Shown: positions 1-64,000 of the stretch, piece by piece
How positions within the stretch are numbered: the stretch's first letter is position 1
How the letters are laid out: every line of letters starts with the position of its first letter
Source of the DNA: Pseudomonas benzenivorans
Lineage (GTDB): Bacteria > Pseudomonadota > Gammaproteobacteria > Pseudomonadales > Pseudomonadaceae
Assembly: GCF_033547155.1 (NCBI RefSeq)
Contig: NZ_CP137892.1
Span: forward strand, 2,170,001-2,234,000
DNA length: 64,000 bases
Direction of reading: 5' to 3'
Position numbers and translations under genes: made by a program
Notes under the pieces: model-generated
Database searches by the model: none
The model's input: only the letters and a program-made list of their open reading frames with translations
Told to the model about the DNA's origin: nothing

Positions 1-2
1 GG

Positions 3-296
3 GTTGCTCAGTGGATGGAAAGCATCGGCCTGGCGCCGGGCTATCTGCTGGCTCTGCTGGCTGGAAGTGCGGAGTTCTTCGGCGGCCTGGCCCTGATCGT
101 CGGTGTGCTGGCCCGTCCCGCCGCAGCAGTACTGGCGCTGACCATGCTGGTGGCGATCTTCAGCGTGCACCTGGCCAATGGTTTCTTCATGAGTAACGAT
201 GGCTATGAATTCGCCCTGGCCCTGCTGGCGATCAGCCTGGCGGTGCTGGTCGAGGGCGCCGGGCGCCTGTCGCTGGACAAGCGCTTCGCCGGATAG
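3..296 (+). CDS. DoxX-family membrane protein, 5' truncated by the window edge
   Basis: The reading frame is already open at the first base, so only the C-terminal 97 or so codons are present. They encode three hydrophobic stretches separated by short loops: one starting YLLALLAGSAEFFGGLAL, one around AAVLALTMLVAIFSVHLA, and one around FALALLAISLAVLVEG. The Gly-rich first segment and the F-S-V-H-L-A-N-G-F-F piece are typical of DoxX/DoxD-like inner-membrane proteins of about 130-140 residues. DoxX proteins are linked to quinone or redox processes, but the substrate here cannot be inferred. The true start lies outside the window. Confidence 0.75.
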   Translation, partial: VAQWMESIGLAPGYLLALLAGSAEFFGGLALIVGVLARPAAAVLALTMLVAIFSVHLANGFFMSNDGYEFALALLAISLAVLVEGAGRLSLDKRFAG

Positions 297-342
297 GCCA
301 AGGTTCCCATCCTAGGCCCGCCCCGTGCGGGCCTTGTGCATG

Positions 343-1389
343 TCAGGGCATTTGTTGCCGGCGGGTCTCGGACAGCTGCTCGGCGGCGTCCAGGCGCAGG
401 CGTTCGCGCTCGTCGAATCGCTCTGCGGTCAGGCGGGCGATGGCAGCAGCCTTGTCGCCCTCGCTGAGGCCGCGGCTGGCCTCGACCCTGGCCTTGGCCG
501 CTTGGTAGTCGGCGAGCCGTCGTGCCCAGGCCTGACGTTGGCGATCCAGCGCCTCGAGGCGTTGAGTGGCTGCTGCGCCGACCATCTGTAAACGCAGCTG
601 ACGAATCTGTTCGGGGCCTGCGCCCTCGGCCTGCAGCTTGGCGGCCTGTTGGCGCAGATCGTTCTGCAATTGTGGCAGCAGGCTGGCCTGCAAGTCCGCT
701 GGCAGGCTGTCGCGCAGCTGGTCGACCGCAATGGCCTTGCCCTCGTCGTCCAGGCCGGTGTCCTGCTGGATCGCCAGGCGCTGCAGGCTGAACCGGTTGT
801 AGGCTTCCTCCCGGGCAAAGAACGCCTGATGCGCCTCAGGGCTGAACAGCCGGGCGCGCAGGGCCTGCGCCGCATCCTCGCGCCGGCGAAGGGCGTCAAG
901 GCCTGCCTGTTGTGGCCAGTCACGTTCCAGCAACACCAGTTCGCGGCGGTAGTCGAGGTATTGATCCAGCAGGGCCAGCGCCTGCTCCCGTGCCGGTGCC
1001 TGCAGTTGGCTGGCGATATAGAGCCGCAGGCGCTCGACACTGCGGTGGAGGGGCTCCTCGCCGAGGGCGGCGAGAAAGTAGTCGAATATTCGCCGGATGT
1101 CTTCGCTGATGATCAGTTGGCCGGATGCATCGACGCGCAACACCCCATCCACCTGGGTGCCCGCGAAGGAGGGAGGCAGGGTTTGGAGCGCAGTGCCCTC
1201 GATAGTTGCGGGCGTCTGCACTGCGGGGCGTGGCGTTCCAGAGGCTATGCCCTCGATAGGCATTGGCGAGGTGAGATCGCGGGGCTTGGCGCCGGGGGGC
1301 TGCTCTCCATCCAGATACAGCAGGGTGGCGACGCAGCCGGTGAAGACCAGGGGGAACAGCAGCAAGAGTTTGTTCACGGATTCTTTCAC
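343..1389 (-). CDS. lif: Lipase-specific foldase (Lif, lipase chaperone)
   Basis: Membrane-anchored steric chaperone that folds the co-transcribed lipase in the periplasm before type II secretion. The N terminus ([22 protein letters not shown]) is a single membrane anchor, followed by a Pro/Thr-rich linker and a long helical domain. The Lif signature Rx2FDY(F/C)L(S/T)A is present as [10 protein letters not shown], with Ala in place of the usual Ser/Thr. No ATG fits: the frame runs back into lipA, and the plausible starts are GTG at 1389 or GTG at 1377. The second aligns best with the family start (MKKILLLIPL in P. aeruginosa). Length is about 344-348 aa against about 340 in the family. It starts about 60 bp after the lipA stop. 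Confidence 0.93.
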
Positions 1390-1450
1390 TGAGTGGGGCG
1401 CCACGAGTTCGCTACGGCCCGAGAGCGGGGCCCTAGGGCCCCGGGTGTAC

Positions 1451-2425
<975 letters not shown>

Positions 2426-2490
2426 TTAATACGATCCTGTCGGCTGCGACAGCCGGTCGAGGACGGGTCGTCGCGGCCTGGGGCGTGCGG

Positions 2491-2505
2491 CAGGAAATGT
2501 GCCAG
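2491..2505 (-). promoter_or_regulatory. Candidate sigma-54 (-24/-12) promoter of lipA-lif
   Basis: Reading the minus strand: TGGCAC, then ATTTC, then CTGC. This matches the RpoN consensus TGGCAC-N5-TTGC with one mismatch and correct GG to GC spacing. It is in the right orientation 96 bp upstream of the lipA ATG. About 40 bp further upstream, at 2541-2554, is a perfect inverted repeat GGTAC-TCGC-GTACC that could bind an enhancer-type activator. Family I.1 lipases of Pseudomonas are known to use sigma-54 promoters with NtrC-type activators. Confidence 0.6.
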
Positions 2506-2616
2506 CTTCGCCGCGAAGAGGGCGCAAGCGCTCTGTAGCAGGTACTCGCGTACCATTAACGGCGAGGTGCCGGGGCATGCATCACGCTGGGTTTGTTACG
2601 GGGCGAAACGTCGGGC

Positions 2617-3162
2617 TTAGCGGAATCGCAACAGTGGCCACTCTGCGATCTGTTGGTAGACGCTGCCCCGCGGGCTGGTTTCGGAAGCCAGCAGGGCAAA
2701 ATGGCCAACCGACCAATCGAAGGATGGGTTGGCCGCAGGCGGCCTTGTAGTGCAGCGACGCATCAGGGTCAGGTGAGCGAGGAAGGGCCGCTCCTCCAGG
2801 CCGAACCCTGCCGTCCGCAAAGCCTGGTGCAGCTGTTCGGCCAGTTCCTGGAGGGCGGCGGGAGGCTCGCTGGGTGCCAGGTACAGCAGCCCATTGCGGC
2901 GGCGCACCAGTGTGTCCAGGCGTAGGTCGAAGGGCGCGGCCTTCAGCGTGGCGGCCAGGCTGCCGAGTTCGGCGAGCCGAACACTCGGTTGCTGGCCGAG
3001 AAAGGCCAGGGTCAGGTGCAGGTTGGCCGGCGGCACGGGATGGCCGTGCAGCCCCAGCGCATCGCGCCACTGGGCGATGCGCTCGGCCAGTTCAGTTGGA
3101 CAGCGCAAGGCGAAGAATAGGCGCAGGCTGGTAGCGTTCATGGTCGTGACTTCGGCTGCCAT
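2617..3162 (-). CDS. thpR: RNA 2',3'-cyclic phosphodiesterase (2H family)
   Basis: Member of the 2H phosphoesterase family, formerly called 2'-5' RNA ligase; it opens 2',3'-cyclic phosphates at RNA ends. Both catalytic HxTx motifs are visible: HLTLAFLG near residue 48 and HLTLMRR near residue 129. The start of the fold (LRLFFALRCP) and the length of about 175-181 aa are typical. Two starts are possible: ATG 3162, with a GGGAG that touches it, or ATG 3141, which gives the more family-like MNATSLRLFFAL. It is transcribed in the same direction as lipA, with about 220 bp between them holding the lipA promoter. Confidence 0.9.
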   Translation of the reverse strand: MAAEVTTMNATSLRLFFALRCPTELAERIAQWRDALGLHGHPVPPANLHLTLAFLGQQPSVRLAELGSLAATLKAAPFDLRLDTLVRRRNGLLYLAPSEPPAALQELAEQLHQALRTAGFGLEERPFLAHLTLMRRCTTRPPAANPSFDWSVGHFALLASETSPRGSVYQQIAEWPLLRFR

Positions 3163-3365
3163 CTCCCTGTTGACAGTATCGCGCAGGCTTCTCTAGGATG
3201 CCGCTCCATGCGCCGATTTAAACAGCTACTTGCGGGGCGCCGGGTCATTGCCGAGGGCAGGGCTCTGAGAGGGTTCTCACGAATGCCTCGAAATTCCGCT
3301 AAAGCGCTGGTTCGGTGTCGCCTCTCACCGCTGCCCAGCGGGATTTCTGAGGCGGAGACGCGAGC

Positions 3366-3674
3366 ATGACCTGTCCCCAACCGCTGATTCGATTGGCCCC
3401 CATCACCACCGGCTTGAGCCTGCGCAACGCCAAGATACTCCTCGGCGGCAGCCATCAGCCGACCCTGCTGCGCTACCTGGACGGTTGGCCCAAGCGCTGG
3501 GGCGCTTCCCCTACCTTCCTGATCCAGTTCACCCATGCCGATGAGTCCCTGGCCCGGTTCGCCAGCGACAGCTTCGATCTGGCCGTGGTTCAGGCGCCGA
3601 GTGCCGAGCAGCTGCACGACACGGTGCGCGAGTTGACCCGGGTCGCTCGCCAGGGGCTGATCACCCGGCGCTAG
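3366..3674 (+). CDS. Hypothetical protein, small methyltransferase-like
   Basis: A 102-residue protein preceded by GGAG eight bases before the ATG. The C-terminal half (SFDLAVVQAPSAEQLHD and the following helix ELTRVARQGLI) resembles the end of the Rossmann core of class I SAM methyltransferases. The glycine-rich SAM motif is not present, so I do not assign activity. It lies convergent with greB, only 10 bp apart, and divergent from thpR. Codon use looks like that of its neighbours, so it is probably real. Confidence 0.6.
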   Translation: MTCPQPLIRLAPITTGLSLRNAKILLGGSHQPTLLRYLDGWPKRWGASPTFLIQFTHADESLARFASDSFDLAVVQAPSAEQLHDTVRELTRVARQGLITRR

Positions 3675-3684
3675 TCGCCCAGGC

Positions 3685-4182
3685 TCAGGGGTAGTCGATT
3701 GCCACCACGAACCAGGTCTTCTCTCCGGTCGGCGTCTGTACCCGCACCTCGGCGTCCAGGGGCTTGCCGACCAGGGCGCGGGCCAGGGGCGAGTCGATGC
3801 TGATCAGGTTCAGCTTCAGGTCCAGCTCGTCAGGGCCGACGATGCGGTAGCGCGCCTCCACGCCCTCTTCGTCTTCGAGGGTGACCCAGGCGCCGAAGTA
3901 GACCTTGTCCGGATCGCTCGGGCGGGCGCTGACGACCTTGAGATTCTCCAGGCGCTTGCTGAGGAAGCGCACACGGCTGTCGATTTCGCGCAGCATCTTC
4001 TTGCCATAGGTGTATTCGGCATTCTCCGAGCGGTCGCCCTGGGCAGCCGCCTCGCTGACTGCCTGGGTGACCTGGGGGCGGCGCACGTGCCACAACTCAT
4101 GCAGCTCGGCGCGCAGGCGCGCCTCGCCTTCGGGGGTGATCAGGGGGGTGCCGGCGGAGCGGGGCGGACGATAACGGCTCAT
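3685..4182 (-). CDS. greB: Transcription elongation factor GreB
   Basis: Cleavage factor that rescues backtracked RNA polymerase by stimulating its intrinsic endonuclease through the secondary channel. The N-terminal coiled coil carries the acidic tip and the family motif [20 protein letters not shown] (residues about 48-67). The C-terminal FKBP-like domain includes [11 protein letters not shown] and [11 protein letters not shown]. Length of 165 aa matches GreB. The [19 protein letters not shown] stretch and overall spacing favour GreB over GreA. It lies 42 bp downstream of the ybbP-like permease gene on the same strand. Confidence 0.95.
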
Positions 4183-4224
4183 GGGGCTGCGAGGACACGA
4201 GTAGTCTGGAAAGCCGCGATCTTA

Positions 4225-6729
4225 TCAGCCCTCGCGCAGCACCGTCAGCGGGCTGACGTTCAGCGCCCGGCGTGTGCCGAGCACCCCGGCGGCGCCGACC
4301 AGCAGAGCGCCGAACAGCGGCAGGCTGAGCAGCCAGGGGTGCGGCTGCCAGCTCAGGTCGAAGGCGAAGCGATAGAGCAGAAAGCTGATCAGCTCGCAGC
4401 CCAAGGCGGCCAGCAAGCCGCTGGCCGCGCCGAGCAGGGCGAATTCCGCGCGACGGGCGCCGATCAGCAGGCGCCGTTCGGCACCCAGGGCGCGTAGCAG
4501 CGCACCCTGGCGGATGCGTTCGTCCAGGGTGCTCTGCAGGCCGGCGAACAGCACGGCCAGGCCGGCGGCAAGGACGAACAGCAGGACGTATTCGATGGCC
4601 AGGCTGACCTGGGCGACGATGCCGCGCAGCTGAGCGAGCAGGGCGTCGACCTGGAGCAGGGTCACGGCCGGGAAGGTACGTGCCAGTTCGACCAGCTCGC
4701 GCTCCTGGCGGGCGGGAAGGTAGAAGCTGGTCAGGTAGGTAAACGGCAGGTCCTGCAGGGTGCCGGGCTCGAAGATCATGTAGAAGTTGGGTTGGAAGTT
4801 GTTCCAGTCGACCTCGCGCAGGTTGCTGACGCGGGCCTCGCGGGTCAGGCCGCCGACACTGAAACTCAGCCGGTCGCCAATCTTGAGGTTGAGGCTCTCG
4901 GCCAGCTTGGACTCCACCGACACCCCGGGCAGTTCGCTGGCCCGGGCACGGTTCCACCAGTCACCGCGCAGCAGGCGGTTGTTCTCGGGCAGCTCGGCGG
5001 CCCAGGTCAGGCTGAGGTCGCGGCGGATGGCGCGCTCGCCTTGACTGTCCTTGCTGACGAGCTGGCGGACCGGTTCGCCGTTGACCATCACCAGCCGTCC
5101 GGGCACCACCGGATACAGGGGGGCGGGGTGCGGCGAGAGCTGGGCGAGGCGAGCGGCGAAGGCTTCCTTCTCGGTTGGCAGCACGTTCAGGGCGAAATGA
5201 TTGGGTGCCTGTGCCGGCAGCTGCTCCTGCCAGGTGTCGAGTAACTCGCCACGCAGCAAGGCGATCAGCGCCATCGCCAGGATGATCAGACCGAAGGCCA
5301 GTACCTGGCCGGTTGCCGCCAGTGGTCGGTGCAGCAGCTGACCTAGGCCCAAGCGCCAGGGCAGGGCGGAGCGGGCCAGGGCGCTGCGCAGGCTGCGTAA
5401 TCCGGCCAGCAGCCCTGCCCCGAGCAGCAGTGCGGTGAGCAGACCGCCACCGAGCAGGGCCAGGGTCAATTGCACGTCAAGGCTCAGGCGCCACATGATC
5501 AGGCCCAGGGTCAGCAGCGCGGCGCCATAGACCAGCCAGGAGCTGACTGGCACCGGCAGCAGGTCGCGACGCAACACCCGTAACGGCGGTACCCGGCCAA
5601 GGGCGGCCAGCGGCGGCAAGGCGAACCCGGCCAGGGCCACCAGGCCGGTGGCTATGCCGGCCAGGGCCGGGCCTGGTCCGCCGGCTGGCAGGTCGGCGGG
5701 TAGCAGGCCCTCCAGTAGATAGAACAGGCCATGCTGGCCGAGCCAGCCGAGCAGGGCGCCGGCCAGGCTGGCGACCAGCCCCAGCATGGCCAGTTGCAGG
5801 CCGAACAGGCCGAGCGCTTGTCGGCGCGACAGGCCGAGGCAGCGCAACAGGGCGCTGTTGTCGAAGCGGCGAAAGGCGAAGCGGGCGGCAGACAATGCCA
5901 CCGCGACACCGGCCAGCAGCACGGCGGCCAGGCTGGCCAGATTCAGGTAGCGCTCGGCGCGGCCCAAGGCTCCCCCGACCTGACGGCTACTGTCGCGGGC
6001 GTCCTCCAGGCGCTGGTTGGCCGCCAGCGTCGGTTCGATGGTCTGGCGGTAGGCCGTCAGTGCCTCGGGCGCACCGCGCCATTGTTCGCGATAGCGGACC
6101 CGACTGCCGGGTTGCACCACGCCGGCAGCCGGCAGGTCGTCCAGGTGCATCAACACATGCGGGTTCAGGCTGTAGAAGTCCCCGGCTTCGTCCGGGAGGT
6201 AGGTCAGTACGCGGCTCAGGCGCAGGGTGGTGGAGCCCAGCTCGATCCTGTCGCCGACCCGCAGGCCCAGCGCGGCGAACAGCCGGGCCTCGGCCCAGAC
6301 CTCTCCGGGGCGGGGGCCTGGGCCGGACTGCTCGGTGCCATAGGGGGCCGCCGCGCTCTTCAGCTGGCCGCGCAGCGGGTAGTGATCGTCTGCGGCCTTG
6401 ACGCTGACCAGCTGGATGGCCACATCGCTGGTGATCACGCTGGAGAACTCGACCAGTTGCGCATGTTCCAGCCCCAGTTGCCGGCCCCGGGCAATTTGCT
6501 CGGGTGCGGCAGGCGAGGTGCCCGTCAGCAGCAGGTCGGCGCCGAGAAACTCGCTGGCGTGCCTGAGCATGCCGTCGTGCAGGCGCGCACTGAAATAGCC
6601 GATGGCCGTGCTGGCCGAGACTGCCACCAGCAGGGCGAAGAACAGCACGCGCAGCTCGCCGGCACGGGCGTCGCGCAGCAATTGGCGAACGGCCAGCATC
6701 AGCAGGCGGAGAAAGGGTGGGCGGGCCAT
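4225..6729 (-). CDS. ybbP: FtsX-like ABC exporter permease (YbbP family)
   Basis: A large 834-residue inner-membrane permease with the MacB/FtsX topology: an N-terminal transmembrane segment (LRVLFFALLVAVSASTAIGY), a large periplasmic domain, three TM helices around residues 260-360, further hydrophobic segments near 400-490, a second periplasmic domain, and three final helices (VLLFVLAAGLAVLFAG, LLGAASGLLAALGCELIS, LPLFGALLVGAAGVLG). Its start overlaps the stop of the ATPase gene by one base, showing translational coupling. Gene order with the ATPase and divergent tesA is the same as ybbP-ybbA/tesA in E. coli. The pair probably extracts a hydrophobic molecule or lipid; the substrate cannot be read from the sequence. 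Confidence 0.92.
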   Translation of the reverse strand: MARPPFLRLLMLAVRQLLRDARAGELRVLFFALLVAVSASTAIGYFSARLHDGMLRHASEFLGADLLLTGTSPAAPEQIARGRQLGLEHAQLVEFSSVITSDVAIQLVSVKAADDHYPLRGQLKSAAAPYGTEQSGPGPRPGEVWAEARLFAALGLRVGDRIELGSTTLRLSRVLTYLPDEAGDFYSLNPHVLMHLDDLPAAGVVQPGSRVRYREQWRGAPEALTAYRQTIEPTLAANQRLEDARDSSRQVGGALGRAERYLNLASLAAVLLAGVAVALSAARFAFRRFDNSALLRCLGLSRRQALGLFGLQLAMLGLVASLAGALLGWLGQHGLFYLLEGLLPADLPAGGPGPALAGIATGLVALAGFALPPLAALGRVPPLRVLRRDLLPVPVSSWLVYGAALLTLGLIMWRLSLDVQLTLALLGGGLLTALLLGAGLLAGLRSLRSALARSALPWRLGLGQLLHRPLAATGQVLAFGLIILAMALIALLRGELLDTWQEQLPAQAPNHFALNVLPTEKEAFAARLAQLSPHPAPLYPVVPGRLVMVNGEPVRQLVSKDSQGERAIRRDLSLTWAAELPENNRLLRGDWWNRARASELPGVSVESKLAESLNLKIGDRLSFSVGGLTREARVSNLREVDWNNFQPNFYMIFEPGTLQDLPFTYLTSFYLPARQERELVELARTFPAVTLLQVDALLAQLRGIVAQVSLAIEYVLLFVLAAGLAVLFAGLQSTLDERIRQGALLRALGAERRLLIGARRAEFALLGAASGLLAALGCELISFLLYRFAFDLSWQPHPWLLSLPLFGALLVGAAGVLGTRRALNVSPLTVLREG

Positions 6730-7412
6730 CAGGCTGGCACGTGGTCGATTCGCCGGCCGCCTTCCAGGCGAATCAGCTGCCGGCAGCGATGCGCCAGGCG
6801 TTCGTCATGGGTGACCAGCACCAGGGTCGCCCCCCGCTCCTGGTTCAGCTCGAACAGCAGGTCGCTGATGCGTTCGCCGGTGTGACTGTCGAGATTGCCG
6901 GTCGGTTCGTCGGCGAACAACACCGTGGGGGCGGCGACGAAGGCCCGGGCGATGGCCACGCGTTGCTGCTCGCCACCGGAGAGCTGGCGCGGATAGTGGC
7001 CCAGGCGCTGGCCCAGGCCGACCCGGTCGAGCAGGGCACGGGCCCGTTCGCGGGCATCGCGGCGCCCCTCGAGCTCCAGTGGCAGCATCACGTTTTCCAG
7101 GGCGTTGAGGCTGTCGAGCAGTTGGAAGGACTGGAAAACGAACCCGACGTGCTCGGCACGCACCCGGGCGCGTTGGTCTTCATCGAGCCGGCCGAGGTCC
7201 TGACCGGCCAGGGCGACCTCGCCGACGCTCGGCAGGTCGAGGCCGGCGAGCAGGCCGAGCAGGGTGGACTTGCCCGATCCCGAGCTGCCCACTATGGCCA
7301 GGCTGTCGCCGGCGGCCAGCTCGAGGGAAAGGTCGTGGAGTATGGTCAACTCGCCTTCCGCGCTGGGAACCACTTTGCTAAGGTTCCGCGCAGTGAGAAT
7401 GCTTGAGCCCAT
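6729..7412 (-). CDS. ybbA: ABC transporter ATP-binding protein (YbbA family)
   Basis: A 227-residue ATPase of the LolD/MacB type. Walker A is GSSGSGKST (residues 42-50), the signature is [14 protein letters not shown], Walker B is [12 protein letters not shown] and the H-loop VTHD. The start at ATG 7412 gives the usual [15 protein letters not shown] opening; an ATG at 7481 would overlap tesA and is not used by the family. The start codon is only 10 bp from that of the divergent tesA. It energises the YbbP-type permease encoded immediately downstream. Confidence 0.94.
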
Positions 7413-7422
7413 GGAGAATCCG

Positions 7423-8028
7423 ATGCGTACAGGGTTGCTGGGTATCGTCTTGGCGCTGCTGCTCACGGCACAGACTGCCATGGCCGAGACCGTGCTGGTT
7501 GTCGGCGATAGTATCAGCGCGGCTTTCGGCCTGGATACCCGCCAGGGCTGGGTCGCGCTGCTGGAACAACGCCTGGCACAGCAGGGCTACGCGCATCGGG
7601 TGGTGAATGCTTCGCTCAGTGGCGATACCAGTGCAGGCGGCGCCGCACGGCTTCCCGGGCTGCTCGCCGAGCACCGCCCGAGCCTGGTGATTGTCGAGCT
7701 GGGTGGCAACGACGGGCTGCGGGGCCAGCCTCCCGGGCAATTGCAACAGAATCTTGCGGCCATGGTGCGGCAGTCGCAGGAGACGGGGGCCAAGGTGCTG
7801 CTTTTGGGCATGCGCTTGCCGCCCAATTATGGGAAGCGCTACACCGATGCATTCGCCGGAGTCTTCACAAGCGTCGCCGAGGAGCTAGAGGTTCCCTTGG
7901 TGCCATTCTTCCTCGAGGGGGTCGGCGGTGTGCCGGGGATGATGCAGGATGACGGCATCCACCCCACGGCAGACGCTCAACCCATTCTCTTGGGCAATGT
8001 CTGGCCATTGCTGCAACCGCTGCTCTGA
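7423..8028 (+). CDS. tesA: Periplasmic lysophospholipase/acyl-CoA thioesterase I (SGNH hydrolase)
   Basis: Multifunctional esterase of the SGNH (GDSL) family acting in the periplasm. The signal peptide is MRTGLLGIVLALLLTAQTAMA with cleavage before ETVLVVGDS. Block I is GDSIS, block III is GGND and block V is DGIHP, giving the Ser-Asp-His triad. The ATG at 7423 has GGAG six bases upstream; the in-frame ATG at 7411 overlaps the ybbA start and is less likely. Length is 201 aa against 208 in E. coli. Pairing with ybbAP suggests that the esterase processes lipids handled by that transporter; this is inference from conserved gene order. Confidence 0.95.
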   Translation: MRTGLLGIVLALLLTAQTAMAETVLVVGDSISAAFGLDTRQGWVALLEQRLAQQGYAHRVVNASLSGDTSAGGAARLPGLLAEHRPSLVIVELGGNDGLRGQPPGQLQQNLAAMVRQSQETGAKVLLLGMRLPPNYGKRYTDAFAGVFTSVAEELEVPLVPFFLEGVGGVPGMMQDDGIHPTADAQPILLGNVWPLLQPLL

Positions 8029-8086
8029 CGGGCTTTCCTGCCTTCGGCCTTTCGGCTAATGTGGCGCCCCCGCCCTGGAGCCCCCG

Positions 8087-8368
8087 ATGCCGCGTCCTGC
8101 TTGGTCCTTGCATGCCTACCAACTGATCGAGCCGGACGAGCAGCTGGATCTGTTCGCCTGCCGAGAGGTGCGCCTGCATTTGGTCGCGCGCCAGCTCGAG
8201 CTGGGCGAGTTCGCCGACCGCACATTGTGCGGTGGGCTGTTGCCGGCGCAGCCGCGTTGGCGCGGGTTGGACAGACCGATGCTGCGCGATGCGCGCCTGT
8301 GCCCGGGATGCCGCAGCGCATTCGAGGCTCAGCGGCGTGGGGTGCGTCCTCCTTGGCCCGAGTGCTGA
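8087..8368 (+). CDS. Hypothetical protein with CxxC
   Basis: A 93-residue soluble protein, rich in Arg and Leu, with a C-terminal CPGC pair (residues about 72-75) plus three other cysteines. No signal peptide or membrane segment is seen. The CxxC suggests a possible small zinc or redox site but no family is recognised. It lies between tesA and the L,D-transpeptidase gene on the same strand. Confidence 0.6.
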   Translation: MPRPAWSLHAYQLIEPDEQLDLFACREVRLHLVARQLELGEFADRTLCGGLLPAQPRWRGLDRPMLRDARLCPGCRSAFEAQRRGVRPPWPEC

Positions 8369-8443
8369 GGGCTCCCGTAGCGCCAGGCGGCGGTGTACAA
8401 TCACGCAGTAATTTCGTCAACCATTCACGCCAAGGATTACCGG

Positions 8444-9400
8444 ATGTTGTCGCGCATCTCTGCCGTAACCCATTGCCTGCCACTTGCCACGCTGTTTGTC
8501 GCGAGCTCTGTCACAGCCCTGGAGTTGCCTCTGCCGCCGGCCGGGGAGGACATCGTCGGCCAGGTGCAGGTGGTCAAGGCCAAATACGAAGATACCTTTG
8601 CCGACCTTGGCGTAGCCAACGACCTGGGTTACTTGGAGATGATCGCCGCCAACCCGGGGGTGGATGCCTGGTTGCCCGGCGAGGGCACCGAGATCATCCT
8701 GCCCACGCGCTTCATTCTGCCGCCGGGGCCGCGCGAGGGAATTGTGATCAACCTCGCCGAATACCGCATGTACTACTTCCCTAAGGGGCAAAACGTCGTG
8801 CATACCTATCCCCTGGGGATAGGTCGTGAGGGGTGGAGTTCGCCCGTGACGGATGCCCGTATCACCGGCAAGACCCCGAATCCGGGGTGGACCCCGCCGA
8901 AGTCGATTCTTGAAGAGCATGCCGCCGATGGCGATCCGCTGCCGGCCTATGTGCCGCCCGGTCCCAACAACCCGCTGGGCCCGTACAAGATGTCGCTGTC
9001 GATACCGGGCTACCTGATCCACGGCACGAACAAGAAGTTCGGTATCGGCATGCGCGTCAGCCATGGCTGTTTCCGCATGCTCAACCATAACGTGTTGCAG
9101 CTCGCGGATATGGCGCCGGTCGGTACGCCGGTACGTATCGTCAACGAGCCGTACAAGTTCGGTCGCAGCAACGGCAAGGTGTATCTGGAGGCTCATGCCC
9201 CACTCGAAGACAGTGGTGCGGCATCGGTGGTCGACAAGCACTCTGCGGTCATCAATGCCTTGCTCAAGCGTGAAGAGCTGGGCGACCTGCGTCTGGACTG
9301 GGAAGTGGTGCGCGAGGTGGTCGCAGCAGAAGATGGCTTGCCGGTGGAGATCGCCGAGCCCGAAGTCGAGCTGGTCAGCAGCGCAGCTGCCGCGTTCTGA
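8444..9400 (+). CDS. L,D-transpeptidase (YkuD domain) with LysM-like N terminus
   Basis: Periplasmic peptidoglycan cross-linking enzyme of 318 aa. The first 25 or so residues form a signal peptide (MLSRISAVTHCLPLATLFVA). A LysM-like region (about residues 35-85) is followed by the YkuD catalytic domain. This ends in IHGTN and SHGCFRM, with catalytic Cys in SHGC; the residue after Cys is Phe, where Ile or Val is commoner. The ATG at 8444 has AAGGA upstream, better than the upstream GTG/ATG frame. oprI lies immediately downstream in the opposite orientation, which suggests that this enzyme attaches OprI to peptidoglycan as the Braun-lipoprotein-type enzymes do. A terminator follows at 9420. Confidence 0.93.
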   Translation: MLSRISAVTHCLPLATLFVASSVTALELPLPPAGEDIVGQVQVVKAKYEDTFADLGVANDLGYLEMIAANPGVDAWLPGEGTEIILPTRFILPPGPREGIVINLAEYRMYYFPKGQNVVHTYPLGIGREGWSSPVTDARITGKTPNPGWTPPKSILEEHAADGDPLPAYVPPGPNNPLGPYKMSLSIPGYLIHGTNKKFGIGMRVSHGCFRMLNHNVLQLADMAPVGTPVRIVNEPYKFGRSNGKVYLEAHAPLEDSGAASVVDKHSAVINALLKREELGDLRLDWEVVREVVAAEDGLPVEIAEPEVELVSSAAAAF

Positions 9401-9419
9401 AGTTGTGACGCTGAACGAA

Positions 9420-9451
9420 GCCCGCCCTGTGCAAACAGCGGCGGGTTTTTT
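9420..9451 (+). terminator. Intrinsic terminator after the L,D-transpeptidase gene
   Basis: GCCCGCC at 9420-9426 pairs with GGCGGG at 9440-9445, followed by six T. It lies 20 bp after the stop codon. Confidence 0.85.
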
Positions 9452-9483
9452 ATTGCCGGCTGACTCACCATCGTTCTCCGGGC

Positions 9484-9515
9484 AATAAAAAGCCGGCCCA
9501 GGGACTGGGCCGGCT
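9484..9515 (-). terminator. Intrinsic terminator of oprI
   Basis: Perfect 10-bp stem AGCCGGCCCA (9491-9500) with TGGGCCGGCT (9506-9515) and a five-base loop. On the minus strand it is followed by TTTTTATTG. It starts 22 bp after the oprI stop and suits a very highly expressed short mRNA. Confidence 0.9.
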
Positions 9516-9536
9516 CTAATAGCCGTTGCGGACTAT

Positions 9537-9788
9537 TTACTTGCGGCTGGCTTTTTCCAGCATGCGCAGAGCGCGCTCGTTGGCTTCGTCAGCAGTCTGC
9601 TGAGCCTTCTGAGCAGCGGCCAGAGCTTCATCAGCCTTGCGATAGGCTTCGTCGGCACGGGCTTGAGCGCGAGCGGCTGCGTCTTCGGTAGCAGTCAGGC
9701 GAGCTTCAGTTTCTTTGGACATGCTGCTGCAACCGGTGGCCAGAACTGCGGCCAAAGCCAGAGCAGAGAATTTCAGAACGTTGTTCAT
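9537..9788 (-). CDS. oprI: Major outer-membrane lipoprotein I (Lpp-like)
   Basis: Small abundant lipoprotein (83 aa) that ties the outer membrane to peptidoglycan. The lipobox is LATGC with lipidated Cys20. The mature part is an alanine-rich heptad-repeat helix (for example [18 protein letters not shown]), forming a trimeric coiled coil. The C terminus ends in Lys, the residue that is linked to peptidoglycan. The sequence is almost identical to P. aeruginosa OprI, which supports the genus assignment. AAGGGGA precedes the ATG at 9788. The longer upstream frame has no start-site support. Confidence 0.98.
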
Positions 9789-10286
9789 CGTGTTCCCCTT
9801 GAGGTGGAGTTTTCCATGTAAAGCAATTTCCCAATGGTAGGAAATTAGCCGGCGTACATAGTACCCGTAACCTGAAGTAAGTAAACGGAGGCGAGGCAGG
9901 CGCCGCACTTTTTTTTTCATGATGCCGCAGGGAGCCTCTGTAAGTTGCTGTTGCTGTATAAAAAACATACAGGCGTTGTCGTGTTCGATGCTGTTACTTG
10001 CGACTGGACCTCATGGCTTTGAGCGGTGGGGCGGTTATTGAGCCTGCTCTCGGCGGTCGAAGTTGTAGTCGCATGGGCATTGGTGAGCGTCTATAGAAGA
10101 AAGCCTCCGGCCCGCGCTCCGCTGCGTCTCTATTGCCCTCATTTACCAGTTCGCGGTAGTGCACGTCTTCGCCTGCTGTTCCGGCTATACGCTAAGTCAT
10201 TGATTCAGCGTGGCCGACTCCGGGGCGGCCTGATAAGCTCGGCTTCTGTTACGAGGAGCTACCTGTCTCAGGCCAAGGATGCGTGT
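9789..10286. other. Divergent intergenic region between oprI and the envelope protein gene
   Basis: About 500 bp without a supported gene. It is more AT-rich near oprI, includes a run of nine T at about 9910-9918 and holds the candidate oprI promoter. The frame of the downstream gene stays open through much of it, but without an RBS or conserved-looking start, so it is treated as leader. Confidence 0.5.
9858..9885 (-). promoter_or_regulatory. Candidate sigma-70 promoter of oprI
   Basis: On the minus strand, TTTACT (9885-9880), a 16-bp spacer and TACTAT (9863-9858), 70 bp upstream of the ATG. Fair match to -35/-10 consensus; no activator site was identified. Confidence 0.4.
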
Positions 10287-11552
10287 ATGTCGAAGTTGAT
10301 TAAATGGGGTGTGTTGGCGGTATTGGCAATTGCCGTGCTGATCAAGCTGTCACTGTGGTTGTCGGTGCGCTCGATCATGGACGATGCGGCGCAGCGGCTG
10401 TCGCCAATCATGGATATCCGCTATGGGGGTATCACCTCTTCTTTCGATGGTCGGGTCGGTCTGAGCAAGATTGATATCCGGGTGCCTGCCATGGGCGATA
10501 GTCTGAGGGTTGAGCATGCCGAACTTAAGTTCGAGGGGCTTGGCGAGCTGTTGCGTTTCAAGGAACGCCTGGCCGAAGGCAAGTTTCCCGAGCAGATGGC
10601 GGTCAACCTGGAGGGGGTGAGTCTGGACGTCCATGGGCCATTCATGCGCCAGCTCTACGCGGTTCCGGCCGAACGCAGCGTGTTCACGGCGATGAGCGAA
10701 GTGGTTTGCGGTAAGGTTCGCGCCATAGGGACCGATGAGCTGCTGGACATGGGGTATCGCACCTTCGAGGCCGATGGCCAGTTTTCCTACAGGTTCCAGC
10801 CGGGGGCGCAGACACTCAGTTTCAACCTGACCTCCGATACCCGGGATATGGGCGAGCTACGCGTCGCCTTGTCCGTCATCAATATGCCGGATAACCCCGG
10901 TGATCTGCGGGTCAACCCGCCACGGATCCAGCGTCTGAGTGTCGAGATCAACGACAACCAGTATCAGCGTAAGGTGCAGGAATACTGCGCAGCCAAGCTG
11001 GGGCTGGATGTCGATGCCTATAGAAAGCGTGCTGTGGAACAGTTCGACAAGGTACTGCGTAGTCAGCGTGTAGCCTTGGATCAGCCGATCCTTGATGCCT
11101 ATGGGGCTTATTTGGATGACCCGCAGGCGCTGCGGATCGAGTTCGAGCCGAGCGAAGGCATGGTCTGGGATGGTCTGCAGTTCTTCGATGCCAAGGATGT
11201 GATGGCGATGCTGCGGCCGGCGGTCTTGGTCAATCATCAGGCGGTTCAGCCCTTGGGCTTTTCCTGGGTCGATCCGACTTCGCGCCCGGCGCGTGCGACT
11301 CAGCCTGCTGAGGCGGCGCAGCGGGTCGGTTCGGTGGCGACCGGTGCGCGCACCGGATTTGTCGCGGTATCCAGCTTGGCCGATCATGTCGGCAAGCGCT
11401 TGCGCTTCGTCACGTACGATGGCATGTACTATCAGGGAATCCTGACCCGGGTTGCGAACAACAAGGCCTATCTCAGGTTGCAAGCCGGAAATGGCACGGC
11501 GCAGATGTCGCTACGCCTGGAAAAGATCGATAAGGTGCGGGTGCAGTTCTAA
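10287..11552 (+). CDS. Uncharacterised membrane-anchored periplasmic protein with SH3-like C terminus
   Basis: A 421-residue protein of unknown function. An N-terminal anchor (LIKWGVLAVLAIAVLIKLSL) is followed by a large soluble part that should face the periplasm. The early part (residues about 35-110, GGITSSFDGRVGLSKIDIRV) has the alternating beta pattern seen in AsmA or DUF945-like envelope proteins. A Pro/Ala-rich linker near residue 330 leads to a final 55-residue domain (KRLRFVTYDGMYYQGILTRV, then YLRLQAGNGTAQMSLRL) that looks like a small beta barrel. The start at 10287 has AAGGA eight bases upstream. It lies 20 bp before the GNAT gene, probably in one operon. Confidence 0.7.
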   Translation: MSKLIKWGVLAVLAIAVLIKLSLWLSVRSIMDDAAQRLSPIMDIRYGGITSSFDGRVGLSKIDIRVPAMGDSLRVEHAELKFEGLGELLRFKERLAEGKFPEQMAVNLEGVSLDVHGPFMRQLYAVPAERSVFTAMSEVVCGKVRAIGTDELLDMGYRTFEADGQFSYRFQPGAQTLSFNLTSDTRDMGELRVALSVINMPDNPGDLRVNPPRIQRLSVEINDNQYQRKVQEYCAAKLGLDVDAYRKRAVEQFDKVLRSQRVALDQPILDAYGAYLDDPQALRIEFEPSEGMVWDGLQFFDAKDVMAMLRPAVLVNHQAVQPLGFSWVDPTSRPARATQPAEAAQRVGSVATGARTGFVAVSSLADHVGKRLRFVTYDGMYYQGILTRVANNKAYLRLQAGNGTAQMSLRLEKIDKVRVQF

Positions 11553-11572
11553 GGTTTAGGAGAGGAGTAGCA

Positions 11573-11854
11573 ATGAGCGAGGCGTTGTCCATTCACCATG
11601 ACCAGAGGGGTCACCAATTCGAGACCACAGTGGATGGTGATCGTGCTTACCTGGCGTATATGGACCTGGGTAAGCAGACCCTGGACATCTACCGGACCTT
11701 CGTTCCGAACTCGTTGCGTGGTAGGGGGATCGCTGCGGCACTGACCGAGCATGCCCTACAGTACGCCGAACGTACCGGCTACACCGTGATTCCGTCCTGC
11801 TCTTACGTCGAGCGCTATATCGAGCGGCGTCAGCGCCACCTCGCCAAGGGTTGA
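11573..11854 (+). CDS. Small GNAT-like N-acetyltransferase (YidJ/GTLP3-type)
   Basis: A 93-residue protein with the minimal acetyltransferase fold: TFVPNSLRGRGIAAALTEHA contains the acetyl-CoA pyrophosphate loop R-G-R-G-I-A. The ending IPSCSYVERYIERR is characteristic of the short bacterial Gcn5-like group (one domain, about 90-100 aa). The substrate is unknown. It has a strong ribosome site (AGGAGAGGAG) and ends just before a bidirectional terminator. Confidence 0.85.
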   Translation: MSEALSIHHDQRGHQFETTVDGDRAYLAYMDLGKQTLDIYRTFVPNSLRGRGIAAALTEHALQYAERTGYTVIPSCSYVERYIERRQRHLAKG

Positions 11855-11873
11855 GCTTTGCTGAGGCGAATAA

Positions 11874-11900
11874 GAAACGCCGGGCAGTGCCCGGCGTTTC
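11874..11900. terminator. Bidirectional intrinsic terminator
   Basis: Perfect 12-bp inverted repeat GAAACGCCGGGC (11874-11885), loop AGT, GCCCGGCGTTTC (11889-11900). It lies between the convergent GNAT and DAHP synthase genes, with TTGTTC on one side and TTATTCG on the other. Confidence 0.85.
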
Positions 11901-11915
11901 TTGTTCAGGGAAGTC

Positions 11916-13004
11916 TCAGCCCCGGTGGCGCTTCGGCAAAACGTCCTTGAGCTTGGCATGCATGCCGCGCAGGGTCTTCTCCGTGCTGTCCCAATCGATG
12001 CAGGCATCGGTGATGGATACGCCGTACTTGAGCTGGTCGAGATCCTTGGGGATCGACTGGTTGCCCCAGCCCAGGTGGCTTTCCACCATGAGGCCGACGA
12101 TCGACTGGTTGCCTTCGAGAATCTGGTTGGCCACGTTGTCCATGACCAGCGGCTGCAGCGCCGGATCCTTGTTGGAGTTGGCGTGGCTGCAATCGACCAT
12201 GATGTTCGGGCGGATGCCGGCTTTTGTCAGTTCCTGCTCGCAGACGGCAACACTGACCGAGTCGTAGTTCGGCTTGCCATTACCGCCGCGTAGTACCACA
12301 TGGCCATAGGCATTGCCCTTGGTGGTGACGATGGATACGCCGCCCTCCTGGTTGATGCCGAGGAAACGATGCGGACTGGAAACCGACTGCAGGGCATTGA
12401 TTGCCACGGTCAGGCCGCCGTCGGTACCGTTCTTGAAGCCCACGGCCGAGGACAGGCCGGAAGCCATCTCGCGATGGGTCTGGGATTCGGTGGTGCGCGC
12501 CCCGATGGCCGACCAGCTGATCAGGTCCTGCAGGTACTGCGGGGAAATCGGGTCGAGTGCTTCGGTGGCGGTCGGCAGCCCCATTTCCGCCAGGTCGCGC
12601 AGCAGCTGGCGACCGATGTGCAGGCCATCCTGGATCTTGAACGAGTCGTCCAGGTAGGGGTCGTTGATCAGGCCTTTCCAGCCGACCGTGGTGCGCGGCT
12701 TCTCGAAATACACGCGCATCACCAGGTACAGGCTGTCGGCTACCTCGGCGGCGAGCACCTTGAGGCGCTCGGCATATTCTTTGGCGGCTTTGATATCGTG
12801 GATCGAGCAGGGGCCCACGACCACGAACAGGCGGTGGTCCTTGCCATCGAGGATATCGCGGATCACCTGACGGCCCGTGGCAACGGTGTGCAGGGCCGAC
12901 TCGGTCAGGGGGATTTCGCGCTTGAGTTGCGCGGGGGTGATCAGGGTTTCGTTGGAGGCGACGTTGAGATCGTCGATCGGTAAATCAGCCATCGTGCTTT
13001 TCAT
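11916..13004 (-). CDS. 3-deoxy-7-phosphoheptulonate (DAHP) synthase, class I
   Basis: First enzyme of the shikimate pathway: phosphoenolpyruvate plus erythrose 4-phosphate gives DAHP. The 362-residue sequence is of the E. coli AroF/G/H type: VVVGPCSIHDIKAAKEYA holds the metal-binding Cys, RVYFEKPRTTVGWKGL the substrate loop, and GARTTESQTHREMASGLS and VDCSHANSNKD are the later signatures. The N-terminal extension (about 30 residues) is where aromatic feedback acts; I cannot tell which amino acid inhibits this isozyme. ATG 13004 and ATG 12992 are both possible starts. Confidence 0.95.
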   Translation of the reverse strand: MKSTMADLPIDDLNVASNETLITPAQLKREIPLTESALHTVATGRQVIRDILDGKDHRLFVVVGPCSIHDIKAAKEYAERLKVLAAEVADSLYLVMRVYFEKPRTTVGWKGLINDPYLDDSFKIQDGLHIGRQLLRDLAEMGLPTATEALDPISPQYLQDLISWSAIGARTTESQTHREMASGLSSAVGFKNGTDGGLTVAINALQSVSSPHRFLGINQEGGVSIVTTKGNAYGHVVLRGGNGKPNYDSVSVAVCEQELTKAGIRPNIMVDCSHANSNKDPALQPLVMDNVANQILEGNQSIVGLMVESHLGWGNQSIPKDLDQLKYGVSITDACIDWDSTEKTLRGMHAKLKDVLPKRHRG

Positions 13005-13153
13005 CAGGTCAGGGTCGTCGGGTCACGGGTGCCGGCCGCCAGCGATCCCCGTGTGGCGGAGCACAGCAGAATGAGCACAGCGGGGAAGCTGAACCTTAGC
13101 GCGTTAAGGGCGGGCGAGACAATGGGGCGAAGGTCGTTAGTCGGATCGGACGA

Positions 13154-13573
13154 CTACGAGAGGCTGGCGTCGGAGAATTCGGCGGCGTGCTGGGCGATCC
13201 ACTCGCGGGCGACGTTCTCGATCTGCAGTTGGTGACCCAGTTCCTGCTCGCGTTGCCGGCGATAGTGCTCGATCTGGCAGACCTGCTCGACCATGCGGGC
13301 ACGGAACAGCGTGTCCTCGTCGGTGAAGGCGATGCCAACCAGATAGTCGTCGTCCATCTTGTGGCACCAGGCGACCACGCCGGGATAGCGGGCCTGCTCA
13401 CCGAGCAGTGGAATGCGCAACTCCACGGCGGTGCCGCGGCGAAAACCTCGGCTGGAGTTGCACGCCACGCCGCCGAGGCTGATATTGTTCAGGCGCTGGG
13501 TGGGCACGAAATCCTGTTTACGGAGCACCAGCTCCACCGGCATATCACTGGGATGACGCAAGAAACGACGCAT
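13154..13573 (-). CDS. PilZ-domain cyclic-di-GMP receptor
   Basis: A 139-residue single-domain protein. The c-di-GMP motifs are both present: RxxxR as RRFLR at residues 2-6, and (D/N)xSxxG as NISLGG near residue 29. A C-terminal helical tail (RMVEQVCQIEHYRRQREQEL) extends beyond the barrel and could mediate partner binding. The output cannot be predicted. Its ATG overlaps the ATG of the divergent thioredoxin-like gene within the tetramer CATG at 13571-13574. Confidence 0.88.
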   Translation of the reverse strand: MRRFLRHPSDMPVELVLRKQDFVPTQRLNNISLGGVACNSSRGFRRGTAVELRIPLLGEQARYPGVVAWCHKMDDDYLVGIAFTDEDTLFRARMVEQVCQIEHYRRQREQELGHQLQIENVAREWIAQHAAEFSDASLS

Positions 13574-13958
13574 GACTACCGACTCCCAATGCCATCAAAT
13601 TGACATCGTTAACCACAGTATAGTGAACGAACTGCAACTCACAGATTTGGATGCTGAACGGCGCCTGCTCGATCTGCCTGGCACCTCCCTGCTCATATTC
13701 ACCAGCATAGCCTGTGCCAGTTGTCGCTGGGCGCGCCGAGAGCTGCCGCTGTTACCCTTGCCGGTGGCGCGTTTGGCCTGGATAGACGCTGCCGATAATG
13801 CGGGGCTGGTGGCACGGTACGAGGTGTTCCATTTGCCGGCGCTGTTCGTCGTGCGCGATGGTCAATTTTTCGGCGCGTTGCACAGTCCCTTGCGTGCCAA
13901 CGATCTACTTGATGCATTGGGTGCGGCCCTGTCGCGCCCTGCTGAGGAGCTCCCTTGA
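13572..13958 (+). CDS. Thioredoxin-like protein with CASC motif
   Basis: A 128-residue thioredoxin-fold protein. TSLLIFTSIACASCRWARRE corresponds to the first beta strand and active-site helix, with C-A-S-C in place of CGPC; VFHLPALFVVRDGQFFG carries the cis-Pro strand (L-P-A). No signal peptide, so cytoplasmic. The ATG at 13572 overlaps the divergent PilZ start; an in-frame GTG at 13623 (residue 18) would keep the whole fold and is a real alternative. The stop overlaps the start of the panE-like gene by three bases. Confidence 0.75.
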   Translation: MTTDSQCHQIDIVNHSIVNELQLTDLDAERRLLDLPGTSLLIFTSIACASCRWARRELPLLPLPVARLAWIDAADNAGLVARYEVFHLPALFVVRDGQFFGALHSPLRANDLLDALGAALSRPAEELP

Positions 13959-14911
13959 ATACGACAAACCAGAATCCGCGCATAGGCGTCATCGGGACCG
14001 GTGCGATCGGCGGTTTCTATGGCCTGATGTTGGCGCGAGCCGGCTTCGACGTGCATTTCCTGCTGCGCAGCGAGTTCGCTACGGTTGCCGAGCAAGGGCT
14101 GCAGCTCAATAGTGCGGTGCATGGCGCCCTGCACCTGCAGCCAGTGCAGGCTTACCGCGCGGCGGCGGATATGCCGCGCTGCGACTGGTTGTTGGTGGGC
14201 GCGAAGACGACCAGCAACGCGGAGTTGGCGCCGGTCATTGCCCAGGTTGCCGCCGACGGTGCCAAGGTGCTGTTGCTGCAGAATGGCCTGGCGGTGGAAG
14301 AGGCGCTGCGTCCGCTGCTGCCCGAGTCTCTGCACCTGCTCGGCGGCCTGTGTTTCATCTGTGCCCACCGTGCCGCGCCCGGGGTGGTCGAGCACCAAGC
14401 GCTGGGGGCGGTCAATCTCGGTTATCACTCGGGCCCCGTCAGCGATGGCGCGCAGCGCCAGCAGATCGCCGAGGAAGGCGCAGCCCTGTTCAAGGCGGCG
14501 GGACTCGACTCCACGGCCCTGGCGGACCTGGAACAGGGGCGCTGGCAGAAGCTGGTGTGGAACGTGCCCTATAACGGCCTGTCGGTCCTGCTCAATGCGG
14601 GGACTGGTGCCTTGATGGCCGATCCCGACAGCCGTGCGCTGATCCAGGCATTGATGCAGGAGGTAGCCGACGCGGCGCTGGCCTGTGGGCAGCGCTTGCC
14701 GGAAGGCTACCCGGGCAAATTGTTGGCGGCGACCGATCGCATGCCAGACTATTGGCCGAGTATGTATCACGACTTCGCTCAGCACCGGCCGCTGGAGCTG
14801 CAGGCGATCTACGCCGCGCCGCTGGCCGCCGCCGAGCAGGCCGGTTGTGACATGCCGCGGGTTCGTGCCTTGTATCAGGCGCTGTGTTTTCTCGATCGGG
14901 CTAAGCCTTAG
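13955..14911 (+). CDS. panE: Ketopantoate reductase family protein (PanE/ApbA)
   Basis: NADPH-dependent 2-dehydropantoate 2-reductase fold, pantothenate/CoA biosynthesis. The N-terminal dinucleotide site is GVIGTGAIGGFYG (GxGxxG). The catalytic Lys region is WQKLVWNVPYNGLSVLLNAG (family KLxxNxxxNxL). Length of 318 aa is typical. The start is TTG at 13955, preceded by GAGGAG at good spacing and overlapping the thioredoxin stop in TTGA, so translation is coupled. Pseudomonas genomes hold several PanE paralogues; whether this one is the biosynthetic enzyme is not certain. Confidence 0.85.
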   Translation: MNTTNQNPRIGVIGTGAIGGFYGLMLARAGFDVHFLLRSEFATVAEQGLQLNSAVHGALHLQPVQAYRAAADMPRCDWLLVGAKTTSNAELAPVIAQVAADGAKVLLLQNGLAVEEALRPLLPESLHLLGGLCFICAHRAAPGVVEHQALGAVNLGYHSGPVSDGAQRQQIAEEGAALFKAAGLDSTALADLEQGRWQKLVWNVPYNGLSVLLNAGTGALMADPDSRALIQALMQEVADAALACGQRLPEGYPGKLLAATDRMPDYWPSMYHDFAQHRPLELQAIYAAPLAAAEQAGCDMPRVRALYQALCFLDRAKP

Positions 14912-14926
14912 CGCGTGAGGATGGCT

Positions 14927-15829
14927 ATGGGCAAGGGCATGGACAAGTTGGTGCTGGCGATCTCCTCGAGTGCGCTGTTCGACCTGCGCGAGAGCCATCT
15001 GGTGTACGAAAACCAGGGTGTCGAGGCTTACCGTCGCTATCAGATCGAGCATGAGGACGAGATACTCATGCCCGGCGACGCCTTTCCTCTGGTCGAGAAG
15101 CTGCTCGGACTGAACCTGACCCTGGGGCAGCCCCGGGTGGAAGTGATCCTGGTCTCGCGCAACAGCGCCGACACCGGTTTGCGCGCGTTCAACTCGATTC
15201 AGCATTACGGCTTGGGTATTTCCCGCGCGGCCTTCGTCGGCGGTCGCAGCCCGGACCCCTACCTGGCCGCGTTCGGCTGCCAGCTGTTCCTCTCCACCCA
15301 TGTGGAGGACGTACGCAGTGCGCTGCGCTCGGGTTTCGGCGCGGCGACCATCCTCTCCGGCGGAGCGCGGCGGGCGGCGAGCAACGAACTGCGCATCGCC
15401 TTCGACGGCGATGCCGTGCTGTTCTCCGACGAGTCCGAACGCGTCTATCAGCAGGGCGGGCTGGAGGCCTTCCAGAGCCACGAGCGCGATGCCGCCCGCG
15501 AGCTGCTCGGTGGCGGACCGTTCAAGCCCTTTCTCGCGGCGTTGCATCGGTTGCAGCAAGAGTTTCCGGAGGAAGCCTGCCCGATTCGTACGGCCTTGGT
15601 CACCGCGCGCTCGGCTCCGGCCCACGAGCGGGTCATTCGCACTCTGCGCGAGTGGAATATCCGTCTGGACGAGTCATTCTTCCTCGGCGGCCTGGAAAAG
15701 GCGGCGATTCTCGAGACCTTCGCCGCCGATGTGTTCTTCGACGACCAGGCCGGACACTGCGAGAAGGCGCGGGAAGTCGTGGCCACCGGACACGTACCCC
15801 ATGGCGTAAGTAACGAGCCGCCGCAGTAG
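14927..15829 (+). CDS. 5'-nucleotidase (cN-I-like family)
   Basis: A 300-residue cytoplasmic phosphatase of the bacterial 5'-nucleotidase family, which dephosphorylates nucleoside monophosphates. HAD-like motifs are visible: IAFDGDAVLFSDESE (DxD nucleophile loop, near residue 165), ALVTARSAPAHERVIR, and the late acidic loop FFDDQAGHC. The best start is ATG 14927, six bases after GAGG; ATG 14921 and GTG 14915 are upstream alternatives. It begins 15 bp after panE and is probably cotranscribed. Confidence 0.87.
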   Translation: MGKGMDKLVLAISSSALFDLRESHLVYENQGVEAYRRYQIEHEDEILMPGDAFPLVEKLLGLNLTLGQPRVEVILVSRNSADTGLRAFNSIQHYGLGISRAAFVGGRSPDPYLAAFGCQLFLSTHVEDVRSALRSGFGAATILSGGARRAASNELRIAFDGDAVLFSDESERVYQQGGLEAFQSHERDAARELLGGGPFKPFLAALHRLQQEFPEEACPIRTALVTARSAPAHERVIRTLREWNIRLDESFFLGGLEKAAILETFAADVFFDDQAGHCEKAREVVATGHVPHGVSNEPPQ

Positions 15830-15946
15830 TAGTCGGGGCGCGGCGCATATAGCCATTGGTCCTAAAAGGTCGGTCTTTGGTTGACTTGCAGATGGCACTG
15901 CTAAGCTCAGAAAAGGGCCCGCCGTGCCGGCTGTCGAGGAGGCCGC

Positions 15947-16447
15947 ATGATTCGTTCGATTCTCTACGCCACCGATCTCGGCCTCTACGCCCCCTATGTC
16001 CTGCAACATGCCCTGTCCCTGACCCGTGCCTTCGATGCCGGCCTGTATGTCGTGCATGCGGTCGAGCCCATGGGGTTGTTTGCCGAGTCGGTGCTGCAGA
16101 CCTATCTGGATGAGGAGCGCCTCAAGGAGCTGCGCAGCAAAGGGCTGAGCACGGTGATGGCGAGCATCGAGCAACGGGTGCTGGAGGGCTTTCGCGACGA
16201 GATCGACGAGGCGCAGCATGAGCTGGACATGATTCGGGGGGTGCGAGTGGTGCAGGGCGATCCGCCCCTGGTGATCCTCGAAGAGGCGCAGAAGCTTGGG
16301 GTGGATCTGCTGGTGGTGGGCAGTCACAGCCATGGCACCGAGCTGGAGATCCCCTTGGGGCGGACGGCCGCACGCCTGGTGCAGTTGTCGGAAGTGCCGG
16401 TGTATCTGGTGCCGATGCTGCAGCACCGCGGTCGCGGGGAACCTTAG
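15947..16447 (+). CDS. Universal stress protein (UspA family)
   Basis: A 166-residue single-domain Usp. The Rossmann-like start MIRSILYATDLGLYAPYVLQ and the C-terminal ATP-binding motif G-2x-G-9x-G-[ST], here GSHSHGTELEIPLGRTA, are both present; the motif suggests an ATP-binding UspFG-type member. GAGGAGG lies just upstream of the ATG. The 110-bp region before it separates it from the nucleotidase gene, and cysB follows 116 bp downstream. Confidence 0.92.
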   Translation: MIRSILYATDLGLYAPYVLQHALSLTRAFDAGLYVVHAVEPMGLFAESVLQTYLDEERLKELRSKGLSTVMASIEQRVLEGFRDEIDEAQHELDMIRGVRVVQGDPPLVILEEAQKLGVDLLVVGSHSHGTELEIPLGRTAARLVQLSEVPVYLVPMLQHRGRGEP

Positions 16448-16495
16448 GCGACGGCCAGTCGCACTTCTATATAAAACGTCTAGATTTAACTATTG

Positions 16496-16511
16496 AACCA
16501 TTAATATGGTT
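16496..16511. promoter_or_regulatory. AT-rich inverted repeat upstream of cysB
   Basis: Perfect inverted repeat AACCAT-TAAT-ATGGTT, 52 bp before the cysB ATG in a strikingly AT-rich patch (16465-16520). LysR-type regulators often bind such dyads over their own promoter, so autoregulation is plausible. Not proven. Confidence 0.4.
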
Positions 16512-16554
16512 ATATGACCTTACCGGTAATTGCCCGGCCGTCTATCTGTTTTGA

Positions 16555-17538
<984 letters not shown>

Positions 17539-17596
17539 TACGGCAGCCGAAGGTTCTTGTCCCGACTCGTCACGCGCAGGTCGCGGGCTCGGCAAT

Positions 17597-17632
17597 GTAA
17601 AAAGCCCGTATCTGGCGATACGGGCTTTTTAC
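17597..17632. terminator. Bidirectional intrinsic terminator between cysB and ybiT
   Basis: Inverted repeat GTAAAAAGCCCGTATC (17597-17612), loop TGGC, GATACGGGCTTTTTAC (17617-17632). A- and T-tracts flank both sides, serving both convergent genes. Confidence 0.92.
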
Positions 17633-17664
17633 TTGGCGGGCGGCTCGGCGGCTGCCGTGCCCGA

Positions 17665-19254
17665 TCAGACCAGCACGCCCTGGCTGCGCAGGTAGTCGTC
17701 GTAGCTGCCGCTGAAGTCGGTCACGCCGCTGTCGGAGAGCTCGATGATGCGGGTGGCCAGACTGGAGACGAACTCGCGGTCGTGGCTGACGAAGATCAGC
17801 GTGCCCGGATAGTTTTCCAGGGCCAGGTTGAGGGCCTCGATGGACTCCATGTCCAGGTGGTTGGTCGGCTCGTCCATCACCAGCACGTTGGGCTTCTTCA
17901 GGATCAGCTTGCCGAACAGCATGCGCCCCTGTTCACCGCCGGAGATCACCTTGACCGACTTGAGGATCTCGTCGTTGGAGAACAGCATGCGGCCCAGGGT
18001 GCCGCGCACCAGCTGTTCGCCGCCCTGGGTCCAGCGGCCCATCCACTCGAACAGGGTGCTCTCGTCGGCGAAGTCGTCGGCATGATCCTGGGCGTAGTAG
18101 CCCAGCTCGGCGCTGTCGGTCCACTTCACCGTGCCGGCATCCGGAGTCAGCTCGCCGACCAGGGTGCGCAGCAGGGTGGTCTTGCCGATGCCGTTGGGGC
18201 CGATGATGGCCACCCGCTCGCCGGCCTCTACGGTGAAGCTGAAGCCCTTGAACAGCGTCTTGCCGTCGAAGCCCTTGGCCATGTTCTCGACGGTCACGGC
18301 CTGACGGTGCAGCTTCTTGCTCTGTTCGAAGCGGATGAAGGGGCTGACGCGGCTTGAGGGCTTGACCTCGGCCAGCTGGATCTTGTCGATTTGCTTGGCC
18401 CGCGAGGTGGCCTGCTTGGCCTTGGAGGCGTTGGCCGAGAAGCGGCTGACGAAGGTCTGCAGTTCCGCGATCTGTGCCTTCTTCTTGGCGTTGTCGGCCA
18501 ACAGCTGCTCGCGCGACTGGGTCGCGGCGGTCATGTATTCGTCGTAGTTGCCCGGGAACAGGCGCAGCTCGCCGTAGTCCAGGTCCGCCATGTGGGTGCA
18601 CACGCTGTTCAAGAAGTGGCGGTCGTGGGAAATGATGATCATGGTGCTGTTACGCGCCGTGAGGATGTTTTCCAGCCAGCGGATGGTGTTTATATCCAGG
18701 TGGTTGGTCGGCTCGTCCAGCAGCAGTACGTCCGGGTCGGAGAACAGCGCCTGGGCCAGCAGCACGCGCAGTTTCCAGCCCGGTGCCACCTCGCTCATCG
18801 GGCCGAAATGCTGGGCCAGCGGGATGCCCAGGCCGAGCAGCAGCTCGCCGGCGCGGGACTCGGCGGTGTAGCCGTCCAGCTCGGCGAACTCGGTCTCCAG
18901 CTCGGCCACCGCCATGCCGTCTTCCTCGGTCATCTCGGCCAGCGAGTAGATGCGATCGCGCTCGGCCTTGATCCGCCACAGCTCGGCATGGCCCATTATC
19001 ACCGTGTCGATCACATTGAAGTCTTCGTAGGCGAACTGATCCTGGCGCAGCTTGCCCAGGCGCACATTGGGTTCGAGCATCACCTGGCCGGCGGAAGGCT
19101 CCAGATCGCCACCGAGTATCTTCATGAAGGTCGACTTGCCGCAGCCGTTGGCGCCGATCAGGCCGTAGCGGTTGCCGTTGCCGAACTTGACGGAAACGTT
19201 CTCGAACAGCGGCTTGGCGCCGAACTGCATGGTGATGTTAGCGGTGGAAATCAA
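17665..19254 (-). CDS. ybiT: ABC-F family ribosome-associated ATPase (YbiT type)
   Basis: A 529-residue soluble twin-ABC protein without membrane domains; ABC-F proteins act on the ribosomal E site. Domain 1 has Walker [10 protein letters not shown] and Walker [13 protein letters not shown]; the linker (residues about 235-310, with [20 protein letters not shown]) is the P-site tRNA interaction motif. Domain 2 has [22 protein letters not shown] and [12 protein letters not shown]. The first signature is degenerate ([16 protein letters not shown]), which is the normal form in YbiT. Terminated together with cysB by the hairpin at 17597. Confidence 0.94.
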
Positions 19255-19309
19255 GCGGGTTACCTATCAATAACGTGCGATGTGACGCCTTCGGCCGGTA
19301 CCGGTCCGC

Positions 19310-19459
19310 TAGCAATGCTCGGCTCTCGAACTCACTTGAGGCGGCGTACCAGTTGATCCAGCGGGCATAGGTCGAAAGCAGCATCTGGGCGTTGTGGCCG
19401 AGTTGCTGGGCGATGAAGGCGGGGGGTATGCCGGATGTTGCGCGGATTGTCGCATAGGT
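19310..19459 (-). pseudogene. Remnant of a phage-type tyrosine recombinase (C-terminal fragment)
   Basis: The minus strand encodes a stretch with TYATIRATSGIPPAFIAQQL, then GHNAQMLLSTYARWI. This is the C-terminal catalytic end of Rac/P2-like integrases: the conserved GH and the nucleophile Tyr in S-T-Y are present, while the preceding H-x-x-R box is degraded (Q-P where R-H is expected). Only about 50 codons are recognisable; the frame before and after has no integrase similarity. It lies between ybiT and the MocR gene and marks a lost integrated element. No attachment site or tRNA is visible nearby. Confidence 0.72.
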
Positions 19460-19533
19460 GGGCTGGCAATTTATATGGCGGGCGGCGTCCGATGGCGAGG
19501 GCCTCGTGGCGGGGCGCGAAAGCAGGGGGCGTT

Positions 19534-20943
19534 TCAGAACGAGTCGATGATGCGCCCGAGAACCGCCATCGCCTGCTCGCACTGTGCGTCCCAGGGGTGG
19601 CCGTAGTTCAGGCGGGCACAGTTGCCGAACGCACGGGTCGCCGAGAAAATCGGCCCGGGCGCCAGGCTGATCCCCTGGGCCAGGGCCAGTTGGAACAGCT
19701 GCAGCGAGTCGACCCGCTGCGAGAATTCGAACCAGAGGAAGTAGCCACCCGCCGGGCGTGTCACCCGGGTGCTCGCGGGGAAGTGCCGGGCCGCCGACGC
19801 CAGCATCGAGGCCTGTTGTGCCTCCAGCGCATGGCGCAGCTTGCGCAGGTGACGGTCGTAGCCGCCTTGTTGCAGGTAGTCGGCCAGGGCTGCCTGGGCC
19901 GGCACCGATGGGGAGATGGTGGTCATCAACTTGAGTCGACCGATCTGCTCGGCATAGCGGCCGCCGGCGACCCAGCCGACCCGATACCCCGGGGCCAGGC
20001 ACTTGGAGAAGGAGCCGCAGTGCATGACCAGGCCCTCGCGGTCGAAACTCTTCACCGGTTTGGGGGGCTGGGTGCCGAAATACAGCTCGGCGTAGACGTC
20101 GTCCTCGATCAGCGGTACCTGATGGCGCTGCAACAGCTCGTACAGCCCACGCTTCTTCGCCTCGTTCATGCTCGCGCCGAGCGGGTTCTGCAGGCTACTC
20201 ATAAACCAGCAGGCCTTGATCGGCAGTTCGGCGAGTCGCTTGGCCAGGCAGTCCAGGTCGATACCTTCGCGCGGGTGCACGGGAATCTCCACGGCCTTGA
20301 GCTTGAGGCGCTCCAGCACTTGCAGTGTGGCGTAGAACGCGGGGCTCTCGATGGCCACCAGGTCGCCAGGCTGGGTCACGCATTGCAGGCAGAGGTTCAG
20401 CGCCTCCATGGCGCCATTGGTGATGACCAGCTCGTCCAGCGGCAGCATCACGCCGCTGACCATGTAGCGCAGGGCGATCTGCCGGCGCAGATCGGCATTG
20501 CCCGCGGTCATGTCGGCGATCACCGCCTGGGGCGGCATGGCGCGTACGCTCTGCGCCAGGGAGCGGGCCAGACGCTGCAGGGGGAACAGGTCCGGGCTGG
20601 GGAAGGCCGAGCCGAAGGCGACGGTGTTCGGGTCCTTCAACGAACCCAGTACCGAAAACACCAGCTCGCTGACGTTCACCTCGGTGGTCGGCGCCTGACT
20701 CGCGGCGATTTCCGGTTCATGCAGCGTACGCTGGGCATGCTCGCGGACGAAGTAGCCCGAGCGTGCCCGGGCCACTATCAGGCCGCGACTCTCCAGCAGG
20801 TAGTAAGCCTGAAATACCGTGGAAGGGCTGACGCCGTAGGTGCGGCTGGCGTGACGCACCGAGGGAACCTTTTGCCCCGGTAGCAGGACGCCTGTGCGCA
20901 CCAGCTCCGCGATTTCGTCGGCAAACTTCTCGTAGCGCTTCAT
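19534..20943 (-). CDS. MocR-type regulator/PLP-dependent aminotransferase-like protein
   Basis: A 469-residue fusion of a GntR winged HTH (residues about 1-75; GVLLPGQKVPSVRHASRTYG, then VSPSTVFQAYYLLESRGLI) with a fold-type I aminotransferase domain. PLP residues are visible: the aromatic/Asn region FMSSLQNPLGASM, the Asp-Tyr loop LIEDDVYAELY and the Schiff-base Lys in GSFSKCLAPGYRVGW. MocR proteins usually sense a PLP adduct and regulate a neighbouring gene. ATG 20943 follows AGGACAGG; an ATG at 21006 adds 21 unlikely residues. The target is not evident; ccoG ends 70 bp upstream. Confidence 0.9.
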   Translation of the reverse strand: MKRYEKFADEIAELVRTGVLLPGQKVPSVRHASRTYGVSPSTVFQAYYLLESRGLIVARARSGYFVREHAQRTLHEPEIAASQAPTTEVNVSELVFSVLGSLKDPNTVAFGSAFPSPDLFPLQRLARSLAQSVRAMPPQAVIADMTAGNADLRRQIALRYMVSGVMLPLDELVITNGAMEALNLCLQCVTQPGDLVAIESPAFYATLQVLERLKLKAVEIPVHPREGIDLDCLAKRLAELPIKACWFMSSLQNPLGASMNEAKKRGLYELLQRHQVPLIEDDVYAELYFGTQPPKPVKSFDREGLVMHCGSFSKCLAPGYRVGWVAGGRYAEQIGRLKLMTTISPSVPAQAALADYLQQGGYDRHLRKLRHALEAQQASMLASAARHFPASTRVTRPAGGYFLWFEFSQRVDSLQLFQLALAQGISLAPGPIFSATRAFGNCARLNYGHPWDAQCEQAMAVLGRIIDSF

Positions 20944-21014
20944 CCTGTCCTGGCCCAGTGGCTCAGTTGCTGGAGCGCCATACTCTACTGGCAGGTGACG
21001 GCTCATGCGATCAC

Positions 21015-22430
21015 TTAGCGATGGATCGGGGCCACGAAGGCGCTCTTGGCGGTGACCCGAATCTCGGGGTCGTCCTCGTCGGCGATGCTGAAGTGCAGGG
21101 GCTGCGATGCGCTGGCGGCCGCCTCGGCCAGCATGGCCACGCTGAGCGGAACATCGGCGATCTCGCCCGGGGCCAGCTGCAGTTGCTGCTTGCCCTGTAG
21201 CCTGAAGCGGTCGGCCTCGGCCAGCGTGATGCGGTAGCGGTGGGGCTGCTGGGTCTTGTTGATGACCTTGAGCCGGTAGATGTTTTCGATCTGCCCCAGG
21301 CTGTTCTCCCGGAACAGGCCGCGGTCTTTGGTCACGTCCAGTTGCACCAGGGCACGATCGTTCAGGGCCCAGGCGAAGGCGCCGATCATCACCAGCAGCA
21401 TGGCGGCGTAGCCGAGCAGGCGCGGTCGCAACAGCCGGGTCTTGGCACCGGCCAGGGCGCGCTCTGAGGTGTAGCGGATCAGGCCCTTGGCGTAGCCCAT
21501 CTTGTCCATGACGCTGTCGCAGGCATCGATACAGGCCCCGCAGCTGATGCAGTCAAGCTGCAGGCCGTCGCGGATGTCGATGCCGGTAGGGCAGACCTGT
21601 ACGCAGATGGTGCAGTCGATGCAGTCGCCGAGGCCCTCGGCCTGGGGCTGGCTGTCTTTTCGGCGCGCTCCGCGGTGCTCGCCGCGGGCCGCGTCGTAGG
21701 AGACGATCAGCGTATTGTCGTCGAACATCACGCTCTGGAAGCGCGAATAGGGGCACATGTGCAGGCAGACCTGCTCGCGCAGCCAGCCGGCGTTCAGGTA
21801 GGTGGCGGCGGTGAAGAAGAACAGCCAGAAGGCGGTGGTCAGGCCCAGTTCCAGGGTGAACAGGTCGTGCACCAGTTGGCGTACCGGGGTGAAGTAACCG
21901 ACGAAGGCAATCGCCGTCGCCAGGCTGATCGCCAGCCACAGGCCGTGCTTGGCGCCGCGGCGCAGCCATTTGTCGGCCGACCAGGGGGCGGCGGCCAGCT
22001 TGATCCGCTGATGGCGTTCGCCTTCGGTGACTTTTTCCACCCACATGAACATCCAGGTCCATACGCTCTGCGGGCAGCTGTAGCCGCACCAGACCCGTCC
22101 GGCCAATACGGTGATGAAGAACAGGCCGAAGGCCGCGATGATCAACAGTGCTGAGAGCAGGACGAAGTCCTGGGGCCAGAAGGTGGCGCCGAAGATGTGG
22201 AACTGGCTGTTGCCCAGGTCCCACAGCACCGCCTGACGTCCGTCCCAGTTCAACCAGGCGGTCGCGAAGAACAGCAGCAGCAGCGAGCCGGCGCCGCACA
22301 GGCGCAGCGTGCGGAACAGGCCGGTGAAGCTGCGCGTGTGGATGACGCCGCCGCTTTTGGCCGGCGTGAGCTGGAGGGGCCGGCGCGGGTCGATCGTTTC
22401 GATGACCTTGGCGGGGATGCGTTCGCTCAT
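21015..22430 (-). CDS. ccoG: Cytochrome c oxidase accessory protein CcoG (RdxA/FixG family)
   Basis: Membrane iron-sulfur protein used for copper delivery to cbb3 oxidase. Helices lie at about residues 43-65, 90-115, 163-185 and 192-215, with a fifth near 330-350. Conserved cysteines occur in RVWCGYSCPQSVW and VCLHMCPYSRFQ. A two-cluster ferredoxin domain follows: CIDCTICVQVCP and CISCGACIDACD. The C terminus is an Ig-like FixG domain. The start at 22430 gives 471 aa. It is not accompanied by ccoNOPQ in this window, so it is an isolated copy. Confidence 0.94.
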   Translation of the reverse strand: MSERIPAKVIETIDPRRPLQLTPAKSGGVIHTRSFTGLFRTLRLCGAGSLLLLFFATAWLNWDGRQAVLWDLGNSQFHIFGATFWPQDFVLLSALLIIAAFGLFFITVLAGRVWCGYSCPQSVWTWMFMWVEKVTEGERHQRIKLAAAPWSADKWLRRGAKHGLWLAISLATAIAFVGYFTPVRQLVHDLFTLELGLTTAFWLFFFTAATYLNAGWLREQVCLHMCPYSRFQSVMFDDNTLIVSYDAARGEHRGARRKDSQPQAEGLGDCIDCTICVQVCPTGIDIRDGLQLDCISCGACIDACDSVMDKMGYAKGLIRYTSERALAGAKTRLLRPRLLGYAAMLLVMIGAFAWALNDRALVQLDVTKDRGLFRENSLGQIENIYRLKVINKTQQPHRYRITLAEADRFRLQGKQQLQLAPGEIADVPLSVAMLAEAAASASQPLHFSIADEDDPEIRVTAKSAFVAPIHR

Positions 22431-22744
22431 GGGAAGAGCCTCGTCTGGCGTAATCAGGTGAGGCGCATGATCGGCGCAGCCTTGTGCCGATAACAGACTC
22501 AGATTTTCCAATAAAAAGCGGATCAGATGGACAGGTTGTCGCACCTGAGGGGTGTACTCAAGAGCTGGGGAGCCTGGGTGAGTCGAGCGGTCGAGATGGC
22601 TAGCGCCGGCGTCGCTGATATGGTTTTTTCAGAACGAACTGAGGCTGTTTCGCGGTGCCCGCACCACGGATAGTTGCAGGCACTCGGTCGGCCGCAGTTC
22701 AGTGGCACTCGGCCGGCGATCAGTCCTGATGAGGTAGCCTGCAG
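22431..22744. other. Divergent promoter region between ccoG and cysI
   Basis: 314 bp without a gene. It must hold the promoters of both divergent genes. I found no clear Anr/FNR box and no unambiguous -35/-10 pair; an AT-rich patch at 22618-22630 is the best candidate core-promoter region. Confidence 0.4.
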
Positions 22745-24424
22745 ATGTACCAGTACGATGACTACGACCGCGCCCTGGTGCGCGAGCGTGTGGCGCACTT
22801 TCGTGATCAGATCGAGCGGCGTGTCAGCGGCGAGCTGAGCGAGGAAGAGTTCCTGCCTTTGCGCCTGCAGAACGGCCTGTACCTGCAGAAGCATGCCTAC
22901 ATGCTGCGTGTGGCGATTCCCTACGGCACCCTGTCGTCGCGCCAGATGCGCGTTCTGGCCCGCATCGCCCGGGAGTACGATCGGGACTACGGACATTTCA
23001 CGACGCGCCAGAACATCCAGTTCAACTGGGTCGAGCTCGACCAGGTGGCGGACATTCTCGAGCTGCTGGCCGACGTCGAGATGCATGCGATTCAGACCTC
23101 CGGCAACTGCGTGCGCAATATCACCACCGAGGCGTTCGCCGGGGTCGCCGCCGACGAGCTGCTCGACCCGAGGCCGCTGGCGGAAATCCTGCGGCAGTGG
23201 TCGACGATGAACCCGGAATTCCTCTACCTGCCGCGCAAGTTCAAGATCGCCCTGTGTTCTGCACGGGAAGATCGGGCCGCGGTCATGGTGCATGACATCG
23301 GCCTGTACCTGTACCGCGACGAGGCCGGGGCGATGGTGCTGCGGGTGATGGTCGGCGGTGGTCTCGGGCGCACGCCGATCCTCGCTCAGCAGATTCGTGA
23401 CGGCCTGCCGTGGCAGCATCTGTTGTCTTACGTCGAAGCCGTGCTACGGGTCTACAACCGCCATGGCCGGCGTGACAACAAGTACAAGGCGCGTATCAAG
23501 ATCCTGGTCAAGGCCCTGGGCATCGAGGCATTCGCCAGGGAAGTCGAGGCCGAGTGGCAACTGATCAAGGAGGGGCCGGCCGAGTTGACCGAGGCCGAAT
23601 ACCAGCGGGTGGCGGCGGCGTTCGCTGCGCCGCCCTATGCCGCCCTGGCGGATACCGATCTGGACTTCGGCAGCGCCCTGGCACGGGATCAGGCCTTCGC
23701 CCGCTGGGCGTCGCGCAACGTCCGCCCGCACAAGGTGCCGGGCTACGCCTCGGTGGTGCTGTCGACCAAACCGGGCGCGAGCGCACCGCCCGGGGATGTG
23801 ACCTCGATGCAGATGGAGAACATCGCCGACCTGGCCGACGATTACGGTTTTGGCGAGATACGCATCGCCCATGAGCAGAATGTGGTGCTACCCGATGTGC
23901 GCAAGGCCGACCTCCATGCGTTGTACCAGCGTGCCCATCGCCATGGCCTCGGCACGGCCAATGTCGGCCTGCTGACCGATGTGATCGCCTGTCCCGGAGG
24001 CGACTACTGTGCCCTGGCCAACGCCAAGTCGATTCCGGTGGCCCACTCGATCCAGCAGCGTTTCGAGGACCTCGACTACCTGCACGACCTGGGCGACATC
24101 AGCCTGAATATCTCCGGTTGCATGAACGCTTGTGGTCACCATCATATCGGTAACATCGGCATCCTGGGCGTGGATAAGAACGGCAGCGAGTGGTACCAGG
24201 TGACCATCGGCGGCACTCAGGGCACGGATAGCGCCCTGGGCAAGGTCATCGGGCCGTCGTTCAGCGCCGCACAGATTCCTGGGGTCATCGAGGCCCTGGT
24301 GAAAACCTTCGACGACTACCGGGAAAGCGACGAGCAGTTTGTCGACACGCTGCGGCGCATCGGGCTCGAACCGTTCAAAGACTCGGTGTATGCCAAGGGT
24401 GAGGTGCCGGCATGCACAATCTGA
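22745..24424 (+). CDS. cysI: Sulfite reductase, siroheme/4Fe-4S hemoprotein (CysI)
   Basis: Assimilatory reductase converting sulfite to sulfide in six electron steps. The 559-residue chain has the duplicated ferredoxin-like and catalytic halves. HFTTRQNIQFNW and TSGNCVRNITTEA belong to the first. The 4Fe-4S/siroheme ligands are in CPGGDYCALANAKS and ISGCMNACGHHHIG (C-x5-C and C-x3-C). The family also contains ferredoxin-nitrite reductases, but the DUF934 partner and the cysB neighbourhood favour sulfite. Start has GAGG ten bases upstream. The next gene overlaps its 3' end by 13 bp. Confidence 0.92.
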   Translation: MYQYDDYDRALVRERVAHFRDQIERRVSGELSEEEFLPLRLQNGLYLQKHAYMLRVAIPYGTLSSRQMRVLARIAREYDRDYGHFTTRQNIQFNWVELDQVADILELLADVEMHAIQTSGNCVRNITTEAFAGVAADELLDPRPLAEILRQWSTMNPEFLYLPRKFKIALCSAREDRAAVMVHDIGLYLYRDEAGAMVLRVMVGGGLGRTPILAQQIRDGLPWQHLLSYVEAVLRVYNRHGRRDNKYKARIKILVKALGIEAFAREVEAEWQLIKEGPAELTEAEYQRVAAAFAAPPYAALADTDLDFGSALARDQAFARWASRNVRPHKVPGYASVVLSTKPGASAPPGDVTSMQMENIADLADDYGFGEIRIAHEQNVVLPDVRKADLHALYQRAHRHGLGTANVGLLTDVIACPGGDYCALANAKSIPVAHSIQQRFEDLDYLHDLGDISLNISGCMNACGHHHIGNIGILGVDKNGSEWYQVTIGGTQGTDSALGKVIGPSFSAAQIPGVIEALVKTFDDYRESDEQFVDTLRRIGLEPFKDSVYAKGEVPACTI

Positions 24425-24939
24425 TTCGCCTGCTCGACGGGCAGGCCAGGCTCGTCGAGGACGACCCCTGGCATTGGCTTGCCGATCCGGCACAACCCGC
24501 GGCGAACGGCCGCTTGATACTGCCGGTGGCGGCCTGGCTGCAGAGGCAGGACGAGGCGACGCTAGCAGGCGGGCGTCCCAGCCCGGATGGGCTCTGCCTG
24601 GCGCCGGAAGACGAGGTCGAGCAGATCCTGGCCTATCTGCCGCTGCTGCCGCTGATCGCCATCGAGTTCCCCAGCTTCCGTGACGGTCGTGGTTACAGCC
24701 AGGCCTACCTGTTGCGCACCCGTCTGGGCTGGACGGGCGAGTTGCGGGCCGTCGGCGATGTGCTGCGCGACCAGCTCAGCCATATGCGCCAGTGTGGCTT
24801 CGATGCCTTCGCCATACGCGAGGACAAATCCGCCGCGGACGCCCTCAAGGGCCTGGCGGGCGCGAGTGTGCTGTACGGGCGCTCGGCTATCGAGCCACGG
24901 CCGTTGTTTCGACGCCGCGACGAAGGCTTAAAGAACTGA
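24412..24939 (+). CDS. DUF934 protein, conserved partner of CysI
   Basis: A 175-residue soluble protein of the DUF934 family, known almost only from genes adjacent to CysI in proteobacteria. Recognisable pieces are IEFPSFRDGRGYSQAYLLR and GELRAVGDVLRDQLSHMRQ, followed by CGFDAF. No cofactor motif is seen. Its role is unknown; constant pairing suggests assembly of, or electron supply to, the reductase. The ATG lies inside cysI (13-bp overlap), so translation is coupled. Confidence 0.9.
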   Translation: MHNLIRLLDGQARLVEDDPWHWLADPAQPAANGRLILPVAAWLQRQDEATLAGGRPSPDGLCLAPEDEVEQILAYLPLLPLIAIEFPSFRDGRGYSQAYLLRTRLGWTGELRAVGDVLRDQLSHMRQCGFDAFAIREDKSAADALKGLAGASVLYGRSAIEPRPLFRRRDEGLKN

Positions 24940-24958
24940 CAGTGCGGCTGCGGCCGAA

Positions 24959-27226
24959 TCACAGCCTGACGGTGGTGAGTTGCCACCAGTCCGGCAGCAG
25001 TCGACGGGTCTGTGGCTGGGCGAAGCGGTCGTCCAGCAGGTACACCACGCCCTCGTCCTCGGTGGTGCGAATCACCCGGCCGGCGGCCTGCACCACCTTC
25101 TGCAGCCCCGGGTAGAGGTAGGCGTAGTCGTAGCCGTTGCCGAACATCTGTTCCATGCGCGCCTTGATCTCTTCGTTGATCTCGTTGACCTGCGGCAGGC
25201 CCAGGGTGGCGATGAAGGCGCCGATCAGGCGCTTGCCCGGCAGGTCGATGCCCTCGCCGAAGGCGCCGCCCAGCACGGCGAAGCCGATCCCCCGGGAGTG
25301 CTCGGTGAAACGATCGAGAAAGGCCTGGCGATTGAGTTCGTTCATGCTGCGCGACTGCTGGAGGGTCGGCACCTCGGGATGCAGGCTCCTGAACAGGTCC
25401 AGCACCTGCTGCAGGTAGGCATAGCTGCTGAAGAAGGCCAGGTAGTTGCCCGGTTTGGCGCGGTACTGCTCGGCCATGATGCGGCAGATGGGGGCGAGGC
25501 TGGATTCGCGGTGCGGGTAGCGGGTCGACAGGTTGCGCACGATGCGCACGTCCAGCTGCTCGGCGGAAAAGGGCGAGGCCACGTTCAGCCACTGGGTCTC
25601 TTCGGGCAGACCGAGCAGGTCGCGGTAGTAGTCGGCGGGCTGCAGGGTGGCGGAGAACAGGGTGGTGCTATGGGCGGTGGCGAAGCGCTCGGCGAGGAAC
25701 ACCGCGGGGACCACGTTGCGCAGGCACAGGTCGGCGCTGGGGAAGGTGCCCTGGGCATCGTTGCGGGTGATGTCGAACAGCGAGTGGGGCCCGTAGGCCT
25801 CGGCCAGGCGGCAGAACAGCGAGGCGTCCAGGTAGAACTGCAGCAGCGAGCGCTCGTTGTTGCTGGGCTGATCGGTCAGGTGGTCCTTGATCGCGCCCAC
25901 CGCCTTGTTCAGCGCCGCGACGAACAGGTCGGGCAGGGCGGGGTAGATCTGGTAGGGCAGCGCTTGATCCTGATGCAGCCGGTGCCAGTGCCGGGCGACG
26001 CGCTCCAGGGCGCCCTTCAGGCGGGCGGGGGCGGCGGTGCACAGGGCGTGGAAGTCGTCCTGGATCAGCTCGGCGGTGTACATGCCGCGGCCGCGCTCGA
26101 CCAGGTTATGGGCCTCGTCGACCAGCAGGGTGATGCGCCAGTCGTACTGCAGGGTCAGGCCGTAGAGCAGGGCGCCGAGGTCGAAGTAGTAGTTGTAATC
26201 GCAGACCACCACGTCGGCCCAGTGGCACAGTTCCTGGCTCAGGTAGTAGGGGCAGATCTGATGGGCCAGGGCCACCTGGCGCACGTCCTGCTGGGTCAGC
26301 CAGCGGCGCTCGACGGCGGCCTGGCGGGCGGCGGCCAGGCGATCGTAGAAGCCCTTGGCCAGCGGGCAGGACTCGCCATGGCAGGACTTGTCCGGGTGTT
26401 CGCAGGCCTTGTCCCGGGCCACGTGCTCGAGCACCCGCAGCGGCATCTGCTCCTCCTGCCTGCGCAAGCTGGCCAGGGCGTCCAGGGCCAGGCGCCGGCC
26501 CGGGGTCTTGGCCGTGAGAAAGAACAGGCGGTCGAGCTTCTGCGCGGGAAAGGCCTTGAGCTGGGGGAACAGGGTGCCGAGCGTCTTGCCGATGCCGGTG
26601 GTGGCCTGGGCCAGCAGGGTGTGGCCGTCCCGAGCCGAACGGAAGACGCTCTCGGCCAGTTGGCGCTGGCCATGACGGAACGCGGGGTAGGGAAAACGCA
26701 GGCGTTCCAGGCTGTGGTCGCGCTCGCGGCGGTGCAGGCCCTCCTGCTCGGCCCAGGCGATGAAGCGGCGGCACTGCAGGTCGAAGAAGGCCCTCAGCTC
26801 GGCGGCGCCGAAGTGCTCGCTAAAGACCGTTTCCTGCTGGGTCACGACATTGAAATACACCACCGCCAGCTCGACTGCATCGAGCTCGTAGTTCAGGCAC
26901 AGCAGCCAGCCGTAGACCTTGACCTGGGCCCAGTGCAGCAGGCGATGGTTCTGCGGAATGCGCGTCACGTCGCCGCGGTGGGTCTTGATCTCTTCCAGCA
27001 GGTTGGCCTCGGGGTCGTAGCCGTCGGCCCGGCCGCTGACCAGCAGGCCGGGGAAGGCGCCGGCCAGGGGCAGTTCGGCCCTATAGTCCGGGCCACGGCG
27101 GCTGACCACGGTCTGGTGCCCGGCCATGCCCTCCTGGGCCGAGGGCGAAGGGGTGAAACGCAGGTCCAGGTCGCCTTCCTTGGCGGTGAACTCGCAGAGG
27201 GTGCGTACCGCCACCGCATAGCTCAT
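24959..27226 (-). CDS. XPD/DinG-like superfamily 2 helicase with N-terminal RecB/Cas4-type nuclease motifs
   Basis: A 755-residue protein. The first 140 residues carry a PD-(D/E)xK signature: D68 in SGRADGY, E79-I-K81, and Q101-VKV-Y105 (QxxxY), as in RecB or Cas4. The rest is an iron-sulfur SF2 helicase: Walker A ATTGIGKT (208-215), Fe-S cysteines C275, C282, C287 and C325, DEAH box VDEAHN (369-374), and the motif VI region VVQAAGRVIRT. XPD/FancJ-type enzymes unwind DNA 5' to 3' at forks and lesions. The ATG at 27226 overlaps the FAN1 stop as ATGA, indicating tight translational coupling with the nuclease. Confidence 0.9.
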   Translation of the reverse strand: MSYAVAVRTLCEFTAKEGDLDLRFTPSPSAQEGMAGHQTVVSRRGPDYRAELPLAGAFPGLLVSGRADGYDPEANLLEEIKTHRGDVTRIPQNHRLLHWAQVKVYGWLLCLNYELDAVELAVVYFNVVTQQETVFSEHFGAAELRAFFDLQCRRFIAWAEQEGLHRRERDHSLERLRFPYPAFRHGQRQLAESVFRSARDGHTLLAQATTGIGKTLGTLFPQLKAFPAQKLDRLFFLTAKTPGRRLALDALASLRRQEEQMPLRVLEHVARDKACEHPDKSCHGESCPLAKGFYDRLAAARQAAVERRWLTQQDVRQVALAHQICPYYLSQELCHWADVVVCDYNYYFDLGALLYGLTLQYDWRITLLVDEAHNLVERGRGMYTAELIQDDFHALCTAAPARLKGALERVARHWHRLHQDQALPYQIYPALPDLFVAALNKAVGAIKDHLTDQPSNNERSLLQFYLDASLFCRLAEAYGPHSLFDITRNDAQGTFPSADLCLRNVVPAVFLAERFATAHSTTLFSATLQPADYYRDLLGLPEETQWLNVASPFSAEQLDVRIVRNLSTRYPHRESSLAPICRIMAEQYRAKPGNYLAFFSSYAYLQQVLDLFRSLHPEVPTLQQSRSMNELNRQAFLDRFTEHSRGIGFAVLGGAFGEGIDLPGKRLIGAFIATLGLPQVNEINEEIKARMEQMFGNGYDYAYLYPGLQKVVQAAGRVIRTTEDEGVVYLLDDRFAQPQTRRLLPDWWQLTTVRL

Positions 27227-28863
27227 GGCCGGGTCCACTGCACGTAGCAGACCTCGACCGGCAGGCCCTGCTCGGCGCAGAAGGTGAGCCAGCGCTTCTG
27301 GTTGTCCTGCAGACGATCGCCGGGGCCCTTCACCTCGATCATGCGGTAGCGCTGTTCGCCCGGGTAGAACTGGATCAGGTCGGGCATGCCGGCGCGGTTG
27401 GCCCTGATATCGCGCAGCAGGCGCTGGCAGCAGAGCTTCAGGTGCGCAGCCGGGATGCAGGCCAGCGCCTGTTCCAGCAGTTCCTCGCCGAGCAGGCCCC
27501 AGTATACGAAGGGCGACTGGGTGCCGAACTTGGCCCGGTACAGGGCGCGGATGTGCTGCCGGTACTCGTCCGACTCCAGGCGCGCCAGGCAGCGGGCGAA
27601 CAGCGCCTCGCGCCGGGCGTGAAAGTCCGGGCTGAGCAGGTCCGCCGGGCCGCCCTGGAACGGGTGGAAGAAGGCCCCGGGCAGGGGGGCGAAGATGGCT
27701 TCCCAGCACAGCAGGCCGAACAGGCTGCAGATCAGGCCGTTCTCCACGTAATACACGGGGGCATCGTCGTGATGCAGGTGCTCGCGTACCGCATATTCGA
27801 CGCCGCCGGCTTCGGGCCGATCCAGGCAGAGCTCGAGGCGTGTCTCCGCTACTGCGGCTCGGCGCTTGGCCGCCGGCAGTCCCAGCTTGCGTTGCAGGCG
27901 CGGCAAGGCCCGTTGCACCTGCTGGGCCTCCTGCTCGTGGCGTGGCGCGGCGCCGACCTGCAGGGCCAGGTCACGGGCCTCGGCATGGCGCTCGAGTTTT
28001 TCCAGCACGCGGATCTGGCGCCAGCGGGCCTCGCCGTAGTCCGAGCGCCGATAGAGGTCCAGGGCCTGCTCCAGCTCGGCCTGCCGCTCCTGGTGCTGGG
28101 CGATCCGGTACAACAGCTTGGCGTGGCGCGACTGCAGGTAGGGGTTGGCCGAGGCGAAGGTTTCCAGGTCCGCCAGCAGGGCGTCGATAGCCTCCCCGGC
28201 CTCGAAACGCAGGCGCAGTTCGCGCAGAAACAGGTAATGCTCCAGGTCTTCACGGCAGCGGAATGCCCGCGAGTCCGGGGTGATGGCCACGGCTTCGTAG
28301 CGCAACACGCCCAGGTCGGCGAGGACGAACTCCGACCAGTCTTGGCTCAGGTTGCCGAAGAACAGCAGGCGCAGGCGCTGGCACAGATCGCTTATCGTCA
28401 GGCTGTACAGGCTGTCTGCGAGAGTTGGGCACCAACGTGCGAAGGGCTGCGGCTGGAGATTCGCCGCCAGCAGCTGATCGTGCAGCTGGCCCTTGTTCTG
28501 CGAGGCGCGCCGCTCGGCCAGCGGCAGGTGGGCGAGCGCCTCGTCCTTACGCAGCAAGGCGACGACCTCGGCGGCGGCCAGCGGCGCATCGTCGTTCAGC
28601 CAGCCAAGGGCCATCAGCCGCGCCGCCGGGGCCCGAATAGCGCCGATCTCGGCATAGCTCAGCTTGCTGGCGCGAAAGTGCGGCCCCTTGCGCATGAGCA
28701 GGCGCACCAGCAGGGCCTGGGCGGCCAGCTCCAGTTCGGCGAACTGGGCGATAAAGGCCTGCTCCGCGTCGCTCAGCAGGTCGCGATAGCGTTCGCCTAT
28801 CCAGGCGAGGGCCGACTGGAAGTTGCTCAGGTAGTAGAAGTCGGCGGGGAGGGCGGTTGGCAT
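27223..28863 (-). CDS. fan1: FAN1-type structure-specific nuclease (VRR-NUC)
   Basis: Bacterial homologue of Fanconi-associated nuclease 1, a 5'-flap endonuclease and 5'-3' exonuclease that unhooks DNA interstrand crosslinks. The C-terminal VRR-NUC domain shows the catalytic set in MPDLIQFYPG and MIEVKGPGDRLQDNQ (D, then E-x-K, then Q). The N-terminal part is helical with TPR-like repeats (residues about 220-330). The start at ATG 28863 gives 546 aa, close to the P. aeruginosa protein of known structure; an earlier ATG (28920) lacks support. The helicase gene starts on its stop codon. Confidence 0.93.
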   Translation of the reverse strand: MPTALPADFYYLSNFQSALAWIGERYRDLLSDAEQAFIAQFAELELAAQALLVRLLMRKGPHFRASKLSYAEIGAIRAPAARLMALGWLNDDAPLAAAEVVALLRKDEALAHLPLAERRASQNKGQLHDQLLAANLQPQPFARWCPTLADSLYSLTISDLCQRLRLLFFGNLSQDWSEFVLADLGVLRYEAVAITPDSRAFRCREDLEHYLFLRELRLRFEAGEAIDALLADLETFASANPYLQSRHAKLLYRIAQHQERQAELEQALDLYRRSDYGEARWRQIRVLEKLERHAEARDLALQVGAAPRHEQEAQQVQRALPRLQRKLGLPAAKRRAAVAETRLELCLDRPEAGGVEYAVREHLHHDDAPVYYVENGLICSLFGLLCWEAIFAPLPGAFFHPFQGGPADLLSPDFHARREALFARCLARLESDEYRQHIRALYRAKFGTQSPFVYWGLLGEELLEQALACIPAAHLKLCCQRLLRDIRANRAGMPDLIQFYPGEQRYRMIEVKGPGDRLQDNQKRWLTFCAEQGLPVEVCYVQWTRP

Positions 28864-29002
28864 GGGCTGCTTGGCTGGATTTATGTCCAGTATTCTGCTT
28901 GTGCCCGTGCCTCGATTCAACCGCCGGGCTCGCCCATCCGTCTAGCCGCCGGCATATTCCTGGGCTGAGGGTACAATGACGCTTTTGAGCGGGGGATGAC
29001 CT

Positions 29003-29431
29003 GTGAGCAGTACGGCTCGATTCGGCGTAGGCGATGCTTCTTACCAGGCCGCAGGGGGGATAGAAGGGCTGCGCCGCCTGGTTGACGACTTCTACCGGAT
29101 CATGGACGAGTCGGCCGTGGCGGTGGATATCCGCCGTATGCACCCGCAGAGTCTGGAGCAGGCCCGGGACAAGCTGGCCTGCTTTCTCAGCGGCTGGCTC
29201 GGCGGCCCGCGGCTGTATCAGGAGAAGTACGGCGCCATCGCGATTCCCGCCTTCCATGCGCAGTGGTCGATCGATGAGGCCCATGCCGAGGCTTGGCTCG
29301 GTTGCATGGCGCAGGCCATCGCCCGGCAGCGCTACTCCCCGGCCTTCGCCGAGTACCTGCTGACCCAGCTGCGGGTGCCGGCGCAGCGCATCGTCCAGGC
29401 CAGCGGCAATCGTCAGGCTCAGTCGCGGTAG
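29003..29431 (+). CDS. Group II truncated hemoglobin-like protein
   Basis: A 142-residue globin of the 2-on-2 fold. The group II features are present: GWLGGPRLYQEKYG (E helix and E-F loop), a candidate proximal His in FHAQWSIDEAHAEAWLGCM, with the invariant Trp of the G helix. The usual GHPxLRxRH segment has become AIAIPAFHAQ, so the heme pocket is less typical. The start is GTG at 29003. The gene overlaps the convergent parvulin gene by 13 bp at its 3' end. Confidence 0.85.
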   Translation: MSSTARFGVGDASYQAAGGIEGLRRLVDDFYRIMDESAVAVDIRRMHPQSLEQARDKLACFLSGWLGGPRLYQEKYGAIAIPAFHAQWSIDEAHAEAWLGCMAQAIARQRYSPAFAEYLLTQLRVPAQRIVQASGNRQAQSR

Positions 29432-29697
29432 AACACCTGCACCAGGTGATAGCCGAACTGACTCTTCACCGGGCCGTGTACCTCGCGCAGCGCCTTCTTG
29501 AAGATGATCTGGTCGATCACCCGCACCATCTGCCCCGGACGCACCTCGCCGAGGTCGCCGCCGCGCTTGCCCGATGGGCAGGTGGAGTATTTGCGCGCCA
29601 GCACATCGAAGGCCTCGCCGGCGGCGAGGCGCTTTTTCAGCGCGGCCGCCTCGGCTTCGGTCTTGACCAGGATGTGGCGGGCCATTGCCTTTGCCAT
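29419..29697 (-). CDS. ppiC: Parvulin-type peptidyl-prolyl cis-trans isomerase (PpiC-like)
   Basis: A single parvulin domain of 92 residues without signal peptide, so cytoplasmic. Typical motifs: ARHILVKTEAEA at the start, FDVLARKYSTCPSGKRGGDLG in the middle, and VHGPVKSQFGYHLVQVF at the end (the active-site His and Phe). Catalyses proline isomerisation during folding. It overlaps the globin gene tail to tail. Confidence 0.95.
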   Translation of the reverse strand: MAKAMARHILVKTEAEAAALKKRLAAGEAFDVLARKYSTCPSGKRGGDLGEVRPGQMVRVIDQIIFKKALREVHGPVKSQFGYHLVQVFYRD

Positions 29698-29845
29698 GAC
29701 GGGTTCCTCATTTCCTCGGGGCGCCTATTGTGCCAGCTCTCGCCGCGCCAGCAGAATGGCGTCAACCGCAAGACATTTGTGTCGCCGGGAATCTCGGCCG
29801 ATTCTGGCCTAACGTATTGATTCCACCCAACGGAAGCCTCCGCCC

Positions 29846-31057
29846 ATGGACCTTCATTCGCTGCTGAAAATCCTGGCCAGCCAGGACGGTTCCGATCTCT
29901 ACCTGTCCACCGGTGCGCCACCCTGTGCGAAGTTCAACGGCGTGCTCAAGGCCCTCGGTCAGGAGCCGTTGAAGTCCGGCGATGTGGCGCAGGTGGCCGA
30001 GTCGATCATGGACAGCGCGCAGCGCGAGGAATTCGAGCGCGAACTGGAGATGAACCTGGCGATTTCCCTGGCCGGGATCGGCCGCTTCCGCATCAATATC
30101 TTCAAGCAGCGCAACGAAGTCTCGATCGTCGCGCGCAACATCAAGATGGAGATCCCCAAGTTCGAGGACCTCAAGCTGCCCGAGGTGTTGCTCAAGACCG
30201 TGATGGAGAAGCGCGGCCTGGTACTGTTCGTCGGCGGCACCGGTTCGGGCAAGTCCACCTCCCTGGCGGCGTTGATCGACTACCGCAACCGCAACAGCGG
30301 CGGTCATATCATCACCATCGAGGACCCGGTGGAGTACGTGCACCGGCACAAGAAGTCGATCATCAACCAGCGCGAGGTCGGGGTCGACACCCGCAGCTTC
30401 CACGCCGCGCTGAAGAACACCCTGCGCCAGGCGCCGGACGTGATCCTGATCGGCGAGATCCGCGACCGCGAGACCATGGAGCACGCCCTGGCCTTCGCCG
30501 ACACCGGCCACCTGGCCATCTCCACCCTGCATGCCAACAACGCCAACCAGGCGCTGGACCGCATCATCAACTTCTTCCCGGAAGAGCGCCGCCCGCAGCT
30601 GCTCAACGACCTGGGCAACAACCTCAAGGCCTTCGTCTCCCAGCGCCTGGTCAAGACCGCCGACGGCAAGCGCCGCGCCGCGGTGGAGGTGATGCTCGGC
30701 ACGCCGACGGTGCGCGACCTGATCAAACGCAACGAGTTTTCCGAGCTCAAGGAGATCATGGAGAAGTCGAAGAACCTCGGCATGCAAACCTTCGACCAGG
30801 CGCTGATCGACCTGGTCCACGAGGGCGCCATCGACGAGGAAGAGGCGGTGAAGAACGCCGATTCGGCGAACAACGTGCGCCTCAAGCTCAAGCTGTACCG
30901 GGATAACCCGGTCACGCCGAGCCCGACCCCCGTGGCCGAGAAGGCCGCTGCGACGCCTGCCGCGGCGAGCGAGAAGGGCGACTGGGGGCTGGAGCTGAAA
31001 CTGGAGGCGATCGAGGAAGATTCGCCGCCCGAGGACCCGGGGCGGACGGGGATCTAG
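29846..31057 (+). CDS. PilT/PilU-family twitching motility ATPase
   Basis: Hexameric secretion-type ATPase that drives type IV pilus retraction. Walker A GGTGSGKST (near residue 130), Walker B VILIGEIRDRETM and the His box AISTLHANNANQALDRI are intact, and the N terminus (LKILASQDGSDLYLSTGAPP) is PilT-like. At 403 aa it is longer than PilT (about 345) because of a Pro/Ala/Glu-rich tail after residue 355, as in PilU. No other pilus gene is nearby, so it may be a stand-alone PilU-like accessory ATPase. Confidence 0.9.
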   Translation: MDLHSLLKILASQDGSDLYLSTGAPPCAKFNGVLKALGQEPLKSGDVAQVAESIMDSAQREEFERELEMNLAISLAGIGRFRINIFKQRNEVSIVARNIKMEIPKFEDLKLPEVLLKTVMEKRGLVLFVGGTGSGKSTSLAALIDYRNRNSGGHIITIEDPVEYVHRHKKSIINQREVGVDTRSFHAALKNTLRQAPDVILIGEIRDRETMEHALAFADTGHLAISTLHANNANQALDRIINFFPEERRPQLLNDLGNNLKAFVSQRLVKTADGKRRAAVEVMLGTPTVRDLIKRNEFSELKEIMEKSKNLGMQTFDQALIDLVHEGAIDEEEAVKNADSANNVRLKLKLYRDNPVTPSPTPVAEKAAATPAAASEKGDWGLELKLEAIEEDSPPEDPGRTGI

Positions 31058-31208
31058 GAGCAGAAGCCGGCTGAGCCGCCTCCGGGCGATCGCCCTGCGC
31101 AGCAGCTGTACCGGGAAAGTTCACCTTCACTGTGCATGATCTCTCATGCCGAGACGGCTTATGGTCCCGATCTAAGCCAGTGCCACTGGGTCGACCGGGA
31201 GAGTCGTG

Positions 31209-31811
31209 ATGCAAATTGCCGTGCTGACATTCGAGGGATTCAACGAACTGGACTCCTTCGTCGTGGCTGGACTGCTCAACCGCCTGCGCGGCCAGGGCTG
31301 GCAGGCGCAGATCACCTGTCCAGATGCCCAGGTCGTCTCGATGAACGGGGTACAGGTGCAGGCCCAACAGCCCCTGGAGTTCGCCAACCAGGCCGATGTC
31401 GTGCTGTTCGGCAGTGGCATCCGGACCCGAGCGATTGCCGAAGACCCCGCCATCCTCGAGCGCCTGCGCCTCGACCCGCAACGCCAGTTGATCGGCGCCC
31501 AGTGTTCGGGAGCCTTGCTCATGGCCAAGCTGGGGCTGCTGGATGGCCTGCCGGCCTGCACGGACCTGACCAGCAAACCCTGGGTCGCGGAGGCGGGCGT
31601 GCAGGTACTGGATCAGCCCTTCCATGCCCGGGGCAACCTGGCCACCGCCGGTGGCTGCCTGTCGTCGCCTTACCTGGCCGCCTGGGTCATCGCCAAGCTG
31701 GCCGGGGAGGCAGCCTGCGCCGAGGCGCTGCACTACGTGGCGCCGGTGGGCGAGAAGCAGCCGTTCGTCGAGCGGGCGCTGGGCGTGATTCGCCCCTACC
31801 TGCCGGACTAG
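31209..31811 (+). CDS. DJ-1/PfpI-family protein
   Basis: A 200-residue single-domain member of the class I glutamine amidotransferase-like superfamily. The nucleophile elbow is IGAQCSGALLMAKLGLLDG (Cys in C-S-G), followed by LTSKPWVAEAGVQVLDQPFH and the late LATAGGCLSSPYLAAW. The N terminus MQIAVLTFEGFNELDSF is typical of the group related to isonitrile hydratase and to the sensor domains of AraC-type GATase1 regulators, but no HTH is attached. ATG 31209 has GGGAG seven bases upstream; GTG 31206 is the alternative. Confidence 0.85.
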   Translation: MQIAVLTFEGFNELDSFVVAGLLNRLRGQGWQAQITCPDAQVVSMNGVQVQAQQPLEFANQADVVLFGSGIRTRAIAEDPAILERLRLDPQRQLIGAQCSGALLMAKLGLLDGLPACTDLTSKPWVAEAGVQVLDQPFHARGNLATAGGCLSSPYLAAWVIAKLAGEAACAEALHYVAPVGEKQPFVERALGVIRPYLPD

Positions 31812-31866
31812 TCGACAGCGTGCCAGCGGGCCCCTGCGCGGCGCCGGCTTCACAGGGCCCGAGGAG

Positions 31867-32181
31867 TCAGACCGAGGGCCGGAACCAGAACTCGATCTCG
31901 TCGGTATCTTCGGCGAACTCGGCGGCATGTTCGGCGCCGGCCGGCACGTGATACCAATCGCCGACCCCGTAGGTGGTGGTCGAACCCTGCATCGTCAGGA
32001 TCAGCGCGCCGCGGGTGATCACGCCATAGTTGTCGGTGTCATGAGCGTGGGCCGGGATGCGGGTGCCGGCGGGGTAGGAGGCGAAGAGCACATCGCTACC
32101 CTCGGCCGCGAGCTTGTAGGCATCGAAGCGGCCGTCGTACAGGGGCAGGGTCTTGATCTTGTCGGGGTACTGTCCAGCCAT
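31867..32181 (-). CDS. Small cupin-domain protein
   Basis: A 104-residue single cupin. Motif 1 is PAHAHDTDNYGVITRG (His-x-His and downstream residues for metal), motif 2 is YGVGDWYHVPAGAEHAAEF. The final strand (DEIEFWFRP) closes the barrel. Substrate unknown. It is read in the same direction as the GST and chorismate mutase genes. Its leader (32180-32212) shares a 15-bp identical core with the scar at 33057-33088. Confidence 0.85.
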   Translation of the reverse strand: MAGQYPDKIKTLPLYDGRFDAYKLAAEGSDVLFASYPAGTRIPAHAHDTDNYGVITRGALILTMQGSTTTYGVGDWYHVPAGAEHAAEFAEDTDEIEFWFRPSV

Positions 32182-32247
32182 GCTGGGGCTCCTTGTGGGC
32201 TGTTGTCCTGGGTATAGAGGCTCGGGTGGGCCGATAGAACCTTGAGT

Positions 32248-32886
32248 CTATCCCTTGGCCTGATAGGTACCGGGGCCATGGGGGGCGGCGGCGAACGCCT
32301 CCAAGGTTTCGGCGGCATTTGAGAGTTGTTGCAGGGTTGGGAAGTCCGAGGCTCTGACAAGCTCAGGCAGCATCGCCTGAGTGAAGAACCAGGCGACCGC
32401 CGCGGTGACGCCAGCCTGATTGATGTTATGACGCTCGACCTCCAGCGGGGTGCGTTTCAGCTCTGTCTCCAAGGTTGCATAGGCCCACAGCAACTGATCG
32501 GTGATTCGGTCTATCCAGGGGGCGTGCTGTTTGTCCGCCGGACGCAGGTTGCGCTCGTAGACGACTTGCACGCTCTTCTCGCAGGCGGCAAGCGCCAAGC
32601 CCATGACCCGCAGGGTCTCGAGACGCTTGTCTGGAGCGCTGGGCATCAGCGAATTGCCCCCATCGGCCAGGCTTTCCGCGTAATCAAGGATGAGCGTGGA
32701 ATCCATCAGTACGGAGCCGTCGGCGCAAACCAGCGAAGGCGCTTTCACCACCGGGTTGATCTGGCGAAATTGCTCGAAGTGGCGAAAGACCGAGACAGGT
32801 CGGTGTTCGAAGGGCAGCTTGAGCAGCTGCAATGAGACCGCGACACGGCGCACATAGGGCGAATCCAACATTCCTATCAGTTGCAT
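32248..32886 (-). CDS. Glutathione S-transferase family protein
   Basis: A 212-residue GST. The N-terminal thioredoxin fold shows SPYVRRVAVSLQLLKLPFEH and the glutathione gamma-Glu site MDSTLILDYAE; the C-terminal helical domain spans residues about 85-205. The Ser/Tyr catalytic position near residue 9 is Ser (L-D-S-P-Y). The substrate is not predictable. There are 66 bp between it and the cupin gene downstream. Confidence 0.88.
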   Translation of the reverse strand: MQLIGMLDSPYVRRVAVSLQLLKLPFEHRPVSVFRHFEQFRQINPVVKAPSLVCADGSVLMDSTLILDYAESLADGGNSLMPSAPDKRLETLRVMGLALAACEKSVQVVYERNLRPADKQHAPWIDRITDQLLWAYATLETELKRTPLEVERHNINQAGVTAAVAWFFTQAMLPELVRASDFPTLQQLSNAAETLEAFAAAPHGPGTYQAKG

Positions 32887-32989
32887 ACTCTCTCCTTGGC
32901 CCAGGGCCGGCTGAATCAGTTGTCGTTCATTACACTCGATAAGGTAAGGCTCAGTTTTACTGCTGCGCTGCTTGCTGTGGCACCAGATA

Positions 32990-33090
32990 CGACTGGTTGA
33001 AACTAAAGGCTTTGACCGATGGGCCCTATGTATTGAGCGTCGCCAGGGCCTCTTCGATGCTGAGATGCCTTGTGGGCTGTTGCCTGGGGG
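32990..33090. repeat. Mosaic scar: degenerate copies of the DUF3291 3' end and of the cupin leader
   Basis: The segment 33028-33062 resembles 33529-33572 inside the DUF3291 gene (shared GAGCGTCGCCAGGGCCT and CTTCGATGCTG, separated by 9 bases that are missing here). It passes directly into 33057-33088, which resembles the cupin leader 32180-32212 (identical CCTTGTGGGCTGTTG). The two pieces join at ATGCTG. It lies in the 204-bp gap between the GST and chorismate mutase genes and looks like a recombination scar, with no coding potential. Confidence 0.65.
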
Positions 33091-33402
33091 TTATTGCGGT
33101 TCAGTCGGGCGCTGGGCCAGGGCCGCGTGCTCGGCGAGCTCGGCGCGGATAAAGGCGGCGATCATGCTCCGGTAGACCTGCTCGGTAACCTCCGGGTCGG
33201 CACCCAGCTCGCGTGACAGTTCGCGTACCTTGGCGATCACCTGCTCGACCCGTTGCGGTGCCCTGACCTCATCCGTGTCGCTCTTGAAGCGTGCGGCCTG
33301 GGCGACGAAGGCGCCGCGTTCGGCCAGCAGGGCAACCAGTTGGCGGTCGAGGCGGTCGATATGGGCCCGCACCTGGGTGAGGGATTGGCAGTCAACTTCC
33401 AT
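33091..33402 (-). CDS. AroQ-class chorismate mutase-like protein
   Basis: A 103-residue all-helical protein of the monofunctional AroQ/PchB type. R-x2-I-D-R-L-D near residue 12, AERGAFVAQAARFKSD, APQRVEQVI and the final helix SMIAAFIRAELAEH align with the three-helix fold that rearranges chorismate to prephenate. The same fold in PchB cleaves isochorismate to salicylate, but no pch genes are nearby. It may be a secondary chorismate mutase beside the usual pheA. Confidence 0.82.
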   Translation of the reverse strand: MEVDCQSLTQVRAHIDRLDRQLVALLAERGAFVAQAARFKSDTDEVRAPQRVEQVIAKVRELSRELGADPEVTEQVYRSMIAAFIRAELAEHAALAQRPTEPQ

Positions 33403-33442
33403 GTCTTGCTTGTCTCCTGTCAGGGATATGGGGGATTACTGC

Positions 33443-33937
33443 TCAGGACTGCAATTGGTGCTTCGCCGTTGGCTTTCCGGGTTGTGCAAAGGGGGAGGCA
33501 AAGCTGAAGGCCGATGGCGAAGGGCCCTGCGCCCTGAGCGTCGCCAGGGCCTGCTTGGCCTCTTCGATGCTGGGGATATGTCCGCTCGGCACCCACCACA
33601 GTGCCAGGATGGGTTCGCTGGGTTTCTCGAACCACTGCTTCTTGTTTCTCAGCAGGTTCAGGTGGGCGCTGCCGTAGACGAAGTCCTGCAAGGCTTCGAG
33701 CGAGTCCCAGACCGACAGGTTGACGATGATCCGCTCGTCGGCGAAGACCCTGAGCGCCGTGGCGTCGCCTTCCTCGGTCTGCAGCCGCCAGACGAAGCCC
33801 GGGCTGGCTTCGGCCAGCCGATTAATGGGGTCGAGCTGCTCGACGAAGCCCTGCATGGTCGGCGAATCGAGCGGCGCCAGGGCTCTGGCGATATTGACCT
33901 GGGCCAGTTGGTAGGTGCGGGGCCGCGTTTCATCCAT
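33443..33937 (-). CDS. DUF3291 protein (antibiotic-monooxygenase-like fold)
   Basis: A 164-residue protein of the DUF3291 family: YQLAQVNIARALAPLDSPTM at the start, FVWRLQTEEGDATALRVF, then IIVNLSVWDSLEALQDFVYG and HLNLLRNKKQWFE. The alternating strands and the S-V-W-x-S motif match the dimeric ferredoxin-like barrel of ABM-type domains. Function unknown. Part of its 3' end is duplicated at 33028-33062. Confidence 0.85.
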   Translation of the reverse strand: MDETRPRTYQLAQVNIARALAPLDSPTMQGFVEQLDPINRLAEASPGFVWRLQTEEGDATALRVFADERIIVNLSVWDSLEALQDFVYGSAHLNLLRNKKQWFEKPSEPILALWWVPSGHIPSIEEAKQALATLRAQGPSPSAFSFASPFAQPGKPTAKHQLQS

Positions 33938-33986
33938 GATGCTGTTACTCCCGTTCTGTAGCCGGATACAGGCGTTTCCGTAGCCT

Positions 33987-34838
33987 CTATCCGAGTTCGA
34001 AGCTGGTGATGCCGAAAATGCGTTCGATGGGCATGGCCGGGGCGGCTCCCCGGTACATGCGGGCCGTCTCGAAGGATACCGTCATGCCGTGGCGCTGCGC
34101 CATGTCAACCGCCGCGGCATGGTTCGCCGGGACGTCCAGGAAGATATCCGCCCCCGCCGGCGCACAGGCCTTGAGCGCGCGAAACAGCCGCTCGGCCAGC
34201 GGCGCGCTGTCGGCGAACAACGGGCCGACCTTGTAGCCGGCCCGGCACCGGCGGAGCACGGCATAGCCGGCCAGTTGTCGGTCGTGCAGGATGCCGAGCG
34301 CCGTGCTCTCGGGCTGGGCGATCCAGCGCTGAAGGAAGGCGGCACGGCTCTCGGGGAAGAACGCCCGGTCGTAGGCGCACAGGTCGGCGAAGGGCAGGCC
34401 GGTCAGGGGCACGATATCGGCGTCGTTACACTGCTCATCGCCCGCGACGCCCTGGTAACGCACGTTGGCATGGGCCAGGGCGAAGCCCGACTTGCGGTAG
34501 TTGTCCTGCTGCGTGACCACGCCGTCCAGGCCGATGGTGCGGCCGGCGAGGTAGGCCAGGCCGGCATTCCAGATCTGCAGGCCATAGCCCTGGCCCCGAT
34601 ACTCTGGTTTGACGATGTAGAAACCGAGAAAACCGAAGCCGGCGCCGTACTTCACCACCGAGATGACGGCGATGGGCTCATCGCCGAGCAGGCCGATCAG
34701 AAAGCCATCGGGGTCGGCCGCGTAGTAGCTGTCGGCGTCGTGCAGGCCCGGATTCCAGCCTTCCGCCGCCGCCCAGTCGATGGCGATATCGAGTTCCGCG
34801 CGGCTCATGGTTCGGATGCGGTAGTCGGGTTCGTGCAC
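33987..34838 (-). CDS. GNAT family N-acetyltransferase, two-domain
   Basis: A 283-residue acetyltransferase. The N-terminal GNAT domain has FYIVKPEYRGQGYGLQIWNA with the acetyl-CoA loop R-G-Q-G-Y-G. The C-terminal half (from about residue 145, LPFADLCAYDRAFFPESRA and GYAVLRRCRAGYKVGPLFA) is the second, degenerate GNAT fold found in this subgroup. Substrate unknown. Upstream, 34839-35018 is an intergenic stretch with no recognisable signal. Confidence 0.87.
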   Translation of the reverse strand: MHEPDYRIRTMSRAELDIAIDWAAAEGWNPGLHDADSYYAADPDGFLIGLLGDEPIAVISVVKYGAGFGFLGFYIVKPEYRGQGYGLQIWNAGLAYLAGRTIGLDGVVTQQDNYRKSGFALAHANVRYQGVAGDEQCNDADIVPLTGLPFADLCAYDRAFFPESRAAFLQRWIAQPESTALGILHDRQLAGYAVLRRCRAGYKVGPLFADSAPLAERLFRALKACAPAGADIFLDVPANHAAAVDMAQRHGMTVSFETARMYRGAAPAMPIERIFGITSFELG

Positions 34839-35018
34839 GCTCTGCCTCCATTGTGCCTGGCTGAATCGAATGCGAGCGGGCGCTTGCCGTCACGCACGCT
34901 CATCAGCCGACGCTAGGCGATCCCGCCCGGCCTGTCCATCGCCTGAGCCGCCGTTGGCCGGTCTCCTGGCGAGCGCCCTGGGCCCGAACTTTCCGGGCCG
35001 CAGGGCGGACAGCGGCTG

Positions 35019-36974
<1,956 letters not shown>

Positions 36975-37155
36975 GGCGACTCCTCATCTTCATTCTTGTT
37001 GTGCCAGGCCATCGAACCTGACCGGTGGCACGCTAGCCTAGCGTTCGCCGCGGGCCTTGAACGCCAGCGACTCTTTTTACTCGGCTGCCGACCTGGCCGC
37101 CGTTGTAGAGCCTGTGCACCGGCCGGATCGCCTCTGCGCCGCGCCTGGCGCTGGC

Positions 37156-37174
37156 GCTTTACAGCCCGTAAAGC
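37156..37174. promoter_or_regulatory. Inverted repeat upstream of aacS, possible weak LiuR-like site or hairpin
   Basis: GCTTTAC-AGCCC-GTAAAGC, perfect 7-bp arms. Half-sites (TTTAC/GTAAA) equal those of the liuR operator but the spacing is 5, not 6, bases. It lies 182 bp before aacS and 22 bp after the liuE stop, so it could instead be an mRNA hairpin. Confidence 0.3.
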
Positions 37175-37196
37175 ATGGCTGACGCCTCTGGCCCGA

Positions 37197-38099
37197 TCAG
37201 GCGCCGGCCAGCCGGGCGCGGGCCACCCGCGAACCGTTTTCCTTGCCCAGCACGCTGCAGATGCGCTGGCCGGCGGCGATCAGCCGCTGCAGGTCGACGT
37301 CGGTGGCGATGCCCAGGCCGTCGAGTAGGTACAGCACGTCCTCGGTGGCGACATTGCCGGTGGCGCCCTTGGCGTAGGGGCAACCGCCCAGGCCGGCGAC
37401 CGAACTGTCGAACACACTGACGCCTTCCAGCAGGCTGGCGTAGATGTTCGCCAGGGCCTGGCCGTAGGTATCGTGGAAGTGCCCGGCCAGCTTGTCGCGG
37501 GGAATGTCGCGGGCGACCACCTCGATCAGCCGGCGGGTATCGCCGGCGGTCCCGGTGCCTATGGTGTCGCCCAGGGACACCTCGTAGCAGCCCATGGCGA
37601 ACAGGTCGCGGGCCACGCGGGCGACCTGTTCGGGGGCAATGAATCCGTCGTAGGGGCAACCGAGCACGCAGGAGACATAGCCGCGCACGCGGACGCCCTG
37701 CTGCCGGGCGGCATCGAGCAACGGCAGAAAGCGCTGCAGGCTCTCGCCGATGGAACAGTTGATATTCTTCTGCGAGAAGGCCTCGGAGGCTGCGGCGAAT
37801 ACCGCCACTTCCTTCACGCCCGCCTCGACGGCGGCCTCGAAGCCCTTCATGTTGGGCGTCAGCGCCGCATAGGTGACGTTCGGGCGCTGCTGGATGCCGG
37901 CGAACACCTCGGCGCTGCCGGCCATCTGCGGCACCCACTTGGGCGAGACGAAGCTGCCGACCTCGATATAGCTCAGGCCGGCTGCGGTCAGGTCGTCGAC
38001 CAGGCGCACCTTGTCGGCCACGCTGATCGGTTGTTTCTCGTTCTGCAGGCCGTCGCGGGGGCCGACTTCGACCAGGCGGACGGAGGTAGGCAAGCTCAT
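37197..38099 (-). CDS. liuE: Hydroxymethylglutaryl-CoA lyase
   Basis: Cleaves HMG-CoA into acetoacetate and acetyl-CoA, the last step of leucine degradation. The 300-residue TIM barrel begins VRLVEVGPRDGLQNEK (metal Asp in R-D-G-L-Q-N). It includes SFVSPKWVPQM, GDTIGTGTAG, HFHDTYGQALAN (metal His) and the Cys signature GLGGCPYAKGATGN. It is the fifth gene of the liu set, separated from liuD by a 191-bp gap that holds a palindromic repeat element. Confidence 0.96.
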   Translation of the reverse strand: MSLPTSVRLVEVGPRDGLQNEKQPISVADKVRLVDDLTAAGLSYIEVGSFVSPKWVPQMAGSAEVFAGIQQRPNVTYAALTPNMKGFEAAVEAGVKEVAVFAAASEAFSQKNINCSIGESLQRFLPLLDAARQQGVRVRGYVSCVLGCPYDGFIAPEQVARVARDLFAMGCYEVSLGDTIGTGTAGDTRRLIEVVARDIPRDKLAGHFHDTYGQALANIYASLLEGVSVFDSSVAGLGGCPYAKGATGNVATEDVLYLLDGLGIATDVDLQRLIAAGQRICSVLGKENGSRVARARLAGA

Positions 38100-38130
38100 C
38101 GGGGTTCCTCGTTGCTATCAGGGTTTGCCC

Positions 38131-38280
38131 TAGGGTGCGCCGTGCGCACCGGCGGGGCAATGGTGCAGGCGTGGGGTGGATGGCCACCCCGCGGATAACC
38201 GCAAAGCGTTTTCCGCCGTCTCTCGTTATCGAGTCCCGGATGTCGGTGGACAAGCTTCGCGTTGTCCACCCTACGGGCTA
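38131..38280. repeat. Palindromic intergenic repeat element (long form) in the liu operon
   Basis: About 150 bp bounded by inverted ends TAGGGTG (38131) and CACCCTA (38268). It folds into successive hairpins: GGTGCGC/GCGCACC, GGGGTGG/CCACCCC and GGTGGACAA/TTGTCCACC. The first 20 bases are identical to those of the element at 42676. It lies between liuD and liuE. MITE/REP-like; no coding capacity. Confidence 0.7.
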
Positions 38281-38290
38281 CGGGCGGCAA

Positions 38291-40243
38291 TCAGCCCTCG
38301 TCCAGCTCCACCAGCACGCTGCCCTCGGCGACCATCTCGCCTTCGCCGCAGTACAGCGCCTTGACCGTGCCGGCATGGGGCGCGCGGATGCTGTGCTCCA
38401 TTTTCATCGCCTCCAACACCACCAGGGCGGTGCCGGCCTCGACCGCCTGGCCGGCCTCGACCAGTACGCGGACGATGCTGCCGTTCATCGGCGCGGTCAG
38501 GCCGCCATGGTGGGCGTGACTGGCCTCGGCCTCGGCGATCGGGTCGACCCGGCTGATGCAGTGCAGCTCGCCCTGGAACTCCAGGTACAGGCTGTCGCCG
38601 CGGCGTACCGCCAGGTGCTGGCGGCGCAGGCCGTCCTGCTCGACCTGCAACCACTCGCCCTCAAGGCGGACGCTACTGGCGGCCGCGTGGCGCAGGCGCA
38701 CCACCTGGCTTTCGCCGTTGCAGGCCAGGTGCAGGTCGATTTCGCGCGGCAGGCCGGCACGCCAGCCCGCGGTGGCGCTCCAGGGCGAGTGGTAGTCCTC
38801 GTGCTTGCGTCGCAGTGGCTCGCTCTGTACCAAGGCTTCGCCGGCCAGCTGCCAGAACTCGGCCGGCAGTGTGTCGGCGGCCGGCAGCAGCTGGGCTTCG
38901 TGACGCGGAATGAAGCCGGTATCCAGCTCGGCCTCGGCGAAGGCCGGATGGGCCAGCACGCGGCGCAGGAAGGTCAGGTTGGTCCTGACCCCGCCGACGG
39001 CCGTCTCGTCGAGCATGGCCAGCAGGCGCAGGCGCGCCTCCTCGCGGTTGTCGCCCCAGGCGATCAGCTTGCCGAGCATGGGATCGTAGAAGGGCGACAC
39101 CTCGTCGTTCTCGGCCACGCCGCTGTCGACTCGGCGGCCCGGGCCCGACTGGGCCTCGCGATATAGGGACAGGGTGCCGGTGGAGGGCAGGAAGTCGTTA
39201 TCCGGGTCCTCGGCGTACAGGCGTACCTCGATGGCGTGGCCGGTCAGCGGCACCTGTTCCTGGGTCAGAGGCAGCGCCTCGCCCCGGGCCACGCGAATCT
39301 GCCAGGCGACCAGATCCAGGCCGGTGATGGCCTCGGTGACCGGGTGTTCGACCTGCAGGCGGGTGTTCATCTCCATAAAGAAGAAATCGCCGCGCTCGTC
39401 CAGCAGGAACTCCACGGTACCGGCGCCGACATAGCCGATGGCCTGGGCGGCCTTGACCGCCGCCTCGCCCATGGCGCGGCGCAGCTCCGGGGTCAGGCCC
39501 GGTGCCGGCGCCTCCTCGACCACCTTCTGGTGGCGGCGCTGGATCGAGCAGTCGCGCTCGTTGAGGTACAGGCAGTGGCCGTGCTGGTCGGCGAACACCT
39601 GGATCTCCACGTGGCGCGGCTTGAGCACGTATTTCTCCACCAGCATGCGCGCGTCGCCGAACGACGACTGCGCCTCGCGCTGGGCGCTGGCCAGGGCCTC
39701 GGCCAAATCGGCCTCGCGTTCGACCACCTTCATGCCCTTGCCGCCACCGCCGGCGGCGGCCTTGAGCAGCACCGGGTAGCCGATCACCTCGGCGGCGGCG
39801 CGGAAGGTCTCCAGGTCCTGGGCTTCGCCGTGGTAGCCGGGCACCAGGGGCACGCCAGCGGCCTCCATCAGGGCCTTGGCCGCCGACTTGCTGCCCATGG
39901 CATCGATGGCGCTGGCTGGCGGGCCGAGGAACACCAGCCCGGCGGCTTCGATGGCGCGGGCGAAGCCGGCGTTTTCGGAGAGGAAGCCGTAGCCCGGGTG
40001 AATGGCCTGGGCGCCGCTGGCCTTGGCCGCCGCTATTAGAGCGTCTATGCGCAGGTAGCTGTCGGCCGGCTTGGCGCCGCCCAGATCGATGGCGATGTCC
40101 GCCTCGCGCACGTGGCGGGCGCTGGCGTCGATGGCGCTGTGCACCGCCACGGTTTTCAGGCCCATGGCCTTGGCGGTGCGCATCACCCGGCAGGCGATCT
40201 CGCCGCGGTTGGCCACCAGCAATGTGTCGATATGGGTGCTCAT
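38291..40243 (-). CDS. liuD: Methylcrotonyl-CoA carboxylase, biotin-containing alpha subunit
   Basis: Carboxylates 3-methylcrotonyl-CoA together with LiuB. The 650 residues hold a biotin carboxylase (residues about 1-450: VANRGEIACRVMRTAKAMG, IHPGYGFLSENAGFA, the ATP Gly loop KAAAGGGGKGMKVVE, FMEMNTRLQVEHPVTE) and a C-terminal biotinyl domain with ALVVLEAMKMEHSIRAPH, the biotin Lys being in E-A-M-K-M. The start overlaps the liuC stop by four bases (ATGA). Confidence 0.97.
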   Translation of the reverse strand: MSTHIDTLLVANRGEIACRVMRTAKAMGLKTVAVHSAIDASARHVREADIAIDLGGAKPADSYLRIDALIAAAKASGAQAIHPGYGFLSENAGFARAIEAAGLVFLGPPASAIDAMGSKSAAKALMEAAGVPLVPGYHGEAQDLETFRAAAEVIGYPVLLKAAAGGGGKGMKVVEREADLAEALASAQREAQSSFGDARMLVEKYVLKPRHVEIQVFADQHGHCLYLNERDCSIQRRHQKVVEEAPAPGLTPELRRAMGEAAVKAAQAIGYVGAGTVEFLLDERGDFFFMEMNTRLQVEHPVTEAITGLDLVAWQIRVARGEALPLTQEQVPLTGHAIEVRLYAEDPDNDFLPSTGTLSLYREAQSGPGRRVDSGVAENDEVSPFYDPMLGKLIAWGDNREEARLRLLAMLDETAVGGVRTNLTFLRRVLAHPAFAEAELDTGFIPRHEAQLLPAADTLPAEFWQLAGEALVQSEPLRRKHEDYHSPWSATAGWRAGLPREIDLHLACNGESQVVRLRHAAASSVRLEGEWLQVEQDGLRRQHLAVRRGDSLYLEFQGELHCISRVDPIAEAEASHAHHGGLTAPMNGSIVRVLVEAGQAVEAGTALVVLEAMKMEHSIRAPHAGTVKALYCGEGEMVAEGSVLVELDEG

Positions 40244-41040
40244 GCGTGCGGCTCCTGCCAGGCGGGTTGGCGTTTAGTGAGGAAGGCATTGAGGCCCTCC
40301 TGGCCCTCGGCGCTGACGCGGATGCGGGCGATGGCGTTCTCGGTGTAGCGGCGCAGGGCCGGGGTCAGCACGCCGCTGCCGACTTCGCGCAGCAGGTCCT
40401 TGGTGGCCTGCATGGCCTGGGGGCTGTTCTGCAGTAGGTTGGCGATCCACTGCTCGACCGCGCCGTCCAGCTCGTCGGCCGGGTAGCTCTCGGCCAGCAG
40501 GCCCAGCTCGCGGGCCCGTTTTCCGTCGAAGCGTTCGGCGGTCAGGGCATAGCGGCGGGCGGCCCGCTCGCCCATGGCCTGTACCACGAAGGGGCTGATC
40601 ACCGCCGGAGCCAGGCCGATGCGCACCTCGGACAGGCTGAACAGCGCGTCCGTCGTGCCGATGGCCATGTCGCAGCAACTCACCAGACCGACGGCGCCGC
40701 CGAAGGCCGCGCCCTGAACCACTGCCAGGGTGGGAATCGGCAGGCGGTGCAGGTTGTACATCAATTCGGCCAGCTCGCGGGCATCGTTCAGGTTGGCGTT
40801 GTAATCCAGCGCCGCCGAGACCTGCATCCAGGCCAGGTCCGCGCCGGCGGAAAAATGCTTGCCGCGTCCGCGCAGCAGCAGGAAGCGCAGGCCCTTGTCA
40901 TCCTTGATCGCGTCCAGGGCGAGGATCAGCTCGCGGATCATCTGCGCGTTGAAGGCGTTGTTCTTCTCCGGACGGTTCAGCCAGAGGGTGGCGAAGCCGC
41001 GCGGGTCTTTCTCGAGTTGTAGGGTGTTGAAGTCGGTCAT
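40240..41040 (-). CDS. liuC: 3-methylglutaconyl-CoA hydratase (crotonase family)
   Basis: Hydrates 3-methylglutaconyl-CoA to HMG-CoA. A 266-residue crotonase: RGRGKHFSAGADLAWM forms the first oxyanion-hole strand, VQGAAFGGAVGLVSCCDM the second, and LSEVRIGLAPAVISPFVV carries the catalytic-site region (Glu in S-E-V-R-I-G). It sits between liuB (15 bp upstream) and liuD (4-bp overlap), the normal Pseudomonas order, which fixes the assignment among many crotonase paralogues. Confidence 0.95.
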   Translation of the reverse strand: MTDFNTLQLEKDPRGFATLWLNRPEKNNAFNAQMIRELILALDAIKDDKGLRFLLLRGRGKHFSAGADLAWMQVSAALDYNANLNDARELAELMYNLHRLPIPTLAVVQGAAFGGAVGLVSCCDMAIGTTDALFSLSEVRIGLAPAVISPFVVQAMGERAARRYALTAERFDGKRARELGLLAESYPADELDGAVEQWIANLLQNSPQAMQATKDLLREVGSGVLTPALRRYTENAIARIRVSAEGQEGLNAFLTKRQPAWQEPHA

Positions 41041-41055
41041 GGTCGAATCCCTGGC

Positions 41056-42663
<1,608 letters not shown>

Positions 42664-42675
42664 GTGCGCTTCCTG

Positions 42676-42748
42676 TAGGGTGCGCCGTGCGCACCGTTGC
42701 CCTGGTTGCGGTGCGCGCGGCCTCGGCGGCCCCGCACACCCTACGGGT
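42676..42748. repeat. Palindromic intergenic repeat element (short form) in the liu operon
   Basis: About 73 bp with ends TAGGGTG and CACCCTA, filling the liuA-liuB gap and touching the liuA stop codon. The first 20 bases are identical to 38131-38150 and form the hairpin GGTGCGC/GCGCACC; a second GC-rich hairpin follows. Short version of the element at 38131. Confidence 0.7.
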
Positions 42749-43911
42749 CACTTGGTCTCGTTGAACAGCTCGCGGCCGATCAGCATGCGGCGAATCTCGC
42801 TGGTGCCGGCGCCGATCTCGTAGAGCTTGGCGTCGCGCAGCAGGCGGCCGGTGGGGAACTCGTTGATGTAGCCGTTGCCGCCGAGGATCTGGATCGCCTC
42901 CAGGGCCATCTGGGTGGCGCGCTCGGCGCTGTAGAGGATCACCCCGGCGGCATCCTTGCGGGTGGTCTCGCCGCGGTCGCAGGCCTGGGCCACGGCATAG
43001 AGGTAGGCGCGGCTGGCGTTGAGCTGGGTGTACATGTCGGCGACCTTGCCCTGGATCAGCTGGAACTCGCCGATGCTCTGGCCGAACTGCTTGCGGTCGT
43101 GGATATAGGGCACCACCACGTCCAGGCAGGCCTGCATGATGCCGATCGGACCGCCGGCCAGGACCACGCGCTCGTAGTCCAGGCCGCTCATCAGCACCTT
43201 CACGCCGCCGTTCTCCACGCCGAGGATGTTCTCCTCCGGCACCTCGACGTCATCGAAGAACAGCTCGCAGGTGTTGGAGCCGCGCATGCCCAGCTTGTCG
43301 AACTTGTTGCCGCGGGAAAAACCCTTCCAGTCGCGCTCGACGATAAAGGCGGTGATGCCGTGGGCGCCCCTGTCCAGGTCGGTCTTGGCGTAGATCACGT
43401 AGGTGTTGGCGTCCGGGCCGTTGGTGATCCAGGTCTTGGAGCCGTTGAGCACGAAGCGGTCGCCGCGGCGCTCGGCGCGCAGCTTCATCGATACCACGTC
43501 GGAGCCGGCGTTGGGCTCGCTCATGGCCAGGGCGCCGACGTGCTCGCCGCTGATCAGCTTGGGCAGGTACCTGGCCTTCTGCGCGGCCGTGCCGTTGCGG
43601 TTGATCTGGTTGACGCACAGGTTGGAGTGGGCGCCGTAGGACAGGCCGACCGAGGCCGAGGCGCGGCTGATCTCCTCGATGGCGACCACGTGAGCCAGGT
43701 ACCCCAGCCCCGCGCCGCCGTACTCCTCGGACACGGTGACACCGAGCAGGCCCATCTCGCCGAACTTCTTCCACATGTCGGCGGGGAACAGGTTGTCGCT
43801 GTCGATGGCGGCGGCGCGCGGCGCCAGCTCGGCGGCGACGAAGGCCTGGACCTGCTCGCGCAGCATGTCGATGGTCTCGCCCAGGGCGAAGTTGAGGGAC
43901 GGATAGCTCAT
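42748..43911 (-). CDS. liuA: Isovaleryl-CoA dehydrogenase
   Basis: FAD enzyme oxidising isovaleryl-CoA to 3-methylcrotonyl-CoA. A 387-residue acyl-CoA dehydrogenase with [17 protein letters not shown] and [17 protein letters not shown] in the flavin-binding middle domain. The catalytic base is in [18 protein letters not shown]: the Glu sits on helix G, as in isovaleryl-CoA dehydrogenases, and not at the usual C-terminal position. [20 protein letters not shown] completes the family. First structural gene after liuR (29 bp gap). Confidence 0.97.
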
Positions 43912-43940
43912 GGTTCCACCTGTGATTGTTAGCTTTGAGT

Positions 43941-44339
43941 TCAGGAGTTAACGCTTTGTTTTTTATCTGTTTCAGCCAGCGCGATCAGGCAGCGCTCCTC
44001 GGCTGTATCCAATTCCAGCTGCATTTGTTGAATGTCCAGCAGCTGCTGCTGCAACTGGTCACGGCGCTCGGCGATCTTGTCCATGAAGGTCTCCAGCTGC
44101 TTGCGGTTGCCGTGGCTCGGGTCGTACAGCTCGATCAACTCCTTGCACTCGGCCAGGGAGAAACCGATGCGCTTGCCGCGCAGGATCAGCTTGAGGGTCA
44201 CCTTGTCCTTGGCGCTGTAGATGCGCTCCTGGCCGCGCCGCTCCGGGCTGAGCATGCCTTGCTCCTCGTAGAAGCGAATGGCGCGGGTGGTGATGTCCAG
44301 CTCGCGGGCCAGGTCGGAGATGCTGTAGGTCGCAGCCAT
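43941..44339 (-). CDS. liuR: MerR-family regulator of leucine/isovalerate catabolism
   Basis: A 132-residue MerR-type repressor. The winged HTH is [20 protein letters not shown] followed by [17 protein letters not shown]. The dimerisation helix is residues about 80-118 ([20 protein letters not shown]). No metal-binding cysteine set is present; LiuR proteins respond to a branched-chain acyl-CoA intermediate. It is the promoter-proximal gene of the liu operon, and its presumed operator lies 21 bp upstream of its ATG. Confidence 0.95.
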
Positions 44340-44360
44340 GGCGGGGTCTCGTTGATTTAC

Positions 44361-44378
44361 CTTTACGTTAACGTAAAG
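44361..44378. promoter_or_regulatory. LiuR operator of the liu operon
   Basis: Perfect 18-bp palindrome CTTTACGTTAACGTAAAG. It overlaps the probable -10 element of the liuR promoter, so binding would block transcription. The core TTACGTT/AACGTAA recurs at 48962. Confidence 0.75.
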
Positions 44379-44398
44379 CTGAAATTGGATTTAGTCAA
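44370..44398 (-). promoter_or_regulatory. Candidate liuR-liuABCDE promoter
   Basis: On the minus strand TTGACT (44398-44393), 17-bp spacer, TACGTT (44375-44370). The -35 is close to consensus; the -10 is weaker and lies inside the LiuR palindrome. Confidence 0.5.
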
Positions 44399-44485
44399 CG
44401 GGCGTGTTCGGCCGTTAGTCGCACGGGGCAGCAGGATGGGATGCGGGGGGCGACGGGGGAGTAGGGCGGCACGGGCCGAGGGGAC

Positions 44486-44529
44486 ACGAATAAGAAGGCA
44501 GCTCCAGGGCGTAGGTCCTAGAGCTGCCC
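44486..44529 (-). terminator. Intrinsic terminator of the first subtilase gene
   Basis: On the minus strand GGCAGCTC-T-AGG pairs with CCT-G-GAGCTGCC, followed by TTCTTATTCG. Arms at 44521-44528 and 44497-44504. A GC-rich dyad closer to the gene (CCCGCCAG/CTGGCGGG, 44534-44554) lacks a T-tract. Confidence 0.6.
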
Positions 44530-44574
44530 ACACCCCGCCAGATCAGCTGGCGGGAAAGCGGAGGGGGTTGTGGC

Positions 44575-46290
44575 TTAGTAACGCGCCACCAATGTCGCCC
44601 CGCTATAGCTGGACGCACCGCTTACCACTACATAGTAGGTACCGGCCTGGGGGGCACTGAAGGCGCAGCTTTCGTTGTTGTTGCTGCGCCGCGGACGGCA
44701 GTCGTAACTGGAACTGGTCGGCGCGGCACCGTAGCGCACGTAGAGGTCGGCATTGCCCGTGCCGCCGGAGAGGCTGATGGTCAGGCGGCTGGCGCCGGCC
44801 GGCAGGGTGATGCTGTAGGACTTCATCGATCGTCTGCCGCCGGACAGGCCGGTGACGGGGACACCGTTGAACAGGTTGTCCTGGTTGACTGCGGGCGGTC
44901 CGGCCTGCACATCCACCGCCGCGCGGGCGTCGACTATACCGCTGCCACAGCCTTCCGCGCAGGCCACGGGTAGCGGCCGAGCGGTGCTCTTGAGGTTGCT
45001 TTCCACTTGCGCCGGCAGCTGCGGCTTGGCCGCCTGCATCAGTGCTACGACCCCGGCGACGTGGGGCGCGGCCATGGAGGTGCCGTTGTAGTAGGCATAG
45101 GAGGGCGCGCCCGGCACGGTAGTGCCGGTGTTGAGGAGAGACAGGATGCTTGCGCCCGGCGCGGCCACATCGACCACCGGGCCGTAGTTGGAGAAGCTCG
45201 CGCGGGCGCCGCTGCGGGTGGTGGCCGCCACCGCGATGACGTTGTTGCAGTTGGCCGGGGTGAAATTGGCCGCGTTGGCGTTGCTGTTACCGGCTGCCAC
45301 CACCACGGTGGTGCCGCGGCTGACCGCGCTGTCGATGGCGTTCTGCGTGGTGAGGCTGCAGGCGCCGCTGCCGCCCAGGCTCATGTTGATCACCTGGGCC
45401 GGGGTGCTGGTCATCGGCACGCCGCTGACGCTGCCGCCGGACGCCCAGATGATGCCGTCGGCGATGTCCGAGGTGTAGCCGCCGCAGGTGCCGAGCACGC
45501 GCACCGGCATGATCTTGGCGTTATAGGCCACACCGGCAACGCCTTCTATGTTGTTGGTGAGGGCCGCGACTGTGCCGGCGACATGGGTGCCGTGCCAGCT
45601 GGAGTTCTTCGGCGTGCCGCACTGGCCGCTGGTCCAGTCGCCCGGATCGCTGGGGTCGGCGTCGCGGCCGTCGCCGTCGTTGGCCACCGTGGTGTCGGCG
45701 ATCATGTCGTAGCCGGCGATGATGTTGCCGTTGAGGTCCGGGTGATGGGTGATGCCGGTGTCCAGCACGGCAACCACCGCACCGCTGCCGGTGGAGCGAT
45801 CCCAGGCCGTAGGCAGGTTGATGCCACCGGTGGGCTCGTAGTAGTGCCACTGCTCGTTGTAGCGCGAATCGTTCGGGGTGTAGACCGGCTGGAGCAGGGC
45901 GTCGACCTCGACGTACTCGACGCTGGGGTTGTTCGCCAGTTCCTGCAGCAAGGCGGTGGCCTCCAGACGGTCGAGCTTGCGTACGGATCTGATGACGTCG
46001 GCGCCGACTGCGGTACGTCGCAAGTGGCCGATGGCCAAGCCGCGACGCAGTCCAGCCCGGTTCAGGGCCTGGGCGCGCAGGCTGCTGCTGGCCTGCTCGC
46101 CACTGCCGCTGCGGTACTTGACGATGAAACGGTCGTAGCTCTTGCCTTCCTTGAGCATGCTGGCGTTGATGCGGGCGGCGTCGCTGCCGGGCGCGGAAAA
46201 GGTCATGGGCGCTGCGATGACCAGGGCACAGGCGGCAGCCAATGCATGGACGCGAAGCGTTCGACGGGTACGAGTCTGAGTAGAAAACAC
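44575..46290 (-). CDS. Secreted subtilisin-like serine protease (S8) with PPC domain, copy A
   Basis: Extracellular endopeptidase precursor of 571 aa. A signal peptide (TLRVHALAAACALVIAAPMT) is followed by an I9-like propeptide (residues about 40-135, with YDRFIVKYRSGSG). The peptidase domain has Asp177 (AVLDTGITHHPDLNG), His233 (SSWHGTHVAGT), oxyanion Asn335 (AAGNSNANA) and Ser405 (NGTSMAAPHVAG). The C-terminal PPC domain (about 495-571, SITLPAGASRLTISLSGGTG) is normally trimmed on secretion. The GTG at 46290 follows AGGGG and aligns exactly with the GTG of copy B, giving the same length; an ATG at 46311 has no ribosome site. Confidence 0.94.
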   Translation of the reverse strand: MFSTQTRTRRTLRVHALAAACALVIAAPMTFSAPGSDAARINASMLKEGKSYDRFIVKYRSGSGEQASSSLRAQALNRAGLRRGLAIGHLRRTAVGADVIRSVRKLDRLEATALLQELANNPSVEYVEVDALLQPVYTPNDSRYNEQWHYYEPTGGINLPTAWDRSTGSGAVVAVLDTGITHHPDLNGNIIAGYDMIADTTVANDGDGRDADPSDPGDWTSGQCGTPKNSSWHGTHVAGTVAALTNNIEGVAGVAYNAKIMPVRVLGTCGGYTSDIADGIIWASGGSVSGVPMTSTPAQVINMSLGGSGACSLTTQNAIDSAVSRGTTVVVAAGNSNANAANFTPANCNNVIAVAATTRSGARASFSNYGPVVDVAAPGASILSLLNTGTTVPGAPSYAYYNGTSMAAPHVAGVVALMQAAKPQLPAQVESNLKSTARPLPVACAEGCGSGIVDARAAVDVQAGPPAVNQDNLFNGVPVTGLSGGRRSMKSYSITLPAGASRLTISLSGGTGNADLYVRYGAAPTSSSYDCRPRRSNNNESCAFSAPQAGTYYVVVSGASSYSGATLVARY

Positions 46291-46720
46291 TGGTGCAACC
46301 CCTATAGGCATGGTTAAGGGCCGCAGGCTGCGACCCCGATTAAGGGAACTACTGCAGAGTGCTTCCAGCGCTTGCAGGGGGTGCCGGTTCACGGTCAGGC
46401 GATGCCGGGCGATTGCGAAGTCAAGAGGTCCTGTTCCTAGTTAACGGACTGCGCGTCCCTGTGCGGGGGCGACGACCTGGGGCCGTCGCGATCCTGCTGC
46501 ACCTATCTCCGAGCCTGTTGGGGCGAGACTCGAGGGGCGTCATAGTGGGCTCAGCTGGGTGAGCCGACGCGGCGCACTATGGAGTCGCTTCTGCTTATCG
46601 GCATAGCGCTGGAACCCTGGACTGCGACTGCCTTCACATTGCGACGAGCGGACACTGACCAGCGGCGGTGGCGGCTGGAAAGAGGTGCTGGACGGAGCGG
46701 ACAGGCCGCGCTGTGGCGGT
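46291..46720. other. Promoter/leader region of subtilase copy A
   Basis: About 430 bp without a gene. Several patches match the region upstream of copy B (for example GGACTGC-x-x-x-TCCCTGTG near 46447 and GCACTATGG at 46574-46582), so the leader was duplicated with the gene. No convincing -35/-10 was identified. Confidence 0.5.
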
Positions 46721-46749
46721 AAAAAAGCCCCCGAACAGACGGCGGGGGC
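46721..46749 (-). terminator. Intrinsic terminator of the second subtilase gene
   Basis: On the minus strand GCCCCCG (46749-46743), nine-base loop, CGGGGGC (46733-46727), then six T. It lies 19 bp after the stop codon of copy B. Confidence 0.88.
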
Positions 46750-46767
46750 AAGGGGAGGCGCCTGAGC

Positions 46768-48483
46768 CTAGTAGCGTGCTACCAGGCTGGCGCTGGAGTA
46801 GCTGGAATAACCACGCACCATCACGTGGTAGGTGCCCGCTTGCGGGGCGTTGAAGGTGCAGGTTTCGTTATTGCCGTTCAGGTAGGGACGGCAGTCATAG
46901 CTGCCGGTGCTCGGAGCCGAGCCGAAACGCACATACAGGTCGGCATCGCCGCTACCGCCGGACAGGGTGAAACTCAGACTGGAAACGCCCGCCGGAACCG
47001 TGATGCTGTACGTCTTGCTGGAGCCCTTGCTACCGGACAGGCCGTTGATCGGCTGGCCATTGAACAGGGTATCGTTGTTGACCGGCGGGCTACCGAGCTG
47101 AGCGTCGAGTGCCGCGCTGGCATCGACTATGCCGGTGCCACAGCCCCCCGAGCAGCTGCCGGGCAAGGGGCGGGTACTGCTTTTCAGGTTGCTCTCCACC
47201 TGCGCCGGGGTCTTGGGGGCGGCTGCCTGCATCAGGGCCACCACCCCGGCGACGTGGGGCGCGGCCATGGAGGTGCCGTTGTAGGCGGCGTAGCTGGCGC
47301 TCCCCGGAGTGGTGGTGCCGCTGTTGAGCGTGGACAGGATGCCAGAGCCCGGAGCGGCCACATCGACCACCGAACCGTAGTTGGAGAAGCTCGAACGCGA
47401 GCCGCTACGGGTGGTGGCCGCCACCGTGATGACGTTGTTGCAGTTGGCCGGGTTGAAGTTGGCCGCGTTGGCGTTGCTGTTGCCCGCGGCCACCACCACG
47501 CTGGTGCCACGGCTCACCGCACCGTTGATGGCGTTCTGCGTGGTGAGGCTGCAGCTGCCGCCGCCGCCCAGGCTCATGTTGATGACCTGGGCCGGGGTGC
47601 GGTTATTCGGCACGCCGCTGACGCTGCCGCCGGAGGCCCAGACGATGCCGTCGGCGATGTCGGAGGTGTAGCCGCCACAGGTGCCGAGCACACGCACCGG
47701 CATGATCTTCGCGCCATAGGCCACGCCTGCCACGCCGAGGCCGTTGTTGGTGACGGCCGCTATGGTGCCGGCGACATGGGTGCCGTGCCAGCTGGAGTCG
47801 CTGGGTTCGTCGCACTGGCCGGTGGTCCAGTCGCCCGGGTCGGAGGGGTCGGCATCGCGGCCGTCGCCGTCGTTGGCCACCGTGGTGTCGGAGATCATGT
47901 CGTAGCCGGCGATGACGTTACCGTTGAGATCCGGGTGGTCGGTGATCCCGGTATCCAGCACGGCGACCACCACGCCGCTGCCGGTGGAACGATCCCAGGC
48001 GGTGGGGGCGTTGATCCCGGCGGTGGCCTCGTAGTAGTGCCACTGCTCGTTGTAACGCGCGTCGTTCGGGGTGAATACCGGCTTGAGCAGGGCGTCCACC
48101 TCGACGTATTCGACGTTGGGGTTGGCGGCGATCTGTTGCATCAGGGCCTCGGCGCCGGCGCGGTCGAGCTTGCGGGCGGATTTGATGACATCGGCGCCGA
48201 CCGAGGTGCGCCGCAGATGGCCGACGCCCAGGCCCTGCAGCATGCCGGCCTGGTTCAGGGCCTGGGCGCGCATGCTGCTGCTGGCCAGTTCGCTGCTGCC
48301 GCTGCGGTACTTGACGATGAAGCGGTCGTAGGTCTTGCCTTCCTTGAGCATGCTGGTGTTGATGCGCGCGGCACCGACGTCCGGTGCGGCGAAGGCTGTA
48401 GGTGCAACCATCGCCAATGCGCAGGCGGTAGCCAGCGCATGGATGCGCAGTGCACGGGTAGTGCGAGTGCGGATAGGATTCAC
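46768..48483 (-). CDS. Secreted subtilisin-like serine protease (S8) with PPC domain, copy B
   Basis: Paralogue of copy A with identical length (571 aa) and the same layout: signal peptide (ALRIHALATACALAMVAPTAFA), propeptide with YDRFIVKYRSGSSELASSS, then the peptidase domain with AVLDTGITDHPDLNG (Asp), SSWHGTHVAGTIA (His) and NGTSMAAPHVAGVVAL (Ser), and a C-terminal PPC domain starting near YSITVPAGVSSLSFTLSGGS. The start is GTG at 48483 after AGGGGATA. Most differences from copy A lie in the signal, propeptide and PPC domain; the active-site regions are nearly identical. Each copy has its own terminator, so they are separate transcription units. Confidence 0.94.
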   Translation of the reverse strand: MNPIRTRTTRALRIHALATACALAMVAPTAFAAPDVGAARINTSMLKEGKTYDRFIVKYRSGSSELASSSMRAQALNQAGMLQGLGVGHLRRTSVGADVIKSARKLDRAGAEALMQQIAANPNVEYVEVDALLKPVFTPNDARYNEQWHYYEATAGINAPTAWDRSTGSGVVVAVLDTGITDHPDLNGNVIAGYDMISDTTVANDGDGRDADPSDPGDWTTGQCDEPSDSSWHGTHVAGTIAAVTNNGLGVAGVAYGAKIMPVRVLGTCGGYTSDIADGIVWASGGSVSGVPNNRTPAQVINMSLGGGGSCSLTTQNAINGAVSRGTSVVVAAGNSNANAANFNPANCNNVITVAATTRSGSRSSFSNYGSVVDVAAPGSGILSTLNSGTTTPGSASYAAYNGTSMAAPHVAGVVALMQAAAPKTPAQVESNLKSSTRPLPGSCSGGCGTGIVDASAALDAQLGSPPVNNDTLFNGQPINGLSGSKGSSKTYSITVPAGVSSLSFTLSGGSGDADLYVRFGSAPSTGSYDCRPYLNGNNETCTFNAPQAGTYHVMVRGYSSYSSASLVARY

Positions 48484-48960
48484 GTTTGCATATCCCCTGT
48501 AGTAGGTGGGTAACGCGGCCGCGGATTACGGCCGTGTTGGTTCCTGACCAAATAAGGATGTTCTGCAGCGTGCTTGTGGCGCCTGCAGAGTCCGGCGCGG
48601 CTTCTGCCTCGACCGAACTCTCGCGAATGCAAGGGCTGATGCCCTGTCTGCGGACTGCACATCCCTGTGTACGCCCGAGGTGTGTTGTCGCCTCGTGGTC
48701 CTTTCACTTCCTGGTGTTGCGGGTATTGCCATACTCAATTGCCTGGTACCACCAGACCCGCGTCGATCGCCCAGTCCAACCGGGTTGGAAAGGCGCGCGA
48801 GGCAGGCTTGATGCACTATGGTCCCAATTGAGCTGGTCAGCATAGCCCCGATTCTCCAGAGTGCTAGCGCGGTCACGCTCCGGTTGCGTGAGCGTCAGAG
48901 GAGTGGTCGCTCTTCGTGCGGCATTCGACGAAAAGGTTATGGACAGCCTGCAACGGCTTG
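48484..48960. other. Region upstream of subtilase copy B
   Basis: About 480 bp without a gene. It includes sequence homologous to the copy A leader (TGCGGACTGCACATCCCTGT near 48650, GCACTATGG at 48813-48821). It is the divergent promoter region shared with the acyl-CoA ligase operon. Confidence 0.5.
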
Positions 48961-48961
48961 C

Positions 48962-48981
48962 TTACGTTAACGTCAACGTAA
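48962..48981. promoter_or_regulatory. Second LiuR-type operator, upstream of the acyl-CoA ligase cluster
   Basis: TTACGTT-AACGTC-AACGTAA: the half-sites of the liuR palindrome (TTACGTT and AACGTAA) separated by six bases, where in the liuR operator they abut. It ends 67 bp before the ligase ATG. A possible -10 (TAAATA, 48979-48984) overlaps its right end. Confidence 0.65.
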
Positions 48982-49048
48982 ATAGACGGCGACGGTAGAG
49001 TCGCCTGTGGCAAGTCATAACCCATGACAAGTACAAGAAGGGAAGCCC

Positions 49049-50728
<1,680 letters not shown>

Positions 50729-50750
50729 TGCCGCAGGGCGCGGAGGCGGC

Positions 50751-51785
50751 ATGACCGACGCCAGGGTCGAGAAGGGCACCATCTCGGTCAGACTGGTGGA
50801 TGAGGCCCTGCGCGAATGGCAGGCCCGGGGCCTGGACGCCGGTGGCTTGCTGGCCGGGGCCGGCATCGCCGCCGAGCTGCTCGGCAGGGGCAACGCGCGG
50901 GTGCCCGCCCAGGCTTATGCACGGCTGTGGCGGGCGCTGGCACAGGCGATGGACGACGAGTTCTTCGGCATGAACCCGCGGCGGATGAAGGTCGGCAGTT
51001 TCGCCTTCATGGCCAAGGCGGCGTTGCGCGAGCCGACCCTCGGCACGGCCCTGGACAGCGCCCTGGCCTTCCTGCGGCTGGTCTTCGAGGGATTTGCCCC
51101 GCGCCTGGAGCGCCAGGGCGGAATGGCGGCCATCGTCATCGAGGAGGCCCCGGGGCAGGGCAGCCGGGCCTTCGCCTGCTTCACCCTGTGGATGATCGTG
51201 CATGGCCTGGCCTGCTGGCTGGCCGGAAGGCGCATCCCGATCCTGGCGGCCGAGCTATGTTGTCCGGCACCGGACTATATCGGCGACTACCGGGTGATGT
51301 TCACCACTAACCTGCGCTTCGGCCGGCCCCACAGCCGCCTGCTGTTCAACGCCGAATGCCTGGCGCAACCGGTGCGCCGCAGCGAGCGCGAGCTCAGACG
51401 TTTCCTCGCCGGGGCGCCGGCCAATATCCTGGTGCGCTACCGTGATCCGCAGAGTCACGGCGCGCGAATCAAGGCCTATCTGCGCAGCCTCAAGGCCGAG
51501 CGCTGGCCGGATTTCGAGGCCTTGTCCGGCCATTTCTACATGGCGCCCTCGACCCTCAGGCGCAAGCTGGCGCTGGAGGGCCAGTCCTACCAGGGGCTCA
51601 AGGACCAGGTGCGCCGAGACCTGGCCATCGCCCGCCTGGACGGCGGTGCCGGCAACTTCGCCGAGCTGGCCTTCGAGCTCGGGTTCGCCGATGCCAGTGC
51701 CTTCTACAAGGCGTTCAAGAAATGGACCGGCACCACGCCGGGGCAGTATCGCGCGCTGATGCACCCCGAGTTGCCCTCGGCCTGA
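50751..51785 (+). CDS. AraC-family regulator (arabinose-binding-like N-terminal domain)
   Basis: A 344-residue activator of the OruR/ArgR-like group with an N-terminal ligand domain (residues about 25-200) and a C-terminal double HTH (FYMAPSTLRRKLALEGQSYQ, then ELAFELGFADASAFYKAFKK, ending TGTTPGQYR). It probably activates the flanking acyl-CoA genes in response to a pathway acid or acyl-CoA. It is placed between the two acyl-CoA ligase genes, the same order as in the corresponding P. aeruginosa cluster as I remember it. Confidence 0.9.
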   Translation: MTDARVEKGTISVRLVDEALREWQARGLDAGGLLAGAGIAAELLGRGNARVPAQAYARLWRALAQAMDDEFFGMNPRRMKVGSFAFMAKAALREPTLGTALDSALAFLRLVFEGFAPRLERQGGMAAIVIEEAPGQGSRAFACFTLWMIVHGLACWLAGRRIPILAAELCCPAPDYIGDYRVMFTTNLRFGRPHSRLLFNAECLAQPVRRSERELRRFLAGAPANILVRYRDPQSHGARIKAYLRSLKAERWPDFEALSGHFYMAPSTLRRKLALEGQSYQGLKDQVRRDLAIARLDGGAGNFAELAFELGFADASAFYKAFKKWTGTTPGQYRALMHPELPSA

Positions 51786-51895
51786 GCCGGGTTGTCCAAA
51801 CCGCTCGGCCAGGTTGACGCCTGTCGACATTGCCGCCAGGGGCGCGCGCCCCGACTATTGCCGGCACTCCAAAGAACAACAACCGGGAGCCCCCG

Positions 51896-53548
51896 ATGCG
51901 CGATTACCTGACCGCCGCCCGCGAGTTCGATTATCCGACTGCCGTCGCCACGACCCTCGCGGGGTCGCTGGATGCGCTCAATGCCTGCGTCGAATGCTGC
52001 GACCGGCATGCCGTGCCGGGGCGCATCGCCCTGTTCTGGGAGGGCCGCGAGGGCGGCAGCGCGCGCTACAGTTTCTGCGAGCTGCAGGAGCAGGCCGCGC
52101 GCTTCGCCAACTTCCTCCAGGCCCAGGGCGTGCGCCCCGGCGACTGCGTGGCCGGGTTGTTGCCGCGCACCGTCGAGCTGCTGATCACGGTGCTCGGCAC
52201 CTGGCGCCTGGGCGCGGTGTATCAGCCGTTGTTCACCGCCTTCGGGCCCAAGGCCATCGAGCACCGGGTGCAGAGCTCCGGCGCCAGGCTGGTGGTGACC
52301 GACGCGGCCAACCGCGCCAAGCTCGATGAGGTGCAGGGCGTACCAATGATCGTCACGGTCGCAGGCCCCCGGGATCAGGGCATCCAGCGCGGCGAGTGCG
52401 GCTTCTGGGAGGAACTGGAGCGCCATTCGACCGAGTTCGAGCCGGTCATGCGCTCGGCCTCCGATCCCTTCCTGATGATGTTCACCTCCGGCACCACCGG
52501 CCTGGCCAAGCCCGTGCCGGTGCCGCTCAAGGCGATCCTGGCATTCGTCGGCTACCTGCGCGACGCCGTGGACCTGCGCGAGGACGATGCCTTCTGGAAC
52601 TTGGCCGATCCGGGCTGGGCCTATGGCCTGTACTACGCGGTGACCGGCCCCCTGGCCATGGGCCACGCCACGACCTTCTACGAAGGCTCGTTCAGCGTGG
52701 AGAGCACCTGCCGGATCATCCGCAAGTACGGCATCAGCAACCTGGCCGGTTCGCCCACGGCCTATCGCCTGCTGCTGGCGGCCAAGGAACAGGTCGAAGC
52801 ACAACTCAAGGGACGCCTGCGTGCGGTCAGCAGCGCCGGTGAGCCCTTGACCCCGGAGGTGATCCGCTGGTTCGAAGGCGGCCTGGGCACCACCATCCAC
52901 GACCACTACGGCCAGACCGAGCTGGGCATGGTGCTGTGCAACCATCATGCGCTGGAGCATCCGGTGCGCGTCGGCGCCGCCGGCTTCGCCATACCCGGCC
53001 ATCGGGTGGTGGTGCTGGACGAGCAGCAGCGCGAACTGCCGGCCGGGCAGCCGGGCATCCTCGCCGTCGACCGGCCGCGCTCGCCGCTGTTCTGGTTCCC
53101 CGGTTACCAGGGCCTGCCGACCAAGGCCTTCGTCGGCGACTACTACCTGAGCGGCGACACCGTGGAGCTGAACGAGGACGGTAGCATCAGCTTCGTCGGC
53201 CGTAGCGATGACGTGATCACCACCTCCGGCTACCGGGTCGGCCCCTTCGATGTGGAGAGCGCGCTGATCGAGCACCCGGCGGTGATCGAGGCTGCCGTGA
53301 TCGGCAAGCCGGACCCGGAGCGCACCGAGTTGGTCAAGGCCTTCGTCGTGCTGCACGGCCAGTACCGCGCCGCGGCCGCGCTGGCCGAAGAACTGCAGCA
53401 GCATGTGCGCAGACGCCTGTCGGCCCATGCCTACCCGCGCGAGGTGGAATTCGTCGACGAGCTACCGAAGACCCCCAGCGGCAAGATCCAGCGTTTCCTC
53501 CTGCGCAACCAGGAGATCGCCAAGGCCCAGGCGGCCGCGGCCCACTGA
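51896..53548 (+). CDS. AMP-dependent acyl-CoA synthetase, short/medium-chain type
   Basis: A 550-residue second ANL ligase, only distantly related to the first. Motifs: LMMFTSGTTGLAKPVPVP (A3; Pro after A-K is unusual), HDHYGQTELGMVLC (A5), YYLSGDTVELNEDGSISFV (A7), GRSDDVITTSGYRVGPFDVE (A8) and PKTPSGKIQRF with the catalytic Lys. The ATG at 51896 has GGGAG seven bases upstream; the frame from 51830 is not preferred. It begins 110 bp after the AraC gene and 17 bp before the SDR gene, starting a probable four-gene operon. Confidence 0.9.
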   Translation: MRDYLTAAREFDYPTAVATTLAGSLDALNACVECCDRHAVPGRIALFWEGREGGSARYSFCELQEQAARFANFLQAQGVRPGDCVAGLLPRTVELLITVLGTWRLGAVYQPLFTAFGPKAIEHRVQSSGARLVVTDAANRAKLDEVQGVPMIVTVAGPRDQGIQRGECGFWEELERHSTEFEPVMRSASDPFLMMFTSGTTGLAKPVPVPLKAILAFVGYLRDAVDLREDDAFWNLADPGWAYGLYYAVTGPLAMGHATTFYEGSFSVESTCRIIRKYGISNLAGSPTAYRLLLAAKEQVEAQLKGRLRAVSSAGEPLTPEVIRWFEGGLGTTIHDHYGQTELGMVLCNHHALEHPVRVGAAGFAIPGHRVVVLDEQQRELPAGQPGILAVDRPRSPLFWFPGYQGLPTKAFVGDYYLSGDTVELNEDGSISFVGRSDDVITTSGYRVGPFDVESALIEHPAVIEAAVIGKPDPERTELVKAFVVLHGQYRAAAALAEELQQHVRRRLSAHAYPREVEFVDELPKTPSGKIQRFLLRNQEIAKAQAAAAH

Positions 53549-53565
53549 GTTAAGGAAGCGAACCC

Positions 53566-54333
53566 ATGCGTATTCAAGATCGAGTGTTTCTCGTCACTGG
53601 CGCCAGCTCTGGCCTGGGCCTGGCCACGGCCCGGGCCCTGCTCGAGCAGGGCGCCAGGGTGCTGCTGGCCGACATCAATGCCGCAGCCGGCGCGGCCCAG
53701 GCCGCAGAGCTGGGCAGCAATGCCCATTTCGTGCAGACAGACATCACTCGCGAGGAGGACGGCCAGCGTGCGGTGGCCGCTGCGCTGCAGGTATTTGGCG
53801 GCCTGCACGGGCTGGTCAACTGCGCCGGCATCGCCCCGGCGGAGAAGGTCCTGGGGCGGGGCGGGGTCCACGGTCTGGACAGCTTCAGCCGGGTCATCCA
53901 GATCAACCTGGTCGGCAGCTTCAACATGCTGCGCCTGGCCGCCGAGGCCATGGCCCAGGGGGAGGCGAACGAGGAGGGCGAGCGCGGGGTGATCGTCAAT
54001 ACCGCCTCGGTCGCCGCCTACGACGGGCAGATGGGCCAGACCGCCTATGCCGCCTCCAAGGGCGGGGTGGCGGCGCTGACCCTGCCGGCGGCCCGTGACC
54101 TGGCGCGCTCCGGCGTCCGCGTGATGTGCATCGCCCCGGGCATCTTCGAGACGCCGATGATGGCCGGCATGCCCCAGGAGGTGCGCGACTCCCTGGCCGC
54201 CAACGTGCCGTTCCCGCCACGCCTGGGGCGCCCGGACGAATACGCCGCGCTGGTGCTGCACATCATCGAGAACCCCATGCTCAACGGCGAGGTCATCCGC
54301 CTGGATGGCGCGCTGCGCATGGCGGCCAAATAA
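53566..54333 (+). CDS. 3-hydroxyacyl-CoA dehydrogenase type II (HSD10-like SDR)
   Basis: A 255-residue short-chain dehydrogenase. NAD site [24 protein letters not shown], catalytic Ser in [10 protein letters not shown] and YAASK. The C terminus ([20 protein letters not shown], then [17 protein letters not shown]) is diagnostic of the HSD17B10 group. That group oxidises 3-hydroxy-2-methylbutyryl-CoA in isoleucine breakdown as well as short straight chains. Its place between an acyl-CoA ligase and a thiolase fits that role. Confidence 0.92.
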
Positions 54334-54424
54334 CGCGGTCTACTCCCATAGGGAGCACCGAACTTTATCTAAGAGAGCTAGGCTGGGTAGCGCGCAGCGC
54401 AACCCGGCGACGAGGGCAGAACAC

Positions 54425-55618
54425 ATGAGCAAGCAACAGGATCCCGTCGTAATCGTCAGTGCCGCGCGCACGCCCATGGGCGGCTTTCTCGGCGACTTCA
54501 AGGAGGTCACCGCCGCGCAGCTCGGCGCTGCGGCGATCCGCGCCACCCTGGAGCGTGCCGGACTGGCCGCCGATGCGGTGGAGGAGGTCATCATGGGCTG
54601 CGTGCTGCAGGCCGGCCAGGGCCAGGCCCCGGCACGCCAGGCGGCTCTCGGCGCCGGCCTGGACCAGGGCACGCCGTGCTCGACGGTCAACAAGATGTGC
54701 GGCTCGGGCATGAAGGCGGCGATGCTCGGCCATGACCTGCTGCTCGCCGGCAGCGCCGAGGTGGTGGTCGCCGGCGGCATGGAGAGCATGTCGGGCGCGC
54801 CCTACCTGCTGGAGCGGGCGCGCGGCGGTTACCGCATGGGCCACGGCAAGGTACTCGACCACATGTTCCTCGACGGCCTGGAGGACGCCTACGACAAGGG
54901 CCGGCTGATGGGCACCTTCGCCGAGGACTGCGCCCAGGCCTACGGCTTCAGCCGCGAGCAGCAGGACGCCTTCGCCATCGCCTCGCTCAAGCGGGCGCAG
55001 CAGGCCATGGCCGAGGGACGCTTCAGCGCCGAGATGGTCGCGGTGCAGGCCCCGGCCGGCCGCGAAGCGCGCCTGATCGACAGCGACGAGCAGCCGCCCA
55101 AGGCGCGCCTGGACAAGATCCCCACGCTCAAGCCGGCCTTCCGCGAGGGCGGCACCGTGACCGCGGCCAACGCCAGTTCGATCTCCGACGGCGCCGCCGC
55201 GCTGCTGCTGATGCGCCGCTCCGAGGCCGAGAAGCGCGGCCTCACGCCCCTGGCGGCGATCCGCGGCCACGCCAGCTTCGCCCACGCGCCCAACCTGTTC
55301 GCCACCGCGCCGGTCGGCGCCCTGCAGCGGCTGATGACGCGCACCGGCTGGTCGCTGGGTGAGGTCGACCTGTTCGAGGTCAACGAGGCCTTCGCCGTGG
55401 TGCCGATGGCGGCGATGCGCGACCTCGACATCCCCCACGACAAGCTCAACGTGCACGGCGGTGCCTGCGCCCTCGGCCACCCGATCGGCGCCTCCGGGGC
55501 GCGGGTGCTGGTGACCCTGCTCAGCGCCCTGCGGCAATACGACCTCAAGCGCGGCGTCGCCTCGCTGTGCATCGGCGGCGGCGAAGCCACGGCCATGGCC
55601 ATCGAACTGCTGAACTGA
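54425..55618 (+). CDS. Acetyl-CoA C-acyltransferase (thiolase)
   Basis: A 397-residue degradative-type thiolase. Nucleophile Cys92 in [29 protein letters not shown] with the catalytic His, and Cys382 in [13 protein letters not shown]. In this cluster it would cleave 2-methylacetoacetyl-CoA to propionyl-CoA and acetyl-CoA, or acetoacetyl-CoA from the neighbouring leucine route. The start at 54425 lies 91 bp after the SDR gene; an earlier frame start overlaps the SDR and lacks a ribosome site. Confidence 0.93.
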
Positions 55619-55632
55619 ACCGGGAGAACCTC

Positions 55633-56760
55633 ATGATTCCATCCGAAGAAGAGTTGCAGATTCGCGACGTGGCCCGCCAGTTCGCCCAGGAGCGGCTCAA
55701 GCCCTTCGCCGCCGAGTGGGACCGCGAGCACCGCTTTCCCGCCGAGGCCCTGCGCGAGATGGGCGAGCTGGGCTTCATGGGCATGCTGGTGCCTGAGCAG
55801 TGGGGCGGGGCGCAGACCGGCCACCTGGCCTACGCCATGGCCCTGGAGGAGATCGCCGCCGGCGACGGCGCCTGCTCGACCATCATGAGCGTGCACAACT
55901 CGGTGGGCTGCATGCCCATCCTCAAGTACGGCAGCGAGGAACAGAAGCGGCGCTTCCTCCAGCCGCTGGCCGAAGGCAAGCAACTCGGCGCCTTCGCCCT
56001 CACCGAGCCCCAGGCCGGCTCGGACGCCAGCGACCTGCGCAGCCGCGCGCGACGCGACGGCGACCACTATGTGCTCACCGGCAGCAAGCAGTTCATCACC
56101 TCCGGCAGCCACGCCGGGCTGGTGATCGTGTTCGCCGTGACCGACCCGCAGGCCGGCAAGAAGGGCATCAGTGCCTTTATCGTGCCCACCGACACGCCCG
56201 GCTACTCGGTGGTGCGGGTCGAGGACAAGCTCGGCCAGCACGCCTCGGACACCTGCCAGATCCAGTTCGACGAGCTGCGCCTGCCGGCCAGCCTGCGCCT
56301 GGGCGAGGAAGGCGAGGGCTACCGCATCGCCCTGGCCAACCTCGAGGGCGGGCGCATCGGCATCGCCGCCCAGGCGGTGGGCATGGCCCGCGCCGCCTTC
56401 GAGGCGGCGCGCGACTACGCCCACGAGCGGCAGACCTTCGGCAAGCCGATCATCGAGCACCAGGCGGTGGCCTTCCGCCTGGCCGACATGGCCACCCAGA
56501 TCGCCGTGGCGCGGCAGATGGTGCATCACGCCGCCAGCCTGCGCGAGGCCGGTCTGGCCTGCCTGACCGAGGCCTCGATGGCCAAGCTGTTCGCCTCGGA
56601 AATGGCCGAGCGGGTCTGCTCGGCGGCCCTCCAGACCCTCGGCGGCTACGGCTACCTGCAGGACTTCCCGGTCGAGCGCATCTACCGCGACGTGCGCGTG
56701 TGCCAGATCTACGAAGGCACCAGCGACGTGCAGCGCCTGGTGATCGCCCGTAGCCTCTGA
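55633..56760 (+). CDS. Short/branched-chain acyl-CoA dehydrogenase
   Basis: A 375-residue flavoenzyme. [19 protein letters not shown] and [17 protein letters not shown] bind flavin; [20 protein letters not shown] and [19 protein letters not shown] close the chain, with the catalytic Glu in Y-E-G-T, the standard position (unlike LiuA). GGGAG lies seven bases upstream of the ATG. Last gene of the cluster; probable substrate 2-methylbutyryl-CoA or isobutyryl/butyryl-CoA. No enoyl-CoA hydratase is encoded in this cluster, so that step must come from elsewhere. Confidence 0.92.
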
Positions 56761-57103
56761 GAAGCGGTCTCGGGCCTGCGGCACGCTGGCGATACTGCGT
56801 TGAGAACAGCCTCGGAATGCTCATTCACAATCAGCAAACTCAGTTTCCTTGGCTGTTTTGCCTTGCCTCAGTCTAGCGGTGTAAACCCCGTATCTTGTTC
56901 AGTGGAGGTGGTGCAAGACTGAAGGACGGGGCGTAACCGAGCCTGGCGCACGGCCTACCGCCATGGCATCAGATGTTGCGCTCGCCGCTCAGCGTCTTCG
57001 CCTCTACTTATGCCTCGTCCCGGTCACTGCACTGTCATGACCGCGCCATCGGCCTGCCACATGGATTGGCTGCAATCGAAGCAGGTCTTTCGGAGAGGCG
57101 ACG
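56761..57103. other. Intergenic region upstream of ugd
   Basis: 343 bp without a supported gene. It holds the ugd promoter and GGAGAGG just before the ugd start. I found no clear terminator for the preceding operon and no certain promoter motif; an RpoN-like TGGCAT/TTGC pair at 56964 has one base too many. Confidence 0.4.
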
Positions 57104-58465
57104 ATGAGAATCTGCGTGATTGGCGCTGGCTATGTGGGCTTGGTGACAGCGGCCTGTTTTGCCGAGATGGGCAATTGGGTGGTCTGTGTCGAGCGTGATC
57201 CCTTTCGTGTCGCACGCCTGAAGCGCGGCGAGGCGACTATCTACGAACCGGCCTTGGAGCCGATGCTCAAGGCGCATCTGGCCAGCGGCCAACTCAGCTT
57301 CAGCCAGTCCCTGGCGGCGGGCACCGCCCAGGCCGATGTGGTGTTCATTGCCGTGGGCACGCCTAGCGGGGAGGACGGTTCGGCCGATCTGTCCCACGTC
57401 ATGGCGGTGGCCGAGGAGTTGGGCGCGGTCTTGCAACAGCCTTGCCTGGTGGTCGACAAGTCGACGGTGCCGGTCGGCACGGCGGAGCGGGTCGCCCAGC
57501 GGATCAATGGTTGCCTGGGTAAACGCGGCAAAACGTTTCGGGTCTCGGTGGCCAGCAACCCGGAGTTTCTCAAGGAAGGCTCGGCCGTGGACGACTTCAT
57601 GCGCCCGGATCGGGTGATCATCGGCTGCGAGGATGCGGCAGGCACCGAACTGCTGCGCCGTCTCTACGCGCCCTTCCTGCGCAACCACGAGCGTTTGTTG
57701 TGCATGGGCGTGCGTGCGGCGGAGTTCAGCAAGTACGCGGCCAATGCCTTCCTCGCCACCAAGATTTCCTTCATCAATGAAATGGCCGGACTCTGCGCGC
57801 GCCTGGACGTGGATATCGAGCAGGTGCGTCGGGGCATCGGCAGCGACACGCGCATCGGCACCCACTTCATCTACGCGGGTTGCGGTTATGGGGGCTCCTG
57901 CTTCCCCAAGGACGTGCGCGCGTTGATCCGCGCGGCGGAGCAGGAGGGCATAGAGCCGGGCATCCTGCGCGCCGTCGAAGCGCGCAACGCATTGCAGAAG
58001 ACCCTGCTGTTCCAGGCATTACGCGAGCACTTCTCCGGCCATCTGCAGGGGCGCGTGGTCGCCCTCTGGGGACTCGCCTTCAAACCAGGCACCGACGATC
58101 TGCGCGAAGCGCCCAGCCTGGTGCTGCTGGAGGCGCTGCTGGCGGCCGGGGCCAATGTTCAGGCCTGCGACCCGGTCGCCACGAGCGGCGTCGCCGCGCG
58201 CTATGTCCAGGCGCTGGAGAGCGGCCAGCTGCGCCTGAGCGAGTCGCCTTACGGCGTCGTCGAGGGCGCCGATGCCCTGGTGCTGGTGACGGAATGGAAG
58301 CAGTTTCGCCAGCCGGACTTCGCCCGCATCCGCGGTTTGATGCGCATGCCGGCGCTGTTCGACGGGCGCAACATATACGACGCCAAGCAGCTCGCCGAGC
58401 TGGGTTTTCTCTACCGTGGCATCGGCAGGCCGGCGCTCGGCCGTTGTCTGGCCGGCGCAGCCTGA
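57104..58465 (+). CDS. ugd: UDP-glucose 6-dehydrogenase
   Basis: Oxidises UDP-glucose to UDP-glucuronate with two NAD+. The 453 residues show the NAD site MRICVIGAGYVGLVTAACFA, the VDKSTVPVGTAERV and NPEFLKEGSAVDDFM substrate loops, the catalytic Cys266 in GCGYGGSCFPKD, and GLAFKPGTDDLREAPS in the C-terminal domain. UDP-glucuronate serves LPS modification (aminoarabinose) or exopolysaccharide. galU, supplying UDP-glucose, starts 39 bp downstream, so the two steps are co-encoded. Confidence 0.96.
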   Translation: MRICVIGAGYVGLVTAACFAEMGNWVVCVERDPFRVARLKRGEATIYEPALEPMLKAHLASGQLSFSQSLAAGTAQADVVFIAVGTPSGEDGSADLSHVMAVAEELGAVLQQPCLVVDKSTVPVGTAERVAQRINGCLGKRGKTFRVSVASNPEFLKEGSAVDDFMRPDRVIIGCEDAAGTELLRRLYAPFLRNHERLLCMGVRAAEFSKYAANAFLATKISFINEMAGLCARLDVDIEQVRRGIGSDTRIGTHFIYAGCGYGGSCFPKDVRALIRAAEQEGIEPGILRAVEARNALQKTLLFQALREHFSGHLQGRVVALWGLAFKPGTDDLREAPSLVLLEALLAAGANVQACDPVATSGVAARYVQALESGQLRLSESPYGVVEGADALVLVTEWKQFRQPDFARIRGLMRMPALFDGRNIYDAKQLAELGFLYRGIGRPALGRCLAGAA

Positions 58466-58504
58466 TAGACTGCGTCGGCATTCTGTTCCCTTCCAAGGAG
58501 TCCC

Positions 58505-59344
58505 ATGATTAAGAAATGCTTGTTCCCAGCCGCCGGTTACGGCACGCGCTTTCTACCCGCGACCAAGGCCATGCCCAAGGAGATGCTGCCGGTGGTGAAC
58601 AAGCCGCTGATCCAGTATGGCGTCGAAGAGGCGCTCGATGCCGGCCTGACCGAGATTGCCATGGTCACCGGCCGCGGCAAGCGCTCGCTGGAGGATCATT
58701 TCGATATCAGTTATGAGCTGGAGCACCAGATTCGCGACACCGACAAGGAGAAATACCTGGTCGGCATCCGCCGCCTGATCGACGAGTGCAGCTTCGCCTA
58801 CACCCGTCAGGTGGAAATGAAAGGCCTCGGCCATGCCATCCTCAGCGGTCGCCCGCTGATCGGCGACGAGCCCTTCGCCGTGGTGCTGGCCGACGACCTG
58901 TGCCTGAACCTGGAGGGCGACGGCGTACTGACCCAGATGGTCAAGCTGTACAACCAGTTCCGCTGCTCGATCGTGGCGATCCAGGAAGTGCCCGCCGAAG
59001 AGACCCACAAGTATGGGGTGATCGCCGGCGAGATGATCCGCGACGACATCTACCGGGTGCATAACATGGTCGAGAAGCCCAAGCCTGAGGATGCCCCGTC
59101 CAACCTGGCGATCATCGGCCGCTACATCCTCACCCCGGATATCTTCGAGATCATCGAGAACACCCCACCGGGCAAGGGCGGCGAGATCCAGATCACCGAT
59201 GCGTTGATGAGGCAGGCTCAGGACGGCTGCGTGCTGGCTTACAAGTTCAAGGGCCAGCGTTTCGACTGTGGCGGTGCGGAAGGCTATATCGACGCCACCA
59301 ACTTCTGCTTCCAGAACCTCTACAAACCCGGCAAGGCCTACTGA
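58505..59344 (+). CDS. galU: UTP-glucose-1-phosphate uridylyltransferase
   Basis: Makes UDP-glucose from glucose 1-phosphate and UTP. A 279-residue nucleotidyltransferase: CLFPAAGYGTRFLPATKAMP with the UTP loop, KEMLPVVNKPLIQYGVEEA, LADDLCLNLEGDG (metal Asp), VEKPKPEDAPSNLAIIGRY and FDCGGAEGYIDA. Strong site AAGGAG before the ATG. Terminator at 59361 ends the ugd-galU unit. Confidence 0.97.
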   Translation: MIKKCLFPAAGYGTRFLPATKAMPKEMLPVVNKPLIQYGVEEALDAGLTEIAMVTGRGKRSLEDHFDISYELEHQIRDTDKEKYLVGIRRLIDECSFAYTRQVEMKGLGHAILSGRPLIGDEPFAVVLADDLCLNLEGDGVLTQMVKLYNQFRCSIVAIQEVPAEETHKYGVIAGEMIRDDIYRVHNMVEKPKPEDAPSNLAIIGRYILTPDIFEIIENTPPGKGGEIQITDALMRQAQDGCVLAYKFKGQRFDCGGAEGYIDATNFCFQNLYKPGKAY

Positions 59345-59360
59345 GGCACAGCCATGGAGC

Positions 59361-59390
59361 AAGAGCCGCCTGAAGGCGGCTCTTTTCCTT
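59361..59390 (+). terminator. Intrinsic terminator of ugd-galU
   Basis: AAGAGCCGCC (59361-59370), loop TGAA, GGCGGCTCTT (59375-59384), followed by TTCCTT. The A-rich left flank may let it serve the convergent VOC gene weakly. Confidence 0.88.
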
Positions 59391-59812
59391 CAGGGAATCG
59401 GCATGGCCTCCGAGCCAGGACCCAGGGGCTGACCATAGCTGAACTCCACATAATTGCCCGCCGGGTCGCGCAGGCCGCAGTAATAGCCGACCGGGTAGGG
59501 CTCATCCCGCGGCGCCCAGATGAGGCAGCCGGCCGCCTGCGCCCTGGCTGCCACGGCGTCGACCTCCTCGCGACTGGCCAGGGCAAAGCCGAAGTGGCTG
59601 TAATCGTCCGCGGCCAGCTGGCGATCCGCACCGCCCGGCATGATCACGAAGATGAAGCTGTGCTCCTTGCCCGGCTCGGCCATCCAGACGATGCGCGAAC
59701 CCTTGCCGGCTCGCTCGTGGATTACCCGCATACTGCAGAACTCGGCGTAGAAGGCTACGCAGGCATCCAGGTCGGGCACATGCAGCGCCAGGTGGGTGAG
59801 GGTAGGGGGCAT
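59390..59812 (-). CDS. VOC-family (glyoxalase/dioxygenase-like) protein
   Basis: A 140-residue vicinal-oxygen-chelate protein with two beta-alpha-beta modules: [20 protein letters not shown] (candidate metal His) and [20 protein letters not shown], ending [13 protein letters not shown] (candidate metal Glu). Start at 59812 has GGGAGA upstream; an upstream in-frame start would run into the gor leader. Reaction unknown. Divergent from gor, whose product handles glutathione disulfide. Confidence 0.87.
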
Positions 59813-59906
59813 GAGCGTTCTCCCGTGTACATCCTCCAAGCATAGGCGTGGTGTGCAGGGTGGCGCGAGGTTTGCGGTATGCTGGCGACCTGCTAAGGAG
59901 GCTGAC

Positions 59907-61265
59907 ATGACCTATGACTTCGACCTGTTTGTGATCGGTGCCGGTTCCGGCGGCGTACGGGCCGCGCGCTTCGCCGCAGGCTTCGGCGCGCGCGTGGCGG
60001 TGGCGGAGAGCCGCTACCTGGGCGGTACCTGTGTCAATGTCGGCTGCGTGCCGAAGAAATTGCTGGTGTATGGCGCGCACTTCGCCGAGGACTTCGAACA
60101 GGCCACGGGCTTCGGCTGGTCGCTCGGCGAGGCCCAGTTCGACTGGTCGACCCTGATCGCCAACAAGAACAGCGAGATCCAGCGCCTCAACGGCGTCTAC
60201 CGCAACCTGCTGGAAAGCAGCGGGGTGACCCTGCTCGAAGGCCATGCGCGCTTGCTCGATGGCCACAGCGTGGAACTGGACGGCCGGCGTTACAGCGCCC
60301 GACACATCCTTATCGCCACCGGCGGTTGGCCGCACATTCCCAAGTTCCCCGGCAGCGAGCATGCGATCAGTTCGAACGAGGCGTTCTTCCTCGAACAACT
60401 GCCCAGGCGCGTGCTGGTGGTCGGTGGCGGCTATATCGCCGTGGAATTCGCCTCGATCTTCCATGGCCTGGGGGCGCAGACCTCGCTGCTGTATCGCCGC
60501 GAGTTGTTCCTGCGCGGTTTCGATGGCGCGGTGCGCCGCCACCTGCGTGACGAGTTGAGCAAGCGCGGTCTGGATCTGCAGTTCAACAGCGACATCGTAC
60601 GCATCGACAAGCAGGCCGATGGCAGCCTTCTGGCCACTTTGCAGGACGGCCGCACGCTGGAGGCCGACTGTGTGTTCTACGCCACCGGCCGCCGGCCGAT
60701 GCTCGACAACCTGGGCCTGGAGAATACCGCGGTCGCGCTGAACGATGAGGGCTTCATCCGGGTCGACGAACACTTCCAGACCAGCGTTCCCTCGATCCTG
60801 GCCATCGGCGACGTAATAGGTCGAGTGCAGCTGACCCCGGTCGCCCTGGCCGAGGGCATGGCGGTGGCACGGCGGCTGTTCAAGCCAGACGAGTATCGCC
60901 GCGTCGATTACCAGACGATCCCGACCGCGGTCTTCAGCCTGCCGAATATCGGCACCGTCGGTCTGACCGAGGAACAGGCAAGGGCGGATGGCTTTCAGGT
61001 GAAGGTCTACGAGAGCAGGTTCCGGCCGATGAAACTGACACTCACCGAATGCCAGGAGCGCACCCTGATGAAGCTGGTGGTCGATGCCGCCAGCGACCGC
61101 GTGCTGGGGTGTCACATGGTCGGTCCGGAGGCGGGCGAGATCGTCCAGGGCCTGGCCGTCGCCCTGAAAGCCGGGGCCACCAAGCAGGTGTTCGACGACA
61201 CCGTAGGCGTGCACCCGACCGCCGCCGAGGAGTTCGTGACCATGCGTACCCCGATTCCGACCTGA
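59907..61265 (+). CDS. gor: Glutathione reductase
   Basis: NADPH-dependent flavoenzyme keeping glutathione reduced. The 452 residues show FAD site [20 protein letters not shown], redox disulfide Cys42/Cys47 in [18 protein letters not shown] site [19 protein letters not shown] followed by the Arg-containing YRRELF, and the interface catalytic [15 protein letters not shown] six bases before the ATG is the strongest ribosome site seen here. It starts a three-gene run with the TRIC channel (7 bp) and a VOC gene (2 bp). Confidence 0.96.
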
Positions 61266-61272
61266 GGAACAC

Positions 61273-61896
61273 ATGGCACAACTCTTCTATCTGGCCGACC
61301 TGTTCGGCGTGGCGGTGTTCGCCATCACCGGTGCGCTGATGGCCGGACGCAAGTCCATGGATCTGTTCGGCGTGTTGGTCATCGCGGTGATCACCGCCCT
61401 CGGCGGCGGCACCTTGCGCGACCTGATTCTGGACAACCACCCGGTCAGCTGGATCCGCGACGACACCTATATCGCCGTGGCGACCCTGACGGCCGTGGGG
61501 ACCGTCGTCTGGGTACGCTTGACCCGGCCGATCCACGAGACCGGCCTGTTGATCGCCGATGCCTTCGGTTTGTCCGTCTTCACCGTGATCGGCACCGAGG
61601 TGGCCATGCAGCACGGCGTGCCGCTCAGCACTGCGGTGATCATGGGCGTGATGACGGGCGTGGCGGGCGGGGTGATGCGCGACGTGATCTGCAACGAGAT
61701 CCCGCTGATCTTCAAAAAGGAAATCTACGCCACCGCCTGCATCGCCGGTGCACTGGTGTTTATTGGCCTGCGCCTGCTCAACACGCCGCACTGGTTGGAC
61801 ACCGGCATTGCCATGCTGACCGTGCTGAGCATCCGCATGGCGGCCATTCGCTGGCGCTTTTCCTTGCCGCGTTTTCATTTGCTGGATCGAGACTAA
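61273..61896 (+). CDS. TRIC/UPF0126-type membrane channel protein
   Basis: A 207-residue inner-membrane protein with about seven helices formed by two inverted repeats. Each repeat ends with a glycine bend: ITALGGGTLRDLILDNHPV in the first and MTGVAGGVMRDVICNEIP in the second. This matches the prokaryotic TRIC family (E. coli YicG/YadS type), trimeric monovalent-cation channels; some members may move glycine. Cotranscription with gor is suggested by the 7-bp gap; no functional link is known. Confidence 0.92.
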   Translation: MAQLFYLADLFGVAVFAITGALMAGRKSMDLFGVLVIAVITALGGGTLRDLILDNHPVSWIRDDTYIAVATLTAVGTVVWVRLTRPIHETGLLIADAFGLSVFTVIGTEVAMQHGVPLSTAVIMGVMTGVAGGVMRDVICNEIPLIFKKEIYATACIAGALVFIGLRLLNTPHWLDTGIAMLTVLSIRMAAIRWRFSLPRFHLLDRD

Positions 61897-61898
61897 CG

Positions 61899-62279
61899 AT
61901 GATCGAACGCCTGGATCACCTAGTGCTGACCGTTGCCGATGTCGGCGCCACCGTGGCGTTCTACGAGCGCGTACTCGGCATGCGCCATGAACTGTTCGGC
62001 AGCGGTCGCAGTTCTCTGGTGTTCGGCAAGCAGAAACTCAACCTGCATCAGGCAGGTCGCGAATTCGAGCCCAAGGCCGCGCGCCCGACACCGGGGGCCA
62101 TCGATTTGTGCCTGATCAGCGACTGGCCCCTCGAGCGAATACTCAGCCATCTGGCTGAGCAAGGGGTCGAGATAGAAGAGGGGCCGGTCCTGCGAACAGG
62201 AGCACTCGGACCAATCGAATCGGTGTATTTCCGTGACCCGGACGGGAATCTGATAGAGATCGGTCGGTATTTGCGCTGA
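61899..62279 (+). CDS. VOC-family protein, GLOD5-like
   Basis: A 126-residue VOC protein. LDHLVLTVADVGATVAFYER, then FGKQKLNLHQAGREFEPKAA and VYFRDPDGNLIEIGRY give the two modules with candidate metal residues His and Glu. The FEPKAA segment and TPGAIDLCLI resemble the human GLOD5 group. Reaction unknown. It starts 2 bp after the TRIC stop and ends just before the dif region. Confidence 0.9.
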   Translation: MIERLDHLVLTVADVGATVAFYERVLGMRHELFGSGRSSLVFGKQKLNLHQAGREFEPKAARPTPGAIDLCLISDWPLERILSHLAEQGVEIEEGPVLRTGALGPIESVYFRDPDGNLIEIGRYLR

Positions 62280-62306
62280 GCCTTCATCACTGTCGGCATA
62301 ACCAAC

Positions 62307-62334
62307 ATTTAACATAATATACATTATGCGAAGT
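62307..62334 (-). other. dif: Chromosomal dif site (XerC/XerD dimer-resolution site)
   Basis: On the minus strand: XerC arm ACTTCGCATAA (62334-62324), central spacer TGTATA (62323-62318), XerD arm TTATGTTAAAT (62317-62307). Spacer and XerD arm equal E. coli dif, and the XerC arm differs only at positions 1, 2 and 4 (25 of 28 overall). It lies in a 172-bp intergenic gap and is the only site of this kind I saw. It marks the replication terminus. Confidence 0.93.
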
Positions 62335-62451
62335 ATTGGGTCGGTGCCACGGGGCGAGGGTGCTTGAATGCTGCCGCCGAACATTGCAGGCTGAACCAAG
62401 GGAATTCGATCAGAGGTTTAAGGGACGCCCGTGATCTCTCGGGAGGTTGCC

Positions 62452-63576
62452 ATGCCTCACTGCAATCCGTGCATCACCCTGTTTCTCGGCGGCGACCTGA
62501 TGTGCGCACGGGGCATCGATCAGATACTGCCTTACCCTGGTGACCCTCGTCTCCATGAGCCTTACGTCAAATGCGCCGGTGACTATGTGCAGCTGGCTGA
62601 ACGGCGCAATGGGCCTATTCCCTGGCCGGTGGATTTCGCTTATGCCTGGGGCGTTGCCCTGGATGAATTCAGGCGTCGTCGCCCGGACCTTCGCCTGGTC
62701 AATCTGGAAACCGCAGTAACCCGTCGCGGGCGGCCACAACCCAAGGGCATCAACTACCGGATGAATCCCGCCAACCTGCCATTGCTGGAGGTGGCCGGGA
62801 TCGACTGCTGTGCGCTGGCCAATAATCATGTGCTGGATTGGGGCGAGACCGGCCTGATCGACACGCTGCATGGCCTGAACGCCCATGGCTTGAGCCATGC
62901 CGGGGCCGGACTCGACCAGGAGGACGCCACGGCGCCGGCCATCCTGCCCCTGCCTGGTGGCCGGCTACTACTCTTTGCCTTCGCCACCGAGGACAGCGGC
63001 GTCCCGGCAGACTGGGCGGCCGCACCGCAGCGCGCGGGTGTCGCCCGCCTGGCTGATCTCTCGCGACAGAGCCTGGAGCAGATTGCGCAGCACATACAGA
63101 CGGCCAAGCAGCCTGGGGACCGGGTGGTGGCGTCTATTCATTGGGGGGGCAACTGGGGCTTCGCCATCCCCGAGGAACAGATCGACTTCGCCCATGGCCT
63201 GATCGAAGAAGCCGGCGTGGACCTGCTGCACGGCCACTCCTCGCACCATATCAAAGCCATCGAGGTCTACCGGCAGCATCTGATCCTCTATGGCTGCGGC
63301 GACCTGCTGGACGACTACGAGGGCATCGATGGTTATGCCGCCTATCGTGGCGATCTGGGGCTGCTGTATTTCGCCGATCTGGACGCCCATGGTCGCCTGT
63401 CGTCCCTGGAGTTGCAGCCCACGCGTCAGCAACGTCTGAGCATTCAGAGAGCCGAAGGCGCGGACCGGCAATGGCTGCAGCATACCCTCAGCCGTGAGTG
63501 CGGACGGTTCGGCTGTACCGTCCGCCCGACCAGCGAGAACGGCTTCGCCCTGGTCTGGCCCGACTCACCACACTAG
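62452..63576 (+). CDS. CapA/PgsA-family metallophosphatase-like protein
   Basis: A 374-residue protein of the bacterial capsule-synthesis CapA family, related to calcineurin-like phosphoesterases: ITLFLGGDLMCARGIDQIL (metal Asp), VNLETAVTRRG, CALANNHVLDWGETGL (N-H-x-L-D), SIHWGGNWGF and LLHGHSSHHIKAIEVYR. CapA proteins act in poly-gamma-glutamate export, but no cap/pgs ligase genes are here and no signal peptide is evident. The ATG at 62452 follows GGGAGG; a GTG at 62431 is unlikely. It is the first gene beyond dif. Confidence 0.88.
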   Translation: MPHCNPCITLFLGGDLMCARGIDQILPYPGDPRLHEPYVKCAGDYVQLAERRNGPIPWPVDFAYAWGVALDEFRRRRPDLRLVNLETAVTRRGRPQPKGINYRMNPANLPLLEVAGIDCCALANNHVLDWGETGLIDTLHGLNAHGLSHAGAGLDQEDATAPAILPLPGGRLLLFAFATEDSGVPADWAAAPQRAGVARLADLSRQSLEQIAQHIQTAKQPGDRVVASIHWGGNWGFAIPEEQIDFAHGLIEEAGVDLLHGHSSHHIKAIEVYRQHLILYGCGDLLDDYEGIDGYAAYRGDLGLLYFADLDAHGRLSSLELQPTRQQRLSIQRAEGADRQWLQHTLSRECGRFGCTVRPTSENGFALVWPDSPH

Positions 63577-63592
63577 CGTCATGATCAGGGCG

Positions 63593-64000
63593 TCACCGAT
63601 GCAAGGGCCGCCATTCGCCTTCGCGTTGCCAGGCGCGGTGGAGCAGATCGACCACCTCCTCGTCCGGCGTCTGGCCGAAATCCACGTACCAATGGCCGAT
63701 AGCCATCAGCATCAGCGGTTCGCAGGGACAAACCAGTTCGTCGACCTGGCCACGCAGCTGCGCGGCACTCTCTGCGGCGGCGACCGGCACGGCGATTATG
63801 ATGCGCGTCGGGGCCTGTTGGCGCACAGCCTGCACCGCCGCGTGCATGGTGGCGCCGGTGGCCACGCCGTCGTCGACCAGTATCACCTGCCGGTCACGCA
63901 GCACGGGCGCCGGCCGCTCGCCGCGATAGACCCGGGCCCGGCGCAGCAACTCCGCGGCCTCCCGTTCTGCGACGGCCTCGACGCTGGCTTGATCGACACG
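63593..64000 (-). CDS. Phosphoribosyltransferase-like protein, 5' truncated by the window edge
   Basis: The frame is open to the last base, so only the C-terminal 135 residues are seen. The PRPP-binding loop is VILVDDGVATGATMHAAVQA, preceded by ARVYRGERP and followed by IIIAVPVAAAES. The ending (CPCEPLMLMAIGHWYVDFGQ) belongs to the stand-alone PRTase group often found with dienelactone-hydrolase-type domains. Substrate unknown. It converges with the CapA-like gene (16 bp apart). Confidence 0.85.
   Translation of the reverse strand, partial: RVDQASVEAVAEREAAELLRRARVYRGERPAPVLRDRQVILVDDGVATGATMHAAVQAVRQQAPTRIIIAVPVAAAESAAQLRGQVDELVCPCEPLMLMAIGHWYVDFGQTPDEEVVDLLHRAWQREGEWRPLHR

Follow-up and report, generated by a model that had tools for sequence, protein, structure and literature searches.

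A single dif site of the Pseudomonas type at the replication terminus, with recombinase genes linked to dif elsewhere in the genus

The window analysed here, a stretch of 64,000 nucleotides, contains a 28-bp sequence that is almost certainly the one dif site on a chromosome of the Pseudomonas type. At dif, which lies where replication ends, a bacterium unlinks the two copies of its chromosome. The site would mark where dimers are resolved and, to a close approximation, where replication of this chromosome terminates, which gives a reference point for reading the strand bias, gene order and skew of the window. The site is sound but ordinary, the same 28 bases being already in print for another bacterium (T. 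denitrificans; Table 1 of PMC2731167). What is possibly a new lead comes from elsewhere in the genus, where two families of tyrosine recombinase are linked to dif.

The plus strand of the window at 62307-62334 reads ATTTAACATAATATACATTATGCGAAGT (28 bases, exact position confirmed). Read on the minus strand, it runs from the XerC arm through the spacer to the XerD arm (Table 1) in the 11-6-11 bp architecture of dif, with conservation in the XerD arm and the inner part of the XerC arm. An earlier note on this DNA had called the site a near-perfect dif, and the wording is fair. The XerD arm and spacer, there described as intact, are the same as in E. coli K12 dif, and comparison with the sequence in PMC2731167 returns the same count of eight matches in the 11 positions of the XerC arm. 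Overall, E. coli K12 dif has the same architecture and shares 25 of the 28 bases, the differences lying at positions 1, 2 and 4 in the outer XerC arm (PMC2731167). The P. aeruginosa PAO1 site, GATTCGCATAATGTATATTATGTTAAAT, is identical at 26 of 28 positions, among them the whole XerD arm, the spacer and the inner XerC arm; it departs only at positions 1 and 2 in the outer XerC arm, which are AC here and GA in PAO1 (PMC2731167). The likeness to P. aeruginosa that the earlier note had seen in the TTCG start is thus borne out by the published sequence. All 28 bases are the same in the dif listed for T. denitrificans, which is a beta-proteobacterium (Table 1 of PMC2731167).

As the earlier note also held, the site is intergenic, and the PAO1 site is likewise intergenic and near the terminus (PMC2731167). 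It falls between the end of a VOC-family gene and the start of a PGA_cap-domain gene, whichever of the two possible start codons of the latter, GTG or ATG, is used (Table 1). An antisense frame at 61920-62399 spans dif; it is a mechanically listed frame without other support.

Table 1. Coordinates of the dif site, its parts and its neighbours in the window, and of the R2 recombinase loci near dif elsewhere in the genus
Feature	Position	Strand	Basis or remark
dif site, 28 bp, XerC arm to XerD arm	62307..62334	-	Sequence; genome, genus and published-site comparisons
XerD arm, TTATGTTAAAT	62307..62317	-	Same as the PAO1 and E. coli arms in PMC2731167
Central hexanucleotide (spacer), TGTATA	62318..62323	-	Sequence and the table of PMC2731167
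XerC arm, ACTTCGCATAA	62324..62334	-	Outer four bases are the most variable part across 29 relatives
VOC/glyoxalase-family gene, XerD-side neighbour	61899..62279	+	Pfam PF00903
PGA_cap-domain gene, XerC-side neighbour	62452..63576	+	Pfam PF09587; ATG start 62452, possible GTG start 62431
R2 loci near dif	L219:10666-11970, L220:8672-9970, L221:7500-8804, L222:6238-7515 and 8130-9410
R2 loci near dif, continued	L223:7693-8955, L224:7560-8846, L225:6298-7605, L226:6801-8081

The genome is a single contig of 4,500,624 bp, and a dif pattern with 24 specified positions, searched with up to three mismatches, matches it exactly once; the reversed control pattern has no match under the same conditions. 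The 17-mer formed by the XerD arm and spacer also has a single genome match at three mismatches or fewer, and the full 28-mer matches once in the window at that threshold. At these thresholds the site is single in the window, as the earlier note had it, and in the genome, and the genome-wide search suggested there reveals no better or second dif elsewhere. One site per chromosome is what is expected of a proteobacterial dif. In the genus, 116 of 119 genomes carry exactly one match, and three (G090, G093 and G096) have none at three mismatches or fewer. This set includes the 36 genus genomes of a smaller survey of 57. There a match is present in 50 genomes: in all 36 of the genus, once per genome, and in 14 of the 21 that belong to other families of the order.

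The skew data comprise a 464-kb stretch, namely the window with 200 kb on each side, and twenty 20-kb samples from elsewhere in the chromosome. Over the 464 kb, the cumulative G minus C reaches its maximum 142 bp from the start of dif, and 10-kb bins are positive in 24 of 26 cases to the left of dif and negative in 18 of 20 to the right. The ten samples at 0-1.82 Mb are all G-rich. Those at 2.6-4.5 Mb are all C-rich (10/10), with three near zero (-0.0046, -0.0044 and -0.0015), the last of which (4.48-4.50 Mb) is located beyond dnaA, in a part where the skew should be positive. A least-squares two-level fit in 500-bp bins places the best break at -11.3 kb, with +0.2 kb ranking fourth, so that the skew switch is located less exactly than the cumulative maximum would have it. 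When bootstrapped, the skew maximum scatters about a true break by -6.2 to +6.5 kb (5-95%), and the 10 kb immediately left of dif are almost neutral (0.0045). With dnaA (4470931-4472385) standing in for oriC, the antipode is at 2,221,346, and dif lies 11.0 kb from it (0.24%). The cumulative-skew check proposed in the earlier note thus finds a switch near the locus, though the two-level fit prefers a break slightly to the left, and the assignment of the region to the terminus stands. For comparison, the published sites of PAO1 and T. denitrificans are listed 14,962 and 9,321 bp from their skew maxima (PMC2731167), against 142 bp within the 464-kb stretch here. The dif of P. aeruginosa was found to lie opposite oriC, and a region of at least 800 kb around it is stated to show an extensive colocalisation step after replication (PMC3642087).

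The proteins expected to act at dif are encoded. A profile search of the genome identifies XerD (383.1 bits, cut-off 329.6) and XerC (351.1 bits, cut-off 335.15), as well as one FtsK_gamma domain (96.7 bits, cut-off 30.6) located 84 kb to the right of dif. The scanned FtsK sequence is a C-terminal part of 564 aa and scores below the cut-off for full-length FtsK. The frames of XerC, XerD and this C-terminal part are all open. The motif GGGNAGGG, described as a KOPS-like motif of V. cholerae that is used similarly to that of E. coli (PMC5357621), is oriented toward dif in 41 of 47 occurrences on the left (41:6) and in 25 of 32 on the right (7:25), a polarity that ranks only fifth among 42 permuted G6-A1-N1 motifs and hence is not separable here from the general G-skew. 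The interval in which the motif best switches direction, -2.5 to +5.5 kb, includes dif. The polarity agrees with KOPS; it does not prove KOPS.

The site is thus read as the dif that belongs to the chromosome itself, almost certainly so, and by inference it would work as in other bacteria that use XerCD, with binding, cleavage, FtsK activation and dimer resolution predicted from known Xer systems. Recombination between sister chromosomes would leave a circular dimer, and FtsK at the septum would be steered along converging KOPS-like motifs to dif. There it would activate XerD, and strand exchange by XerC and XerD between the two dif copies would yield monomers.

One alternative is that the 28-mer is not the chromosome's own dif but serves a Xer-using element (IMEX), such as a filamentous phage, that has integrated here, either as its attachment site or at one of its ends. 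Such phages do carry dif-like attachment sites for XerCD, and the identical 28-mer is found in eight viral contigs (L162-L169), of which the three examined are filamentous-phage-like (L163 with G2P and Zot, L169 with Rep_trans and Zot, L166 with Zot). An integrated element should leave a second dif-like site, however, and none is present in the genome at three mismatches or fewer; the nearest genes are the VOC and PGA_cap genes rather than phage genes, and the position at the skew switch also speaks against such an element. A second dif or an integrated element at the site is rejected on the genome search at that threshold and on the neighbouring genes, and we consider the phage reading extremely improbable. 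A near-match that arose by chance in AT-rich intergenic sequence can be all but dismissed, since none of 100 dinucleotide shuffles of the window contains a match to the 28-mer at three mismatches or fewer and the reversed control is absent from each of the 119 genus genomes as well as from this one, whereas the dif pattern itself recurs once per genome throughout nearly all of the genus.

It is also very unlikely that the site is a decayed dif, in which the sequence has been kept, its use lost and dimer resolution moved elsewhere. The difference from PAO1 at the two outermost bases of the XerC arm would fit some decay, although the outer bases vary anyway among the 29 relatives whose loci were read. 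Against decay, all core positions are intact, the frames of XerC, XerD and the C-terminal part of FtsK are open, and at the thresholds applied the genome contains no other dif-like site. The preferred reading remains that of a single, intact chromosomal dif.

Several observations in phages and relatives accompany the site. The genes of L163, L166 and L169 fit phages that integrate at dif through XerCD. Among phage records, a 43-base query returns four at an E-value of 0.01, three of them aligning only over dif (query 1-28 or 3-28, 96%) and the fourth matching query 3-36 at 88.6%; among plasmid records, nothing similar to a 2,401-base query is found at the 'near' setting. In G042, the one genome of the smaller survey with two matches, which belongs to another family, the dif-like sites lie 12.9 kb apart in the same orientation (L215; G042:C81:16985 and 29854). 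One of the pair has a more degenerate XerC arm, and they possibly reflect an element integrated at dif.

Within the genus, an XerC-arm variant, ATTACACG, replaces ATTATGCG (searched strand) in seven of 36 genomes (G034, G019, G033, G016, G002, G011 and G029). Coevolution of XerC with this arm was considered and rejected: in a comparison covering 30 of the 36 genomes, no XerC column tells six of the seven apart from 23 others. The remaining one, G034, was left out because it has no XerC match over the cut-off. In this single-contig genome XerC appears only as two overlapping pieces (G034:C1:746541-747388), a possible frameshift or sequencing error. A conserved gene neighbourhood of dif was likewise rejected, as none of 80 loci around PGA_cap relatives has a dif-like site (the best 80 of 191 relatives, 48 of which, L082-L129, are named Pseudomonas, Azotobacter or Stutzerimonas; up to four mismatches in 24, flanks of 5 kb or less).

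The XerC check of 30 genomes also brought to notice a conserved tyrosine recombinase of 304 aa, here called R1 (for example L200:7053-7964), which scores 116.1 bits against the XerC profile, for which the cut-off is 335.15. At an E-value of 1e-70, R1 is single-copy in 81 of 119 genus genomes and absent from the window's genome. Its distance from dif, taken from the gene midpoint, could be measured in the 65 genomes where both share a contig, 16 having been dropped for lying on another contig or having no dif match. The median is 48 kb, with 33 genomes under 50 kb, 46 under 100 kb and 62 under 250 kb; the exceptions are at 382, 448 and 1,603 kb. R1 lies on the XerC-arm side of dif in 59 of the 65 genomes and is transcribed toward dif in all of them. 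In draft genomes the shared-contig rule biases toward short distances, a bias absent from the 24 single-contig genomes, where the median is 52 kb, 22 genes lie within 225 kb and 21 are on the XerC-arm side. The only control gene was galU, with the best-scoring copy used if there were two, and the genomes are not independent. In the same 24 genomes galU has a median distance of 303 kb and is farther from dif than R1 in every one; its transcription runs toward dif in all 24, and in 12 it lies on the XerC side. Because orientation toward dif is shared with galU, it may simply be the leading-strand direction. What stands out for R1 is its closeness and constant side. In G129, R1 sits about 60 bp from dif. 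On inspection by eye, the consensus of aligned R1 flanks from 26 genomes shows no evident conserved inverted repeat or target site.

A second, divergent family of tyrosine recombinases of about 434 aa, R2, occurs, at the same E-value of 1e-70, in 13 of the 119 genus genomes and is absent from the window's genome. In eight of the 13 carriers R2 is 0.4-3.2 kb from dif (Table 1), in all eight transcribed away from it. Of the remaining carriers, G023 has R2 at 57 kb, G126, G084 and G059 have it on another contig, and G090 has no dif match. A second large frame lies between R2 and dif in three of the eight near-dif genomes. G022 has two tandem R2 copies, and G032 and G085 have an extra frame of about 395 aa between R2 and dif. 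Pfam detects no domain in R2 relatives or companions (8/8 proteins scanned); NCBIfam and PHROGs place R2 among tyrosine recombinases and integrases. Across the eight loci (18-19 kb each) there is no dif-like site besides dif at up to eight mismatches in 28, dif itself in L226 also matching on the other strand at this limit. Looser half-site limits give a few weak, scattered matches in L220, L221, L222 and L224, and L224 has a 16-base repeat near dif; we read these matches and the repeat as chance.

Among the recombinase relatives listed (120 of 745 and 120 of 644 matches), the named ones are labelled integrases or Xer-type recombinases, and the matches come from Pseudomonas, close genera or unassigned metagenomes. 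In the titles and abstract openings of a limited, openly licensed literature, we found no additional tyrosine recombinase gene beside a Pseudomonas dif. It seems unlikely that R1 or R2 acts on dif, or on a terminus site close by, be it as a third recombinase or as a dif-targeted element. If it were so, the dif region of the genus would host more than XerCD, and the genome of the window, having neither R1 nor R2 at the cut-off used, would represent the bare state.

Elsewhere in the window, the minus strand at 9827-9972 matches the Pseudomonas sRNA P14 family with 67.7 bits, against a gathering score of 45.
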